Shown piece after piece: positions 1-64,000 of a stretch of 64,000 bases of DNA (position 1 is its first letter; each line of letters opens with the position of its first letter). Under the pieces are notes generated by a model. The model had not been told where the DNA came from. It saw nothing but the letters and a program-made list of their open reading frames with translations, and ran no database searches. Source of the DNA: Jiangella endophytica (GTDB lineage: Bacteria; Actinomycetota; Actinomycetes; Jiangellales; Jiangellaceae). The stretch spans positions 496,001 through 560,000 of the forward strand of contig NZ_QVAI01000003.1 in the NCBI RefSeq assembly GCF_003427025.1. The letters run 5' to 3'. A program made the position numbers and the translations under genes.

Positions 1-523
1 GGGCACTGGCCCCGGCTCGGCGGTCGCGGGTGGGTGCGGTGCGGCGTGACGGTGGGGGACCGGGCTCGTCGCGGTCCACGTGCGCTGGCCCGGCCCGGCG
101 GCCGCGCAGGCGGTGTGCCGGCGCCTCGGGCGGCGATCGGCCGAGCTGACCGGCGACGCTGCCGAGGCGGCTGACCTCGCCGCGTTCCTCGGTACGCGCG
201 GTGGGTCCCGGCACGCGGCCCGTCTCGGCACACGCGACCGCATCCCGGCACGCGCGGCGGGTCCCGGCACGCGCGGCCGTCTCGACCCACTGCGTTGTCG
301 CGCAGGCGTGCCGGGGATGTCCTGGGCAGGCTGGACCATCGTCGGTGCGCCCGGAGCGTGGCTGTCGTCGAGCGTGCCGGCGGGCCAAGAGCGCTCCGCC
401 GGCCATCACGTTGCCCCGGCCACCACCGCAAGGCGGCCACGTCCGGAGCCGCGGGCGGCGGGCGGCACTCGGCGGACCGCCCGCACCCCCGGAGGAGTGG
501 GCAGCCCGCCGGCGCCGGGGACG
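1..523. other. gene-free flank beyond the subtilase stop
   Basis: No convincing gene lies here. All frames stay open because of the base composition, but none shows a recognisable domain or a ribosome-binding site. The stretch 190-290 contains loosely repeated GGCACGCG / GTCCCGGCACGCG motifs. It is downstream of the minus-strand subtilase, so a transcription end is expected, but I see no clean hairpin. Confidence 0.5.
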
Positions 524-3500
524 TCAGCCGAGCTCGTAGGCGCGCAGCACGTCCTGCTCGATCCGGTTGCCGTCGCGATCCCAGGCCTCGACCCGCAGCG
601 ACAGGTGCGAGGCGTCGCCGGGCACGCGGTTGACCAGGGCGCGGAACGTCCCATCACCCCGCGGCAGCACCCGCGCCGGCCGCCAGCTGACGCCGTCGTC
701 GAACGAGACGGAGACCGTGGCGCCGGCCACCGCAGAGGCCTCCGAACCGGGCTGGTGCCCGACAGTGATGTCGACGAACTGGGTGCCCGGCTTGGCGGCG
801 ACGTTCAGCAACGAGACGTCGACGTCGTAGGAGAGCATCAGCAGGGGGAGCGCCGCCGGTTCATCGACCGACGACGATCGGACCGTCCACGCGGTCGAGG
901 TCGACGTCGACGCGAGCCACCACGGCGCCGACCTCGCGACGTCCAGTTCGACCCGCAGCGTCGACGGCGACGAAGGCACGGCGAACGTCCCGTCCGCCCG
1001 TCCGCCCGACGCCACCAGCGCACCGTTCGCGAACAGCCGGAACGACGGCGTATCGACCCCCGCCACCGCACCGCCCCAGTGCCCGTACCCGTCGGTCCAC
1101 TCCTGCAGCCGCAGCGTCACGTCGTCGCCCGACCGGTACGCCGCCGCGTTCTCCGCGCCGAAGTCGACCGGCAGCACGCCGGGCGCGAGCACCTGCCGCA
1201 GCCACGCGTCCGACAGCACCGTCCCGTTCGCGTACGTCCGCGGCGCCGACTGCAGGAGGAACCCGAACGGATCGGCGTCGGTCGATGCGCCGTAGAGGTA
1301 CTGCGCCCACGTCGTGTCGCCGCCCGAGACGTACTCCACCCGCTGTTGCGGCGCGACCGTCCGCCGCAGGAACCCGAACGAGAACGAGTCCCACGGCCGC
1401 CACTTGTGGCGCAGCTCGCCGATCCCGTGGTCGCCGACGTGGCTGTGGTAGTCGACGGAGATGCGCGTCGTGTTGGAGGAGTCGATGACGTAGTCCAGCG
1501 ACGGCGGCACGACGTCCGGCTCGACCAGCACCAGGTCGTAGAGGTAGGGGCTGACCGGGATCGCGTCGACGGCCGCCGTCACCGGACCCTGGTCCAGCAG
1601 CGCGAGCAGCGCCTGCCCCTCCTCGCGGGTCATCGACATCGTCGGCACCGTCGACGGATCGCCGCCGATCGGCAACGGCCCGGCGACGTTGTTGAAGATC
1701 ATCACGAGCGAGGCGCCGGCCGCCGCCGCATTGTGCATCTTCTCCAGGAACGTGATCTCGCCGCGCTGGATCAGCGCGATCTTCCCCGCCACATCGAGCC
1801 CGGAGAAGTCCGAGGCCCGGCCCAGCCCGGCGTACACCATCGGCAGCTCGAACGACCCGTCCAGCAGCGCGGAGTTCGACACGTACGACGCCGCGATCGG
1901 CCGCTCCACCGGGGTCAGCGTCCGCACCTGGATCAGCGGGGCGACCATGGAGTACTGGGTGTAGTACTCGAAGTCGCCGACGGTCACCGGGTCGGTCGGC
2001 GACGCGAACGAGGGCTGCGCGCCGACGGAGAACGAGTGGGCGTACGACGCGCCGGACGGGTCCGACCGCCACCACGCCAGCATGGTGTTCGTCGCCTCCA
2101 CTGGATCGGCGGTGTCGACGGAGATCGGCACCGTCGAGCGCGCGTCCAGCGTGACCGACGTGTCGCCGGCGACGGTGAACTCCGGCGCGAACACCGCCGC
2201 GGTCTCCGTCGTGAACACGTGCGGCTCGTCGTAGGTGAACACGTAGCCCATCGCGGCGTACCGGCCCGGCGGCACCCGTAACGTCGCCGCGCCGTCGGCG
2301 AACCCGACGCTGGTCGCGGCGAACACCGACGTGTCGTCGACGTTCACGACGTCGACCAGGCTGATCCCGCCGGCCGGGCGGCCGTCGCGGGCGATCCCGC
2401 GCACGGTGAGGTCGTACCGCTCGGACTCCTTGTAGAAGCCCAGCGCCGTGCGCACGCTCACGCCGTCCGGGCCGGTCGCGACCAGCCAGCCGCCATACAG
2501 GCCGTAGTCGCCGGCGGCCGGGTCGACGGTGACGGGGACGTCCGCGGTCCCGCCCGCGGGCACCGTCACCGAGGCCGAACCCAGCGTCACCATGCCCGGC
2601 GCGGGCGCCGTCCCGGCCTCGTCGCTCACCGACAGGGCGAGCGACAGCGTGACGGGGGAGGAGCCGGTGTTGCGGTAGGCGACCGTGCCCGTGACGGGCG
2701 CCGCGTCGTCCTGCGGGTACGGGAAGTAGCCGGCGTCCAGCGGCCCGCTCGCCGCGAACACCTGCTGCGTCGTCGCGCGGGCGAGGTCGATCCGGCCCGC
2801 GCCCTGCTCGTACACCGTCAGGTCCGCGCCGGGCGACGACGTCGAGGCCAGCGCGGCCTTGAGGTCCGGCCCGGCCCAGTCCGGCCGCTGCTGCAGGAGC
2901 AGCGCCGCCGCGCCCGCGACGTGCGGCGTCGCCATCGAGGTGCCGTCCAGGGCGAGGTAGTCGTCGCCGACCGGGGTCCCGATGACGGCGTTGGCGGCGC
3001 GCGCCGCGATGATCCCGACGCCCGGCGCCGTCACGTCGGGCTTGAGGGCGAAGTCGCCGGCTCGCGGGCCGCGGCTGGAGAACCCGGCCAGGGCGTCCTG
3101 CTTGTCGACGGCGCCGACGGTGAGCGCGCTGGTCGCCGCGCCGGGCGTGGTGACGGTGCCGTCGCGCGGGCCGTCGTTGCCGGCCGCGATGACGAACAGC
3201 GCGTCCGACTCCGCGCTGAGCCGGTCGACCGCCTGGCTGGCCGGGTCGGTGCCGTCGGTGTAGCCGCCGCGCACGCCCAGGCTGAGGTTGACGACGTCCG
3301 CGCCGTTGGCGACGGCCCACTCCATCCCGGCGATGACCTCGGACATCGGACCGGAACCGCCGTCGTCGAGCACCTTGACGTTGATCAGGTCGGCCTCGTA
3401 CGCGATGCCGCGGCGCTGCCCGTCCGACGCGGCGCCGGTCCCGGCGACGATCGACGCGACGTGCGTGCCGTGGCCGAACCGGTCGGTCGTGCTGTCCGAC

Positions 3501-4285
3501 GCGCTGAAGTTCGCCTCGGCGACGACCTTCCCGGCGAGGTCCGGGTGCGTGCTGTCGATGCCGGTGTCCAGGACCGCGACGGTGACGCCGTCGCCGGTGA
3601 ACCCGGCCGCCCAGGCGTCCGGTGCGCCGATCTGTGGCGCGCTGTCCTCGTCGACGGTGCTCATCGCCTGGTCCAGCCAGATCTTCTCGACGCCGGCCAG
3701 CGGGTCGGCGGCCCGCGCGGCGGCCTCGTCCAGGGCCCGGGCGCCGGTCAGCGCGTCCGCGAGCGACGCCGCGGCGTCCTTGTCGACGTCAGCGGCGACC
3801 GCTCCGATCGACTCCAGCGTGTCCGTGGCGGTGACGGCGGGCAGCGCCGGCGCCGCGGCCCGGCCGCGCGAGGCGGCCGACTCGACGATGACCGGGAGCA
3901 CGTCGCTGCTCGCGTCGTCGTAGCCCTGCTCGACCAGGGCCGTGACGTCGAACAGCGCGCGGTCCAGCAGATCGGGGACGAGCGGCGCCACGTCGGCCGG
4001 CATGATGTACAGGTGCCCGTCCAGCTCCTGCTCGTGGAAGCCGGGCACGGTGCCGTCGGCCCTGGTGGCGGGCTCGACGGTGGCCGCCTGGCGGCCGTCG
4101 GGCTCGGTCGTGACGTGGACACGGTCGCCGGTGATCAGCGTGACCGTGACGCCGCCGACCGGCCCGGCGGGGGGTGGGGACGCCCCCGCCGGCCCGGTCG
4201 GCTCGGCGGTCGCGGCAGGGATCCCCTGCGCGACCAGACCGGTGAGGACGACGGCGGCCGCGGCCGCTCTCCAATACCTGCGCAA
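524..4285 (-). CDS. secreted S8 (subtilisin-like) serine peptidase with PA insert
   Basis: A 1253-residue exported endopeptidase. It starts with a Sec signal peptide (MRRYW, a hydrophobic stretch, then ATA-E near residue 28) and a roughly 200-residue pro-region. The subtilase domain follows: Asp240 in VAVLDTG, His272 in GHGTHVA, the oxyanion Asn370 in AAGND and Ser450 in GTSMATPHVAG. A protease-associated (PA) type segment lies near residues 820-870 (DVAGKIALIQRG). The rest is beta-rich and probably consists of fibronectin/jelly-roll-like accessory domains. The start is TTG at 4285, chosen because GGAGGG sits seven bases upstream and the signal peptide begins there. The family is extracellular and self-activating. 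The natural substrate is unknown. A regulator gene is divergently transcribed next to it. Confidence 0.93.
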   Translation of the reverse strand: MRRYWRAAAAAVVLTGLVAQGIPAATAEPTGPAGASPPPAGPVGGVTVTLITGDRVHVTTEPDGRQAATVEPATRADGTVPGFHEQELDGHLYIMPADVAPLVPDLLDRALFDVTALVEQGYDDASSDVLPVIVESAASRGRAAAPALPAVTATDTLESIGAVAADVDKDAAASLADALTGARALDEAAARAADPLAGVEKIWLDQAMSTVDEDSAPQIGAPDAWAAGFTGDGVTVAVLDTGIDSTHPDLAGKVVAEANFSASDSTTDRFGHGTHVASIVAGTGAASDGQRRGIAYEADLINVKVLDDGGSGPMSEVIAGMEWAVANGADVVNLSLGVRGGYTDGTDPASQAVDRLSAESDALFVIAAGNDGPRDGTVTTPGAATSALTVGAVDKQDALAGFSSRGPRAGDFALKPDVTAPGVGIIAARAANAVIGTPVGDDYLALDGTSMATPHVAGAAALLLQQRPDWAGPDLKAALASTSSPGADLTVYEQGAGRIDLARATTQQVFAASGPLDAGYFPYPQDDAAPVTGTVAYRNTGSSPVTLSLALSVSDEAGTAPAPGMVTLGSASVTVPAGGTADVPVTVDPAAGDYGLYGGWLVATGPDGVSVRTALGFYKESERYDLTVRGIARDGRPAGGISLVDVVNVDDTSVFAATSVGFADGAATLRVPPGRYAAMGYVFTYDEPHVFTTETAAVFAPEFTVAGDTSVTLDARSTVPISVDTADPVEATNTMLAWWRSDPSGASYAHSFSVGAQPSFASPTDPVTVGDFEYYTQYSMVAPLIQVRTLTPVERPIAASYVSNSALLDGSFELPMVYAGLGRASDFSGLDVAGKIALIQRGEITFLEKMHNAAAAGASLVMIFNNVAGPLPIGGDPSTVPTMSMTREEGQALLALLDQGPVTAAVDAIPVSPYLYDLVLVEPDVVPPSLDYVIDSSNTTRISVDYHSHVGDHGIGELRHKWRPWDSFSFGFLRRTVAPQQRVEYVSGGDTTWAQYLYGASTDADPFGFLLQSAPRTYANGTVLSDAWLRQVLAPGVLPVDFGAENAAAYRSGDDVTLRLQEWTDGYGHWGGAVAGVDTPSFRLFANGALVASGGRADGTFAVPSSPSTLRVELDVARSAPWWLASTSTSTAWTVRSSSVDEPAALPLLMLSYDVDVSLLNVAAKPGTQFVDITVGHQPGSEASAVAGATVSVSFDDGVSWRPARVLPRGDGTFRALVNRVPGDASHLSLRVEAWDRDGNRIEQDVLRAYELG

Positions 4286-4437
4286 CGCTCTGCCCTCCGG
4301 GGGTGCGGGCCGTGCCGTCAGCCGATGCGGTGACCGGATCGTCCCGAAGTTCCGATCTACGTGACAAGGGCTATGCTTTGGCGAAAATCCGTCAGTGGCG
4401 CGTTTTGGCCAGCGGTCTCGACCCCCGGGAGCCGCGC
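4286..4437. promoter_or_regulatory. divergent promoter region, subtilase / TrmB-type regulator
   Basis: A 152-base intergenic region separates two divergent genes. On the plus strand TTCCGA (about 4350) and TATGCT (4371-4376), 16 bases apart, make a candidate -35/-10 pair for the regulator. The subtilase ribosome-binding site (CCTCCG on the plus strand, about 4293) lies at the other end. No operator is proven. Confidence 0.4.
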
Positions 4438-5406
4438 ATGCTGGAACAGCTCGGCCTCAGCGACGAGGAGCAGACCGTCTACCTCGCCCTGCTGGACCAC
4501 GCCCGGCCCACCACGGCGGCGGAGCTGAGCGCGGCGGACCCCGCCGGCCCGCCGTCCGACGCCGTCGAGAAGCTGCTCGACGCGCTCGAGCGCCGCGGCG
4601 TCGCCGACCGGCTGCCGGGGGAGCCGCCCGCGTACCGCCTGGTCGACCCCGCACTCGCGTTCGCCGAGACGCTGGCCGCCCGCGAGCGCGACCTGCAGCG
4701 CAGCCGCATCCTCGTCGACGAACTGGCCGTCCGGCACCGCCGCCGCCACGACGCCGTCGAGCCGGGTGACCTCGTCGAGATCGTCACCGGCTCCGAGGCG
4801 ACCGCCCGCCGGCTCGTCGACGTCTACAGCGGCGCTCGCACCGAGGTCCGCGCCATGGAACGGCCGCCGTACGGCGTCGTGAACAGCGAGCCGAACCCGA
4901 TCGAGGTCGAGCTGCTGAGAGCCGGCGTCCGGCATCGCGTCCTCTACGAGCAGAGCGCGGTCGACCTGCCCGGCCGGCTGTCCGACCTGATCGGCGGCAT
5001 CGCCGCCGGTGAGGAGGCCCGGGTCGCGCCGACGCTGCCGGCCCGCATGCTGCTGATCGACGACCGGTTCGCGATGATCCCGGCGACGGCCGGCGCGCTG
5101 ATCACCGACCAGTTGCTGGTCGTCCACCCCGGCGGGCTGCTCGACGTGCTGGCCGAGGTGTTCGAGGAGACCTGGCTGCGGGCGATGCCGCTGCGGCTGG
5201 CGCCCAGCGACCAGGACGGCCAGGTCGACGACGACCGCGTCATCCTGAACCTGCTGGCCGCGGGGCTGACGGAGCAGTCGATCGCCCGGCACGTCGGCGC
5301 CAGCCAGCGCACCGTGCAGCGGCGGATCAAGGAGATCAGCGGCCGGCTCGGCGCGCGGACACGGTTCCAGGCGGGTCTGCAGGCGGCCCGCAACGGCGTT
5401 CTCTAG
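4438..5406 (+). CDS. TrmB-like / LuxR-type HTH transcriptional regulator
   Basis: A 322-residue DNA-binding regulator. Residues 1-70 (MLEQLGLSDEEQTVYLALL and onward) form a TrmB-type winged helix that begins with the family's typical 'leucine-glycine-leucine ... Y-L-A-L-L' pattern. The middle part resembles the phospholipase-D-like/sensor region of such proteins. The last 60 residues (DDRVILNLLAAGLTEQSIA, then ASQRTVQRRI) form a LuxR/GerE-type helix-turn-helix, so the protein has a DNA-binding domain at each end. The frame is open from 4303, but ATG 4438 is where the conserved domain begins. It is divergent from the subtilase, which suggests local control of that gene; this is inference. The inducer is unknown. 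Confidence 0.82.
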   Translation: MLEQLGLSDEEQTVYLALLDHARPTTAAELSAADPAGPPSDAVEKLLDALERRGVADRLPGEPPAYRLVDPALAFAETLAARERDLQRSRILVDELAVRHRRRHDAVEPGDLVEIVTGSEATARRLVDVYSGARTEVRAMERPPYGVVNSEPNPIEVELLRAGVRHRVLYEQSAVDLPGRLSDLIGGIAAGEEARVAPTLPARMLLIDDRFAMIPATAGALITDQLLVVHPGGLLDVLAEVFEETWLRAMPLRLAPSDQDGQVDDDRVILNLLAAGLTEQSIARHVGASQRTVQRRIKEISGRLGARTRFQAGLQAARNGVL

Positions 5407-5462
5407 CGCGGCGATAACGTCGGGCGGCACAACGAATTGCGCTTCCGGCGGTTGCTGTGAAA

Positions 5463-5468
5463 TATACT
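5463..5468 (+). promoter_or_regulatory. candidate -10 box of the terC transcript
   Basis: TATACT lies about ten bases before the riboswitch-like leader and is unusually AT-rich for this genome. No well-spaced -35 is obvious: TTGCGC at 5437-5442 is 20 bases away. Confidence 0.45.
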
Positions 5469-5473
5469 GGGGA

Positions 5474-5622
5474 CAGCGTGGAGGGGAGTAATCCCGACGC
5501 GGTGGCATCGTCATCACGGATGCTCCCTACACCGGGGAGCCTCCCGGTGCCTCCGGCCCGGTGATCCTGGGCGGACGAGACCTCCGGTTGCGCACAGCGC
5601 CCGCTGTGCGGTCTGCTCACCG
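5474..5622 (+). ncRNA. yybP-ykoY-type manganese riboswitch
   Basis: The 170-base leader of the terC gene carries the hallmarks of the yybP-ykoY aptamer. The conserved first loop GGGGAGTA is at 5483-5490, a GC-rich set of stems follows (CACCGGGGAGCCTCCCGGTG around 5529-5548), and the second conserved loop element GACGAGACC is at 5574-5582. A perfect eight-base-pair hairpin (5591-5610, arms CGCACAGC and GCTGTGCG) follows as a possible expression platform, just before the GGAGAGGA ribosome-binding site at 5622-5629. It is established that this riboswitch class senses Mn2+ and often precedes TerC/Alx and MntP exporters, which fits the gene here. Confidence 0.78.
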
Positions 5623-5639
5623 GAGAGGACTCTGTCTTC

Positions 5640-6812
5640 GTGTTGGACCTGCCCGTGTGGTTCGAAGTCGGAACGTTCGTCGTTCTGATCCTGCTACTCA
5701 TCGCCGACCTCCTCATCGTCACCCGTCGCCCGCACGCCCCGTCCATGCGCGAGGCCAGCCTGTGGGTGGGGTTCTACGTGGGGCTCGCCGTGGTGTTCGG
5801 CATCGTCCTGGGGTTCGTCGGCCATGGTCAGGCGTCGGGCGAGTTCTTCGCCGGCTGGCTCACCGAGTACAGCCTGAGCGTCGACAACCTGTTCATCTTC
5901 GTCATCATCCTGGCCCAGTTCCGGGTGCCCAGGAAGTACCAGCAGTCGGTGCTGATGTTCGGCATCCTCACCGCCATCGTGCTGCGTGGTGTGTTCATCC
6001 TGCTCGGCGCCGCGCTGATCAACGAGTTCGCCTGGGTGTTCTACATCTTCGGCGCGTTCCTCGTGTACACCGCCGTCAAGCTGGCCAACCAGCAGGTCCA
6101 CCACGAGGAGCACGACGAGGAGTACGAGAACGCGTTCGTCCGGCGCGCCCAGCGGGTGCTGCCGATGACGAAGGAGTACCACGGCGTCAAGCTGCGCATC
6201 CGCGAGAACGGCAAGCGCGTCTACACCCCGATGGTCATCGTCTTCCTGTCCATCGCCTCCGCCGACCTGCTGTTCGCCGTCGACTCCATCCCGGCCATCT
6301 TCGGCCTCACGCAGGAGGCGTTCATCGTCTTCACCGCGAACATCTTCGCGCTGATGGGCCTGCGGCAGCTGTACTTCCTCATCGGCGGCCTGCTGGAGAA
6401 GCTGGTCTACCTGTCCGCCGGCCTGGCCGTCATCCTGGCGTTCATCGGCGTGAAGCTGGTCCTGCACGCCCTGCACGAGAACAACCTGCCGTTCGTCAAC
6501 GGCGGCGAGCCGTTCCACAACGTGCCCGAGGTACCCATCTGGCTGTCGCTGTCGGTCATCATCGGCACCTTGCTGGTCACGACCGTGCTCAGCCTGCTCA
6601 AATCCCGCCGCGACGACCGCAAGGCCGCCGAGGCGGGCGACTCGGCCGGCACCGCCCACGACGAGGTCGAGGGCCCGGCCGGCTCGGACAGCTCGGCCGG
6701 CTCGGCCGGCTCGGCCGGCTCGGCCGGCTCGGCCGGCTCGGCCGGCTCGGACAACGGGGTCGAGGTCGTCGACGGCGAGCGTGCCGACGACACCGCCGAC
6801 CGCTCCTCCTGA
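5640..6812 (+). CDS. TerC/Alx-family integral membrane protein
   Basis: A 390-residue polytopic membrane protein of the TerC family, whose members are linked to manganese export and tellurite resistance. Family motifs are clear: EYSLSVDNLFIFVIIL near residue 80, SIASADLLFAVDSIPAIF near 205 and FALMGLRQLYFLIGGLLEKL near 240; these acidic motifs in membrane helices are the presumed metal-binding sites. About eight transmembrane helices are visible. The start is GTG 5640 with GGAGAGGA ten bases upstream. The cytoplasmic tail (residues 325-390) is hydrophilic and carries a Ser-Ala-Gly tandem repeat. The manganese-type riboswitch in its leader supports a role in Mn2+ homeostasis rather than tellurite resistance. 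A terminator follows at 6839. Confidence 0.92.
   Translation: MLDLPVWFEVGTFVVLILLLIADLLIVTRRPHAPSMREASLWVGFYVGLAVVFGIVLGFVGHGQASGEFFAGWLTEYSLSVDNLFIFVIILAQFRVPRKYQQSVLMFGILTAIVLRGVFILLGAALINEFAWVFYIFGAFLVYTAVKLANQQVHHEEHDEEYENAFVRRAQRVLPMTKEYHGVKLRIRENGKRVYTPMVIVFLSIASADLLFAVDSIPAIFGLTQEAFIVFTANIFALMGLRQLYFLIGGLLEKLVYLSAGLAVILAFIGVKLVLHALHENNLPFVNGGEPFHNVPEVPIWLSLSVIIGTLLVTTVLSLLKSRRDDRKAAEAGDSAGTAHDEVEGPAGSDSSAGSAGSAGSAGSAGSAGSDNGVEVVDGERADDTADRSS
6691..6750 (+). repeat. 9-bp tandem repeat encoding (Ala-Gly-Ser)n in terC tail
   Basis: The unit GCTCGGCCG is present in six perfect copies (6691-6744) plus a partial one. It encodes a flexible Ala-Gly-Ser run in the C-terminal tail of the TerC protein. 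Its length is a multiple of three, so changes in copy number keep the frame. Confidence 0.95.
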
Positions 6813-6838
6813 CCGACTCGACCCCGACTCGACCACGT

Positions 6839-6873
6839 AGCGGGCGTCCGGCCACGGCGGCCGGGCGCCCGCT
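6839..6873 (+). terminator. hairpin terminator after terC
   Basis: A 15-base-pair stem (AGCGGGCGTCCGGCC / GGCCGGGCGCCCGCT, one G-T pair) with a five-base loop lies 27 bases after the terC stop. No T-tract follows, as is usual for actinomycete terminators. Confidence 0.75.
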
Positions 6874-6957
6874 GCGTGCGTCTGCTAGGTACGACCGCTT
6901 GGTGCGTCCGCTTGTCGGTGGTGGGGCGCGGTGTGCCCGGGGATCGGGTACGACACC

Positions 6958-7011
6958 AGGCGTTCTCCCGCTCTACCAGGAATGCATGCCTGGTGATGCG
7001 GGAGAACGCCT
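6958..7011. repeat. 54-bp palindrome with ATGCAT core, copy 1
   Basis: The outer arms AGGCGTTCTCCCGC (6958-6971) and GCGGGAGAACGCCT (6998-7011) pair perfectly over 14 bases. The centre is ACCAGGAATGCATGCCTGGT, itself nearly perfectly palindromic. The same core and the CTCCCGCT flank recur at 38746-38785, and a variant at 38811-38860. It could be a dispersed REP-like element, a terminator hairpin or a protein-binding palindrome. Confidence 0.9.
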
Positions 7012-7085
7012 CGTGATGGCCCGTCGCGCCGGGACCTTCAGCCGCCGACCCGCCGACCCGCCGACCCGCCGGGCCGCCGGCCCAT

Positions 7086-7121
7086 CAGGCGGCCAGCTGC
7101 GGACGTTCGGCGCCGAGCGTG
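7086..7121. repeat. 36-bp direct repeat, copy A (fragment of hydrolase 3' end)
   Basis: Identical over 36 bases to 7568-7603, which encodes residues 199-210 of the metallo-hydrolase (TLGAERPQLAAW region). This looks like a relic of a local tandem duplication of the gene end. Confidence 0.93.
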
Positions 7122-7298
7122 CGTGACCTCACGCGGCGTCCTGGAGGTGTACCCCGCCCCGTGAGGGAGGGCCCCCACCCTAGGGACGGGCACCGACACA
7201 CTCGCCGACGCCGGGGCGCGCGGGAGTGCGCAGCCGTGGCGACGACGCAGACCAGCGGCCGCGTCGTCACCTCTTGGGCGCCGGGACCACCGGCCGTG

Positions 7299-7540
7299 GG
7301 CGTCGTGGTTCGGGTGGTCGGGCCTGCCGGCCGCGGGCGTCGCGGTTCGGGCGGCCGCGACCACCAACCAGGGGCGTCGCGGTTCGGGCGGACAGGGACC
7401 AGCCGGCCGCGGGCGTCGCGGTTCGGGCGGCCGCGACCACCAACCACGAGCGTCGCGGTTCGGGCGGACAGGGACCACCAACCAGGGGCGTCGCGGTTCA
7501 GGCGCCAGGACCAGCCGGCCGCGAGCGGCCCGGCTCAGGC
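7299..7540. repeat. degenerate ~38-bp tandem repeat (six units)
   Basis: The motif GCGTCGCGGTTC starts at 7337, 7374, 7413, 7450 and 7488, with a variant at 7299, giving a period of 37-39 bases. Units alternate between two tails (CGACCACCAACC-type and GACAGGGACCA-type), so a 76-base higher-order unit is also visible. It lies between the two copies of the 36-base direct repeat. Confidence 0.88.
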
Positions 7541-7548
7541 GGCCGGCA

Positions 7549-8199
7549 CTACCAGCCGCGGGCTCGCCAGGCGGCCAGCTGCGGACGTTCGGCGCCGAGC
7601 GTGGTGTCGTCGCCGTGGCCGGGGTAGACCCAGGTCTCGTCGGGCAGTCGGTCGAACAGCTTCGCCTCGACGTCGTCGAGCAGGGACGTGAAGTCGTCCG
7701 CCGAGTGGGTCTTGCCGACGCCGCCGGGGAAGAGGGAGTCGCCGGTCCACAGGTGCGGCGGCCCGGTCGGGTCGTCGTACAGGACGGCGAGGCCGCCGGG
7801 CGTGTGGCCGGTCAGGTGGACCAGCTCGACCGACACGTCGCCGAACGTCAGCCGGTCGCCGTCGTGGGCGGCCAGCGTCGTCGGCACCGGAATGGCCGGT
7901 GCGTCGGCCGCGTGCGCCACCGTGACCGCGCCGGTCGCCGCCGCCACCTCGGCCAGCGCGCCCCAGTGGTCGGCGTGCCGGTGGGTCGTGACGACGTAGC
8001 GCAGCGGCCCCTCGCCGCACAGCGCCAGCACTCGCGCGGGCTCCGCGGCGGCGTCGATCAGCAGCTCGTCGCCGGCGAAGCGGTCGCGCAGCACGTAGAC
8101 GTTCGACGACAGCGGACCCACCACCGCCTTCGTGACGACCAGCCGGGCCAGTTCGTGCACGCCCGGCACACCGCCGGGGGCGACGTGGCCGGTGTACAT
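7549..8199 (-). CDS. metallo-beta-lactamase-fold hydrolase
   Basis: A 216-residue hydrolase of the glyoxalase-II/MBL superfamily. The metal ligands are all present: the HxHxDH motif at residues 73-78 (HRHADH), His132 in GHTPGG, Asp154 in TGDSLF and His195 in YPGHGD. The size and the GHTPGG and PGHGD motifs point to a hydroxyacylglutathione-hydrolase-like thioester hydrolase; in an actinomycete the thiol would be mycothiol. ATG 8199 is two bases after the stop of the upstream mycothiol-dependent enzyme, so the two are translated from one mRNA. That pairing supports a thiol-conjugate role, but the substrate is not known. Its 3' end is partly duplicated at 7086-7121. Confidence 0.88.
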   Translation of the reverse strand: MYTGHVAPGGVPGVHELARLVVTKAVVGPLSSNVYVLRDRFAGDELLIDAAAEPARVLALCGEGPLRYVVTTHRHADHWGALAEVAAATGAVTVAHAADAPAIPVPTTLAAHDGDRLTFGDVSVELVHLTGHTPGGLAVLYDDPTGPPHLWTGDSLFPGGVGKTHSADDFTSLLDDVEAKLFDRLPDETWVYPGHGDDTTLGAERPQLAAWRARGW

Positions 8200-8201
8200 G
8201 G

Positions 8202-8930
8202 TCACAGCCAGGACGGCAGCGCCGGCAGCCGGTCGGCCGGCTGGACCCGCAGCGCGGCGCCGTCGGATCGGCCGATCAGCCAGCTCAGCAGCTCGGCGGG
8301 GTCGCCGCCGACGGTGACGGGCGCCTCGGCGCCCAGGTGCTCGACGCCGGCGTCGTCGATCTCGAGCGTGAGTGCGGGGACGTCCTCGCGGCGGCCGAAC
8401 GCGCGCACCGTCTCGTCGAGCGCGCGGCGGACGAACGCGGCCGGCCAGTCGGCCGGTCCGTAACCGGTGCCGAGGTCGACGTGGTGCACCTCGAGCTCGC
8501 GCAGCCGCAGCCACAGCACCCGCCGGCCGGGCAGCGGATCGCCGCTTGCGGCGGGACCGCCGCGCACCTGGCGCTCCCAGCCGTCGTCGGGCATCTCCAT
8601 GACGGCGCGGACGAATCGGTCGGCGGTGATGCGCAGGTCGTCGACGATGTCGGCGGCGGGACGGCGGGCGCCCGCCTCGATGTCGGCGGCGCGGGACTCG
8701 CGGCTGGCGTACATCGGGTTCTCGCGTCCGGTGCGCGCCCAGGCGAGCAGGTTGGCGCATCCGTCGGCGTTGCGGGCCACATGCGTGAGGACGTGGGCAC
8801 GCGTCCAGCCGGGACATAGACTGGACGCGGCCAGGTCAGCGTCGTCCAGCGTGGCGGCCGTGGCGATGAGACGCTCGGTCGCGGCGGTCACCGGTCCGGC
8901 GGGGGAGTCACCGCCGGAATCATGGGACAT
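8202..8930 (-). CDS. mycothiol-dependent maleylpyruvate isomerase-family protein
   Basis: A 242-residue protein of the MDMPI_N/DinB-like family. The N-terminal four-helix bundle shows the family pattern ATERLIATAATL, LCPGWTRAHVLTHVARNAD (the His residues supply the metal site) and LRELEVHHVDLGTGY with its conserved E-x-x-x-H-x-x-D element. The C-terminal part (residues 150-242) ends in the small sterol-carrier-like domain common to the family (PVTVGGDPAELLSWLIGRS). Such enzymes use mycothiol as a cofactor for isomerisation or thiol transfer; the real substrate here is unknown. ATG 8930 was chosen because about a dozen residues precede the conserved core; ATG 8975 is also in frame. The gene is divergent from uvrA and coupled to the hydrolase downstream. 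Confidence 0.85.
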   Translation of the reverse strand: MSHDSGGDSPAGPVTAATERLIATAATLDDADLAASSLCPGWTRAHVLTHVARNADGCANLLAWARTGRENPMYASRESRAADIEAGARRPAADIVDDLRITADRFVRAVMEMPDDGWERQVRGGPAASGDPLPGRRVLWLRLRELEVHHVDLGTGYGPADWPAAFVRRALDETVRAFGRREDVPALTLEIDDAGVEHLGAEAPVTVGGDPAELLSWLIGRSDGAALRVQPADRLPALPSWL

Positions 8931-9027
8931 CGGTTCGGCGTTCACGGTGGGCACGTGTTCGAACCTAGTCGTCATCGGCCGTCGCGGCGACTGAGTTGGT
9001 GGTCCCGGACCATTCGTCCGAGCGACC

Positions 9028-9050
9028 TTGTCGGACCCGCCCCGTACGAT
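9028..9050 (+). promoter_or_regulatory. RecA-NDp-type DNA-damage promoter of uvrA
   Basis: TTGTCGGAC (9028-9036), exactly eight bases, then TACGAT (9045-9050). The known mycobacterial/actinobacterial RecA-NDp consensus is TTGTCRGTG-N8-TANNNT, recognised in a PafBC-dependent, LexA-independent manner. Seven of nine upstream positions and all fixed -10 positions match, and the spacing is exact. The predicted start point is about 50 bases before the uvrA ATG. Confidence 0.7.
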
Positions 9051-9109
9051 GCAATGAACCGTACGTCTGTCCACTGCACCACCACCGATACCGGAGTCCA
9101 CGGGACCTC

Positions 9110-11974
<2,865 letters not shown>

Positions 11975-11980
11975 CGCGGC

Positions 11981-12015
11981 ACGGCGTCTCCGGCCTGCCC
12001 GGCCGGAGACGCCGT
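11981..12015. terminator. bidirectional hairpin terminator, uvrA / large subtilase
   Basis: A perfect 15-base-pair stem (ACGGCGTCTCCGGCC and its complement) with a five-base loop lies between the convergent stops of uvrA (11974) and the subtilase (12040). There is no T-tract. Confidence 0.85.
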
Positions 12016-12039
12016 TGCCGCACGGGTCGTTCGCACCCG

Positions 12040-15000
12040 TCAGGGATGCGGGTCCTCCAGGACCTTGAGCGTGCTGACCATCGCGTCGCGCCCACCGGTC
12101 GCGCCGATCAGCTCCACCGTCAGGTCGCCACCCGGGTGCTCGACGGTCGCGGTGTGCGTGTCGGCGGTGAGCGCGCCCACCTCCGCCCGCACGTCGTGCT
12201 CGTACAGCACGACCTCGCCGTCCACCAGCACGTCGAACCGGCGCATGCCCGGCTTGACCTCGGCGATCTCGGCGAAGCCGAGCTCGATGACGTAGCTGCC
12301 GGCGGGGGCGTCGTCGAACACATAGGAGAAGGTCGGCGCGCTGCGCTGGGTGCGGAACAGGTCGTCGTCCTCGGTGCCCGCGATGCCGGCGCGAGTGGTG
12401 TCGGCGTCGCCGCCGACGTGCCCCCACGAGCCGTCCGACCACGCCTGGTCGGCGGACCACGCGAAGCCGTCGGCGCCGGTGAAGGCCGCGCCGCCCGCGT
12501 TGACCCCGACCCAATACGCCGACGACGCCAGCGTGACCGGCACCAGCTGGTCCGGGTTCCGTCCGGTGTCCGATGACACGAGGACGTCGCCGGTGAGCAG
12601 CCCGGGAGCGGCATCGGAGGTGTCGACCGCGGCCGTGACGGTCGTGGATTCGCCGACTGCGAGCTCGGTGGTCCCCTCCACAGCATCGCCGGCGAGGGTG
12701 AGCCATGGCAGGCCGGCGGCCGCGTCGCCACGGGCCCGTTCCGCGACCGAGACCGTCAGCGGCGCCGAGCCCGTGTTGGTCACGGTCAGCTCGGCCGTGG
12801 CCTGCTGGTCCGGGCCGAGCAGCCAGTCCAGCTCGGCGCCGGAGACCTCCGCGACGCCCGTGGTGAGCGCCCGGTCGAGCGTCTCGGCCTGCCCGCGCTC
12901 GGTGACGGTGACGGTGTCGGCCGTCGCGACGTAGTTCGGCGCCGAGACCTCCACCGTGTGCTCGCCGAGCAGCAGTTGCGCCTTCCAGAGCCCCTGCTCG
13001 TTGGTGGTGACCGTGCGGGCGCGCCCGTCGGGTGCGGTCAGCGTGACGACCGCGCCGGCGACCGCCTCGCCGTCGTTCGCGTCGGTGACCGCGCCCTCGA
13101 CCGTGCCGGACGCCGGGAGCGTGTACTCCAGGCCCATGCCCGCGCTCACCGCGGGCTCGTCGTAGGAGTAGACCAGCGCGGGGGCCCCGTTCAGGCCCTC
13201 CACCCCGATCGTCGCCGACGCACCCCTGGTCAGCGGATTCTCGCCGCCGGCCCCGCCGGCGTAGCCGATCTGGATGCGCCCGTCCTCGACGAGGGTGACG
13301 GAGAAGCTCACCCGTTCCCCGGGCGCGTCCCGGAACGTGACGTCGCGGTACTCGATGATCTGCGCGCGCAGGCCGTCCACCTCGGTGACGCCGACGTAGA
13401 TGCCGGCCGCGGCGTCGACGGCCAGGTAGTCCCAGAACGGATAGATCGCGTCGGCTCCTCGGCCGCTGGTCGGAAGATCGGTGTTCACCGCGATCGTCCG
13501 GCTGCGGTCGAAGGTCAGCATGCCGGTCGGCGACACGCACACCCCGTCCCAGGTCGTGTCGTAGAAGGGGAAGTCGAACGTGAACCAGAGCACGCCGCAG
13601 CCGAAGGTGCCGGTCCAGTTCGTCCTGGTCGTGCCCTCGCGGTACAGGCCGGTCGTGACCTCCTGGGTGTACGAGCGCCCGGCGGGGGCCACCTGCACCT
13701 CCTCCGGCTCCTCCTCGCCGGGATCCCCGGGTCCCGGCGGCTCCTCGGCGCCGCGCGGGTCGAGCGTCACGCGCAGGGCCGCGATGCTCGGCCCACGCCG
13801 CCCGCGCGAGCCCCTGAGCTCGACCGTCAGCGGACCGCCGGGATGGTCGACGACGTGGGTGCGGACGTCCGCGGTCCCGGTGCCGACAGCTCCGGCGATG
13901 TCGTAGGCGTACTGCGTCACCACGCCGTCGACGAGGACGTCGAAGACCCGCGTGCCGGCGTCGACCCGGTCGATCTCCGCGAAGCCCAGATCGACGACGT
14001 AGGCGCCTGCGGGCGCGTCGTCGAACACGTAGGTCAGGTCGGGCCGCGGCGTGGTGCGCTGGACCTGGAACAGGGCGTCGTCGGCCGTTCCGTCCACGCC
14101 GGACCTGGTGGAGATCGTCCTCGACGCCCCCTGGTAGCCCCACGACCCCTCGGCGTACGCCTGGTCGGCCGCCCAGGTGAAGCCGGCGCCGTCGGTGAAC
14201 GACGGGCCTCCGGCGTTCACGGCGACCTGGTACTCGGTGGTCGTGACGGTGACGGGCACGTACTGCTTGGACTGCCGGCCCGCGTCGGAGGTGACGAGGA
14301 TGTTCGCGGCGAGGACGCCGGGTTCGGCGTCCTCGGTGGAGAGGGCGACGTCGACCGTCGTCGATTCACCGGGCGCGAGGGTGCCGCCGGTGGCGGACAG
14401 CGACAGCCACGGCAGGTCGGTGACCAGGTCGTCCTCGACGTCGACCAGCAGCACCTCGTTCGCGATCTGGTCCGTGGCCCACAGGGCGCCGGACACGTCG
14501 GTCGCGAGGCCGCCGCCCTGGTTCGGCTTCGGGTCCGGGAACCACCAGGCGTTGATCAACGAGCAGTCGGCCGGGTCGACCTGCAGCAGCCGGCTCCGGG
14601 CGCTGGCCCGGTCGGAGTACCAGATCGTGTCCGACGCCGCGTTGTACGCCAGGCCCATGACCTGGGGCAGCGGCGGCGCGCAGAAGGACAGCAGCTCGCC
14701 GGGCGTCTCGTGCGACGTCCCCGCGACCGTGCCGATCAGGCCGTTGCGCCGGCCGCCGACGTAGAACACGTCGCGGCCCGCGTCGTAGGCGAGGCCCGTC
14801 AACTGGACCGTGGACCAGTCACCCTTGATCTCCCGGGTCTTCTCGCCCGTCTCGCGGTCGAAGCAGTGGATGTAACTGTGCGGGCTGTCCTCCATCTGGC
14901 ACATGTCGCCCGTCAGCGTGTCCAGCGCCAGGTCGAACGCCTTGTAGTCGGGGTTCCACCGCGCCGCGAACTCCTTCCCCGCCGACCGGCCGGTCACCGT

Positions 15001-18000
15001 GTAGGCGGTGTTGGTCTCCGCGTCGTAGTCGTGCACCCAGACGTCGCCGTCGTACCCGAGGCCCGTCGGCGCGGGATCGCCGCTGGACGTGGGGGTGAAC
15101 CTCGCGAGGACGTCGCCGCCGGAGAGCGTGCCCATGGTGTCCGACGCCTCCGAGCCGGCCGCGTCCCCGGCGGCGGCGTCCGCGTCGGACGCCTCGTGCC
15201 CGGCCGGCGCGTCCGCGGACCAGCGGGCGAGGTCGATGCTGGTCTCGGCGCCGGTGACGGTGCGCGTCACGACCTCCTGGGCGTCGAACTCCGGATGGCG
15301 GGCCACCTCGCCCAGGTCGAACGTGATCGGGGCGGAGCCGGTGTTGGTCACGGTCAGCGACCCGGTGCCGCGCTGGTCGACGCCGAGCACGGCGTCGAGG
15401 CCGTCGACCGTGAGGTCGCCGACGCCGGTGCTGAGCTGCGCGTCGACCTCGGCCGACGCGTAGAGCTCGGCGAGCGTGAACTCGTACGTCTCGGTGCCGT
15501 AGCCCGGCGCGGCCGCGGTCATCGTGTAGTCACCGGTGGGGAGCTGACGGTGGAACGCCCCGGTCGCGTCGGTGGTGAAGTTCTCGACCACGCCGCCGTC
15601 GTCCGCGATCGAGATCTGGGCGCCGGCCACGGGCAGCCCGTCGTTCCGGTCCACCACCGCGGCGTCGAGGTAGCCGAAGTCGGGCAGGTCGTAGGTGATG
15701 ACCAGCCCGTCCTCGAGCACGGGGGTCCTGGCCGAGAACTGGATGCCGGGCAGGTCGCCGGGTCCGTGGATGCCGGTGCTGGCCGTCGTGCCGGCGCTGA
15801 GCGGCTCGTCGCCGCCGACGCCGTCGCCGTACGCGACGATCACCGTTCCCGATCGGGTGAAGGTGACGGAGAAGGTGATCCGCGCGTTCGCGCCGGAGAA
15901 GTCCTCGGCCCAGACGATCACGTCGCGGTACTCGACCACGAACGCGTCCTCGCCGTCCACCGTGGTCCGCGCGGTGTAGACGCCGCCCTGGTCGTCGATC
16001 TGCAGCGGGCGGCCGGTGTTGAAGGCGAGCACCGCCGCCGACCCCGACGTCTCGGGCGCGATCAGGCCGCGCAGCCCCACGCCCAGGGTGTCGAAGGACT
16101 CGTCGTAGAGCGGGACGGGGAACGGCATCGCCACGTCGGCCCAGACGCCGGACGGGAAGCTCACCTTCTCCGTGCCCTGGCGGTGCTCGCCCCGGGACAC
16201 GGCACAGGTGTAGCCGCCGCCGTCCACGACGAGCTCGACCGGGACGGTCACCGACTCCTGGCCGTCGACGGTCAGCGCCGCCGTGGTGGGGGAGAAGCAG
16301 GCGTTCGGCCGCACGCCGAGCCGGTAGTCGCCGACCGGCACGCCGGTGAACGTGAAGGTGCCGTCGGCGCCGGTGCGGACGGCGGGCAGCGGGGTGTTCT
16401 CGACGGTCACGTCCGCGTTCGGGACCGGGTCGCCCTCGGACGTGACGACCGTGCCGGTCACGTCGTGCCGCGCCGCGGTCGTGAGGGTCGCGGCGATCGT
16501 GGTCTCCTCGTCGACGGCGACGACGGCGTCCGTCGTGGCCGGCAGGTAGCCGAACGCCGTCGTCGTGACCTCGTAGTCGCCCGCGAGGAGCTGGATGGAG
16601 AAGGCGCCGTCCGCGTCCGTCGTCGCGGAGCGCGAGTGCACGCCGTCCGCCGTGACGGTGGCGCCCGCGATCGGCGCGCCGTCGGCGTCGGTCACCGAGC
16701 CGGACAGCTGACCGGCGCCGCCCGCGGCGATCCCGGCGTTGACCAGCGCGAGCGCGTCCAGCTTGCCCTCGCCCCAAGTGGGGTTGTCGTCGGCGGTCCC
16801 GCCGCAGGTGGTGTCGTCGACGTCGTGCGCCGTCTCGTCGAGCAGCGCGCGGGTGCTCTCGATGTCGCCCACGAGCGCCGGAACGGCCGACCAGAGCAGC
16901 GCGACGGCGCCGGTGACGTGCGGAGCCGCCATCGAGGTGCCGTCCTTGACGGCGTACGTCCCGTCGCCCATCGCCGAGCGGACGTCGTCACCGGGCGCGG
17001 CGATGTTCGGCTTGATCTCGCCGTCCTGGCCCGGGCCGCGGGACGAGAAGCCGGCGATGGCGCCGTTCTCGCTGTACGCGCCCACCGAATAGGTGAGCGT
17101 CCGCGACCCCGGCGAGCCCGCGGTCTCGCAGGCCGGGCCCGCGTTGCCGTTGGACCACACGGAGAACATGCCGGCGGCATCCCACGCCGCGATGATGTCC
17201 TCCATGAAGGGCGCGTTGGTCGGCGCCTCCGACCCCCACGAGTTGTTGATGACGTGCGGGCGCCGGGCCGGGTCGGGGTCGCTGCCGTCCGCGGCGGTCG
17301 GCGCGAGCATCCATTGCGCGGACGCGATCATCGCGACGTCCGAGCAGGAGTCGCAGCCGTTGGCCGCGATCCACCGCGCGCCCGGGGCGACCCCGATCTG
17401 GTTGCCGTCACCGTCGTCGCCGACCACGGTGCCCATCGTGTGCGAACCGTGGTCGAACCGGTCGCACGGACCGGCACCGTCGGGGCAGACGCCGTCGACG
17501 TCGAGGAAGTTGTAGTCGTCGTCGAACGCTCCGGTCGCCGCGTCGAAGCCGCGGTAGGTGTCGCGGAGCGCGGCGTGGTCGGCGTCCACACCCGTGTCGA
17601 TGTTCGCGACGGTGATGCCCTCGCCGGTGATCCCGGTGGCCCACACGTCGTCGGCGTTGATCTCGCGGATGCCCCACTCGGGGCCGTCCGCGGCCGCGAT
17701 CGCGTTCGAGGTGGCGCCCGCGGGCTCCGCGACGGGCGGCTTCTCCAGCGCGAACTCCGTGGTCTCGACGATCTCGGCGACGGCGGGCCGGCCCGCCAGC
17801 CTGGTCGCGAGGTCCGCCGTGCCGTCCCGAACCAGGACCGCGTTGGTCACCCAGTAGGTCTCGTAGTCGGCGCCCAGGTCGTCGAGCTCAGCGACCAGGT
17901 CCGCCTGGGCCGTCTCGGCCGACGCGCGCAGCGCGTCGTGGACCGCCCGGCCGCGCTCGGCCCAGTCGTCGATCTGCCGCGCCCGCGTCAGGTCCGGCCG

Positions 18001-18195
18001 GTCGGCGAACCGGACCCAGAAGTCGGTCGCGTCGTCGGTCTCGAGCGTCCGCCGCAGCTCCGGTTCGATCTTGTCGGCCGGGGCGGCGTCGTCGTCCGGT
18101 CCGGACGCGCCCGGCTCGGCGGCCGACGCCGGCGGCGCCGTGAGGGTGAGGCCGGCCAGCAGCGCCAGCGACAGCAGTCGGGCCATGAGTCTCAT
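12040..18195 (-). CDS. giant multidomain secreted subtilase
   Basis: A 2051-residue exported S8 peptidase. The signal peptide covers residues 1-26 (LLSLALLAGLTLTAPPASA). The catalytic domain, about 175-485, has Asp200 (NIDTG), His249 (FDHGSHTMG), Asn351 and Ser421 (GTSMAAPH). Two carboxypeptidase-regulatory-like beta domains follow (about 495 and 575), then a beta domain with EYRDVIVW (about 665-800), another regulatory-like domain (about 835) and a propeller-like stretch (about 1030-1250). A malectin-type domain (about 1323, VAVNAGGPSFTDG), a second EYRDVTF domain (about 1507), a fourth regulatory-like repeat (about 1695) and a second malectin-type domain (about 1893) complete it. Malectin-like domains bind sugars, so it may act on glycoproteins or cell-wall-associated protein; this is inference. 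ATG 18195 is preceded by GGAGAGGA. Confidence 0.93.
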   Translation of the reverse strand: MRLMARLLSLALLAGLTLTAPPASAAEPGASGPDDDAAPADKIEPELRRTLETDDATDFWVRFADRPDLTRARQIDDWAERGRAVHDALRASAETAQADLVAELDDLGADYETYWVTNAVLVRDGTADLATRLAGRPAVAEIVETTEFALEKPPVAEPAGATSNAIAAADGPEWGIREINADDVWATGITGEGITVANIDTGVDADHAALRDTYRGFDAATGAFDDDYNFLDVDGVCPDGAGPCDRFDHGSHTMGTVVGDDGDGNQIGVAPGARWIAANGCDSCSDVAMIASAQWMLAPTAADGSDPDPARRPHVINNSWGSEAPTNAPFMEDIIAAWDAAGMFSVWSNGNAGPACETAGSPGSRTLTYSVGAYSENGAIAGFSSRGPGQDGEIKPNIAAPGDDVRSAMGDGTYAVKDGTSMAAPHVTGAVALLWSAVPALVGDIESTRALLDETAHDVDDTTCGGTADDNPTWGEGKLDALALVNAGIAAGGAGQLSGSVTDADGAPIAGATVTADGVHSRSATTDADGAFSIQLLAGDYEVTTTAFGYLPATTDAVVAVDEETTIAATLTTAARHDVTGTVVTSEGDPVPNADVTVENTPLPAVRTGADGTFTFTGVPVGDYRLGVRPNACFSPTTAALTVDGQESVTVPVELVVDGGGYTCAVSRGEHRQGTEKVSFPSGVWADVAMPFPVPLYDESFDTLGVGLRGLIAPETSGSAAVLAFNTGRPLQIDDQGGVYTARTTVDGEDAFVVEYRDVIVWAEDFSGANARITFSVTFTRSGTVIVAYGDGVGGDEPLSAGTTASTGIHGPGDLPGIQFSARTPVLEDGLVITYDLPDFGYLDAAVVDRNDGLPVAGAQISIADDGGVVENFTTDATGAFHRQLPTGDYTMTAAAPGYGTETYEFTLAELYASAEVDAQLSTGVGDLTVDGLDAVLGVDQRGTGSLTVTNTGSAPITFDLGEVARHPEFDAQEVVTRTVTGAETSIDLARWSADAPAGHEASDADAAAGDAAGSEASDTMGTLSGGDVLARFTPTSSGDPAPTGLGYDGDVWVHDYDAETNTAYTVTGRSAGKEFAARWNPDYKAFDLALDTLTGDMCQMEDSPHSYIHCFDRETGEKTREIKGDWSTVQLTGLAYDAGRDVFYVGGRRNGLIGTVAGTSHETPGELLSFCAPPLPQVMGLAYNAASDTIWYSDRASARSRLLQVDPADCSLINAWWFPDPKPNQGGGLATDVSGALWATDQIANEVLLVDVEDDLVTDLPWLSLSATGGTLAPGESTTVDVALSTEDAEPGVLAANILVTSDAGRQSKQYVPVTVTTTEYQVAVNAGGPSFTDGAGFTWAADQAYAEGSWGYQGASRTISTRSGVDGTADDALFQVQRTTPRPDLTYVFDDAPAGAYVVDLGFAEIDRVDAGTRVFDVLVDGVVTQYAYDIAGAVGTGTADVRTHVVDHPGGPLTVELRGSRGRRGPSIAALRVTLDPRGAEEPPGPGDPGEEEPEEVQVAPAGRSYTQEVTTGLYREGTTRTNWTGTFGCGVLWFTFDFPFYDTTWDGVCVSPTGMLTFDRSRTIAVNTDLPTSGRGADAIYPFWDYLAVDAAAGIYVGVTEVDGLRAQIIEYRDVTFRDAPGERVSFSVTLVEDGRIQIGYAGGAGGENPLTRGASATIGVEGLNGAPALVYSYDEPAVSAGMGLEYTLPASGTVEGAVTDANDGEAVAGAVVTLTAPDGRARTVTTNEQGLWKAQLLLGEHTVEVSAPNYVATADTVTVTERGQAETLDRALTTGVAEVSGAELDWLLGPDQQATAELTVTNTGSAPLTVSVAERARGDAAAGLPWLTLAGDAVEGTTELAVGESTTVTAAVDTSDAAPGLLTGDVLVSSDTGRNPDQLVPVTLASSAYWVGVNAGGAAFTGADGFAWSADQAWSDGSWGHVGGDADTTRAGIAGTEDDDLFRTQRSAPTFSYVFDDAPAGSYVIELGFAEIAEVKPGMRRFDVLVDGEVVLYEHDVRAEVGALTADTHTATVEHPGGDLTVELIGATGGRDAMVSTLKVLEDPHP

Positions 18196-18494
18196 CGGGG
18201 GGTGTCCTCTCCGTAGCTCGGCCAGCGGGAGTGCCCGGCACGGTGTCCCTAAAGGGGCTGGTACGGGTCCCGGCGGCCGCGGCCGGGTTCTGCGGCCCCG
18301 GTCCGACCGGCGTCGTCGCCGTGGCCGGGCTCGCCCTGGGGGTCCTGCGGGGCATCGGAGCCGGGCTCGTCACATGCCGAGCTGGGGCGCTCAGACATCC
18401 GCTGTCCCGGTGGCATCCGTCATGGGCTCATGCTGCGGGGCCGGCCCTGCCGTCGCTATCCTGCGGATGCGTCAATCAACCTGATCCGGAGACC
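18196..18494. other. intergenic region upstream of giant subtilase
   Basis: About 300 bases lie between the subtilase start and the LuxR-regulator stop. It must hold the subtilase promoter (minus strand) but I cannot fix a convincing -35/-10 pair. The minus-strand TTGACG near 18472 lacks a well-placed partner. Confidence 0.4.
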
Positions 18495-21434
18495 CTAGGG
18501 TTCCTCCGAGAACACTCCGGCCTCCACCGCGGTCACCGCGAGAGCGGTCCGCGACGACACCCTCAGCTTGCGCATCGCCGAGCGCAGCTGCTGGTCGACC
18601 GTCGCCGGCGACTTGGTCAGGATGCGGCCGATCTCGCGGTTCGTCTTGCCGGCGATGACCAGGCGGACGACCTCGAGCTCGCGGGGCGAGAGGCGGTCGC
18701 CGTAGCCGCGCCGGCCGCCCCGCCACAGACGGGGCACCTCGGCGCCGTGCTCGCGCAGCCGCTGGGCGACGCGGTCCGCATCGCCGCGAGCGCCGAGCCG
18801 GAAGAGCTGCTCGTAGGTCCGCGCCAGCAGGTCCAGCCCCGGCTCGCTCCGGCCGGCCGTCAGCAGCGCCCGCGCCTGTCGTTCGCGGGCGAGCATGGCG
18901 TCGTACGGCCGCGGCAGCGCGTCCCACTGCTCGGCCACGAGCGCGAAGCCGTCCGCGGCGGTCAGGTGGTCGTCGGCGGCCGCCGCGAGCAGGGCCCGGC
19001 AGGCCGTCAGCGCGGCATGCGGGCCCGGGGCGTTGCGCCCCCGCAATCCAGTCGCGAACCGTTCGGTCAGCCGGGCCGCCGGCTCCGGCTCACCGGCGGC
19101 CAGGTGCGCCTCGACCCGGGCGGGCGCGAGGTCGGTGGCCCACACCCAGACGCCCTTGGTCTCGACCGTCTCCATCGGCCGGTCGGTCACCCGGAGCGCA
19201 CGCGCGGGCTGGCGCTCCGCGAGCCGGTGGCGGGCCAATGCGGCCGCCGGCTCGACGGTGTCGTCGACCGCGCCGAGCCTGGTCGCCTCGTCGAGCACCA
19301 GACTGAACTGCTCCTCGGCGGTCCGCCACCGGCCGCGCGCCGCGGCCAGCCGGGCCGTCAGCCGCACGCTGGCCAGGTAGATGGCCGGCCGGTCGCGGTC
19401 GGCTTCGGCGAGCTCCGCCGCGCGCTGCTCCAGCTCGTCCCACTGCCCGGTGAACCAGTCGAGATTGGCCTGTTCGAGCAGGATGTTGAAGCGGAGCCGG
19501 CCCAGCTGCTCGGCCTCGGCGAGGGCCAGGGCGGCCGCCAGATGCTGCCGCGCCTCCGGGTAGCGGCCCCACATCAGCGCGCCGGTGCCGATGTTGGCCT
19601 TGATGCGGGCCACGTCCTGCCGCTCGGCCGGCGTGTCACCAACGGACGGGACGTCGGCGACGGCCTGCCAGGCCTCCTCCTCTCCGAGCATCAGCAGCGC
19701 CGCCGCGCGGTTGCCGGCGAGCGACAACCGGATGGCGGGGGAGCTGATGGCGTCGGCGAGGCCGGCGGCGCGTTGCAGCCAGCGCAGGTGGGTGGCGGCC
19801 GGCCAGGGCCCCGCGTAGGCCCAGCCGAGGTAGGTCATCGCCTGTGCGGCCTCGACCGGATCGTGGTCGAGGTGCGCCACCGCCTGCTCGAGCTCGGTGA
19901 GGGCCGCCTCGGCCTCGCCCCCGTTGATCAGCAGCCGGCCGAGCGGGTTGCGGATCTCCGCCTGCTGGCGGTCGGTGAGACCGGGTGTGGCGAGCACGGC
20001 GCGCAGGGTCCGCACCAGCCGGTGCCAGACCTCGTCGACGGGCTCGCGGCGGCCCAGCGCCGCCACCGCCGCGGTTCTCGCGATCCTGGACCGGTCCGGC
20101 GGCTCCAGCTCGGCCGCGGACAGCAGCTCGTCGAGCAGGACGATCGCGGTGGTGTGGTCGCCGGAATCGATCGCGCGCCGCGCGGCGCTCTCGGCGTAGC
20201 GGGCCCAGAGCGCGGTGTCGCCCGCCTCGCGGAAGTGCCGGGCCAGCTGGGCGACCGGCGGCGGATCGTGGTCCGCCAGCGCCCGGCCCGCGCGCAGGTG
20301 CAGCACCTGCCGGTCAGGGCGCGGGATGGCCTCGTACACCGCGGTGGCGGTGAGCACGTGCCGGAACCGCCACCGCCCGCGGTCGTCCTCGTCCAGCAAG
20401 CCGGCCGAGAACGCCTCGGCCACGCCGGCGCGGCACGTGGGCGGCGCGAGCCCCGCGGTGGCCGACAGGACCGCCTCGCCGGACGGTTCCGCCAAGGCGG
20501 CCGCGGCGCGCAGCACCTGCTGCGCCGTCGGCGACAACCGTCCGGCCCGTTCGCGGGTGGAGTCGCGGACCGTGGGCGGCACCTGCAGGTCGCTGAGGCT
20601 CAGGCGGACCCACTGGCCGGCGCGGAACACCAGGTCGGCGCGGTCGCACATCAGGCGCACCGACTCCTCGACCGCGAGCGGCACGCCGTCGGTGCGTTCG
20701 TGCAGGAAACCGGCGAACTCGTCCGACATGGGCTCGCCGTCCAGCATCGACGACACCAGTGTCGCGGTGTCGTCGCGGCCCAGCGGCGCCAGGGCGATGC
20801 GCAGCTGGGTGCCGCCGGCCGGTGGCCGCGACGACAGCCGCAGCAGCAGCGACTGGTCGCCGACCTCCTCCGGCCGGTAGGTCACCACCAGGTTCGGCCC
20901 GCCGGTCTGACGCCGGGCGGTGAGGAACAGCAGGAACTCCAGCGTCACCTCGTCCGCCCACTGGGCGTCCTCGAGGACCAGCAGCTCGACCGCGAGCGTC
21001 CGGATCAGCTCGGCGAGTGCCCGGAACAGCCGATGCCGTGCCGCTTTGGCGTCGTCGAGCGGCTCCGGCGGCTCCGGCAGGCCGGCCGTCCACTCCGGGA
21101 ACAACGGCCGCAGCGCTCCGGCCAGCTCGCTCAGCCCCAGCCCGGCCACCTGTGGCCGGGCCTCGCGCAGCGCGTCGACGATCGGGCCGAGCGTCAGCGA
21201 CTCGCGAAGCGCCGGGCACACCGACACCAGCGCCCGCGGCGCTGACTCGGACGCGGTCAGCGCCTCCTGGACGAGGCGGCTCTTGCCGATGCCGGCCTCG
21301 CCCTCGACCAGCACCACCGCCGGTGGCCGGGCCAGCGCGTCGAGGAGCGAGGCCACCTCGCGGGAACGGCCCACGAACGCCGGCGGCGAGACCGACAGCG
21401 GATGCCTGCCGGCCGCCGGCGGGAGGTGGACCAT
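18495..21434 (-). CDS. large LuxR-family ATP-binding regulator (LAL/MalT-like)
   Basis: A 979-residue STAND-type regulator. The N-terminal AAA/NTPase part has Walker A GEAGIGKSR near residue 42 and a Walker B-like VLEDAQWADE near 165. A long alpha-helical repeat region (about 350-880, Ala/Arg/Leu-rich TPR-like helices) is the usual effector or partner-binding part. The C-terminal 65 residues form a LuxR/GerE helix-turn-helix (LSPRELEVVRLVIAGKTNREIG, TKSPATVDQQLRSAMRKL). ATG 21434 begins close to the conserved FVGRSREVASLLDAL. LAL proteins are pathway-specific activators in actinomycetes. The target is unknown; the divergent Rieske gene and the downstream subtilase are the nearest candidates. 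Confidence 0.88.
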   Translation of the reverse strand: MVHLPPAAGRHPLSVSPPAFVGRSREVASLLDALARPPAVVLVEGEAGIGKSRLVQEALTASESAPRALVSVCPALRESLTLGPIVDALREARPQVAGLGLSELAGALRPLFPEWTAGLPEPPEPLDDAKAARHRLFRALAELIRTLAVELLVLEDAQWADEVTLEFLLFLTARRQTGGPNLVVTYRPEEVGDQSLLLRLSSRPPAGGTQLRIALAPLGRDDTATLVSSMLDGEPMSDEFAGFLHERTDGVPLAVEESVRLMCDRADLVFRAGQWVRLSLSDLQVPPTVRDSTRERAGRLSPTAQQVLRAAAALAEPSGEAVLSATAGLAPPTCRAGVAEAFSAGLLDEDDRGRWRFRHVLTATAVYEAIPRPDRQVLHLRAGRALADHDPPPVAQLARHFREAGDTALWARYAESAARRAIDSGDHTTAIVLLDELLSAAELEPPDRSRIARTAAVAALGRREPVDEVWHRLVRTLRAVLATPGLTDRQQAEIRNPLGRLLINGGEAEAALTELEQAVAHLDHDPVEAAQAMTYLGWAYAGPWPAATHLRWLQRAAGLADAISSPAIRLSLAGNRAAALLMLGEEEAWQAVADVPSVGDTPAERQDVARIKANIGTGALMWGRYPEARQHLAAALALAEAEQLGRLRFNILLEQANLDWFTGQWDELEQRAAELAEADRDRPAIYLASVRLTARLAAARGRWRTAEEQFSLVLDEATRLGAVDDTVEPAAALARHRLAERQPARALRVTDRPMETVETKGVWVWATDLAPARVEAHLAAGEPEPAARLTERFATGLRGRNAPGPHAALTACRALLAAAADDHLTAADGFALVAEQWDALPRPYDAMLARERQARALLTAGRSEPGLDLLARTYEQLFRLGARGDADRVAQRLREHGAEVPRLWRGGRRGYGDRLSPRELEVVRLVIAGKTNREIGRILTKSPATVDQQLRSAMRKLRVSSRTALAVTAVEAGVFSEEP

Positions 21435-21577
21435 GCGCGATGGTCTCCCGATCGGTCGCCGGGACGCAAGGCTGCTGGCGGCGGTACGGTCGTGCCCACC
21501 GGCGCGCGCAATCCATCCCGGCCGCTGGTCCGTACAACCCTGGGACGGGCGCACGCAGGACCACCGAGAGGCGATCG

Positions 21578-22144
21578 ATGGCACAGCACCAGACGGCAAC
21601 CACCCCGACCGGCGAGACCGACGGCGACCATGCCGGCTGCGGCCACTGCATCGGCCGCCGCACCGCCCTGATGGGTCTGGGCGCCGTCGGCGTCGCCGGC
21701 CTGCTGGCGGCCTGCGGGGGAGGTGACGACGAGCCGACCACCGGCGGCGCGCCGTCCGCCACCACCGAACCGAGCGCCGACGCCACCACGCCGGCCGAGG
21801 GCACCACACCGGCCGACCCGACCTCCGAGGCCTCGACCCCGGCGGGCGAGCCGGGCGGCGAGGCGCTCACCGGCACGGCCGACGTCCCCGTGGGCGGCGG
21901 GGTCGTCCTGCACGTCCCCGGCGTCGTGGTGGCCCAGCCCGAGGCCGGCACGTTCGTTGCCTACAGCAGCACGTGCACACACCAGGGCTGCGCGGTCACC
22001 ACGGTGGCCGACGGCCTCATCACCTGCGACTGCCACGGCAGCCAGTTCAACGTCGCCGACGGCTCGGTCGCGCGCGGCCCGGCCGAGCAGCCGCTGCCGC
22101 AGGTCGCCATCGTCGTCGAGGGCGACCAGATCCTCGCCGGCTGA
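21578..22144 (+). CDS. Rieske [2Fe-2S] lipoprotein with Tat signal
   Basis: A 188-residue exported iron-sulfur protein. Its N-terminus has twin arginines (Arg27-Arg28 in GRRTALMG), a hydrophobic stretch and a lipobox LAAC with Cys46, so it is likely folded before Tat export and lipid-anchored. A low-complexity Thr/Ala/Pro linker (50-95) leads to the Rieske domain. The cluster ligands are Cys133 and His135 (CTHQGC) and Cys150 and His153 (CDCHGS), and Cys138/Cys152 form the usual disulfide. It is an electron-transfer protein, but its partner enzyme is not encoded nearby. ATG 21578 gives the complete signal. Downstream lies a palindromic repeat (22161-22234) that may end its transcript. Confidence 0.92.
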   Translation: MAQHQTATTPTGETDGDHAGCGHCIGRRTALMGLGAVGVAGLLAACGGGDDEPTTGGAPSATTEPSADATTPAEGTTPADPTSEASTPAGEPGGEALTGTADVPVGGGVVLHVPGVVVAQPEAGTFVAYSSTCTHQGCAVTTVADGLITCDCHGSQFNVADGSVARGPAEQPLPQVAIVVEGDQILAG

Positions 22145-22160
22145 CCGCCGCGACCATCGG

Positions 22161-22234
22161 CGTTGATCTTGGAGTTGTTCGGCCATCTATCCGGCAAATC
22201 GGACCCCGTGAGCCGAACAACTCCAAGATCAACG
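22161..22234. repeat. palindromic element, copy 1 (left of DUF559 gene)
   Basis: The 23-base arms (22161-22183 and 22212-22234, beginning CGTTGATCTTGGAGTT) are perfectly complementary. The 28-base centre contains a smaller TCCG/CGGA hairpin. The whole element recurs in the opposite orientation at 23433-23503. It is seven-tenths stem, so it will form a hairpin in RNA or a cruciform in DNA. Confidence 0.95.
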
Positions 22235-22342
22235 TGGCTGGGTGGCGGGGCGTCTGTCCACACCTGAGGGTCGCGGCGAGGGTTGTCCACATTCCGGTGT
22301 TCGGTCGCGGTGGCGGCGCCGCGATTCCGGGAACGTCGGAGT

Positions 22343-23257
22343 GTGCGGCATGGACGAGACGACCCCGGCCGCCGGACGCAGCCGGTTCCCGTACGGCTCG
22401 CCGGCGCGGAGTTCACCTATGCCACCGCTCGAGCCGCCGGCGTCAGCAAGGATCGCCTCTGCGGCCCGGCGTACGTCCGGCTGCACCGCGGTGTCTATGT
22501 CGCGCGCGAGCTCGAGATGGACGACGACCGGCGCGTGCGGGCGTTGCTGCTGGCCTTGCCGGCTGACGCCGCGTTGTACGGAGCGACGGCGGCCGCCTGG
22601 ATGGAGCTCCCGGCCGAGCTGCCGGCCGACCTGCAGGTCATCGTCCCGCCGGGCACGGTGCCGCGGCGGCCTGGGGTGGAACCACACGAGGGCCTCGGTC
22701 CTGACGACGCGATGGTGTATCGCGGCGTACGGGTGACGACCCCCGAGCGCACGTGGCTGGATCTGTCACGGACGCTCGACGACACCGAGCTGGTCGTGGT
22801 GGGCGACGCGATGGTGCGGCGCGGGCTGACTACGTGCAACCGCCTGGTGGAGACGGCGGACGCGGCGCGACGTCGGCGCGGGATCGTCCGGGTGCGGTCG
22901 GTGGCCAGGATGGTCCGCGCTCGGGTGGACTCGCCGCAGGAGAGCAGGCTGCGCCTGGTGCTCGTGGCCGGGGGCCTGCGTGAGCCCACGGTCAACCCGG
23001 ATCTGTCGGACGGACGCGGCGGCTGGATCGGCCGTCCGGATCTCGCCTACGAGGACGCGAAGCTCGCGATTCAGTACGAGGGCGACGTCCACCGAGTGAA
23101 TGCCCGGCGCTGGCGTGCGGACATCGGCCGCGACGAAGTGCTGCGCGATCACGGCTGGGAGGTCGTGCGTGTCACCGGAGCCGACCTCGCCCGTCCGCAG
23201 CAGCTGTGCGCCCGGATTCGGCGCTTGCTCGACCACCGGGGCCGTCGGCTCGGCTGA
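22343..23257 (+). CDS. DUF559-type protein with AbiEi-like N-terminus (possible endonuclease fold)
   Basis: A 304-residue protein. Its N-terminal half has the winged-helix pattern of AbiEi-type antitoxin domains (ARAAGVSKDRLCG, YVRLHRGVYV). Its C-terminal 110 residues match DUF559, a Vsr/PD-(D/E)XK-like nuclease fold: Glu200 (SPQESRLR), Asp233 (GRPDLAYED), Glu246 (AIQYEGD), and the closing RDEVLRDHGWEVVRVT. The function is not established for this family; DNA binding or cleavage is inference. The start is doubtful. GTG 22343 is in frame, but an ATG at 22350 in another frame gives a more family-like N-terminus (MDETTPAAGRSRFPYGSP). That suggests a lost base near 22401-22410. The gene stands alone, bracketed by two inverted copies of a palindromic repeat. 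Confidence 0.78.
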   Translation: MRHGRDDPGRRTQPVPVRLAGAEFTYATARAAGVSKDRLCGPAYVRLHRGVYVARELEMDDDRRVRALLLALPADAALYGATAAAWMELPAELPADLQVIVPPGTVPRRPGVEPHEGLGPDDAMVYRGVRVTTPERTWLDLSRTLDDTELVVVGDAMVRRGLTTCNRLVETADAARRRRGIVRVRSVARMVRARVDSPQESRLRLVLVAGGLREPTVNPDLSDGRGGWIGRPDLAYEDAKLAIQYEGDVHRVNARRWRADIGRDEVLRDHGWEVVRVTGADLARPQQLCARIRRLLDHRGRRLG

Positions 23258-23350
23258 CCCGCTCGGCCACCGCGCCCGCGCACCGGGGTCGTCGGCGCGG
23301 CTGACGCGTCCGGCCACCGCGCGCCCCGCCACCGCGCTCGACCACCGGGA

Positions 23351-23420
23351 CCGTCGGCCCGGCCACCGTCGGCCCGGCCACCGCGGCCCGGCCACCGCGG
23401 CCCGGCCACCGCGGCCCGTC
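23351..23420. repeat. short tandem repeat (14-15 bp GC-rich units)
   Basis: Four to five adjacent copies of GTCGGCCCGGCCACC / GCGGCCCGGCCACC follow the DUF559 gene. Looser copies extend back to the stop codon at 23257. No gene is visible here. Confidence 0.85.
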
Positions 23421-23432
23421 CGTCCCCCCGAA

Positions 23433-23503
23433 GTTGATCTTGGAGTTGTTCGGCCCACGGGTCCGATATGTCGGATAGATGGCCGAACAACTCCAAGATC
23501 AAC
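23433..23503. repeat. palindromic element, copy 2 (right of DUF559 gene, inverted)
   Basis: Perfect 23-base arms (23433-23455 and 23481-23503), identical to copy 1 through GTTGATCTTGGAGTTGTTCG. The centre matches the reverse complement of the copy 1 centre almost completely, including the TCCG/CGGA mini-hairpin. The two copies therefore face each other across the gene. Confidence 0.95.
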
Positions 23504-23524
23504 GGGAGGTCGGCTGTGGAGGGG

Positions 23525-23585
23525 CTGACGGGGCCGCACCCGGCCGGTGCGAACGGGGTGAACCGGCGGCCGGGTGCGGCGTCAG
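23525..23585 (-). terminator. hairpin terminator of the membrane-channel-like gene
   Basis: GCCGCACCCGGCCG (23533-23546) pairs perfectly with 23567-23580. CTGAC/GTCAG extends the stem across small bulges. It lies just after the stop (23610) of the minus-strand gene. Confidence 0.7.
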
Positions 23586-23609
23586 GGGAGCCTGGGTGTG
23601 ACGTCCGGG

Positions 23610-24440
23610 TCAGGTGCCCGGATTCGGCTCCGTCGGCGGTGGTTGCTCGTCGCCGAAGAGCGACGGGCCGGGCGGATCGGCCGGCGGGTCCGCGAGCGCC
23701 GCTGACCCGGCCGAGCCATACGAGGGCGCGGTGGCGGCGCGGCCCATCGGCCGGTCGAAGTTCGACGGCGACAGTTTCGTCCACCACTCGCGGGCGGTGT
23801 TGATGCCGCCCACGCCGAACGCGATCGTCCCCGCGACCAGAACCGCCAGCGGCAGGTACTGCAGCAGCGTGTTCTCGATCTTCGACGTCACCGACGGCGC
23901 GAAGTTCAGCGTGTCGAACGCGGCGAGGATCCCGATCACCAACACGCCGATGCGTACGGCGCTGCTGACCCAGGCCATGTTGCGGCTCTCCGCGAACGGC
24001 CGGACGACATTGGCCGCCCAATTCGCGATCGCGGCGGCCACGAACAGCACCAGCAGCGCGACGGCCACCAGTGGCAGATAAGCGATCAGCAGATTCAACA
24101 TCGACGTCAACTCGTGGATCTGCAGCACTTCCGCCGCGATCTGCACGAAGATGATGAAGACGAGGAAATAGGCCACTTGGCCGATCAGCGCGACGCCGTT
24201 GGTGCCGGCCTGGCGCAGGGTGTTCTCGATGCCGGCGGCCTCGGTCAGCCGACCCGCGCCGATCTTGTTCAGACCGGCCGTGAGCAGCCGCCGGATCAGT
24301 TTCGCGATCCAGTGTCCGACCAGCAGCAGTACTAGCGCGACCACCAGGCGCGGCACGAAGTCGCCGATGTCGGAGCCGAGTCGGCTGAACGAATCGCCGA
24401 GTTGGTCGACGAAATTCTCTGTTCGCACAGATGTGGGCAT
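23610..24440 (-). CDS. small-conductance channel-like TM-helix protein
   Basis: A 276-residue membrane protein with four to five hydrophobic helices (VPRLVVALVLLLVGHWIAKLI, YFLVFIIFVQIAAEVL, LPLVAVALLVLFVAAAIANW, IGVLVIGILAAFDTL, LPLAVLVAGTIAFGVG). The pattern matches the conserved 'TM-helix' repeat protein family (CmpX/MscS-related), which lacks the beta domain of true MscS channels. The C-terminal 55 residues are Pro/Gly/Ala-rich and cytoplasmic. The start is ATG 24440 (MPTSVRTENF), fixed by GGGAGG six bases upstream; the open frame extends to 24611 without support. The proposed role is in osmotic or mechanical membrane stress, by family analogy only. The gene is divergent from uvrC. Confidence 0.8.
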   Translation of the reverse strand: MPTSVRTENFVDQLGDSFSRLGSDIGDFVPRLVVALVLLLVGHWIAKLIRRLLTAGLNKIGAGRLTEAAGIENTLRQAGTNGVALIGQVAYFLVFIIFVQIAAEVLQIHELTSMLNLLIAYLPLVAVALLVLFVAAAIANWAANVVRPFAESRNMAWVSSAVRIGVLVIGILAAFDTLNFAPSVTSKIENTLLQYLPLAVLVAGTIAFGVGGINTAREWWTKLSPSNFDRPMGRAATAPSYGSAGSAALADPPADPPGPSLFGDEQPPPTEPNPGT

Positions 24441-24651
24441 TCCATGCCTCCCGCCCTGTCTCGAAGGTGCCCCGAACATAGTTCCGGCCGGCGAACCGAT
24501 CATGGTGATTCCGATTTGTTCCGCTATTCGGCCGAGGGAGGTGTGAGAATTGTCGGCACATCGCGGCACATGGCCGGTCGGCCGCTCGGTCACGCCCACG
24601 GCGAACGTCACGGTGCCACCGCTGTCGGTGCGAGGTCATAGGCTGTCAGTC

Positions 24652-26661
24652 GTGGCCGATCCGACGACATACCGACCGGCCCCGGGGTCGATCCCGGTCG
24701 AGCCCGGGGTCTACCGCTTCAGCGACGCGCGCGGCCGGGTCATCTACGTCGGCAAGGCCAAGAGCTTGCGGCCGCGGCTGTCGTCGTACTTCCAGGACCT
24801 CTCCGCCCTGCATCCGCGCACGTTCGCCATGGTCACCACGGCGGCCAAGGTCGAGTGGACGGTCGTGCGCACCGAGGTCGAGGCGCTGCAGCTCGAGTAC
24901 TCCTGGATCAAGGAGTACGACCCTCGGTTCAACGTCCGCTACCGCGACGACAAGTCCTACCCGTACCTCGCGGTCACGCTGAACGAGGAGTACCCGCGGG
25001 CCATGGTCATGCGCGGGGCGAAGAAGCGCGGCGTGCGCTACTTCGGCCCCTACGCCCACGCGTGGGCCATCCGCGAGTCGCTCGACCAACTGCTGCGGGT
25101 GTTTCCGGTGCGCAGCTGCTCCAAGGGCGTGTTCAACCGGTCCCGCCAGATCGGCCGGCCGTGCCTGCTCGGCTACATCGGCAAGTGCTCCGCGCCGTGC
25201 GTCGGCCGGGTCGACGCCGACGAGCACCGGCAGATCGCCGACGACCTCGTCTCCTTCCTCGACGGCAAGACCACCGGCTACGTCCGGCGGCTGGAGAAGG
25301 AGATGAAGGCCGCGGCCGCGGAGCTCGACTTCGAGCGGGCCGCCCGGCTGCGCGACGACATCGCCGCGCTCGACCGTGCCATGGAGGCCAACGCCGTCGT
25401 GCTGGGCGACGGCACCGACGCCGACGTCGTCGCGCTGGCCGACGACGCCCTCGAGGTCGCCGTCCAGGTGTTCTACGTGCGCGGCGGCCGGGTCCGCGGG
25501 CAGCGCGGCTGGGTCGCCGACAAGGCCGACGACGCGCCGCAGGGCGAGCTGGTCGAGCGGTTCCTGCTGCAGCTCTACGGCGAGCTGGGCGGCGAGGCGG
25601 TGCCGCGCGAGGTGCTGGTGCCGGCGTTGCCCGACGACGCGGGCGAGGCGGCCGCGCTGACGGAGCTGCTCGCCGAGCTGCGCGGCGGCCGGGTCGACAT
25701 CCGGGTCCCGCAGCGCGGCGACAAGCGGTCGCTGCTCGAGACCGTCGCCGCCAACGCCAAGCAGTCGCTCAACCTGCACAAGACCAAGCGGGCCAGCGAC
25801 CTCACCACCCGCAGCCGGGCGCTCGAGGAGATCCAGGAGGCGCTCGAGCTGGACGAGCCGCCGCTGCGCATCGAGTGCTACGACATCTCCAACCTGGCCG
25901 GCACCGAGGTGGTCGGCTCGATGGTGGTGTTCGAGGACGGCCTGCCGCGCAAGAGCGAGTACCGCAAGTTCACCGTCCGCGGCGAGCAGGGCGGCACGGA
26001 CGACGTCGCCTCCATCCGGGAGGTGCTGACCCGCCGGTTCCGCCGGCTGCGCGAGTCGCACCAGGCCGACCAGGACGAGGCCGCGCCTGACGGCGAGGCC
26101 GCGCCTGACGGCGCGGCCGCCGCGCCCGAGCTGCGTCCCGGCATCGACCCCGAGACCGGCCGGCCGCGCAAGTTCTCCTACGCGCCCGGCCTGGTGGTCG
26201 TCGACGGCGGCCAGCCGCAGGTCAACGCCGCCCGGCAGGCCATGGACGAGGCGGGCGTCAGCGACATCCCCGTCGTCGGCCTGGCCAAGCGGCTGGAGGA
26301 GGTGTGGCCGCCCGACTCCGACCACCCGATCATCCTGCCGCGCACCAGCGAGGGCCTCTATCTGCTGCAGCGGGTCCGCGACGAAGCGCACCGGTTCGCC
26401 ATCACGTTCCACCGGCAGCGCCGATCCACGTCCATGGTCGACAGCCTGCTCGACGGCGTGCCCGGGCTGGGCCCCACGCGTCGCAAGACGCTCATGACCA
26501 CGTTCGGGTCGCTGAAACGGCTCCGAGCTGCGACCATGGAGCAGATCGCGGAGGTCCCCGGCTTCGGTCCTGCGACGGCGCAGGCGGTGGTCGATGCGCT
26601 GGCGGAGCGCCCGGCCGCCCCGGCCGTCAACACCGCAACCGGCGAGATCCTCGATCCGTGA
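24652..26661 (+). CDS. uvrC: excinuclease ABC subunit C
   Basis: A 669-residue dual-incision nuclease of nucleotide excision repair. Domains in order: GIY-YIG nuclease (residues 15-95; [21 protein letters not shown]), a Cys-containing segment ([13 protein letters not shown]), a UvrB-binding UVR motif (about 205-240, [20 protein letters not shown]), the RNase H-like second nuclease ([29 protein letters not shown]) and tandem helix-hairpin-helix motifs at the C-terminus ([18 protein letters not shown]). An Asp/Glu/Ala-rich insert near residue 480 (duplicated EAAPDG units) separates the two halves of the second nuclease. The start GTG 24652 gives [15 protein letters not shown]. It leads the uvrC-rapZ-yvcK-whiA group. 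Confidence 0.97.
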
Positions 26662-26741
26662 CCAGCCATGGTCGCGGTCGCTCTCCGGACGCGCTCCCAC
26701 AAGAGAACATCCACCGCCGCACCGCACAAGGGGATCGCACC

Positions 26742-27629
26742 ATGAACGACCAGGCCCGACCCGAGGCCTCGGAGAAGCTCGACCTGCTTCTCGTCACCGG
26801 CATGTCCGGCGCCGGGAAGACGGCGGCCACCGCGGCACTCGACGACATCGGCTGGTTCGTCGTCGACAACCTGCCGCCGTCGCTGCTGATGGACCTCGTC
26901 ACCACCGTCACCCAGCGCACCGACCTGCGCCGCGTCGCCGTCGTCGCCGATGTCAGAGGCGGCGTGTTCTTCGGCGAGCTGCGGGGCGCACTCGACCGCC
27001 TCACCGAGCAGGGCTACCGCCCGACGGTGCTGTTCCTCGAGGCCGGCAACGAGGCGCTGGTGCGCCGGTTCGAGTCCGCGCGGCGGCCGCATCCGCTGCA
27101 GGGCGGCGGCCGCATCCTCGAGGCCATCGAGCGCGAGCGTGAAGAGCTGGCGTCGCTGCGGGTCGCCGCCGACGTCGTCATCGACACCTCGCTGCTCAAT
27201 CCGCACGAGCTGGCCGGCCGGGTGCGGTCGGCGTTCTCGGCGCCCGAGATCACCGGGCTGCGGGCCATCGTCATCTCGTTCGGATTCAAGTACGGTCTGC
27301 CGGTGGACGCTGATCTTGTCGCCGACATGCGGTTCCTGCCGAACCCGCACTGGGTGCCGCACCTGCGGCCGCAGAACGGCACGGACGCCGAGGTCAGCGA
27401 CTACGTCCTGACGCAGCCGGGGGCCGAGGACTTCCTCGAGCACTACAGCGAGCTGGTCGCCATGGTGGCGCCCGGGTACCTGCGTGAGGGCAAGCGGTTC
27501 GTCACCATCGGCATCGGCTGCACCGGAGGCAAGCACCGCAGCGTCGCGATGAGCGAGGCGCTCGCGCAGCGGCTGCGTAAACAGGGCATCGAGACCCTCG
27601 TGGTCCATCGCGATCTCGGACGGGAATGA
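26742..27629 (+). CDS. rapZ: RNase adapter / nucleotide-binding protein RapZ
   Basis: A 295-residue P-loop protein with Walker A GMSGAGKTAA near residue 20. Other family blocks are WFVVDNLPPSLL, FLEAGNEALVRRFE, SFGFKYGLPVDADLVADMRFLPNPHW and the C-terminal GIGCTGGKHRS. In enterobacteria RapZ controls glucosamine-6-phosphate synthase through small RNAs; in Gram-positives the orthologue (YvcJ) has nucleotidase activity and an unclear target. AAGGGG lies nine bases before ATG 26742. The stop overlaps the yvcK start by four bases (ATGA), so the two are translationally coupled, as in many Gram-positives. Confidence 0.97.
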   Translation: MNDQARPEASEKLDLLLVTGMSGAGKTAATAALDDIGWFVVDNLPPSLLMDLVTTVTQRTDLRRVAVVADVRGGVFFGELRGALDRLTEQGYRPTVLFLEAGNEALVRRFESARRPHPLQGGGRILEAIEREREELASLRVAADVVIDTSLLNPHELAGRVRSAFSAPEITGLRAIVISFGFKYGLPVDADLVADMRFLPNPHWVPHLRPQNGTDAEVSDYVLTQPGAEDFLEHYSELVAMVAPGYLREGKRFVTIGIGCTGGKHRSVAMSEALAQRLRKQGIETLVVHRDLGRE

Positions 27630-28627
27630 CCGGAACACTCACCAGCAAGGCGGGCGAAGCGGCCCGCGGCCGGCTCGCCGGCCCGAAGGTGGTCGCCCTC
27701 GGCGGCGGGCACGGATTGGCGGCGTCGCTGTCGGCGCTGCGTCGCATGGCGGGGCGGCTGACCGCCGTCGTCACCGTCGCCGATGACGGCGGCTCCAGCG
27801 GACGGCTGCGCGAGGAGCTGGGCGTGCTGCCGCCCGGCGACCTGCGCATGGCGCTCGCCGCCCTGTGCGGCGACGACGACTGGGGCCGCACCTGGGCGCG
27901 GGTGCTGCAGCACCGGTTCCTCAGCGGGGGAGAGCTGCACAACCACGCGGCCGGCAACCTGCTCATCGTCGCGCTGTGGGAGCTGCTCGGCGGCCACGTC
28001 GAGGGCCTGGACTGGGTCGGCCGGCTGCTCGGAGCCCAGGGCCGCGTGCTGCCGATGGCGCTCGTCCCGCTGACGATCGAGGCGCTGGTCGGCCGCCCGG
28101 CCGCGGGGCCCGGCGCGCCGCGCGAGATCTTCACCGTCAGCGGGCAGCACGAGGTGGCCACCACCGACGGCGACATCGTCGCGGTCGGCCTGGTCCCCGA
28201 GAACCCGCCGGCCTGTCCCGAGGCGCTCGACGCGATCGCCGACGCCGACTGGGTGGTGCTCGGCCCCGGCTCCTGGTTCAGCAGTGTCGTCCCGCACCTG
28301 CTCGTCCCCGAGATCCGCGACGCGCTGGTCACGACGTCCGCGCGGCGCGCGGTGACGTTGAATCTGTCCGAGGAGGGCGGCGAGACCACCGGCTTCACCC
28401 CGGAGATGCACCTGGAGGTGCTCGGGGCGTACGCGCCGGACCTGCGCCTCGACCTCGTCATCGCCGAGCGGCGCTCCTGCGCCGACGAGAAACTGCTGCG
28501 GCGCATCGCGGGCGAGATGGGCGCCGAACTGGTCGTCGCCGACGTCGCCCGCAGCGACGGCAGCGCCCAGCACGACCCCGCCCGGCTGGGCCGCACCTAC
28601 GCCCAGGCGCTCGTCGTCGGCCCCTGA
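27626..28627 (+). CDS. yvcK: gluconeogenesis factor YvcK/CofD-like
   Basis: A 333-residue protein of the CofD/YvcK family. Conserved blocks are [18 protein letters not shown] (nucleotide binding, residues 16-33), [27 protein letters not shown] and [19 protein letters not shown]. Established work on Bacillus and Mycobacterium orthologues (YvcK, CuvA) links it to peptidoglycan precursor supply and UDP-sugar binding under gluconeogenic growth. It overlaps rapZ by four bases and is followed by a 359-base gap before whiA. The length is normal for the family. Confidence 0.96.
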
Positions 28628-28986
28628 CGCCGAAGCGCGCCCGTCGGTCGGGTTGGCTGGGTGCGACAGCCGGCCGTCCCCTGCTGGCCAAGAACGGGCA
28701 GCCATCAGGGGGACGGAGGAAGAGCGGGCACCTCGATGTTCGCGGCCGTCGCCGGGCCCCCGGTCTTCACGAGCATGACGGTGACCTCACCCGCCACGAG
28801 TACACCTCACCCGCCGCAGGACCACACCCGGCACCGATCCGGCCACCGTCTGGTTCCTACGCGAGTGAGGTGCTCCCCATCCGAGGAAGGGACCAGTCGC
28901 CCCACCTCCCCGGCGCAGGGGAACGGCCCCGTCCGGCATGCAGTGACCGTGACCGGACGGGCCCTCCGGTGTGGCAGGATCACGGC
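28628..28986 (+). other. yvcK-whiA intergenic region
   Basis: A 359-base stretch without a credible gene. ACCTCACCCGCC occurs twice 21 bases apart (28783-28794, 28804-28815), a spacing of two helical turns. GTGACCGTGACCG precedes whiA. CAGGAT at 28975-28980 could be the -10 of a near-leaderless whiA promoter. Nothing here is proven. Confidence 0.4.
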
Positions 28987-29967
28987 ATGGCGATGACAGC
29001 ATCCGTGAAGGACGAGCTGGCTCGCCTCGAGGTGACCAGGACGTGCTGCCGTAAGGCTGAGGTGTCGTCGCTGCTGCGCTTTGCCGGCGGCCTGCACATC
29101 GTCAGTGGGAAGATCGTCATCGAGGCCGAGTTGGATACGGGGGTCGCGGCCCGCAGGCTGCGACGTGACATAGCGGAGGTGTTCGGCCACGACAGCGACC
29201 TCGCGATGGTCGCGGCCGGTGGGCTGCGCAAGGGGAGTCGCTACGTCGTGCGCGTGGTGCGCGACGGCGAGCGGCTGGCGCGGCAGACGGGGCTGATCGA
29301 CGGCAGCGGGCGGCCGGTCCGCGGGCTGCCGCCGCAGGTGGTGAACGGCGCCGACCACGACGCCGAGGCGGCGTGGCGGGGCGCGTTCCTCGCGCACGGC
29401 TCGCTGACCGAGCCGGGACGGTCGTCGGCGCTGGAGGTCACCTGCCCGGGGCCCGAGGCGGCGCTCGCGCTGGTCGGCGCGGCCCGGCGGCTGGACATCT
29501 CGGCCAAGGCGCGCGACGTCCGGGGGACCGACCGCGTGGTGGTGCGCGACGGCGACGCCATCGGCGCGCTGCTGACCCGGCTGGGCGCGCACGACAGCGT
29601 GCTGGCGTGGGAGGAGCGGCGCATGCGCCGCGAGGTCCGGGCCACGGCGAACCGGCTGGCCAACTTCGACGACGCCAACCTGCGCCGGTCGGCGCGGGCC
29701 GCCGTCGCCGCGGGTGCGCGGGTCGAGCGGGCGCTGGAGATCCTGGGCGAGGACGTTCCCGACCACCTGCGTCAGGCCGGCGTCATGCGGCTGGAGAACA
29801 AGCAGGCCAGCCTCGAAGAGCTGGGCCAGCTGTCCGACCCGCCGATGACGAAGGACGCCGTGGCCGGCCGCATCCGCCGGCTGCTCGCCATGGCCGACCG
29901 CAAGGCCGCCGACGAAGGCATCCCCGACACCGAGGCCAGCCTCACACCGGACATGCTCGCCCCGTGA
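28987..29967 (+). CDS. whiA: sporulation transcription factor WhiA
   Basis: A 326-residue regulator. It has the WhiA N-terminal domain, a degenerate LAGLIDADG homing-endonuclease fold (residues 1-200; [42 protein letters not shown]), and a C-terminal helix-turn-helix (about 225-315; [36 protein letters not shown]). In Streptomyces it works with WhiB to switch aerial hyphae to septation; in non-sporulating relatives it affects chromosome segregation and division. ATG 28987 ([11 protein letters not shown]) fits the family; ATG 28993 is the alternative. Its position after rapZ-yvcK is the conserved Gram-positive arrangement. Confidence 0.97.
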
Positions 29968-30048
29968 CCGGCTGTGTCTCTCGGGTCTCGGCCGTTGCGA
30001 GCGGCGTCCAGGTCGATGCCTCGCAAGGCCGAGGAAGGAGTCATAGCG

Positions 30049-30105
30049 GTGCCTATGGCGACTGACGAGAACGCCGCGAGGCGCCGCCTGGGCGTCGCGC
30101 GGTAG
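30049..30105 (+). CDS. possible 18-codon upstream peptide
   Basis: GTG 30049 encodes MPMATDENAARRRLGVAR and stops at 30105, three bases before the ATG of the PTH2-like gene. A strong ribosome-binding site, GAGGAAGGAG, ends nine bases before it, whereas the downstream gene has none of its own. It may be a leader peptide that couples translation of the hydrolase by stop-restart. Translation is not demonstrated. Confidence 0.4.
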   Translation: MPMATDENAARRRLGVAR

Positions 30106-30108
30106 TCC

Positions 30109-30810
30109 ATGGACCCGGGAGACACACCCGAGGCCGGCCCGCCGGCCGGGCCGGACGCGTGGGCGATGCAGATCGTCGTCCACCTGCCCAGGCCCGGTTC
30201 GGCGGAGGGCGACCCGCCCACCCGGCGGGCGTTGCTGGAGGCGGTCGCGTCGGCGGTCGCCCGGCTGGTCGACGCCGGGTACGCCGACGACGCCGACCCT
30301 GAGTGGGCGGCCGCGGTCCGTCAGTACGAGGACGGCTGGATCCGCAAGGTGGTCCGCCGCGCCCGCGGCATCCACTGGCAGCGGGTGCGGGAGCTTCCCG
30401 GCGTCGGGGTGACGCATGGCGGCGCCGGCGTGCGGGCGCTGCTGCCCGGCCCGGTCGGCGAGCTGCCCGACGAGGTGCGCAGGCTGCAGGTCGGCGGCAC
30501 CGAGGTGCGCGACGCCGAGGGCGAGCCGCTCGACGCCGAGCCCGCCGCGCTCGCCGTGGCCCTGAACCCCGCGGTGGCGATGACGGCGGGCAAGGCCGCC
30601 GCCCAGGCCGGGCACGCCGCCCAGCTCGCCTGGCACGCGATGCCGCCGAGCCGGCGGCGCGAGTGGACGGCGGCCGGCTGCCCGGTCCGGCTCGTCCCGG
30701 TGCCGCCGCGGGAGTGGGCGACGGCGCTGGACCGCGTCGCCGTCGTGGTCCGCGACGGCGGCCTGACCGAGGTCAGGCCCGGGACCACGACGGCGATCGC
30801 CTGGTGGTGA
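30109..30810 (+). CDS. PTH2-like aminoacyl/peptidyl-tRNA hydrolase
   Basis: A 233-residue protein. Its C-terminal half carries the PTH2 signature: ALNPAVAMTAGKAAAQAGHAAQLA (residues 151-173), corresponding to the M-x-x-G-K-x-A-A-Q-x-x-H-A motif with catalytic His and Lys. It ends with a VVVRDGGLTEV strand. The N-terminal half (residues 18-120, MQIVVHLPRPGS, then DGWIRKVVRRARGIHW) is typical of the longer actinobacterial version. PTH2 enzymes cleave the ester bond of peptidyl-tRNA that has dropped off ribosomes; whether this divergent version does so is inferred. ATG 30109 lacks a ribosome-binding site and follows a small upstream open frame. It ends three bases before the convergent flotillin stop. 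Confidence 0.75.
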   Translation: MDPGDTPEAGPPAGPDAWAMQIVVHLPRPGSAEGDPPTRRALLEAVASAVARLVDAGYADDADPEWAAAVRQYEDGWIRKVVRRARGIHWQRVRELPGVGVTHGGAGVRALLPGPVGELPDEVRRLQVGGTEVRDAEGEPLDAEPAALAVALNPAVAMTAGKAAAQAGHAAQLAWHAMPPSRRREWTAAGCPVRLVPVPPREWATALDRVAVVVRDGGLTEVRPGTTTAIAWW

Positions 30811-30813
30811 GCG

Positions 30814-32355
30814 TCAGGGCCGCGGCACCGGCACGCCGTCCGGCGCGGCGCCGTCGGACGAGCCGTTCGAGCCGCCGAGCCGGCCCACCGCGCCCGACGC
30901 GGCGCTCTTGATCAGCTCGTCGAGGTCGAGGCCGGTCGCGTTCTTCAGCATCTCCAGCGTCTGGACGACGTTGTCGGTGACCTGCCGGGGCAGCGAGCTC
31001 ACACCGTCGGTCGACACCACCGTCAGCTTGTCGATCGCGCCGATCGGCGCGGACACCTCGCGGGCGATGGTCGGCAGCACCTCCACCAGCATCTGGAGCA
31101 CCGCCGCCTCGTTGTAGTGCGCGAACGCCTCGGCGCGCTTGTCCATCGCCTCCGCCTCGGCGTGACCGCGGGCGAGGATGGCCGACGCCTCGGCGTCGCC
31201 CTCGGCGCGGACGGCCTCGGCCTCGGCGACGCGGCGGGCCTTCTCGGCCTCACCGCGCTTGGCGCCCTCGATCGCCTCCGCCTCGGCCAGCGCCGCGCGG
31301 CGGGCCTTCTCCGACTCACCGACCAGCCGGGCCTCCTCGGCGCGGCCCTCGGCGGCGGCGATGGCGGCCGCCTTGCGCGCCTCGGCCTCGGCGATGTCGG
31401 AGTTCCGCTTGCCCTCGGCCTCCTGCTCGACGCGGTACCGCTCGGCGTCGGCGGGCTTGCGCACCTGGGTGTCCAGCTGCCGCTCCGTGAGCGCGGCCTG
31501 GCGGACGGCGACCTTCTCCTGCTCGGCGAGGATCGCCTGGTCCTGGTCGGCCTGGGCGAGCGGGCCGGAGGCGGCCGCCCGCGCCGACGCGGCGTCGGTC
31601 TCGGCCTTGATCTCGGCCTGCCGCAGCGCCAGCCCGCGCTGGGCGACGGCGATCTCCTCCTCGGCCAGGATGCGCGCCTGCTCGGCAGCCTGCCGCGCGT
31701 TGGCCTCGGCGATGGCCGCCTCCTGCCCGATCCGGGCGGCCTCGGGGCGGCCCAGGTCGGACAGGTAGCTGCCGTCGTCGGTGATGTCCTGGATCTGGAA
31801 GGTGTCCAGCACCAGGCCCTGGCCTGTGAGGGAGTTCTCGGACTCGTCGGCGACGCGCTGGGCGAACGCGGCGCGGTCGCGGATGATCTGCTCGACGCTC
31901 AGCCCGCCGACGATCGACCGGAGCGCACCGGCCAGGACCTCCTGCGTGAACGTCTCGACCTCCTCCTGCTGCGTGAGGAAGCGCTGCGCGGCGGCGCGGA
32001 TCTGGTCCTCGTTGCCGCCGACCTTGACGATGGCGACGCCTTCGACGTTGAGCTTGACGCCCTGGCCGGACACGGCGCCGCGGATCTGCACCGACAGCCG
32101 GCGGCTGGAGAGGTCGAGGATGTGCAGCTTCTGGACGAACGGGATGACGAACGTGCCGCCGCCCATCACGACGCGCTGGCCGGACAGGTCGGTGGAGATG
32201 ATGCCGGTCTCGGGATTGCGGACGGCTTTGCCGCGGCGTCCGGTGACGATGTAGGCCTCGTTCGGCCCGGCCACCTTGTAGCGGCTGGTGATGAGCAGGA
32301 CGATCAGAACAAGAAGGACGATGAGTCCGATGACGGTGATGGTCGTTTCACTCAT
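30814..32355 (-). CDS. flotillin-like membrane scaffold protein
   Basis: A 513-residue protein of the SPFH/flotillin family. One N-terminal membrane helix (residues 5-23, ITVIGLIVLLVLIVLLI) is followed by the SPFH domain (about 30-190; EAYIVTGRRGKAV, LSVQIRGAVSGQGVKLNVEG, TFTQEVLAGALRSIVGGLSVEQI, GLVLDTFQIQDITDDGSYL). A long Ala/Glu-rich coiled coil covers about 200-410 with the flotillin EA repeats. The tail is hydrophobic and ends Pro-Arg-Pro. Flotillins organise membrane microdomains. GGAGA stands seven bases before ATG 32355. It is the second gene after NfeD, the conserved bacterial pair. Confidence 0.93.
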   Translation of the reverse strand: MSETTITVIGLIVLLVLIVLLITSRYKVAGPNEAYIVTGRRGKAVRNPETGIISTDLSGQRVVMGGGTFVIPFVQKLHILDLSSRRLSVQIRGAVSGQGVKLNVEGVAIVKVGGNEDQIRAAAQRFLTQQEEVETFTQEVLAGALRSIVGGLSVEQIIRDRAAFAQRVADESENSLTGQGLVLDTFQIQDITDDGSYLSDLGRPEAARIGQEAAIAEANARQAAEQARILAEEEIAVAQRGLALRQAEIKAETDAASARAAASGPLAQADQDQAILAEQEKVAVRQAALTERQLDTQVRKPADAERYRVEQEAEGKRNSDIAEAEARKAAAIAAAEGRAEEARLVGESEKARRAALAEAEAIEGAKRGEAEKARRVAEAEAVRAEGDAEASAILARGHAEAEAMDKRAEAFAHYNEAAVLQMLVEVLPTIAREVSAPIGAIDKLTVVSTDGVSSLPRQVTDNVVQTLEMLKNATGLDLDELIKSAASGAVGRLGGSNGSSDGAAPDGVPVPRP

Positions 32356-32383
32356 ATGTGGATCTCCCCGTTGGCGGAGCCCG

Positions 32384-32869
32384 CTACAGGCGGGCGACGG
32401 ACACAGCGGTGGGTGACAGGACGCCGACGACGGTGACCGGGGCGCCGCTCTCGATCGCCTCGACGGCGCGCGCGTTCAGCCGGGTGAGATGCCCGCCGAC
32501 GCTGATACTGACCACCCCGAACCCCGCCTCCGGGATGGTCGAGACCACGACGCCGTCGTAGCCGATGATGTCGGTGGTGCGCGGAGTCTGGTCGGTGGCG
32601 CCGTCCTTGAGCAGCCTGGTCAGCCAGGCGGTGAGCGCCGCGACGAGCGCGCCGGCGGCCACGCCGAGCCCGAGCGTCGCGGCCGTGCCGAGGTCGGCGG
32701 ACTGCGCCAGTGAGGCGCAGAAGCCGAACGCGGACACGAATGCGGCCGCGGCGGCGCTGGAGAACCAGTCGCCGCCGATGTGGAGGACCCCGTCCAGGAA
32801 CTCGCCGGCCAGTAGTGACACCAGCAGGAAAGCGAGCCCGGCGAAGCCCAGGACGAGATAGATGGTCAC
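32384..32869 (-). CDS. NfeD-like membrane protein
   Basis: A 161-residue membrane protein. There are two to three hydrophobic segments in residues 3-20, 38-58 and 65-83. A small beta-barrel (OB-like) C-terminal domain, residues 98-161 (DIIGYDGVVVSTIPEAGFGVVSI, GAPVTVVGVLSPTAVSVARL), is the soluble NfeD part. Short NfeD proteins are regularly encoded next to flotillins and are thought to work in the same membrane domain, which matches this pair (28 bases apart). The start is GTG 32869; a ribosome-binding site is weak. Confidence 0.82.
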   Translation of the reverse strand: MTIYLVLGFAGLAFLLVSLLAGEFLDGVLHIGGDWFSSAAAAAFVSAFGFCASLAQSADLGTAATLGLGVAAGALVAALTAWLTRLLKDGATDQTPRTTDIIGYDGVVVSTIPEAGFGVVSISVGGHLTRLNARAVEAIESGAPVTVVGVLSPTAVSVARL

Positions 32870-33044
32870 CCGTTGATCCCCCTGCCGGCCGCGTGGACGG
32901 GCCGATGGTAGCGGGTGCCGCTCCGAGGGCCGAGGAGGGTACTAGCATGCGGATGACGGGCCACTCAACGTTTCCGGTAGTGATGCCCTAATGTTTCGTC
33001 TGGGTCACCACGACGGGGTGGACGACCGTCCTTGATCACCCTGA

Positions 33045-34070
<1,026 letters not shown>

Positions 34071-34075
34071 GCGTG

Positions 34076-35281
34076 ATGAGGGGAATCGACGAGCTGGGGG
34101 ACCTGCGCGGTCAGCGGGTCCTCCTGCGCTCCGACCTCAACGTGCCGTTGGAAGGCGAGGCCGGCGAGTCCGTGATCACGGACGACGGCCGGGTGCGGGC
34201 GTCGGTGCCGACCATCCAGCAGCTGACCGCGGCGGGTGCCCGGGTCGTCGTCATGGCGCACCTGGGCCGCCCGAAGGGCGCACCCGACGCGAAGTACTCG
34301 CTGGCGCCGGTGGCGAAGCGGCTGTCCGAGCTGCTCGGCGCCGAGGTCGCGTTCGCCACCGACACCGTCGGTGAGAACGCGCAGAAGACGGTCGCCGCGC
34401 TGGCCGACGGCGACGTCGCACTGCTCGAGAACCTGCGTTTCGACGCGCGCGAGACCAGCAAGGACGACGCCGAGCGCGGCGCGTTCGCGGCCGAGCTGGC
34501 CGAGCTGGGCGACGTGTTCGTGTCCGACGGCTTCGGCGTCGTGCACCGCAAGCAGGCCAGTGTCTACGACCTCGCCAAGGCGCTGCCGCACGCGGCCGGG
34601 CTGCTGGTCCAGGCCGAGGTGCGGGCGTTCGCGAAGGTCCTCGACGACCCCGAGCGTCCGTACGTCGTCGTGCTGGGCGGCTCGAAGGTCTCGGACAAGC
34701 TGGGCGTCATCGACAACCTGCTCGAGAAGGTCGACCGCCTGCTCATCGGCGGCGGCATGGCGTTCACGTTCCTCAAGGCCCAGGGCTACGAGGTCGGCGG
34801 CTCGCTGCTCGAGGAGGAGCAGCTCGACACCGTCCGCGAGTACCTGTCGCGCGCGGCTGACCGCGGCGTCGAGCTGGTGCTGCCGGTCGACGTCGTCGTC
34901 GCGGCCGACATCAGCGCCGACGCCGCCACGTCCGTGGTGCAGGCGGCGGCCATCCCGGCCGACCAGAAGGGCCTCGACATCGGCCCGGCCACCATCGAGC
35001 TGTTCCGCGGCAAGCTGGTCGACGCGAAGACGGTGGTCTGGAACGGCCCGATGGGCGTGTTCGAGCTGGCCCCGTTCGCCGAGGGCACGCGAGAGGTCGC
35101 GGTCGCCATATCTTCGCTGGTCGGCGGCACCAGCGTCGTCGGCGGTGGCGACTCCGCGGCCGCGGTCCGACAGCTGGGCCTCGACGAGGGCGCGTTCACG
35201 CACATCTCGACCGGCGGCGGGGCCTCGCTGGAACTGCTCGAGGGCAAGGAGCTTCCCGGCCTCACCGTGTTGGAGGACTGA
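34076..35281 (+). CDS. pgk: phosphoglycerate kinase
   Basis: A 401-residue ATP-forming glycolytic enzyme. Recognisable blocks are [95 protein letters not shown] and [14 protein letters not shown] 34076 and the directly preceding GTG 34073 are both possible starts; ATG fits the family length. It is transcribed with gap, and the tpiA GTG follows one base after its stop. The family normally has DAFG..HR; here the sequence reads DGFGVVHR, a conservative difference. Confidence 0.98.
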
Positions 35282-35282
35282 C

Positions 35283-36068
35283 GTGGCACAGACCACCCGC
35301 CGGCCGTTCATGGCCGGCAACTGGAAGATGAACCTCAACCACCTCGAGGCCATCGCGCTGGTGCAGAAGCTCGCCTTCTCACTCAACGACGATGACCTCG
35401 AGAAGGTCGAGGTGGCGGTGCTGCCGCCGTTCACCGACATCCGATCGGTGCAGACGCTGATCGACGCCGACCGCTACAACATCGCGTACGGCGCGCAGGA
35501 CCTCTCCCAGCACGCCTCCGGCGCCTACACGGGCGAGATCTCCGGGGCCATGCTGGCGAAGCTGGGCTGCACGTACGTCGTCGTCGGCCACTCCGAGCGG
35601 CGCGAGTACCACGGCGAGACCGACGAGCTGGTCGGCGCCAAGATCAAGGCGGCGTACCAGCACGAGCTCACGCCGATCCTGTGCGTCGGCGAGCCGCTGG
35701 AGGTCCGGCAGGAGAACCGGCACGTCGAGCACACGCTGGCGCAGCTCGACGGCGCGCTCGACGGTCTGCCCGCCGAGCAGGCCGCCAAGATCGTCGTCGC
35801 GTACGAGCCGGTCTGGGCCATCGGCACCGGCGAGGTCGCGACGCCCGACGACGCCCAGGAGCTGGCCGCGGCCATCCGCGAGCGGCTGGCCAAGCTGTAC
35901 GGCGCCGAGGTCGCCGCGGGCATCCGCATCCTCTACGGCGGCTCGGTGAAGGCGGCGAACGTCAAGCCGATCATGGAGCAGCCCGACGTCGACGGCGCCC
36001 TGGTGGGCGGTGCGAGCATCAACGCCGACGAGTTCGCGCTGATCGCCCGGTACCACCGCAACCCCTGA
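35283..36068 (+). CDS. tpiA: triosephosphate isomerase
   Basis: A 261-residue TIM-barrel enzyme interconverting dihydroxyacetone phosphate and glyceraldehyde 3-phosphate. The catalytic residues are visible: Lys15 in AGNWKMN, His103 in VVGHSERR and Glu175 in [11 protein letters not shown]. The phosphate loop residues are in [10 protein letters not shown]. The start is GTG 35283, one base after the pgk stop, so translation is probably coupled. A hairpin terminator follows at 36084. Confidence 0.98.
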
Positions 36069-36083
36069 GCACCAGCACATTCG

Positions 36084-36127
36084 TGTCCCCGTCGTCCGGC
36101 CCGTCTCATCGGCCGGGGGCGGGGACA
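36084..36127 (+). terminator. hairpin terminator after gap-pgk-tpiA
   Basis: TGTCCCC (36084-36090) pairs with GGGGACA (36121-36127), and the inner CCGGCC pairs with GGCCGG. It lies 15 bases after the tpiA stop and ends the glycolytic operon. Confidence 0.7.
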
Positions 36128-36243
36128 TGATCATTCCCAGCGAGCGGGTACCATTCGGCACGACGGGCTCGAACGCGTAGTCTTGGACCGTGCGACCGGC
36201 GCTCTGCCGGCCGGCCGATCCGGAAGGACGAAGGCACACCACC

Positions 36244-36474
36244 GTGGAACTGGCATTCTCGATCCTGCTGGTCATCACCAGCGCGTTGCTGATCCTGCTG
36301 GTGCTCATGCACAAGGGCAAGGGTGGCGGCCTGTCCGACATGTTCGGCGGTGGCGTGTCCACCTCGCTGGGCGGCTCCTCGGTCGCCGAGCGCAACCTCG
36401 ACCGGCTCACGATCGCCCTGGGTCTCGTCTGGGGCGCCGCCATCGTCGCGCTCGGCCTGCTGAACGCCAGCTAG
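36244..36474 (+). CDS. secG: preprotein translocase subunit SecG
   Basis: A 76-residue membrane protein with two transmembrane helices (residues 4-21 and 56-73) joined by the conserved cytoplasmic loop HKGKGGGLSDMFGGG. It assists SecYE and SecA in protein export, which the exported subtilases of this window would need. The start is GTG 36244. It follows tpiA, as in Streptomyces, but is separated by the terminator. Confidence 0.96.
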   Translation: MELAFSILLVITSALLILLVLMHKGKGGGLSDMFGGGVSTSLGGSSVAERNLDRLTIALGLVWGAAIVALGLLNAS

Positions 36475-36495
36475 AACCGTCAGAGAGGACGCACC

Positions 36496-36837
36496 GTGGT
36501 CGGAGGCAACGCGATCCGTGGCAGTCGGGTGGGCGCCGGGCCCATGGGCGAGGCAGAACGCGGCGATTCCGCACCACGCCGCAGGGTCACGTACTACTGC
36601 GAGCACGGGCATGAGAGTTCGCCCAGCTTCGCCGCCGAGGCTGTCATCCCGGAGTCCTGGGACTGCATCCGCTGCGGGCTTCCGGCCAGCCAGGACCCCG
36701 ATCACCCGCCGGCGGCGCCGCGCACCGAGCCGTACAAGACGCACCTCGCGTACGTGAAGGAGCGGCGCAGCGACGAGGACGGCGCGGCCATCCTCGAAGA
36801 GGCGCTTCAGGCGCTGCGCAAGCGCCGCTCGCTCTAG
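36496..36837 (+). CDS. rbpA: RNA polymerase-binding protein RbpA
   Basis: A 113-residue actinobacterial transcription factor. It binds the principal sigma factor and RNA polymerase and stabilises the open complex. The zinc site is visible: Cys35 and His39 (YYCEHGHE) with Cys57 and Cys60 (WDCIRCG). The basic linker (RRRVTYY) and the C-terminal sigma-interaction domain (KTHLAYVKERRSDEDGAAILEEAL) are complete. GTG 36496 gives the N-terminal GGNAIRGSRVG tail of the family. Its stop overlaps that of the convergent WYL regulator by four bases. Confidence 0.97.
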   Translation: MVGGNAIRGSRVGAGPMGEAERGDSAPRRRVTYYCEHGHESSPSFAAEAVIPESWDCIRCGLPASQDPDHPPAAPRTEPYKTHLAYVKERRSDEDGAAILEEALQALRKRRSL

Positions 36838-37781
36838 CCGTTCTGGTCCAGGAACTGCTGGGCGGCGTGGCGCATGGCCTCACGTAGCTCCACGGGCTCC
36901 AGCACCACCACGTCGCCGGCCAGCCCGAGCAGGTGGATCCGGGTCTCGTGGGCCGATTCGAAGGTCATCGCGACCTCCGACCAGCCGTCCTCGTCAGGCG
37001 CCGACTCGGTGTCGACGACGGCGTTGCGGGCCCAGCGCAGCCGCACGGCGGCGTAGCCGCGGACCCGTAGCCGGACCGGGTAGCGGCGCAGCTCGGCGAA
37101 GTAGCGGTCGCTGCCGCGCCGCCAGTGCTCGGTGAGATCGAAGTCGTCCGGCCGGTCGAACCGCTCGTCGGTGGCGTCGGCGTGGACGATGCGGTCGGCC
37201 CGGTAGGTGCGGAACTCCCCGGTCGCCTTGCGGGCGACGAGGTACCACGACCGCTTCTTCGCGACCAGCCCCAGCGGCTCGACGTCGACGGCGTCCGGCG
37301 CGCTGCCGTAGGTGAGGCGGACGCGGGTGTCGTCCCAGACCGCCTGCTGCAGCACCGGCAGCCACGGTGACGGCTCGCGGGTGTCCATCCAGTCGGCGTG
37401 GTCGACGAGCACGCGTTCCCGGGCGAGATCGGCCTGCCGCCGCGCGTGCGAGGGCACCGTCGCGAGCAGCTTGGCTTCGGCCGTCCCCGCGGCGGCGTCC
37501 AGCCCGAGATCGGCGAGGACGTGCGCCGTCGACGCGACGAACAGCGCGGCGGTCTCGGCGGGGGAGAGGCCGGTCAGCCGGGTCCGGTAGTCGGCGGCGA
37601 GCGACCAGCCGCCGGACCGGCCGCGGTCGGCGTAGACGGGGAAGCCGGCCCCGCTGAGGGAGTCGAGGTCGCGCTGCACCGTCCGGGCCGACACTTCCAG
37701 CCGCCGAGCCAGCTCGCCCGCCGTCAGCCGGCCGTGCGTCTGCAGTAGCAGGACGATCTGGACGAGGCGTTCGGCGCGCAT
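36834..37781 (-). CDS. WYL-domain transcriptional regulator (YafY type)
   Basis: A 315-residue regulator. The N-terminal winged helix (residues 1-60; RLVQIVLLLQTHGRLTAGELA, RTVQRDLDSLSGAGFPVY) is followed by a WYL domain (about 135-215; LGLVAKKRSWYLVARKATGEFRTYRADRI, with the W-Y-L variant). The C-terminal WCX extension runs to the end. WYL proteins sense nucleic-acid or small ligands; the PafBC activators of the damage response belong here, but this protein is a single-chain YafY-type and not a PafB/PafC pair. It is divergent from a DinB-family gene, the usual partnership, and an inverted repeat lies between them. It is presumed to repress that gene. Confidence 0.88.
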   Translation of the reverse strand: MRAERLVQIVLLLQTHGRLTAGELARRLEVSARTVQRDLDSLSGAGFPVYADRGRSGGWSLAADYRTRLTGLSPAETAALFVASTAHVLADLGLDAAAGTAEAKLLATVPSHARRQADLARERVLVDHADWMDTREPSPWLPVLQQAVWDDTRVRLTYGSAPDAVDVEPLGLVAKKRSWYLVARKATGEFRTYRADRIVHADATDERFDRPDDFDLTEHWRRGSDRYFAELRRYPVRLRVRGYAAVRLRWARNAVVDTESAPDEDGWSEVAMTFESAHETRIHLLGLAGDVVVLEPVELREAMRHAAQQFLDQNG

Positions 37782-37795
37782 GTCTTCCTTTATAT

Positions 37796-37808
37796 GACAG
37801 ACGGTGTC
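37796..37808. promoter_or_regulatory. GACA-N5-TGTC dyad between WYL regulator and DinB gene
   Basis: GACA (37796-37799) and TGTC (37805-37808), five bases apart, lie in the 52-base divergent intergenic region beside the AT-rich TTTATATGACA. It is a plausible operator of the WYL regulator, because it is the only dyad there. Confidence 0.45.
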
Positions 37809-37833
37809 CTATTTGGGTCCTACCGTGGTCTGC

Positions 37834-38727
37834 ATGACGTGGAGCACGGACCTGCTCGACCAGCTCGAGTTCTACTGGACTGTCCATTTCCGGCCGCGCC
37901 TGGCCGGCCTGACCGACGACGAGTACCGGTGGGAGCCGGTCGACGGGGCGTGGAGCCTGCGCCCGGTGGGCGAGGGCGGCGCGCTGGACCTGGAGTCCGT
38001 CCAGCCGGAGCCGCCGCTTCCGCCCGTCACGACGATCGCCTGGCGCGCCATGCACGTCGGCCGCGACGTGCTCGGCAAGCGCGCGCGGGCGTTCTTCGAC
38101 CCGGCCGCGGCCGACGCCGACATGTACGACGCGCGGCACTGGCCGGAGCCGCTGCCGGCGACCGCGGAGGGGGCGCTGACGCTGCTGGACGAGGCGTACG
38201 AGCTGTGGCGCTCCGGCGTCGCGGCCTTGGACGACGAGGCGATGCTGCGCCCGCTCGGGCCGCGTGGCGGGCCGTACGCCGAGGACTCGATGGCCAAGCT
38301 CGTGCTGCACGTGAATCGCGAGGTGATGGCGCACGGCGCGGAGATCTGCCTGCTGCGCGACCTGTACCGCGCCGAGGCGGACTTGCGGGACGACGTCGTG
38401 GCGGCGGCGCTGCGTGGAGACGCGGCCGGCGTGGCGGCCGCGCTCGGTGCCGGTGCGCCGGCCGTGCGTGCGACGCTGACGGCCGAGGCGGCCGGACTGC
38501 ACCATTGGGACGTGGTGCGGGCGCTGGCGGCGGCCGGCGCGCCGGTCGACGGGGCGCTGCACTACGCCGCCGGGGCCGGCGCACTGGACGTCGTGAAGCT
38601 GCTGGTCTCGCGCGGTGCGGACGTCTCGGCCCAGGACGACCGCTTCCACCTCGACGCCGCCGGCTGGGCCGACTTCTTCCAGCACCCCGACGTGGCCGCC
38701 TTCCTCCGCGCGCCCGCCCCGGAATGA
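37834..38727 (+). CDS. DinB-family protein fused to ankyrin repeats
   Basis: A 297-residue protein. Residues 1-185 form a DinB-like four-helix bundle (LLDQLEFYWTVHFRPRLAGLTDDEYRWEP, MHVGRDVLGKRA, VLHVNREVMAHGAEICLLRDLY; the His residues are the likely metal ligands). The C-terminal 110 residues consist of ankyrin-like repeats (DDVVAAALRGDAAGVAAALGAGAP, GLHHWDVVRALAAAGAPVDGALHYAAGAGALDVVKLLVSRGADVS). DinB proteins bind metal and, in the mycothiol or bacillithiol context, act as thiol transferases. The ankyrin part suggests a protein partner. ATG 37834 matches the family start. The activity is not known. Confidence 0.8.
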   Translation: MTWSTDLLDQLEFYWTVHFRPRLAGLTDDEYRWEPVDGAWSLRPVGEGGALDLESVQPEPPLPPVTTIAWRAMHVGRDVLGKRARAFFDPAAADADMYDARHWPEPLPATAEGALTLLDEAYELWRSGVAALDDEAMLRPLGPRGGPYAEDSMAKLVLHVNREVMAHGAEICLLRDLYRAEADLRDDVVAAALRGDAAGVAAALGAGAPAVRATLTAEAAGLHHWDVVRALAAAGAPVDGALHYAAGAGALDVVKLLVSRGADVSAQDDRFHLDAAGWADFFQHPDVAAFLRAPAPE

Positions 38728-38745
38728 TCACGTTCAGTGGGGTTA

Positions 38746-38785
38746 CTCCCGCTCACCCAGGAATGCATGCCTGGGTAAGCGGGAG
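38746..38785. repeat. ATGCAT-core palindrome, copy 2
   Basis: CTCCCGCT (38746-38753) pairs with AGCGGGAG (38778-38785); the core is ACCCAGGAATGCATGCCTGGGT. It shares CTCCCGCT and CCAGGAATGCATGCCTGG with copy 1 at 6958-7011. Confidence 0.9.
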
Positions 38786-38810
38786 AAGTCCTGTGTTCGG
38801 CGTCGGGCCG

Positions 38811-38860
38811 GCGTGTACTCGCTTCACCAGGCATGCATGCCTGGGTGAGCGTGAACACGC
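38811..38860. repeat. ATGCAT-core palindrome, copy 3 (variant)
   Basis: GCGTGT and ACACGC form the outer arms, and the core is ACCAGGCATGCATGCCTGG. This copy has diverged in the flanks but keeps the central 18 bases with one change. Confidence 0.88.
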
Positions 38861-38894
38861 CAACTGAACGTGATCATTCCAGGCGGGGTCGGCG

Positions 38895-39062
38895 TCAGAC
38901 GGTGCGGGCGGCGGCGACGGCGGCCTTCGGGGGTTTGGCGTCGAAGGAGTAGCGGCGCTTGCTCTCGCGCTCCAGCAACCCCGCATCGGCCAGCCGCTTG
39001 AGCACGACCGGGCACACCTTGCACCGCGGCCGGTCGCGGCAGCACTTCTTCTTCGCCTTCAT
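38895..39062 (-). CDS. small Cys-rich conserved protein
   Basis: A 55-residue basic protein with a four-cysteine cluster at residues 7, 8, 14 and 17 (KKKCCRDRPRCKVCPVV), which looks like a small zinc or iron-sulfur site. A Lys/Arg-rich helix follows (LKRLADAGLLERESKRRYSF). Small proteins of this type are common in actinomycetes; I do not recognise a function. ATG 39062 begins the conserved MKAKKKCC; upstream in-frame codons to 39089 are probably not translated. Confidence 0.7.
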   Translation of the reverse strand: MKAKKKCCRDRPRCKVCPVVLKRLADAGLLERESKRRYSFDAKPPKAAVAAARTV

Positions 39063-39131
39063 CGACGCCACGCGGGGAAGGATAGGCAAGCCTTCGCCGT
39101 TGTGTCACATCTGTCCCGATGTAGGGCGATC

Positions 39132-39905
39132 TCAGGGCGACGCCAGCCGGTCCAGTCCGGGCGGGAGCTCGGCCGCGGCGGCGCGGTCGAGCAGCCACCG
39201 CGTCGCCCGCCGGCCCTGGGCGCCGGCCGCCGGGATCTGCACCGGCCCGGACCCGCCGAGCGCCAGCCGGACGGCCGTCGCCTTGTCGGCACCGGCCACG
39301 ACCAGCCACACCTCGTCGGCCGACCGGATGACCGGCAGGCTCAGGCTGACCCGCTCGGGCGGCGGCTTGGGCGCGCCACGCACGCCGACCACCGTGCGGT
39401 CGTCGTGCAGGCCAGGGTGCTCGGGGAACAGCGACGCGACGTGGCCGTCCGGCCCGACGCCGAGCAGCAGGACGTCGAACGCCGGCGCGCCGGAGTGCAG
39501 CCGCTTCTCCGTCTCGTCGGCCAGCACGTCCGCGTACCGCGCCGCCGCGTCCTCCGGGGTGAGATCGCCCGACGCCGCCGGCATGGCGAACACCCGCGCC
39601 GGGTCGACCGGCACGTGGTCCAGCAGCGCCGCGCGGGCCTGCGTCTCGTTGCGCTCGGGGTCGCCGGACGGCAGGAACCGCTCGTCGCCCCACCAGACGG
39701 ACAGCGCTGCCCAGTCGACGGCGGAGCGGGCCGGCGAGGCCGCCACGGCCCGCAGCGTCGCGATGCCCGCCGTCCCGCCGGTGAGCACCACCGACGCGTC
39801 GCCGTGGGCGGCCTGGGCGTCGACCAGACGGGTGATGAGCCGGGCCGCCACCGCCTGCACGAGCACCTCGGCGTCGCGGTGGATCACGATCGTGGGTGTG
39901 GTCAT
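39132..39905 (-). CDS. pgl: 6-phosphogluconolactonase
   Basis: A 257-residue enzyme that hydrolyses 6-phosphogluconolactone, the second step of the oxidative pentose-phosphate pathway. Family blocks are VVLTGGTAGI (residues 40-49), WWGDERFLPSGDPERNETQARAALLD, LLGVGPDGHVASLFPEHPGL and VWLVVAGADKATAV. ATG 39905 overlaps the opcA stop by four bases, so it is the last, coupled gene of the tkt-tal-pgi-zwf-opcA-pgl operon. Confidence 0.96.
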   Translation of the reverse strand: MTTPTIVIHRDAEVLVQAVAARLITRLVDAQAAHGDASVVLTGGTAGIATLRAVAASPARSAVDWAALSVWWGDERFLPSGDPERNETQARAALLDHVPVDPARVFAMPAASGDLTPEDAAARYADVLADETEKRLHSGAPAFDVLLLGVGPDGHVASLFPEHPGLHDDRTVVGVRGAPKPPPERVSLSLPVIRSADEVWLVVAGADKATAVRLALGGSGPVQIPAAGAQGRRATRWLLDRAAAAELPPGLDRLASP

Positions 39906-40858
39906 CGCCTGGCCTTCGCCTTGGTCCGGGTGATCTTGCCGGTCTCGTGCAGCTCCTCGAGCCCTTCCTGGATGACCTCGGCGTAGACGTCGTCGGGGTC
40001 GAGGCGGCGCAGCTCCTCGGCCAGGGAGTCGCCGGCGGAGCGACGGGGGAGGGCGACGCGGCGGTCGGCCCGGCCGGGGACGGTCAGCGTCGCGACCTCC
40101 TCGTCGGGCCGCTCGATGCCGATGGCGCCGGACGGGCGGTCCAGCCGCACACTGAGCAGGCCGTCGACGCCGGTCGCCTTGGTCCGCGTGACCGGGACCC
40201 GCAGCGTGTGCGCCAGCCACCCGGCCAGCAGGTCGGCGCTCGGGTTGTCGGGCCCGCCCACCACCCGCGCCGCCATGATCTCCTCGTGCGGCGGTTGGTC
40301 GAGGGCCGCCGCCAGCAGCGCCCGCCACAGCGTGAGCCGGGTCCACGCGAGGTCGGTGTCGCCCGGCTGGTAGCTCTCGGCCCGTTCCTGCAGGGCGGCG
40401 CTCGGCCGCTTGCACGCCGCGGCGTCGGTGATGCGCCGCTGCGCCAGCCGCCCGACGGGGTCGTCGGCGGGCACCGCGGGCGACTCGGCCGGCCACCAGG
40501 CGACCACCGGGTTGTCGGGCAGCAGCAACGGGATCACGACGGACTCCGCGTGCCCGGTGAGCGGCCCGAACAGCCGCAGCACGACCACCTCGCTGGCGCC
40601 GGCGTCGCCGCCGACCCGGATCTGCGCGTCCAGCCGTGCCGACCCGCGCGACGTGCCGCGGATGACGGTGATGATGCGGCACGGGTGCTCGTGGCTGGCC
40701 TGGTTCGCCGACTCGATGGCGTCCTCGGCGTTGGCCTCCTCGGTGACGATGACCAGCGTCAGGACGCGGCCCAGCGCGACGGCGCCGTGCTTCTCGCGTA
40801 GGTCGACCAGGCGCTTGCCGACGTCGGCCGCGGTGGTGGAGGGAATGTCGATGATCAT
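39902..40858 (-). CDS. opcA: glucose-6-phosphate dehydrogenase assembly protein OpcA
   Basis: A 318-residue protein that binds glucose-6-phosphate dehydrogenase and is needed for its activity in actinomycetes and cyanobacteria. It matches the actinobacterial OpcA family (LTLVIVTEEANAEDAIESANQASHEHPCRII at about 35-65, LLLPDNPVVAWWP at 110, DLAWTRLTLWRALLAAALDQPP at 170). It overlaps zwf and pgl by four bases on each side, which keeps the subunits stoichiometric. ATG 40858. Confidence 0.95.
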   Translation of the reverse strand: MIIDIPSTTAADVGKRLVDLREKHGAVALGRVLTLVIVTEEANAEDAIESANQASHEHPCRIITVIRGTSRGSARLDAQIRVGGDAGASEVVVLRLFGPLTGHAESVVIPLLLPDNPVVAWWPAESPAVPADDPVGRLAQRRITDAAACKRPSAALQERAESYQPGDTDLAWTRLTLWRALLAAALDQPPHEEIMAARVVGGPDNPSADLLAGWLAHTLRVPVTRTKATGVDGLLSVRLDRPSGAIGIERPDEEVATLTVPGRADRRVALPRRSAGDSLAEELRRLDPDDVYAEVIQEGLEELHETGKITRTKAKARR

Positions 40859-42384
40859 GGACGCCTCCAGCTGCGGCCGTCGCGGGCCAGCATCTCGTCG
40901 GCTGATGCGGGGCCCCAGTCGCCCGGGGGATACTGCTCGGGCCGCACGGAGCTCTGGGCCCAGAAGTCCTCGATCGGGTCGAGGATCTTCCAGGACAGCT
41001 CCACCTCTTCGTGCCGCGGGAACAGCGGCGGGTCGCCGAGCAGGACGTCGAGGATGAGTCGCTCGTACGCCTCCGGGCTCTCCTCGGTGAACGAGCCGCC
41101 GTAGCCGAAGTCCATGGTGACGTCGCGCACCTCCATGGCCGTGCCCGGCACCTTCGACCCGAACCGGATGGTGGTGCCTTCGTCCGGCTGCACCCGGATG
41201 ACCAGCGCGTTCTGGCCCAGCTCCTCGGTGGCGGTGGACTCGAACGGAAGGTGCGGCGCCCGCTTGAACACGATGGCCACCTCGGTGACGCGGCGCCCGA
41301 GCCGCTTGCCGGTGCGCAGGTAGAACGGCACGCCCGCCCAGCGGCGGGTGTCGATGTCGAGGCGGACGGCGGCGTAGGTCTCCGTGGTGGACTCCGGCGG
41401 GATGCCGTCCTCCTCGAGGAAGCCCTTCACCTTGACGCCGCCGGCCCAGCCCGCCGCGTACTGCCCGCGCGCCGTGTGCTCGCTGAGGTCGTCGGGGAGC
41501 CGCACCGCCGAGAGCACCTTCTCCTTCTCGGCGCGCAGGTCCGACGCGTTGAACGACACCGGCTCCTCCATGGCCACCAGCGCCAGCAGTTGCAGCAGGT
41601 GGTTCTGGATGACGTCGCGGGCCGCGCCGATGCCGTCGTAGTAGCCGGCCCGGCCCTCGATGCCGATGTCCTCGGCCATGGTGATCTGCACGTGGTCGAC
41701 GTAGTGGGCGTTCCAGATCGGCTCGAACAACTGGTTGGCGAAGCGCAGCGCCAGGATGTTCTGGACCGTCTCCTTGCCCAGGTAGTGGTCGATGCGGAAG
41801 ATCGCGTCGGGCGGGAAGATGTTCTCGACGGTCGCGTTGAGCTGGCGGGCGCTCTCGAGGTCGTGCCCGAACGGCTTCTCGATGATCACCCGCCGCCACT
41901 GCTCCGGGCCGTCGGGGTGAGCCAGCCCGGAGCGGTCCAGCTGCTTGCTGACGATGTCGAAGAACGACGGCGGGATCGACAGGTAGAACGCGTAGTTGCC
42001 GCCGGTGCCCTGCTGGTCGTCCAGCTCGTGGACGGTCTCGGCCAGCCGGTCGAACGCGTCGTCGTCGGAGAAGTCGCCCGGGACGAACCGGAACCCCTGC
42101 GCGAGCTGCCGCCAGGTCGCCTCCCGGAACGGGGTGCGCGCGTGCTGCTTGACGGCGTCGTGCACGATCTTGCCGAAGTCCTGGGTCGCCCAGTCGCGCC
42201 GGGCGAAGCCGACCAGCGAGAAACCGGGCGGCAGCAGGCCGCGGTTGGCGAGGTCGTACACCGCCGGCATCAGCTTCTTGCGCGCGAGGTCACCGGTGAC
42301 CCCGAAGATCACCAGGCCGGACGGGCCGGCGATGCGGGGCAGCCGCTTGTCGCGTTTGTCGCGCAGCGGGTTCTGGACGTTCAC
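40855..42384 (-). CDS. zwf: glucose-6-phosphate dehydrogenase
   Basis: A 509-residue NADP enzyme that starts the oxidative pentose-phosphate pathway. The coenzyme motif is GVTGDLARKKLMPA (residues 29-42), the substrate-binding/active site RIDHYLGKETVQN is near residue 198, and EKPFGHD is near 170. C-terminal RWAGVPFYLRTGKRL is conserved. GTG 42384 overlaps the pgi stop. Its activity probably depends on the OpcA encoded just downstream. Confidence 0.97.
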   Translation of the reverse strand: MNVQNPLRDKRDKRLPRIAGPSGLVIFGVTGDLARKKLMPAVYDLANRGLLPPGFSLVGFARRDWATQDFGKIVHDAVKQHARTPFREATWRQLAQGFRFVPGDFSDDDAFDRLAETVHELDDQQGTGGNYAFYLSIPPSFFDIVSKQLDRSGLAHPDGPEQWRRVIIEKPFGHDLESARQLNATVENIFPPDAIFRIDHYLGKETVQNILALRFANQLFEPIWNAHYVDHVQITMAEDIGIEGRAGYYDGIGAARDVIQNHLLQLLALVAMEEPVSFNASDLRAEKEKVLSAVRLPDDLSEHTARGQYAAGWAGGVKVKGFLEEDGIPPESTTETYAAVRLDIDTRRWAGVPFYLRTGKRLGRRVTEVAIVFKRAPHLPFESTATEELGQNALVIRVQPDEGTTIRFGSKVPGTAMEVRDVTMDFGYGGSFTEESPEAYERLILDVLLGDPPLFPRHEEVELSWKILDPIEDFWAQSSVRPEQYPPGDWGPASADEMLARDGRSWRRP

Positions 42385-44012
42385 CTCAGGATGCCCCTCA
42401 GGGTCTCGATGCCTGCCTTGCGGTCGGTCAGGTGCAGCCGGAGCACCGGACGGTCGTGGTCGGCCAGCACCTGGGCGTCGCCGGTGGCCTGGGCGGCGAT
42501 CAGCTGCCCGAACGTGAACGGCCGCTCCGGGATCTCGAGGTCCTCCGCCGGCGCGCCGGTGACCTGCAGGTACACGCCCTGCGCCGGGCCGCCCTTGTGG
42601 TACTGCCCGGTGGAGTGCAGGAACCGCGGGCCCCAGCCGAAGGTGACGGGCCGCTCGGTGCGCCGCTCGAGCGGGACGCGGACGTCGGCGAGCTCGGCGT
42701 CGGCGCCCTCGCGGTCGAGGTAGGCCATGACGGCGAGGTAGCCGTTGGGCGCCAGCCGCCCGAGCAGGGCGTCGACGGCCCCGGAGAGCGAGTCGACGCC
42801 GTCGAGCAGGCCGGCCGAGCCACGGACCTCGACGACGCCGTCGGTGAAGGCCGGCGCCTCGGGCTCCGGCGTGGCGTCGAGCAGGCCGCGGGCGGCGACC
42901 TTCGCGCTCTCGACGTCGGGCTGGTCGAACGGGTTGATGCCCAGCAGCTTCCCGGCGACGGCCGTCGCGTACTCCCAGAGCAGGAACTGCGCGCCCAGCT
43001 CACCGGCGACGACGACGCCCTTGGCGGGCGGCTGCGCGGGGGAGCCGACGACGGCGGGCAGGACGTCGGCGGCGGGGTGGGCGACCTCGGGGTCGTCGAC
43101 GCTGCCGCTGGCGATCGGCAGGACGCCGGTGCCCTGCTTGCCGGTGGACTCGGCGATGAGCTGCTCGGCCCAGTCCGCCAGACCCACGATGCCGGAGCCG
43201 GAGTCGGCGATGGCGACCTTGTCGTAGCTCTCGGCCGAGGTACGCTCCTCAGCCGAGGCCGGAATGTGACCGCCGTGACCGCCGGCGAGCGCGGCGCCCA
43301 GGCGCAGCGCCGGGTTGTCGGGGACGTCGCCTGAGAGGACGGCGGCGACAGCACTTGCGGAGTCCAGCAACGCGGCGATGTCGGCGCCGGCCAGCCCGCT
43401 CGGGACCAGGCCGAAAGCCGTCAGCGCGGAGTAGCGGCCGCCGACGTCGGGGTCGGCGAGGAACACCTTGCGGTAGCCCCGCTCGGCCGCCAGGTCGGCG
43501 AGGCCGGAGCCCGGGTCCGTCACGACGACGATGCGGCTGGCGGCGTCGATGCCGGCCGCCGTGAAGGCGGCCTCGAACACCCGGCGCTGGCTGTCGGTCT
43601 CGACCGTCGAGCCGGACTTGCTCGACACGACCAGGACGGTGCGGTCGAGCCGGTCGGCCAGCGCCCGGCGCACCGCGCCCGGGTCGGTGGTGTCGAGCAC
43701 GGTCAGCTCGACCCCCGCCGACCTGGTGATGACCTCCGGCGCGAGCGACGAGCCGCCCATGCCGGCCAGCACGATGCGGTCGAGGCCCTCGGCCCGCAGC
43801 TGCGCCGACAGCGCCTCGATCTCGGCCAGCAGCGGCCGCGACGTCTCGTGCAGGTCGGTCCAGCCCAGCCGGATGGACGCCTCGGGCTCGGCCTCCGGGC
43901 CCCACAGCGTGGCGTCCTTCGCCGCGATGCGCGACGCGACCTTCTCGCCGACCAGGCCGTCGACGACGGCGTCCGCGTCGACGCCGAACGTCGTGACGGT
44001 CAGAGCGGTCAC
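42381..44012 (-). CDS. pgi: glucose-6-phosphate isomerase
   Basis: A 543-residue isomerase of glucose and fructose 6-phosphate. Sugar-isomerase blocks are [14 protein letters not shown] (residues 81-94), [14 protein letters not shown] near 130, [33 protein letters not shown] near 188 and [13 protein letters not shown]-type NPFDQPDVE near 365. This is the divergent form found in actinomycete and bifidobacterial pentose-phosphate operons, in which isomerase and transaldolase are adjacent. GTG 44012 overlaps the tal stop by four bases. Confidence 0.94.
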
Positions 44013-45121
44013 TTGGCGGCCTCCAGCTTGGCGTTGACGGACTCGAGCAGGTCGTTCCAGCTCGTCTCGAACTTCTCCACGCCCTCGCGCTCGAGGACCT
44101 CGCTGACGTCGTCGAGGTCGACGCCGGCGGCGCGGACCGCGGCGAGCGTGTTCCAGGCGTTCTCGCGGTTGGGCCGGATGGTGTCACCGGTGATGTCGCC
44201 GTGGTCGGCGACGGCCTCGATGGTCGCCTCGGGCATGGTGTTGACGGTGTCGGGCGCGACGAGTTCGGTGACGTAGAGGGTGTCGGGGTAGTCGGGGTTC
44301 TTCGTCGACGTCGACGCCCACAACGGCCGCTGCCGCTGGGCGCCGGCCGCCTCCAGCCGCTGCCAGCGGTCGGCGGCGATGACGTCCTCGTACGCGGCGT
44401 AGGCGAGCCGGGCGTTGGCGACGGCGGACTGCCCGCGCAGCCCCAGTGCCTCGTCCGAGCCGATGGACTCCAGCCGCTTGTCGATCTCGGAGTCGACCCG
44501 GCTCACGAAGAAGGACGCGACCGAGGCGATGCCGTCGAGCGACTCACCGGCGGCGACCCGCTGCTCGAGTCCCGCCTGGTAGGCGTCCATGACCTCACGG
44601 TAGCGGTCGATGGAGAAGATCAGTGTGACGTTCACGCTGATTCCCGCCGCGATGGTCGCGGTGATGGCCGGCAGGCCGGCCTTCGTCGCCGGGATCTTCA
44701 CGTAGATGTTCGGGCGGTCGACCTCGCTCCACAGCTCGCGGGCCTGGGTGATGGTGGCGGCGGTGTCGTGCGCCAGCCGCGGGTCGACCTCGATGGAGAC
44801 CCGGCCGTCGCCGTTGGTGCTGCGCCCGGCGACCGGCGCGAACAGGTCGGCGGCGGCGCGGACGTCGTCGGTCGTGAGGTCGCGTACGGCGGCGTCGGCG
44901 TCGGAGCCCTGGCCCGCGTGGCGGCGGAGGTCGTCGTCGTACAGGCTGCTCTTGGTGATGGCGGCCTGGAAGATCGACGGGTTGGTGGTGACGCCGACGA
45001 CGTGCCTGCCGTCGATCAGCGACTGGAGGTTGCCCGTGGTCAGCCGGTCGCGCGAGAGGTCGTCGAGCCAGATGGCGACGCCTTCGGCGGAGAGCCGGCC
45101 GAGCGGATCGGTTGCGTTCAT
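44009..45121 (-). CDS. tal: transaldolase
   Basis: A 370-residue enzyme transferring a three-carbon unit between sugar phosphates. The catalytic Schiff-base Lys142 lies in [21 protein letters not shown] (residues 44-55), [12 protein letters not shown] and [14 protein letters not shown] are conserved. GAGAGGGA stands just before ATG 45121, which fixes the start; a longer frame to 45154 is not needed. It is ten bases after tkt and overlaps pgi. Confidence 0.97.
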
Positions 45122-45131
45122 GATGTCCCTC

Positions 45132-47237
45132 TCAGGCGTTGGAGATGGAATCACGGGCCGCGGCGACCACGGCGTCCGCCGTGATGCCGAACTCGCGGTA
45201 GAGGGTCTGGTAGTCGGCCGAGGCGCCGAAGTGCTCGAGGCTGACCGCGCGGCCGGCGTCGCCGAGGTAGCGGTACCAGCTCATCGCGATGCCCGCCTCG
45301 ACGGAGACGCGTGCCTTCACGGCGGCCGGCAGCACCGACTCGCGGTACTCGGCGTCCTGCTCCTCGAACCACTCCTGCGACGGCATCGAGACGACGCGGG
45401 TGGGGACGCCGTCGGCCTGCAGCGTCTCGCGGGCCTCGACGGCCAGCTGCAGCTCCGAGCCGGTGGCGATGAGGATCACCTGCGGCGTGCCACTCCCATC
45501 GTCGGTGGCGGCCTCGGCGAACACGTAGCCGCCGCGGGCCGTGCCCTCGGCCGACGCGTAGACCGTGCGGTCGAAGGTCGGCACGTTCTGCCTCGTCAGC
45601 GCCAGGCCGGCCGGGTGCTTCCGCTCCAGCACGGTGCGCCACGCGACGGCCGTCTCGTTGGCGTCGGCCGGACGGATGACGTCGAGGCCCGGGATGGCCC
45701 GCAGCGCCGACAGGTGCTCGACCGGCTGGTGCGTGGGGCCGTCCTCGCCGAGGCCGATGGAGTCGTGCGTCCACACGAACGTCACCGGCAGCTGCTGGAT
45801 CGCCGCCAGCCGGACCGCGGCCCGCTGGTAGTCGCTGAACACCAGGAACGTCGCCGCGTACGGGCGGGTGAGGCCGTTGAGCGCGATGCCGTTGACGATC
45901 AGCCCCGAGGCGAACTCGCGGACGCCGAAGTGCAGCGTGCGGCCGTACGGGTCGCCGGGGAACATCTTCGAGGAGCGCTTCTCGGGCAGGAAGCTCGGCT
46001 CGCCCTCGATGGTGGTGTTGTTGGAGCCCGCGAGGTCGGCCGAGCCGCCCCACAGCTCCGGCAGCACCGGCGCGACCGCGTTGATGACCTTGCCCGACGC
46101 GGCGCGGGTGGCGATGCCCTTCTCCGACGGCTCGAAGACCGGCAGGCTGTCGGTCCAGCCGTCGGGCAGCTCGCCGCTCCGCAGGCGGTCGAGCAGGGCG
46201 GCGCGGTCGGGGTTGGCCTCGCGCCACGCGGCGTAGCGCTCGTCCCACTCGGTGCGGGCCTGCTTGCCGCGGGCGCCGACCTCGCGGGCGTGCGCCAGGA
46301 CCTCGTCGGCGACGTCGAACGACGTCTCCGGGTCGGCGCCCAGCACCCGCTTGGTGGCGGCGACCTCGTCGGCGCCCAGCGCGGAGCCGTGGATGGCGCC
46401 GGTGTTCTGCTTGTTCGGGGCCGGCCAGCCGATGATGGTGCGGACGGCGATGAACGACGGGCGGTCGGTGACGGCCTTCGCGTTCTCCAGCGCCTCGTAG
46501 ATGGCCTGCGGGTTCTCGTGGTACTCGCCGCCCGCGGTGAAGTCGACCACCTGGGTGTGCCAGCCGTACGCCTCGTAGCGGGCGACGGTGTCCTCGGTGA
46601 AGGCGATGTTGGTGTCGTCCTCGATGGAGATGTGGTTGTCGTCCCACATGACGACGAGGTTGCCCAGCTCCTGCGTGCCCGCCAGCGAGCTGGCCTCGCT
46701 CGACACGCCCTCCTCGAGGTCGCCGTCGGAGGCGATGACGAAGACGTGGTGGTCGAAGACGCTCTCGCCCGGCAGCGCGTCGGGGTCGAGCAGGCCGCGG
46801 ACCCGGCGCTGGGCGAACGCCAGGCCGACCGCCGACCCGAACCCGGACCCGAGCGGGCCGGTCGTGACCTCGACGCCGTTGGTGTGCCGGAACTCCGGGT
46901 GCCCCGGCGTCGCCGAGCCCCAGGTGCGGAACGCCTTCAGGTCGTCCAGGGTCACCTGGTAGCCGGACAGGTACAGCTGGATGTACTGGGTCAGGCTGCT
47001 GTGTCCCGCGGACAGGACGAACCGGTCGCGGCCCAGCCAGTGCTGGTCGGACGGGTCGTGGCGCAGCACCCGCTGGTAGAGCGTGTAGGCGACCGGTGCC
47101 AGGCTCATCGCCGTGCCCGGGTGCCCGTTGCCCACCTTCTCGACGGCGTCCATGGCCAACAGCCGCACGGTGTCGACCGCCCGGTCGTCGAGCTCCGTCC
47201 ACTCGAAGTCTGCGCTGTTCTCGGGTGTCGTGTTCAC
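45132..47237 (-). CDS. tkt: transketolase
   Basis: A 701-residue thiamine-diphosphate enzyme of the non-oxidative pentose-phosphate pathway. Conserved elements are [21 protein letters not shown] near residue 37, [30 protein letters not shown], the ThDP motif [18 protein letters not shown] near 160, and [24 protein letters not shown] near 480. GTG 47237 was chosen: GAGAGG lies upstream and homologues begin similarly. An in-frame start at 47285 would add 16 residues. It is the first gene of the six-gene operon and is divergent from ctaB. Confidence 0.97.
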
Positions 47238-47445
47238 CGGCGTGACGTTCCTCTCAGGCGGATGGGTCCCTACGTCTGTGATCATGGCGGCGTCGGCGAG
47301 ACGGCCGTTCCACGGTCGAGCGTATCGACGTCACCCGCACGTGTGCCCGGCCGCTCGGCGGTTTGGGCGCACCGTTAGACTCAACAGGCCATGCTGGCGG
47401 ATGTTCCCACTCCCGCCTGTCGCTTCGACCACACGAAGGTGAACG
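47238..47445. promoter_or_regulatory. divergent promoter region, tkt operon / ctaB
   Basis: A 208-base intergenic region. TAGACT at 47376-47381 is a candidate -10 for ctaB. The minus-strand TACGCT near 47320 is a candidate for the tkt operon. Neither has a clear -35. No gene is seen inside. Confidence 0.4.
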
Positions 47446-48399
47446 TTGACGTCCGTCGAGCCGAGTCCCGCGGCGACCCGGCGTACACCACAGCCGCCCA
47501 CGCGGCTGGGGCGGCTGGGTTCCGTCGTCGGCGCCTACGTGTCGCTCATGAAGCTGCGCGTCGTCGAGCTGCTGCTCATCACCACCCTGCCGGCCATGGT
47601 GCTCGCCGAGCGCGGGCTGCCGCCGCTGGGTCTCGCCCTCGCCACACTGGTGGCCGGCACGCTGGCCGGCGGTAGCGCGCACGCGTTCAACCAGGTGCTC
47701 GAGCGCGACATCGACGCCGTCATGCACCGCACCCGGCGCCGGCCGCTCGCCCGCGCCGTCGTCGCCCCGTACCCGGCGTTCGCGTTCGCCTCGGTCCTGC
47801 TGGCCGCCTCGGTCGCGATCATGCTGGTGTGGGTCAACCCACTGGCCGCGGCGCTGACCATCGCGGCCAACCTCTTCTACGTCCTCGTCTACACCATGCT
47901 GCTCAAGCGGCGGACGTCACAGAACATCGTCTGGGGCGGGGTGGCCGGCTGTGTGCCGACGCTGATCGGCTGGGCCGCCGTCACCGGGTCGCTCGACTGG
48001 CCGCCGGTGCTGCTGTTCCTCGTCGTCTTCTTCTGGACGCCGCCGCACTACTGGCCGCTGGCCATGCGCTACCGCGACGACTACGCGCGGGCCGGCGTGC
48101 CGATGCTGCCGGTCGTGGCGTCGGCGCGCACGGTGGCGCTGCAGATCCTGCTCTACTCGTGGGCCATGGTCGCCACGACGTTCGTGCTGTGGCCGGTCGC
48201 CTCGCTCGGGTGGATCTTCGGGCTGGCGTCCGTGCTGACCGGCGTCTGGTTCCTCGTCGAGGCGCACCGGCTGTACGGCCGGGCGAAGCGGACCCCCGAC
48301 GGCGCAGGGCTGACCGCCATGCGGCTCTTCCACGGCTCCATCACCTACCTCACGGTGGTGTTCGTCGCCGTGATGGCCGACGTGCTGATCCTGGGCTGA
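47446..48399 (+). CDS. ctaB: protoheme IX farnesyltransferase
   Basis: A 317-residue UbiA-family membrane enzyme making heme O from heme B, the first step to the heme A of cytochrome aa3 oxidase. The prenyl-diphosphate motif FNQVLERDIDAVMHRTRRRPL (near residue 85) and the second aspartate region PHYWPLAMRYRDDYARAGVPMLP (near 200) are present, with about eight membrane helices. The start must be TTG 47446 (MTSVEPS): an in-frame TGA lies at 47440-47442, and GAAGGTGA is well placed. It is divergent from the tkt operon, as in other actinomycetes. Confidence 0.95.
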   Translation: MTSVEPSPAATRRTPQPPTRLGRLGSVVGAYVSLMKLRVVELLLITTLPAMVLAERGLPPLGLALATLVAGTLAGGSAHAFNQVLERDIDAVMHRTRRRPLARAVVAPYPAFAFASVLLAASVAIMLVWVNPLAAALTIAANLFYVLVYTMLLKRRTSQNIVWGGVAGCVPTLIGWAAVTGSLDWPPVLLFLVVFFWTPPHYWPLAMRYRDDYARAGVPMLPVVASARTVALQILLYSWAMVATTFVLWPVASLGWIFGLASVLTGVWFLVEAHRLYGRAKRTPDGAGLTAMRLFHGSITYLTVVFVAVMADVLILG

Positions 48400-48450
48400 C
48401 GCCGTTCCGCCGCCGCGGGTTGTGTGCACGGTGGCCGCGACCATGCTGTC

Positions 48451-49128
48451 GTGACCGGTCTGCCATGGCCCGAGGAGTGGCGCGGCACCGTCCTGGGCGG
48501 CTGGGCCGGGTTCGTCGTCGAGTATCTCGGCCTGGCCGTGGTGGCGTCTGTCCTGCTGTCGGTGGTGCTCACTGACCGTGCCCGCAGCGTGGCAGTACGC
48601 GCCCCGGCGCTCCCAGCCGGTCGGGCCATCGGCACAGGTCAGGGTGGCCGGCCTGGTGTCCTCGGGAGTGCGGTTCCCGCTCCGCACGGTGCCGGTGCCG
48701 GTGGCGGTGCTGTTCATCGCCCTCGGCCTCGTGGCGACCGGCGTCGTCGCGGCTGCCATGTCCGGGCTGCGCGGGCAGGAGGACTTCGGTGTCCTGCTGT
48801 TCACCGGGCTCGTCGCCCGAGCTGACCCACACCACGTCGCCGCGGGCTGGCCCGGCTCGGCTCGTCGACACCGAACTGCCTGGTGGTCCACGCCTCGCCG
48901 GGCATCGTAGCCGGCGAGGTCGACGCCCTCACGCAGTTGTGGCATCGGTTCACCGGCGTGCCCGCCGAGGTCGCCGCCACCGTGGTCACGGCCCGACTGG
49001 TCAACGATCCCGCGGTCGTCCACCACGGGCTCCGGTTCCATTGGCGATACCCCGCGGCGCACGGCGAACTGGCCGACGGGACGGCGCAGCAACGGCTGGC
49101 GTCCGGACGGCTCGCCTGGTGGACTTGA
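48451..49128 (+). pseudogene. decayed paralogue of the membrane protein at 50264-51130
   Basis: Three pieces in shifted frames align in order with the intact gene downstream. Frame 1 (48451-48590) reads VTGLPWPEEWRGTVLGGW against VTTLPWPPDWRRPPLGGW. The next frame (48600-48860) reads SSGVRFPLRTVPVPVAVLF and ADPHHVAAGWPG. Back in the first frame (48870-49128), DPAVVHHGLRFHWRYPAA matches DPVLAYHALRYYQENADA. There are at least two frame changes, and about 25 codons (ELTWEQVERIG onward) and part of the second helix are missing. It is not translated as one protein. The stop of the last piece abuts the MerR gene promoter. Confidence 0.8.
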
Positions 49129-49130
49129 CC

Positions 49131-49145
49131 CTCCTGTTACTGGAG
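49131..49145 (+). promoter_or_regulatory. candidate MerR operator
   Basis: CTCCTGTTACTGGAG, a CTCC-N7-GGAG dyad, follows TTGACC (49125-49130) and directly precedes the MerR gene. MerR proteins bind dyads within long promoter spacers, so autoregulation is plausible. Confidence 0.5.
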
Positions 49146-49153
49146 ACACCACG

Positions 49154-50119
49154 GTGGTTCTCGTGAACGACGACGGCGCCTTCCTCAGCATCGGCGACCT
49201 GGCCCGGCGCACCGGACTCCCGGTGAAGACGATCAGGTACTACGCCGACATCGGACTGGTGCCGCCGACCGACCGATCCCCGGCGGGCTACCGCCGCTAC
49301 GACGCCGTCGCCCTGGCTCGGCTGGATCTCGTCCGCACGCTCCGCGAGCTCGGCATCGACCTCGCGACCGTCCGGCGGGTCCTCGACCGGTCACTGTCGC
49401 TGGCCGACATGGCGACGGCGCATGCCGCGGCTCTGGACGCGCAGATCCGGTTGCTCCGGACCCGGCGTTCGGTGCTGCGGGCGGTGGCCGCGCTGGGGAT
49501 CGACGACCACGAGGAGCTGGATCTCATGAACCGCCTGGCCCACCTGTCCGCCGCCGAGCGGCAGCAGATCATCGACGACTACTGGTCGTCGGCCTTCGAG
49601 GGCCTCGACACCGACCCCGCGTTCGCCGACCGGATGCGCTCGGTCCGCGTCGACCTGCCCGACGACCCGACACCGGCCCAGGTCGACGCCTGGGTCGAGT
49701 TGGCCGAGCTGGTACAGGACCCGTCCTACCGTGCGCGGGTGCGCCAGATGGCCGAGGCCGGCGCCGCCGCGTCCGACTCGTCCGGTCCATCGCCCGCCGA
49801 GGTGGCGCTCTACCAGAGCGTGACCGAGCTGGTGGCGCCACTGCACACCGCCGGTGTCGCCCCGGCCTCACCGGACGGGCAACTCGTCGTCGACCAGCTG
49901 GCGCCGCGGTTCGCGCACGCCCGCGGTGTCGACGACGCCGCGGACTTCCGGCGTGAGCTGGGCGAGCAGATCGCCCTGTTCTCCGACCGCCGGGTCGAGC
50001 GCTATTGGGAGCTCGTCGGCGTCATCAATGACTGGCCGGCCGCGCAGGTGAGCTCGGGCAGCGTCGCCGCGATGGAGTGGTTCGCCCAGGCCCTGATCGG
50101 GTCGGAGTCCGCCGACTGA
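49154..50119 (+). CDS. MerR-family transcriptional regulator
   Basis: A 321-residue regulator. The MerR winged helix occupies residues 10-80 (LSIGDLARRTGLPVKTIRYYADIGLV, GYRRYDAVALARLDLVRTLRELGIDL), followed by the dimerisation helix (LADMATAHAAALDAQIRLL). The 190-residue helical C-terminus (AERQQIIDDYWSSAFEGLD, PTPAQVDAWVELAELVQDPSYRARVRQMAEAG) resembles the TipAS-like ligand-binding part. Inducer and target are unknown. GTG 49154 has GGAG nine bases upstream; GTG 49163 is possible. It lies between a decayed and an intact copy of the same membrane-protein gene. Confidence 0.88.
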   Translation: MVLVNDDGAFLSIGDLARRTGLPVKTIRYYADIGLVPPTDRSPAGYRRYDAVALARLDLVRTLRELGIDLATVRRVLDRSLSLADMATAHAAALDAQIRLLRTRRSVLRAVAALGIDDHEELDLMNRLAHLSAAERQQIIDDYWSSAFEGLDTDPAFADRMRSVRVDLPDDPTPAQVDAWVELAELVQDPSYRARVRQMAEAGAAASDSSGPSPAEVALYQSVTELVAPLHTAGVAPASPDGQLVVDQLAPRFAHARGVDDAADFRRELGEQIALFSDRRVERYWELVGVINDWPAAQVSSGSVAAMEWFAQALIGSESAD

Positions 50120-50263
50120 CCCGCGCCTGGTGGCTGTTCGCTGCGCACCCGCCTCGCCGTCCGGGCATCCGCGAGTGTGCCGCACGGCCGGCGCATGGTC
50201 CCGGTGGTGGGGGTGGTGCGCCGGGGTCCTCGCCGCGGCGGCCGGCGTGAGAGCATCGTCGCC

Positions 50264-51130
50264 GTGACGACGCTGCCGTGGCCGCCGGACTGGCGCCGTC
50301 CGCCCCTCGGCGGCTGGCTCGGCGTCGTGGTGTCCGGGGCCCTCGCGGCCGTCCTGGTGCCGGTCGCGGCGATCGCCGCAGCCGACCGCCAGTGGAGCGC
50401 GGCCGCCGTGATCGGCGGCGTCCTGCTGCTGCTCGCGCCGATCGCCGTCGCCGGACGGCCCCGTCGCCGCACCTCCTCCGTCGTGGAGGTGTCGCTCGAG
50501 CTGGACGGCGACCGGCAGACCGGGGTGCGGATCCCCGTCCGCCCGACGTCGCCGCTGGTCAGCCTGGCGCTGGCGGTCCTGGGGCTGGCGCTCGTCGCGC
50601 TCGGCGTGGCGGCTCTCGTCGTCGCGGCGGTTCGCGGCGAATGGTCGTCGGTGGTGGGCTTCGTCGTGCTGCTGGTGGTGGGGTCGGTGCTGGCGCTCGG
50701 CGGGATCGTCGGGTTGATCGCCTCCCGCCGCCGGCTCGGGTTGGACCTCACTCCGTCGCACCTGGTCGTCGGGCTGGGTGGCGAGCCCGTCGAGCTGACC
50801 TGGGAGCAGGTCGAGCGCATCGGCACGACGTCGATCCGCTACGGGATCGGCCTGGCGCCGCGGCCCGTGCAGAACTGGCTGACGGTGGTGACGCGCGAGC
50901 CGGTGAACGTCGCGGCGCGGATATCCGGCCGCCGGACCGCGGCGCTCGGCCGCCTCACGGCGACGGCGCCGGCGAACACGGCCGCGGCGATCCCGGCCGA
51001 GCGCCTCGGCGCCGACCCGGTGCTGGCCTATCACGCGCTGCGCTACTACCAGGAGAACGCGGACGCCCGTCCCGAACTTGGGACGGGCGCCGCCGTGCGC
51101 CGGATCGCGGCCGGTGCGGTCGTGCGCTGA
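50264..51130 (+). CDS. uncharacterised membrane protein, paralogue of the pseudogene upstream
   Basis: A 288-residue protein of unknown function. Four hydrophobic helices are visible: residues 15-35 (GVVVSGALAAVLVPVAAIAA), 43-58, 95-122 (VSLALAVLGLALVALGVAAL) and 127-148. The C-terminal half is soluble: SRRRLGLDLTPSHLVVGLGGEPVELTWEQVERIG resembles the membrane-proximal beta unit of bacterial PH-like proteins. It ends with DPVLAYHALRYYQENADARPELG. GTG 50264 gives the start that aligns with the pseudogene. A frameshifted copy lies 1.8 kb upstream, with the MerR gene between, so the pair arose by duplication. Confidence 0.75.
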   Translation: MTTLPWPPDWRRPPLGGWLGVVVSGALAAVLVPVAAIAAADRQWSAAAVIGGVLLLLAPIAVAGRPRRRTSSVVEVSLELDGDRQTGVRIPVRPTSPLVSLALAVLGLALVALGVAALVVAAVRGEWSSVVGFVVLLVVGSVLALGGIVGLIASRRRLGLDLTPSHLVVGLGGEPVELTWEQVERIGTTSIRYGIGLAPRPVQNWLTVVTREPVNVAARISGRRTAALGRLTATAPANTAAAIPAERLGADPVLAYHALRYYQENADARPELGTGAAVRRIAAGAVVR

Positions 51131-51140
51131 ACCAGCGTGA

Positions 51141-51389
51141 TCAGAGCGGGTCGACGTCGTCGCGCCGCTCGACGTACTCCCTGGTGCGCGGCCGCTCGAC
51201 GTACTCCGTGCTGCTGGCGCGACGGCTCCGCATCGACGTGACCATCATCGACACCACGATGGCCAGGGCACCGACGCCGGTGAGCACCCAGCCGATGACG
51301 CTCAGGTCGAAGTCGGCCAGCCGGTCGCGGACACCGAGCGCCAGGATCAGGCCCAGCGCCATCAGAAAGACACCCAGACCGATGTTCAT
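51141..51389 (-). CDS. DUF6458-like small membrane protein
   Basis: An 82-residue protein with two membrane helices (residues 2-20, IGLGVFLMALGLILALGV, and 30-50, VIGWVLTGVGALAIVVSMMV) and a charged tail (RSRRASSTEYVERPRTREYVERRDDVDPL). It matches the short actinobacterial two-helix family DUF6458; no function is known. ATG 51389 has GGGAGG ten bases upstream, and that ribosome-binding site can be masked by a hairpin. The tail contains a duplicated EYVER motif. Confidence 0.75.
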   Translation of the reverse strand: MNIGLGVFLMALGLILALGVRDRLADFDLSVIGWVLTGVGALAIVVSMMVTSMRSRRASSTEYVERPRTREYVERRDDVDPL

Positions 51390-51399
51390 GTCGAACAGA

Positions 51400-51432
51400 C
51401 CTCCCAAATCGGCATGATTCGCCTTCGGGAGG
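51400..51432 (-). promoter_or_regulatory. hairpin that can mask the ribosome-binding site of the small membrane gene
   Basis: On the mRNA, CCTCCC (from 51427-51432) can pair with the ribosome-binding GGGAGG (from 51400-51405), with an inner AATC/GATT pairing. Opening of the hairpin would be required for translation. Confidence 0.4.
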
Positions 51433-51477
51433 TACCCGGCCGCCTGACGGGCAAACGGCGCCGGTGCGGAGCCGGCG

Positions 51478-52464
51478 TCAGCGCACGATCGGCGCAGCCG
51501 GTCGCCGCGAGGGCAGCCAGCGCGTGGCCAGCCAGGCGTCGGTTGCGGCCATCACCATGAGCGCCGCGCCGAGCATGTGCAGTCCGACCAGCAGTTCCGG
51601 CAGCTCGAGCCGATACTGCACCAGCCCGATGACGCCCTGCCCGAGCTCGACGGCGAGCAGGACGGCGGCGGCGCGTGCGGCCCGCCCGGGGGAGCCGACC
51701 GCCCGCGCGGTGAAGTACAGGCCGATCGAGACGCCCATGAGCAGCAGGACCGAGTCAGCGTGCACCTGCGTCACGACGGCGACGTCGAGGCCGGTGCGCT
51801 TGGAGTCGGGGTCGCCGGAGTGTGGCCCGCTGCCGGTGACGACGGTGCCCAGGTAGACGGCGACCGCGGTGACCGCCAGCGTCAGCAGGGCGAGCCGTTC
51901 CAGCCACGGCTGCCCGACGCGGGCCGGTACGGCTCCGTGCGGCCGCTGCGCCCGTCTGACCAGCACCGTCGCGACGCCGACCAGCGTGGCCGATACCAGG
52001 AAGTGGAACATGACGACCCACGGGTTCAGGTCGGTCCAGACGGTGATGCCGCCGATGACCGCCTGTGCGGGCACCACGCCGAGCAGCACCGCCGACAGCA
52101 CCAGGAGATCGCGGCGGGGCCGGTCGGAGGTGAGCGTCCGCAGCACCGCGACCAGCATCGCGAACGCGACGGCGCCGACCACGAACGTCAGCAGCCGGTT
52201 GCCGAACTCGATCGCGCCGTGCAGCCCCATCTCGGGTGTGGCGGCGATGGAGCCCGCGGTGCAATGTGGCCAGTCGGGGCAGCCGAGCCCGGAGTCGGTG
52301 AGCCGGACCGCGCCGCCGGTGACGATGATTCCGGCCTGTGTGACCAGCGATGCGACCGCCAGCCGCCGCAGTGTCAGCTCCGACGGGAGCGGCAGCCGCC
52401 GCACGAGCCGGGCGGCCCGGCCGGGCGCCGGAGCCGGAGTCGTCGGAAGGGTCGCGGTCACCAC
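51478..52464 (-). CDS. ctaA: heme A synthase
   Basis: A 328-residue membrane enzyme converting heme O to heme A. It has eight helices and the paired Cys of LGCPDWPHC near residue 62, the EFGNRLLTF and HFLVSATLVG histidine helices, TGSGPHSGDP near 215 and QVHADSVLLLMG and GLHMLGAALM later histidines. GTG 52464 (or the adjacent GTG 52461) is the start. It is separated from ctaB by the pseudogene-MerR-paralogue block, whereas in related genomes the two are close. Confidence 0.95.
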   Translation of the reverse strand: MVTATLPTTPAPAPGRAARLVRRLPLPSELTLRRLAVASLVTQAGIIVTGGAVRLTDSGLGCPDWPHCTAGSIAATPEMGLHGAIEFGNRLLTFVVGAVAFAMLVAVLRTLTSDRPRRDLLVLSAVLLGVVPAQAVIGGITVWTDLNPWVVMFHFLVSATLVGVATVLVRRAQRPHGAVPARVGQPWLERLALLTLAVTAVAVYLGTVVTGSGPHSGDPDSKRTGLDVAVVTQVHADSVLLLMGVSIGLYFTARAVGSPGRAARAAAVLLAVELGQGVIGLVQYRLELPELLVGLHMLGAALMVMAATDAWLATRWLPSRRPAAPIVR

Positions 52465-53349
52465 GTCATGGTAGGACCCGGCCTCCGCTCGCGATCTCCG
52501 GGTCCTCCGTTGCCTGCCCCACCGCCGGGCGTTCTGTCAAGGGTCTGCGACCTGCCCGACTCGCGTCCGCGTTAGCCCGGAAGTTAGCCCTCACCACGTT
52601 TCGTGGGTGGTCGCCGTTAGCCCGGAATCGGGCAAACGTCCAGCTCATTCGGGCAAACGGCGAAATCGTGAACCGGGCCGGGTTCGGGCTTAGCGTCCGG
52701 GTCATGGTCCTTCGGTCCGCTCGTCTCCGCGCCGTACTGGCGGTCGTGCTGCTCGCCGCCCTCGCCGGTGGCGGGCTGCTCGGTGGTGGGCAGGGTGGTG
52801 GCGACCCGCGTACTCCTGGCAGCGGGCCGGGTGCCGGCCTGGGGGAGTACGCCGCTCCGACGGCGTCTGCCGCGTGGCCGATCGGTGCGCTGCCGGCGCC
52901 CCTCTCCTTGGCGGCAGCGTCGGCTCCGGCCCCGGCGCCGTCCGGCGGCCGGGTCGGACCGGGAATGGGGCGATCCGTGACGCCACACCTGGGGCACCCG
53001 GACCCGCGCCGGTCACAGCTGGGGCGGCCGGATCCGCGTCCGTCGCGGCCCTCGGCGACGGACCTGCCAGGATCGCCGGCTGTCGCCGCTCTCGCCGTTC
53101 TCACCGAGCGGCGGCGTGCCGTGGCCGTCGCATGCCGCTGCCATGGCGGCGACCGCGGACCGGCGCCCCAGGCCGAGTCCGCCGCGACCGCCACGACGTG
53201 GTTCGTCCCGCTTCGGTCGCCTCGGCACAGCGGCTCCGATACCGTGCGTCTACGGGCACGCCATGATCGCCGTGAGAGCCGCCGTGGGCACGCCGGCGGG
53301 CTCCGGCAGTCGGCTCGTTCACTGCGACGATCTGCGGGAGGACAGCGAC
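52465..53349. other. gene-poor region before the PH-domain pair
   Basis: 885 bases without a supported gene. An ATG at 52704 (MVLRSARLRAVLAVVLLAALAG) looks like a signal peptide followed by a Pro/Ala-rich tail, but this frame has no stop of its own and runs into the next genes. Direct repeats GTTAGCCCGGAA (52571, 52616) and TCGGGCAAACG (52628, 52649) lie upstream of it and could be a protein-binding region. Confidence 0.5.
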
Positions 53350-53844
53350 ATGAGCAGCGCCACTCGGCTGCGACCGCCCCGAAACTGGCTGGACCAGCGC
53401 GTCATGGCGTGGTGGCGGGCCCAAATCGGTGTGCTGACTGCCGTGGTCGTCGTGCCGCTGCTGATCCTCGGCCTGCTCATCGCCCCGGCCCGGGCGTGGT
53501 TCCTGATCCCGGCCGCCGTGCTCGCGGTCGTCGGGCTGGTGGGCATTCTGCTGCTGCCGCCGTGGTGGTTCCGCATCCATCGCTGGGAGGTCACCGACCA
53601 GGCCGTCTACACCCGCGGCGGGGTGTTGTGGCAGGTCTGGCGGGTGGCGCCGATGTCACGCATCCAGACGGTCGACACCATGCGAGGCCCGCTGCAGCGC
53701 GCCTTCGGCCTGTCGACCGTCACGGTCACCACGGCGTCGTCGGCGGGTGCGGTGAAGATCGAGGGACTCGACCACGAGCAGGCCGCCGACCTCGCCGAGG
53801 AACTCACCCGCATCACCCACGACACCCCGGGCGACGCCACGTGA
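53350..53844 (+). CDS. PH-domain membrane protein (YdbS-like)
   Basis: A 164-residue protein. Two membrane helices (residues 27-50 and 53-75; VLTAVVVVPLLILGLLIAPA, LIPAAVLAVVGLVGILLLP) precede one bacterial PH (bPH2) domain (about 80-150; WEVTDQAVYTRGGVLWQVWRVAPMSRIQTVDTMRGPLQRAFGLSTVTVTT). The family occurs as pairs with a longer three-PH protein, as here, and was linked to the cell envelope in Bacillus (YdbS/YdbT). ATG 53350 has GGGAGGA seven bases upstream. It overlaps the next gene by four bases. Confidence 0.9.
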   Translation: MSSATRLRPPRNWLDQRVMAWWRAQIGVLTAVVVVPLLILGLLIAPARAWFLIPAAVLAVVGLVGILLLPPWWFRIHRWEVTDQAVYTRGGVLWQVWRVAPMSRIQTVDTMRGPLQRAFGLSTVTVTTASSAGAVKIEGLDHEQAADLAEELTRITHDTPGDAT

Positions 53845-55478
53845 GCGACACCGGTCCCGCCGACCCCGCGTTCGACCATGCGGCGGCCGCGCCGGCGCCG
53901 GACTCGGTGGCCACCACCACGCCCACCGCCGGTGACGAACCGGGCTGGCTGGCGCTGCACCGCGACACCGTCAAGGTCACCGGCGTCTGGGTCTTCATCC
54001 TCGCGCTCGGCGGCGCCATCCCCACGACCATCGGCATCGGCTCCGGCACCTCCTACGGCACGGCGCTGGCGTGGGTGGTGCCGGCGGTGGTCTTGGTCGT
54101 GCTGGTGTCGGCCATCGCCGACTACGTGCGCTGGCGGCACAGCCGGTACCGCGTCACGCCGACGCGCATGGAACAGCACAAGGGCATGGTCTTCACCACG
54201 AAGCGCTCGCTCGGCCGCGAGCGCATCCGCACCGTCGACCTCTCGGCCGATCCGGTCCAGCGGGTGTTCGGCCTGGTGAAGGTCAGCATCGGCACCGGCG
54301 AACAGGTCGAGGCCGGCGGGCCGGGGCAGTCGCCGCAGACGATCGTGCTCGACCCCGTGCACCGCGACGAGGGCGAGCGGCTGCGCGCGCTGCTACTCGA
54401 CCGCGCGCCGGTCGCCGCCGACGGCACCGAACCCGACGTACGCGTCCTGGCTCGCTGGGACCCTGGCTGGCTCCGCTTCGCGCCGCTCTCGTTCTGGACG
54501 CTCGCACTCGCCGGCATCGCGGTCGGGGGCCTGTTCCAGGTGCTGAACTGGTTCGGTCGCGAGAGCCTGCCCATCGACACCACCCGCGACATCGTCGAGG
54601 ACATCGGCGCGACGCAGACACTGGTGCTGTTCGCGGTGGTGTTCGTGCTGGTCGGGGCCGTGGCGACGTTGGCGCTCACGCTCGAGGCGTGGTGGGCGTA
54701 CCGCCTCGAACGCGAGCCGGGCGGCACGTTGCGGGTCCGGCGGGGGCTGCTCACGACGCGCTCGGTCAGCATCGAGGAGCAGCGTGTCCGCGGCGTCGAG
54801 ATCGTCGAGCCGCTCGGTGTGCGGTCCGCCGGCGCGGCCCGCGTCGACGTCGTCACGACGGGTCTGCGCACCGACCCCAAATCCGAGGCGTCAACGCTGC
54901 TGCCGGCCGCGCCCATGACGGTCGCCGCGTCGGTGGCGGCGGCTGTCGCCGGCGTCCGTCCGGGCGGGCGGTTGCGACGACATCCGGTCGCGGCGCGCAC
55001 ACGCCGGTTGCGCTGGGCGCTCGCGGCCGACGTGGTGCTGGCGGCGGCGGTGGTCTGGCTGACGGTCGCCTCACCGGTGCGCGACTTCTGGGCCGTCGTG
55101 CTGACGGTGCTCGCGGCGGCCTGCTGCGTGGCCCTCGTCCTGCTGGCCGGCGACGCCTACCGGTCGCTCGGCCACGACCTCGACGGCGACTACCTCGTCG
55201 CTCGCAAGGGCAGCCTCCGGCGGGCGACGGTGTACCTGCAGCGCAACGGCATCATCGGCTGGCGGCTGAGCCAGTCGGTCTTCCAGCGTCGCGCGGGCCT
55301 GCTCACCCTCACCGCCACCACGGCGGCCGGCGCGCGACGGTACTCCGTCGTCGACGCCGACGAGCACGAGGTCCTCGACTTCGGCGCCGAGGCCGTTCCC
55401 GGCCTGCTCGACCCTTTCCTGGTCCGGGATGCTCCGGTCGCGGCTGAGCCCGAGCAGGCGGCCTTCCGGGAACGCTGA
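53841..55478 (+). CDS. PH-domain membrane protein (YdbT-like)
   Basis: A 545-residue membrane protein with repeated pairs of transmembrane helices (about 45-90, 215-275 and 395-430) and three bPH2-like domains: residues 95-160 (YRVTPTRMEQHKGMVFTTKRSLGRERIRTVDL), 290-355 (GGTLRVRRGLLTTRSVSIEEQRVRGVEIVEPLG) and 445-515 (DYLVARKGSLRRATVYLQRNGIIGWRLSQSVFQRRAGL). GTG 53841 overlaps the stop of the small partner (GTGA), so both are made together. The role is unproven; family members in Bacillus counter certain bacteriocins. Confidence 0.9.
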   Translation: MSDTGPADPAFDHAAAAPAPDSVATTTPTAGDEPGWLALHRDTVKVTGVWVFILALGGAIPTTIGIGSGTSYGTALAWVVPAVVLVVLVSAIADYVRWRHSRYRVTPTRMEQHKGMVFTTKRSLGRERIRTVDLSADPVQRVFGLVKVSIGTGEQVEAGGPGQSPQTIVLDPVHRDEGERLRALLLDRAPVAADGTEPDVRVLARWDPGWLRFAPLSFWTLALAGIAVGGLFQVLNWFGRESLPIDTTRDIVEDIGATQTLVLFAVVFVLVGAVATLALTLEAWWAYRLEREPGGTLRVRRGLLTTRSVSIEEQRVRGVEIVEPLGVRSAGAARVDVVTTGLRTDPKSEASTLLPAAPMTVAASVAAAVAGVRPGGRLRRHPVAARTRRLRWALAADVVLAAAVVWLTVASPVRDFWAVVLTVLAAACCVALVLLAGDAYRSLGHDLDGDYLVARKGSLRRATVYLQRNGIIGWRLSQSVFQRRAGLLTLTATTAAGARRYSVVDADEHEVLDFGAEAVPGLLDPFLVRDAPVAAEPEQAAFRER

Positions 55479-55640
55479 GCGCCGCCGACGACACAGCTCG
55501 ATGCGCCGGCGCTGCGTTGTCAGGCCGGCAGGGTGGGCGGCTCTCTGAGGCGACCGGGCGCTGTGCGCGTGGCCGGAAAGTACGCGATGAGTCGTGTTGC
55601 GTGTGGTCGCCGATGCGGCGGGCAGGCCACGGCGTCGCGC

Positions 55641-56672
55641 TCAGTCCCAGCGGAACCAGCGGGCCGCGGCGGCGAGACCGGCCACCGCCCAGACCGCGAG
55701 CACGGCGACCGATCCCCACGGCAGCCCGGCACCGTCGGCCAGGACCGAGCGCAGACCGTCCGCGAGGGCGCCGGTCGGTGTCAGCTCGAGGACCGTCCGC
55801 ACGCCCGACGGGAAGCCGGACAGCGGGATCACCACGCCGCCCAGAACCAGCAGTAACAGGTAGACGAGGTTGGCAGCGGCCAGCGTCGCCTCGGCGCGCA
55901 GCGTGCCCGCCATCAGCAGGCCGAGCCCGGCGAACGCCAGTGTCCCGGCGACCAGCAAGACGATCACGGCCAGCGGCGACCCCGACGGCCGCCACCCGAG
56001 CGCCAGCCCGAGTCCGCCGACCAGCACGACCTGCAACGCCTCGACGACCAGCACGGTCAGCGCCTTGGCCAGCAGCAACGTCCAGCGGGGGAGCGGCGAC
56101 GCGGCCAGGCGTTTGAGCGCGCCGTAGCGCCGCTCGTACGCGGTCGCGATCGCCAGCGACGTGAACGCCGTCGACATCACGCAGAGCGCCAGGATCCCCG
56201 GCACGAGGAAGTCGACCCGCTCGTAGTCGCCGGTGTCGAACACCGGCGCGGCGGTCAGCAGCCACAGCAGCACGACGGGGATCGCGGCGGTCAGCAGGAG
56301 CTGTTCGCCGTTGCGCAGCAGCAGGCGGATCTCGAACAGCGTCTGCGCCAGCAGCATCCGGCCGACCGGCGCCGCACCGGGAGCCGGCGTGAACAGGGAC
56401 GGCCGTGCGGACGAACGGCCGGACGGGCCGGGCGACGACTGGGAGTCGGGGGCGGGGGAGGCGCCGGACGAGCGCGGCGACGGCTGGGACGGCCGGGCCG
56501 ACGAGCGTCCCGACGGCTCGGGCGGTCCGGCGGTGGGGCGGGTCGGCTGGGACGGTCCGGCGGTGGGGCGCGGGGTTTCGGGCGGTCCGGCGGCGGGGCG
56601 GGTCGGCTCGGGCGGTCCGGCGGTGGGGCGCGGGAACTCGGGCGGCTGGCCGGTCGAGGGCGTCTCGGTCAC
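55641..56672 (-). CDS. ABC-2 type transporter permease
   Basis: A 343-residue permease. The first 100 residues are a Pro/Gly/Thr-rich cytoplasmic extension built from imperfect 12- to 13-residue repeats (PTAGPPEPTRPAAGPPE), unusual for the family. Six membrane helices follow (QLLLTAAIPVVLLWLLTAA, VPGILALCVMSTAFTSLAI, TLLLAKALTVLVVEALQVVLV, LAVIVLLVAGTLAFAGLGLLM, ANLVYLLLLVLGGVVIPLSG and the final VAVLAVWAVAGLAAAA). This is the ABC-2/DrrB-like exporter class. GTG 56672 overlaps the ATPase stop by four bases. The substrate is unknown. Confidence 0.9.
   Translation of the reverse strand: MTETPSTGQPPEFPRPTAGPPEPTRPAAGPPETPRPTAGPSQPTRPTAGPPEPSGRSSARPSQPSPRSSGASPAPDSQSSPGPSGRSSARPSLFTPAPGAAPVGRMLLAQTLFEIRLLLRNGEQLLLTAAIPVVLLWLLTAAPVFDTGDYERVDFLVPGILALCVMSTAFTSLAIATAYERRYGALKRLAASPLPRWTLLLAKALTVLVVEALQVVLVGGLGLALGWRPSGSPLAVIVLLVAGTLAFAGLGLLMAGTLRAEATLAAANLVYLLLLVLGGVVIPLSGFPSGVRTVLELTPTGALADGLRSVLADGAGLPWGSVAVLAVWAVAGLAAAARWFRWD
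56510..56660 (-). repeat. degenerate tandem repeat in the permease N-terminus
   Basis: About four units of a 36-39-base sequence around GGCGGTCCGGCGGTGGGGCG encode Pro-Thr-Ala-Gly-Pro-Pro-Glu repeats in the cytoplasmic extension of the permease. Confidence 0.85.
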
Positions 56673-57613
56673 GGCGCCGTCCTCTCCGCCGCGGCCCCGA
56701 TCAACTCCAGGTACACGTCCTCCAGCGACCGGTGCCCGACCTGCAGACCCTCCGCCAGGATGTCGTTCGCCGCGCACCAGGACGTCAGCGTCGCCAGCAG
56801 CCGCGGATCCACCACCGCCGCGACCTCGTACGAGCCCGGCGCGACCTCCTTCACCGAGGAGCCGTCGGGGAGCGCCGCCCGCAGCGAGGCGACGTCCAGA
56901 CGCGGCGGCCCGCCGAAGCGGATCACGTCGTCCGAGACACCGCTGGTCAGCTCCTGCGGCGTCCCCTCGGCCAGCACCCGCCCCGCGTCGATGATGACGA
57001 CCTGGTCGGCGAGCCGCTCGGCCTCGTCGATGAGGTGCGTCGTCAGCACGACGGTGACCCCGGCGGCCCGCAGCTCGTCCAGCAGCTGCCACGTCGCACG
57101 CCGCGCCTGCGGGTCCAGCCCGGCCGTCGGCTCGTCGAGGAACACCAGCTCGGGCCGCCCGACCAGCGCCGCCGCGAACGCGATGCGCTGTCGCTCGCCA
57201 CCGGACAGCCGGCGCAGCGGCGTCCGTCCGCGGGCCACCGACTCCAGGCCCAGCCGAGCGACCAGCATCGGCACGTCCAGCGGATCGGCGTGCAGGCGCG
57301 CCAGGTGGGACAGCAGCTCGACCGGCCGCGCGCCCGGATAGAACCCGGCGCCCTCCTGCAGCATGACGCCCACCCGCGGCCGCAGCCCCGCGCCGTCGCG
57401 CCAGGGGTCCAGCCCCAGCACGCGCACGGACCCGGCGTCGGGCCGGCGGAAGCCCTCGCAGATCTCGACGGTCGTCGTCTTGCCGGCGCCGTTCGGCCCG
57501 AGCACGGCGGTGAGGGTCCCGGCGGCCACCCGCAGGGACAGGCCGTCGACGGCGGTGACGGCGTCGTAGCGCTTGACCAGAGAAGTGATCTCGACGGCCG
57601 GCGCTGTGCTCAT
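56669..57613 (-). CDS. ABC-2 transporter ATP-binding protein
   Basis: A 314-residue ATPase of the DrrA/NodI class. Walker A GPNGAGKTTT is near residue 39, Q-loop LQEGAGFYPG, signature LSGGERQRIAFA near 136, Walker B LVFLDEPTAGLDP near 155 and the switch TTHLIDEAERL. The C-terminal 80 residues (GGPPRLDVASLRAALPDGS, ILAEGLQVGHRSLEDVYLELIG) are typical of drug/antibiotic exporters. ATG 57613. It is the first gene of the transporter pair and divergent from sufR; whether it is part of Fe-S biology is not known. Confidence 0.93.
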   Translation of the reverse strand: MSTAPAVEITSLVKRYDAVTAVDGLSLRVAAGTLTAVLGPNGAGKTTTVEICEGFRRPDAGSVRVLGLDPWRDGAGLRPRVGVMLQEGAGFYPGARPVELLSHLARLHADPLDVPMLVARLGLESVARGRTPLRRLSGGERQRIAFAAALVGRPELVFLDEPTAGLDPQARRATWQLLDELRAAGVTVVLTTHLIDEAERLADQVVIIDAGRVLAEGTPQELTSGVSDDVIRFGGPPRLDVASLRAALPDGSSVKEVAPGSYEVAAVVDPRLLATLTSWCAANDILAEGLQVGHRSLEDVYLELIGAAAERTAP

Positions 57614-57677
57614 CCCGCGAGTGTCGCACGGCGGCACCGGCCTGCCGCCGCCCGGTCGGGGCCTGCCGGAGCAACAA

Positions 57678-57692
57678 AGGTAAGGCTGACCT
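57678..57692. promoter_or_regulatory. iron-box-like dyad upstream of sufR
   Basis: AGGTAAGGCTGACCT has the dyad AGGT-N7-ACCT and matches 13 of 19 positions (57676-57694) of the IdeR/DmdR iron-box consensus built on TTAGGTTAGGCTAACC. It could be bound by an iron regulator or by SufR and may serve both divergent genes. Confidence 0.5.
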
Positions 57693-57710
57693 GCGTGATG
57701 CATCGCACGA

Positions 57711-57757
57711 TGAGGAGGTTGAGTCGGCGAATGAAAAAGAGCACGATGGTGTTGTGA
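57711..57757 (+). CDS. possible leader peptide overlapping sufR
   Basis: ATG 57711 (or 57731) reads [15 protein letters not shown] and stops at 57757 inside the sufR GTG (GTGA overlap). The short form starting at 57731 has AGGAGG twelve bases upstream. Overlap with the sufR start suggests translational coupling. Translation is not shown. Confidence 0.35.
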
Positions 57758-58488
57758 AAAACGTGCGCGAGGCCACGCGGGCACCGGGCGACGAGCCCGG
57801 CGTCCAGGAGGCGCACGCACGCACCCGGGAGCGGGTCGCCCGCTCCATCCTCGAGAACGGCCCCTCGACGGCGGCGGCGCTGGGCGAGCGCCTGGGGCTG
57901 ACCCCGGCTGCCGTGCGGCGCCACCTCGACACCCTGATGGGCGACGGCGTCATCGAGTCCCGCGAGGAGCGAGTCTACGGCCACCGCGGCCGCGGCCGCC
58001 CGGCCAAGGTGTTCGTGCTGACGCCGGCCGGTCGCGACGCGTTCGAGCAGGCCTACGACGACCTCGCGGTCGGTGCGCTGAGGTTCCTCGCCGAGACCGG
58101 GGGAGAACACCTCGTCGCCGAGTTCGCGCGTCGGCGCATTGCCGACCTCGAGGAGCGGTACCGGCCTATCATCGAATCGGTACCACCGGAGCAGCGCGCG
58201 GCCGCGCTCGCCGACGCCCTCAGCGCCGACGGTTACGCCGCGTCGGCCCAGGCCTCGCCGGTCACCGGCGAGCAACTGTGCCAGCACCACTGCCCGGTGG
58301 CACACGTCGCCGAGCAGTTCCCGCAGCTGTGCGAGGCCGAGACGGAGGCGTTCGCCCGGCTGCTCGACACCCACGTCCAGCGCATCGCCACCATCGCGCA
58401 CGGCGAGGGCGTCTGCACCACGCACATCCCCCGCGGCGGCAACGCCACGGACACCACGGGAAAGACGGAGAGGATCTCCCAGATATGA
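57754..58488 (+). CDS. sufR: Fe-S-sensing regulator of the suf operon (SufR type)
   Basis: A 244-residue repressor. An ArsR/DeoR-type winged helix (residues 26-95; [41 protein letters not shown]) is followed by a C-terminal part with the cluster-binding cysteines Cys176, Cys180, Cys193 and Cys221 ([23 protein letters not shown]). In cyanobacteria and mycobacteria SufR holds a [4Fe-4S] cluster and represses suf when clusters are sufficient. GTG 57754 is preceded by an overlapping small open frame. It overlaps sufB by four bases, so regulator and operon are coupled. Confidence 0.93.
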
Positions 58489-59897
58489 CCACCACCGCTC
58501 ACCCCGAGCTCGAGGGCCTGGGTCGTTACGAGTACGGCTGGGCCGACAGCGACAGCGCCGGCGCGGCCGCGAAGCGCGGGCTGAACGAGGACGTGGTCCG
58601 CGAGATCTCCGCCCTCAAGAACGAGCCCGAGTGGATGCTCGAGACCCGGCTCAAGGCACTGCGGCTGTTCGACAAGAAGCCCATGCCGACGTGGGGCGCC
58701 GACCTCTCCACCATCGACTTCGAGAACATCAAGTACTTCGTCCGGTCGACGGAGAAGCAGGCGGCCTCGTGGGAGGACCTGCCCGAGGACATCAAGAACA
58801 CCTACGACAAGCTGGGCATCCCCGAGGCCGAGAAGCAGCGCCTCGTGGCCGGCGTCGCGGCGCAGTACGAGTCCGAGGTCGTCTACCACAAGATCCGTGA
58901 AGACCTCGAGGAGCAGGGCGTCATCTTCCTCGACACCGACACCGGCCTCAAGCAGTACCCCGAGCTGTTCAAGGAGTACTTCGCCTCGGTCATCCCGGCC
59001 GGCGACAACAAGTTCTCCGCGCTGAACACGGCGGTGTGGTCCGGCGGCAGCTTCATCTACGTGCCGAAGGGCGTCCACGTCGAGATCCCGCTGCAGGCCT
59101 ACTTCCGCATCAACACCGAGAACATGGGCCAGTTCGAGCGGACGCTGATCATCGCCGACGAGGACTCCTACATCCACTACGTCGAGGGCTGCACCGCCCC
59201 CATCTACACCTCCGACTCCCTGCACAGCGCGGTCGTCGAGATCGTGGTGAAGAAGGGCGCCCGGGTTCGCTACACGACCATCCAGAACTGGTCGAACAAC
59301 GTGTACAACCTGGTGACGAAGCGCGCCACGGCCGCCGAGGGCGCCACCATGGAGTGGATCGACGGCAACATCGGCTCGAAGATCACCATGAAGTACCCGG
59401 CCATCTACCTCATGGGCGAGCACGCCAAGGGCGAGACGCTGTCGCTGGCGTTCGCCGGCGAGGGGCAGCACCAGGACTCCGGGTCGAAGATGGTGCACCT
59501 CGCGCCCAACACGTCGAGCTCGATCGTGTCGAAGTCGGTCGCCCGCGGCGGCGGCCGGACGTCCTACCGCGGCCTGGTGCAGGTCATGCCGCGCGCCAGC
59601 CACAGCGCCAGCACAGTGCGCTGCGACGCGCTGCTGGTCGACACCATCTCGCGCTCCGACACCTACCCGTACGTCGACATCCGCAACGACGACGTCTCCA
59701 TGGGTCACGAGGCCACGGTCTCCAAGGTCAGCGAGGACCAGCTCTTCTACCTGATGAGCCGCGGCCTCACCGAGGAGGAGGCCATGGCGATGATCGTGCG
59801 TGGCTTCATCGAGCCCATCGCGCGCGAGCTGCCCATGGAGTACGCGCTGGAGCTGAACCGGCTGATCGAGCTGCAGATGGAGGGCGCGGTCGGCTGA
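58485..59897 (+). CDS. sufB: Fe-S cluster assembly scaffold SufB
   Basis: A 470-residue scaffold subunit on which Fe-S clusters form, as the SufBC2D complex. Conserved stretches are [16 protein letters not shown] (near residue 45), [25 protein letters not shown] (near 185), [23 protein letters not shown] with its cysteine near 240, and [26 protein letters not shown] near 410. ATG 58485 overlaps the sufR stop (ATGA). No intein, unlike some mycobacterial SufB proteins. Confidence 0.97.
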
Positions 59898-59947
59898 CGC
59901 CGCCGCCCGGACCGACCAGCAGCGCGACCACCCACGAGAGAGAGCAG

Positions 59948-61204
59948 ATGACCACGGCTAACATTCCGGCCTCGACGGAGAAGCATGCCTCGGCCGGTAC
60001 CGCTCAGCAGGCCCAGCACGGCCTCACCGAGCACTCGCACGGCGCCGGCGCGCCCGACCACGGCGGCAGCGCCTTCGACACCGTCGCGTCATTCGACGTC
60101 GCCGACCACGAGGTGCCGCGCGGGCGCGAGGAGGAGTGGCGCTTCACGCCCATGGCGCGGCTGCGCGGCCTGCACGACGACGCCCCGCTCGACGGCCACG
60201 ACTACGAGGTCAGCGTCGACGCCGACCCGCAGGTCGTCGTCGAGACGGTCGAGGCCGGCGACCCCCGGCGCGGCTCGTCCGGCTACGTGCCGAACGACCG
60301 CGTCAGTGCCCGGGCCTGGGCCGAGGCCGACAAGGTGCTCGCGATCACCGTCCCGGCCGACGCGATCGTCGACAAGCCGACGATCGTACGGCTGCGCGGC
60401 CTGAGCGCCGAGAAGGCCGCCGCGGGCCACGTCGTCATCACGGCCGAGCGGTTCAGCCAGTCCGTCGTGGTCCTCGAGCACGAGGGGTCGGCGGCGTTCG
60501 CCGACAACGTCGAGGTCATCACCCACGACGGCGCCCGGCTGACGCTGGTCACGCTGCAGGACTGGGCCGACGACGCCGTGCACCTGTCGCACCACCACGT
60601 CAGCGTCGGCCGCGACTCCGTCGTCAAGCACGTCGTGGTGAGCTTCGGCGGCGACCTCGTGCGCACGTCCGTCACGCTCGACTACTCCGCCCCCGGCGGC
60701 GACGCCGAGCTGCTCGGCCTGTACTTCGCCGACAGCGGCCAGCACCTCGAGAAGCGCCTGTTCGTCGACCACAACCAGCCCAACTGCCGCAGCAACGTGC
60801 TCTACAAGGGCGCGCTGCAGGGCTCGAAGGCGCACACCGTGTGGATCGGCAACGTGCTCATCCGGCCGGCCGCCGAGGGCATCAGCACCTACGAGCTCAA
60901 CCGCAACCTGGTGCTCACCGACGGCGCCCGCGCCGACTCCGTGCCGAACCTCGAGATCGAGACCGGCGAGATCGAGGGCGCCGGGCACGCCAGCGCCACC
61001 GGCCGGTTCGACGACGAGCAGCTGTTCTACCTGATGGCGCGGGGCATCCCGGCCGACGAGGCCCGCCGGCTGGTCGTGCGCGGCTTCTTCACCGAGCTGA
61101 TCAACAAGATCGGCGTACCGGAGATCGCCGAGCGGCTGACCGCCACCGTCGAGCGCGAGCTGGCGCTGGGCGAGGGCCTGCCGGCCGCCACGACGACGCA
61201 CTGA
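59948..61204 (+). CDS. sufD: Fe-S cluster assembly protein SufD
   Basis: A 418-residue partner of SufB with the same right-handed beta-helix fold. Diagnostic parts are GREEEWRFTPMARL (about residue 58), SVVVLEHEGSAAFADNVEV, LYFADSGQHLEKRLFVDHNQPNCRSNVLYKGALQG near 270, and HASATGRFDDEQLFYLMARGIPADEARRLVVRGFF near 340. The first 45 residues are hydrophilic, His/Gly/Ala-rich and not conserved. GAGAGAGCAG precedes ATG 59948. It lies 50 bases after sufB. Confidence 0.96.
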   Translation: MTTANIPASTEKHASAGTAQQAQHGLTEHSHGAGAPDHGGSAFDTVASFDVADHEVPRGREEEWRFTPMARLRGLHDDAPLDGHDYEVSVDADPQVVVETVEAGDPRRGSSGYVPNDRVSARAWAEADKVLAITVPADAIVDKPTIVRLRGLSAEKAAAGHVVITAERFSQSVVVLEHEGSAAFADNVEVITHDGARLTLVTLQDWADDAVHLSHHHVSVGRDSVVKHVVVSFGGDLVRTSVTLDYSAPGGDAELLGLYFADSGQHLEKRLFVDHNQPNCRSNVLYKGALQGSKAHTVWIGNVLIRPAAEGISTYELNRNLVLTDGARADSVPNLEIETGEIEGAGHASATGRFDDEQLFYLMARGIPADEARRLVVRGFFTELINKIGVPEIAERLTATVERELALGEGLPAATTTH

Positions 61205-61233
61205 CCACCGAGAACACCCGAGAGGCATCGAGA

Positions 61234-61992
61234 ATGAGCACCCTGGAGATCCGCGACCTGCACGTCTCCGTCGAGACCGAGGCCGGTCCCAAGGAGATCC
61301 TGCGCGGCGTCGACCTCACCGTCCGCAGCGGCGAGACGCACGCCATCATGGGCCCGAACGGGTCCGGCAAGTCCACCCTGGCCTACTCCCTGGCCGGGCA
61401 CCCGAAGTACACCGTCACCAGCGGCGAGGTGCTGCTCGACGGCGACGACGTGCTGGCCATGACGGTCGACGAGCGGGCCCGCGCCGGCCTGTTCCTGGCC
61501 ATGCAGTACCCGGTCGAGGTGCCGGGCGTGTCGGTGTCGAACTTCCTGCGCACCGCCAAGACCGCCGTCGACGGCGAGGCCCCGAAGCTGCGCACCTGGG
61601 TCAAGGACGTCAAGCAGGCCATGGACCAGCTGGCCATCGCCGACGACTTCGCCGAGCGCGACCTCAACACCGGCTTCTCCGGCGGTGAGAAGAAGCGGCA
61701 CGAGATCCTGCAGCTGGAGCTGCTGAACCCGAAGTTCGCCGTCCTCGACGAGACCGACTCCGGCCTCGACATCGACGCGCTGCGGGTGGTCTCCGACGGC
61801 GTCAACCGTTTCTCCGCGGGCGGCGACAAGGGCGTCCTGCTGATCACGCACTACACGCGCATCCTGCGCTACATCAAGCCCGACTTCGTGCACGTCTTCG
61901 TCGCCGGCCGCGTCGCCGAGGCGGGCGGCTCGGAGCTGGCCGAGAAGCTGGAGGAGAAGGGCTACGTCGACTACGTCGGCACCCCGGCCTGA
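61234..61992 (+). CDS. sufC: Fe-S cluster assembly ATPase SufC
   Basis: A 252-residue ABC-type ATPase powering the SufBD scaffold. Walker A GPNGSGKS is at residues 40-47, the ABC signature FSGGEKKRHEILQ near 150, Walker B FAVLDETDSGLDIDAL near 170, and the switch LLITHYTRILRYIKPDFVHV near 205. It is a soluble ATPase and not part of a membrane transporter. ATG 61234. Confidence 0.97.
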   Translation: MSTLEIRDLHVSVETEAGPKEILRGVDLTVRSGETHAIMGPNGSGKSTLAYSLAGHPKYTVTSGEVLLDGDDVLAMTVDERARAGLFLAMQYPVEVPGVSVSNFLRTAKTAVDGEAPKLRTWVKDVKQAMDQLAIADDFAERDLNTGFSGGEKKRHEILQLELLNPKFAVLDETDSGLDIDALRVVSDGVNRFSAGGDKGVLLITHYTRILRYIKPDFVHVFVAGRVAEAGGSELAEKLEEKGYVDYVGTPA

Positions 61993-62024
61993 CCCCGCCA
62001 CCGCTCGATCACTGAGGAGCCATC

Positions 62025-63290
62025 GTGAGCGCACCGCACAGCCCGCTGGACGTGGATCGGGTCCGCAAGGACTTCCCGATCCTCGAACGGCGGCTCGCCG
62101 GTGACCACCCGCTGGTCTACCTCGACTCCGCGAACACGTCGCAGAAGCCGACCGCCGTCCTCGACACCCTCGCCGAGCACTACACGCGCCACAACGCCAA
62201 CGTGGCGCGCGCCGTGCACCAGCTCGGCGAGGAGTCGACGGCGGCCTTCGAGGGCGCTCGCGACAAGCTCGCCGCGCTGATCAAGGCGCCCAGCCGCGAC
62301 GAGGTCATCTTCACCAAGAACGCCTCCGAGGCGCTCAACCTGGTCGCGCACACGCTGGCCAGCGGTCTGGCCGACGACCCGCGGTACCGCCTGGGCCCCG
62401 GCGACGAGATCGTCGTCACCGAGATGGAGCACCACTCCAACATCGTGCCGTGGCAGCTGGCCGCGAAGCGCACGGGCGCGGCGTTCCGCTGGTTCGGGCT
62501 CACCGACGACGGCCGGCTCGACCTCTCGACGATCGGTGAGCTGATCAACGAGCGGACGAAGATCGTCTCGCTGGTGCACCAGTCGAACAGCCTCGGCACC
62601 GTCAACGACGTCGCCACCGTCGTCGCCCGGGCCCGCGAGGTCGGCGCGCTCGTCCTGCTGGACGGGTCGCAGTCGGTGCCGCACCAGCCCATCGACGTCA
62701 CCGCGCTGGGCGTCGACCTGCTCGCGTTCACCGGCCACAAGATGGTCGGCCCCACCGGCATCGGCGTGCTGTGGGGCCGCCGCGAGGTGCTCGACGCGCT
62801 GCCGCCGTTCCTGGGCGGCGGCGAGATGATCGAGACCGTCGCGATGACGGGCTCCACCTTCGCCCCCATTCCGCACAAGTTCGAGGCCGGCACGCCGCCC
62901 ATCGCGCAGGCCATCGGCCTGGGCGCCGCCGTCGACTACCTCACCGGCATCGGCCTGGACCGCGTCCACGCGCACGAGCAGGCACTGACGGCGTACACGC
63001 TGGAGAAGCTGAACGCCGTCGACGGCGTCCGGATCATCGGCCCGAACAGCACCGAGAGCCGCGGCGGCACCGTCTCGTTCGTCCTCGACGGCGTCCACCC
63101 GCACGACGTCGGCCAGCTCCTCGACGAGCGGGGCGTGGCCGTGCGCGTCGGGCACCACTGCGCGCGACCCGTCTGCGTCCGGTACGGAATACCCGCGACC
63201 ACCCGAGCGTCGTTCTACCTGTACACCACGTTCGACGAGATCGACGCGCTCGCCGACGGTCTCCACCAGGTGAAGAGGTTCTTCGGGTGA
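62025..63290 (+). CDS. sufS: cysteine desulfurase SufS
   Basis: A 421-residue pyridoxal-phosphate enzyme supplying sulfur from cysteine. PLP Lys239 is in TGHKMVGPTG, VTEMEHHSNIVPWQ near 130 and DGSQSVPHQPID near 215 build the cofactor pocket, and the catalytic Cys379 sits in VGHHCARPVC. It is a group II (SufS-type) desulfurase and transfers sulfur to SufU. GTG 62025. The sufU start overlaps its stop by four bases. Confidence 0.97.
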   Translation: MSAPHSPLDVDRVRKDFPILERRLAGDHPLVYLDSANTSQKPTAVLDTLAEHYTRHNANVARAVHQLGEESTAAFEGARDKLAALIKAPSRDEVIFTKNASEALNLVAHTLASGLADDPRYRLGPGDEIVVTEMEHHSNIVPWQLAAKRTGAAFRWFGLTDDGRLDLSTIGELINERTKIVSLVHQSNSLGTVNDVATVVARAREVGALVLLDGSQSVPHQPIDVTALGVDLLAFTGHKMVGPTGIGVLWGRREVLDALPPFLGGGEMIETVAMTGSTFAPIPHKFEAGTPPIAQAIGLGAAVDYLTGIGLDRVHAHEQALTAYTLEKLNAVDGVRIIGPNSTESRGGTVSFVLDGVHPHDVGQLLDERGVAVRVGHHCARPVCVRYGIPATTRASFYLYTTFDEIDALADGLHQVKRFFG

Positions 63291-63748
63291 GCGACAGCCT
63301 GTACCAGGAGATCATCCTGGACCACTACAAGAATCCGAAAGGGCGCGGACTCCGCGAGCCGTTCGGCGGCGAGGCGCACCACGTCAACCCCACGTGCGGC
63401 GACGAGATCACCATCCGGGTCGCGCTCGACGGCGAGAAGATCACCGACGTCTCGTACGACGGCCAGGGCTGCTCGATCAGCCAGGCGTCGGCGAGCGTCC
63501 TGCACGAGCTGCTCACCGGCTCGACCGTCGACGACGCGTTCGCCACCGAGCGGGTGTTCACGGAGCTCATGCAGGGCCGCGGCCAGGTCGAGCCGGACGA
63601 GGACGTGCTCGGCGACGGCATCGCCTTCGCCGGCGTTGCCAAGTACCCCGCCCGCGTGAAGTGCGCGCTGCTGAGCTGGATGGCGTTCAAGGACGCGACC
63701 GCCCGGGCGCTCGCCGGCGCCGGGCCAATCGAGGAGGAGACCCGATGA
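63287..63748 (+). CDS. sufU: sulfur-acceptor SufU
   Basis: A 153-residue zinc protein that accepts sulfur from SufS. The ligands are visible: Cys37 and Asp39 (PTCGDEI), Cys62 (GQGCSIS) and Cys126 (RVKCALLSW); the insertion between the last two distinguishes SufU from IscU. LYQEIILDHYKNPKG is the family start. GTG 63287 overlaps the sufS stop (GTGA) and the next ATG overlaps its own stop. Confidence 0.97.
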   Translation: MSDSLYQEIILDHYKNPKGRGLREPFGGEAHHVNPTCGDEITIRVALDGEKITDVSYDGQGCSISQASASVLHELLTGSTVDDAFATERVFTELMQGRGQVEPDEDVLGDGIAFAGVAKYPARVKCALLSWMAFKDATARALAGAGPIEEETR

Positions 63749-64000
63749 CCGCCACCGTCGACCTCGAGGACCTCAAGGAGGCCCTCCGCGACGTCGTCGA
63801 CCCCGAGCTGGGCATCAACGTCGTCGACCTCGGCCTGATCTACGGCGTCACCGTCGACGAGCAGAACGTCGCCACCGTCGACATGACGCTCACCAGCGCC
63901 GCCTGCCCGCTCACCGACGTCATCGAGGAGCAGGCCGCGGCCGCCACCGACGGCCTGGTCGCCGAGCTGCGCATCAACTGGGTGTGGATGCCGCCGTGGG
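63745..64000 (+). CDS. MIP18/DUF59 metal-sulfur cluster assembly factor (partial, SufT-like)
   Basis: At least 85 residues; the gene runs off the window end. It reads DLKEALRDVVDPELGINVVDLGLIYGV (residues 9-35), then ATVDMTLTSAACPLTDVIEEQ with the conserved cysteine near residue 58, and INWVWMPPW at the edge. This is the DUF59 family found at the end of actinomycete suf operons and implicated in Fe-S protein maturation. ATG 63745 overlaps the sufU stop by four bases. Confidence 0.94.
   Translation, partial: MTATVDLEDLKEALRDVVDPELGINVVDLGLIYGVTVDEQNVATVDMTLTSAACPLTDVIEEQAAAATDGLVAELRINWVWMPPW

Follow-up and report, generated by a model that had tools for sequence, protein, structure and literature searches.

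The window, a stretch of 64,000 nucleotides of Jiangella endophytica (contig NZ_QVAI01000003.1, positions 496,001 to 560,000 of the forward strand), contains a nuclease-type gene enclosed by two palindromes (Table 1). The neighbors of this cassette are a Rieske-type and an MscS-type gene, and no AbiEii toxin gene is present at it. The initial annotation had described palindromes of about 72 bases with perfect 23-base arms, lying in opposite orientation, sharing an inner TCCG/CGGA hairpin and enclosing a single gene. Their sizes and the perfect 23-nt arms of palindrome 2 agree with this description, whereas the 23-nt arms of palindrome 1 contain one mismatch. Orientation and inner hairpin were borne out by a 46-nt stretch over which palindrome 1 matches the reverse complement of palindrome 2 at 96%, and the gene does stand alone between them. 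Palindrome 1 is built of a nearly invariant outer arm (GTTGATCTTGGAG and CTCCAAGATCAAC), a variable inner stem and an asymmetric center with a small hairpin. Arm matches occurred four times in the window compared to 0.00 expected from shuffled sequence, which rules out chance, and the two palindromes folded strongly as single-stranded DNA (z about -8 each) and as very stable RNA hairpins. A separate hairpin, CCGCACCCGGCCGGTGCGAACGGGGTGAACCGGCGGCCGGGTGCGG (23533-23586), where the MscS-type gene has its 3' end, stands out by its strong conservation in most Jiangella species, which does not extend to the sequence around it.

Table 1 Features of the cassette, numbered from the first letter of the window
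Feature	Position	Strand	Remarks
C-rich left flank of palindrome 1	22145..22161	.	G-rich right flank at 22234-22252
Palindrome 1 (upstream, A type)	22162..22233	.	72 nt
DnaA-box-like 9-mer CTGTCCACA	22254..22262	+	Upstream of gene
DnaA-box-like 9-mer TTGTCCACA	22283..22291	+	29 nt from the box at 22254..22262
Nuclease-type gene	22343..23257	+	GTG start, 304 aa; AbiEi-like N-terminal region and EDxHD/Vsr-like nuclease domain
GC-rich imperfect tandem repeats	23290..23432	.	Between gene and palindrome 2; GGCCCGGCCACCGC-like at 23290-23413
Palindrome 2 (downstream, A type)	23433..23503	.	71 nt, inverted relative to palindrome 1

The protein is predicted to combine an AbiEi-like region with a nuclease-type domain

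PADLOC matched residues 24-180 of the window protein to AbiEi (6e-17), and its AbiEi models matched 14 of 15 members; Pfam placed REase_MTES_1575/DUF559 at the C-terminus, below cut-off for the window protein. These matches support the DUF559/AbiEi-type label originally given to the gene. An AlphaFold2 model built with 72 homologs (mean pLDDT 94.7) was matched by Foldseek to the Streptococcus agalactiae AbiEi antitoxin (6y8q, E 1e-5), to Mycobacterium tuberculosis Rv2827c (1zel) and to the catalytic domain of the homing endonuclease I-Bth0305I (3r3p, TM 0.70 on target). A profile search of the PDB returned 3hrl and, weakly, 3r3p (E 0.012). A weak profile match to DnaA domain IV in the same database (E 0.46) was treated as chance. 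No match of the window protein to a Y1 (HUH) transposase was found in the Pfam, PADLOC or fold searches.

Residues S197, E200, R204, D233 and H250 were invariant among 72 sequences, and D260 was conserved in over 90% of them. Together with the I-Bth0305I match, the invariance of E200, D233 and H250 upholds the Vsr/PD-(D/E)XK-like C-terminus proposed in the initial annotation. Judged from sequence and without a residue-by-residue superposition, E200, D233, H250 and D260 appear consistent with the E-D-H-D set from which the EDxHD family takes its name. The residue just before the YxG motif is Q in clade A compared to E in clade B (clades as defined below). Because Q here takes the place of clade B's E beside a conserved motif, nuclease activity in clade A is not certain, and there is no biochemistry.

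Palindrome type follows protein clade in Jiangella

In a comparison of 12 Jiangella genomes, clade A homologs (65-81% identical) were flanked by A-type palindromes, and those of clade B (39-44% identical) had a palindrome of their own, GTTGATCATGGAG...CTCCATGATCAAC, mostly 60-61 nt long. Nine A genes carried 16 A palindromes, and 14 B genes or gene fragments carried 22 B palindromes, with no mixed A/B cassette in any of the 12 genomes, though several hold both types. Both sides were flanked wherever contig and copy were intact, and one-sided cases were contig ends or decayed copies. The two palindromes of one clade A cassette were 0.91 identical compared to 0.72 for random pairs (p about 1e-5). 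Distant DUF559 paralogs (32-36% identical) had no palindromes. DUF559 paralogs free of A-type palindromes had at first been taken to refute the link; this verdict was dropped because the clade B gene has its own B-type pair.

Upstream, the distance between palindrome and start codon ranges from some tens to about 125 nt. The downstream palindrome begins about 46-54 nt past the stop codon in most of clade A, whereas many clade B genes have their stop codon within it; in the window, the tandem repeats stretch this gap to 175 nt. Judged by spacing, such repeats are missing from most other clade A cassettes. One clade B gene (G004, L063/L070) carries an in-frame internal deletion, in a genome with only four palindrome copies by a broad pattern.

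Solo copies and element structure

A search for the arms in the genome and its relatives, as the initial annotation had proposed, found 56 copies in the source genome by the strict pattern GTTGATCTTGGA-N-TCCAAGATCAAC (71-73 nt among the copies listed) and further copies in Jiangella relatives. Arm matches genome-wide numbered 53 and 55 compared to 0 with a reversed-pattern control. With three mismatches allowed over 23 nt, the outer 12 nt were nearly invariant and almost all changes fell in the inner part. Strong covariation of the inner stem (offsets 14-21, z mostly 6-12) was seen across 168 unique elements from Jiangella, so that sequence is kept in the outer arms and pairing in the inner stem. 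An outer helix formed by pairing of the flanks was weak beyond composition (z up to 4.7 by base-by-base matching) and is not claimed.

Of 55 copies placed in genomic context, 34 lay between convergent and 18 between tandem genes, two were divergent, one was at a contig end and none was inside a gene. In about 20 of the 55, a neighboring gene ends on the TGA of GTTGATC; these counts rest on crude gene calls. The initial annotation had reasoned that the palindromes would be ordinary terminators if they were spread through the genome at transcript ends without any link to DUF559 genes. The first half of this holds, since the palindromes are mostly at transcript ends, but they are strongly linked to DUF559-type genes and the mobile reading is therefore not refuted on this count. 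That they are transcription terminators unlinked to the gene is barely credible: the link recurs in Jiangella and beyond, in contradiction to it, the outer 12 nt are nearly invariant in sequence rather than in pairing alone, and sites empty of the element exist.

Copy number does not simply follow the presence of the gene. One genome (G008) contains 109 A- and B-type copies without an A or B gene, yet another (G010) has an open B gene and only two copies, which counts against a nuclease-driven reading. The A-type inner stems of G008 are weaker (0.755) than those of G007 (0.868) and G000 (0.838; p 0.002 and 0.005), as expected of decay without the gene, although the sample is limited.

Empty and occupied sites

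Cassettes occupied at least 11 loci (five A and six or more B). At the window locus, between the Rieske-type and MscS-type genes, the cassette was present only in G000 and G007, and ten other species were without it; one of these, G011, has a solo B palindrome there. G010 and G001 (L246, L251) carry a repeat containing GCGGTGAAGCATGCCGCGGGCGCTCTTGACGC at this site.

Empty sites in close strains, which the initial annotation had suggested looking for, were found. A solo site of G000 between pyrD- and pyrF-type genes (names that are our reading of translated ends) is clean-empty in six species. A elements stand at this site in G000, G008 and G011, of which the G011 copy differs in its inner stem, and G002 retains a GATCAAC remnant. 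The inserted unit here takes in the C-rich left and G-rich right flank. Since most G000 copies have such flanks, and the empty pyrD-pyrF type site lacks both flanks and palindrome, those of palindrome 1 probably also belong to the inserted unit. A fixed-length target-site duplication could not be established: the one possible case is a TGACC repeat (5-6 bp) at this site, and flanks elsewhere evolve too fast. In G009 and G003 (L362, L367) the same site holds a different palindromic family, GTCACCTGATC...GATCAGGTGAC.

A second site was empty in seven species and held a different palindrome family in two. Sites of cassettes and solo copies overlap: the position of a solo A element in G000 is that of a B cassette in G001 and G011. 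At another site shared by G001 and G011 (L353, L354) there is a further palindrome, CATGATCATCAACCTTTCGTGC...GCACGAAAGGTTGATGATCATC. Palindromes at orthologous sites were no more alike than random ones (0.74 compared to 0.72, p 0.15). Switches of whole stems at orthologous sites suggest replacement, although this pool was chosen for carrying palindromes and gives no rate. The elements are mobile, and the empty sites and the number of cassette loci support the mobile or selfish cassette originally proposed; mobilization by the protein itself is only inferred.

These sites bear on whether the protein might be an AbiEi-like DNA-binding regulator or autoregulator, with the palindromes as operators and bidirectional terminators spread by an unrelated process. 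The similarity to AbiEi at residues 24-180, the fold match to 6y8q and the occurrence of very stable RNA hairpins at 3' ends would all suit such a regulator. We consider it unlikely. The nuclease residues are invariant in 72 homologs, the gene has a palindrome on either side, insertions of the palindromes are found at unrelated loci, one of them a pyrD-pyrF type operon junction, and promoter-type operators would be unexpected 3' of convergent genes.

Homologs in other actinomycetes

Homologs at E <= 1e-30 were found in 149 of 395 Actinomycetes genomes. An inverted-repeat search detected matching palindromes on both sides of 28 of the 59 top non-Jiangella homologs, compared to 12 of 694 mismatched pairs at the same cut-off. 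A local alignment of upstream against downstream flanks, which is independent of palindrome calling, exceeded a score of 20 for 48 of the 59 homologs compared to 5 of 869 mismatched pairs and 9 of 308 generic genes, and eight of those nine generic genes themselves carry the palindromes. The association of gene and palindrome therefore holds far beyond the window, and the expectation that other copies would flank DUF559 genes was met both by this survey and by the clade-specific pairs of Jiangella. That genes in many genera are bracketed in a clade-specific way is no coincidence, which makes it very improbable that this is a type IV toxin-antitoxin or phage-defence gene of the AbiEi family lying between repeats by accident; the PADLOC AbiEi matches would fit such a gene, but it is single and no AbiEii partner lies between the palindromes.

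The palindrome sequence differs lineage by lineage, and solo copies are dispersed in the genomes that were checked for them. One genome with the gene (G015) has 46 copies, compared to 1, 0, 0 and 0 in its congeners without it (G017, G019, G020 and G021). Solo copies numbered 17 in G217, and four genomes of one family (G033, G055, G072 and G087) have 12-16 copies each. Two of these, G033 and G055, hold two bracketed genes each, and by inspection their solo sub-families resemble the two cassettes. In G078, a genome 78% complete, 22 palindrome copies with GTTGATCATGGA arms lie on several contigs and no homolog was found; the copies listed have an additional GTTGATCAAGG/CATGG half-site in the center.

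Genomes such as G008 and G078, with many copies and no gene, might suggest that a different transposase mobilizes the palindromes and that the DUF559-type gene, a mere passenger, came to lie between two copies time and again. This seems quite unlikely to us, given that a single gene family is found at near-constant spacing and that palindrome type matches protein clade even where both types coexist.

DnaA-box-like motifs precede the gene

The second of the two 9-mers upstream of the window gene, TTGTCCACA, is the high-affinity actinomycete DnaA box (PMC4285127). Boxes of the form [TC][TC]NTCCACA were found within 200 nt upstream of 19 of 19 Jiangella cassettes, five of six distant DUF559 paralogs and 44 of 59 homologs elsewhere, compared to 1 of 59 downstream, 1 of 236 in-gene and 22 of 2109 genome windows. 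Two boxes 29 nt apart are usual in clade A, and this spacing is also kept in distant homologs. The distant paralogs that these 9-mers precede are those without palindromes. The leader boxes may couple expression to replication or may be the protein's own site.

Discussion

REP and REPIN elements are short dispersed palindromes in mostly extragenic 3' positions, and copies of them flank a lone RAYT gene. In REP-RAYT systems gene and repeat form type-specific pairs and solo copies far outnumber the gene, whose product (RAYT, TnpA_REP) is an HUH (Y1) tyrosine transposase. The Jiangella cassette meets this pattern in its dispersed extragenic palindromes and its dedicated flanked gene, and the initial analogy to the REP layout is strengthened by the type-specific pairing. 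It differs in that an AbiEi-like region and an EDxHD/Vsr-like nuclease stand in place of the HUH Y1 transposase, and in its long outer arms (12-13 nt) with C-rich and G-rich outer flanks. MITE and TIR transposons likewise have conserved termini, non-autonomous copies and empty sites, but here each terminus is a complete palindrome and the cassette has no DDE transposase.

In classical homing, insertion destroys the target. The cassette gene, unlike EDxHD homing genes, lies between two complete palindromes, so that the carrier would keep the target if the palindrome is the target. I-Bth0305I reportedly binds a target of nearly 60 bp as a dimer (PMC3943268). Its Vsr-like catalytic fold and E...D...H...D residues resemble those of the present protein and its target size fits palindromes of 60-72 bp, but the cassette gene is outside any intron or intein and its nuclease domain is joined to an AbiEi-like region. 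The resemblance of that region to 6y8q and 1zel recalls AbiEi of type IV toxin-antitoxin systems, from which the present system is set apart by an additional nuclease domain, by palindromes on either side and by solo copies. The system behaves like REP-RAYT without an HUH transposase, carries the EDxHD catalytic domain without the homing layout, and has an AbiEi-like part without a toxin. In open-access PMC text, which leaves out bioRxiv and most subscription literature, we found no description of DUF559/MTES_1575 with palindromic or mobile repeats, or of Vsr with REP. The evidence suggests a small mobile genetic element of a kind not yet described, and we rank plain terminators, a toxin-antitoxin or defence gene and pure operators lower than a mobile element.

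We think it likely that the cassette is an autonomous member of a family of REP-like mobile palindromes, in which an AbiEi-EDxHD nuclease lies between copies of its recognition palindrome; the other approximately 54 genomic copies would be solo, non-autonomous elements. The AbiEi-like part presumably binds DNA, and the protein would bind the invariant outer arms, probably as a dimer, since the dimer of I-Bth0305I on its target would suit palindromes of this length. It may then nick or cut the palindrome or its extruded hairpin, and this would help solo elements or the whole cassette to be copied to new positions, most of them directly downstream of genes, either by single-stranded hairpin transfer or by break repair off another copy. 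The DnaA boxes in the leader may tie expression to replication. Binding, cleavage and copying by the AbiEi-EDxHD protein are inferred without biochemistry, whereas the clade-specific pairing of gene and palindrome, the dispersal of solo copies, the insertion polymorphism, the homogenized pairs within cassettes, the conserved nuclease residues and the covarying stems are observed. Further points tell against this reading: selection may retain strong hairpins downstream of genes for their terminator function, the retention of two whole palindromes in the cassette is unlike classical homing, and a target-site duplication has not been established beyond one possible case.

With somewhat less confidence, we favor the broader interpretation that palindromic mobile elements of this kind are actinobacteria-wide, each lineage having its own palindrome, and are spread by an AbiEi-EDxHD nuclease whose expression is possibly linked to DnaA. 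Both the protein and its DNA partner have been identified, independent pairs of them are numerous, and the DnaA-box link makes replication-coupled spread testable. If true, this would show what many so far unexplained DUF559/MTES_1575 genes, a large group, do; it would account for a class of dispersed palindromes in genomes of high GC content, and would mean that REP-like elements can evolve around a non-HUH enzyme class.
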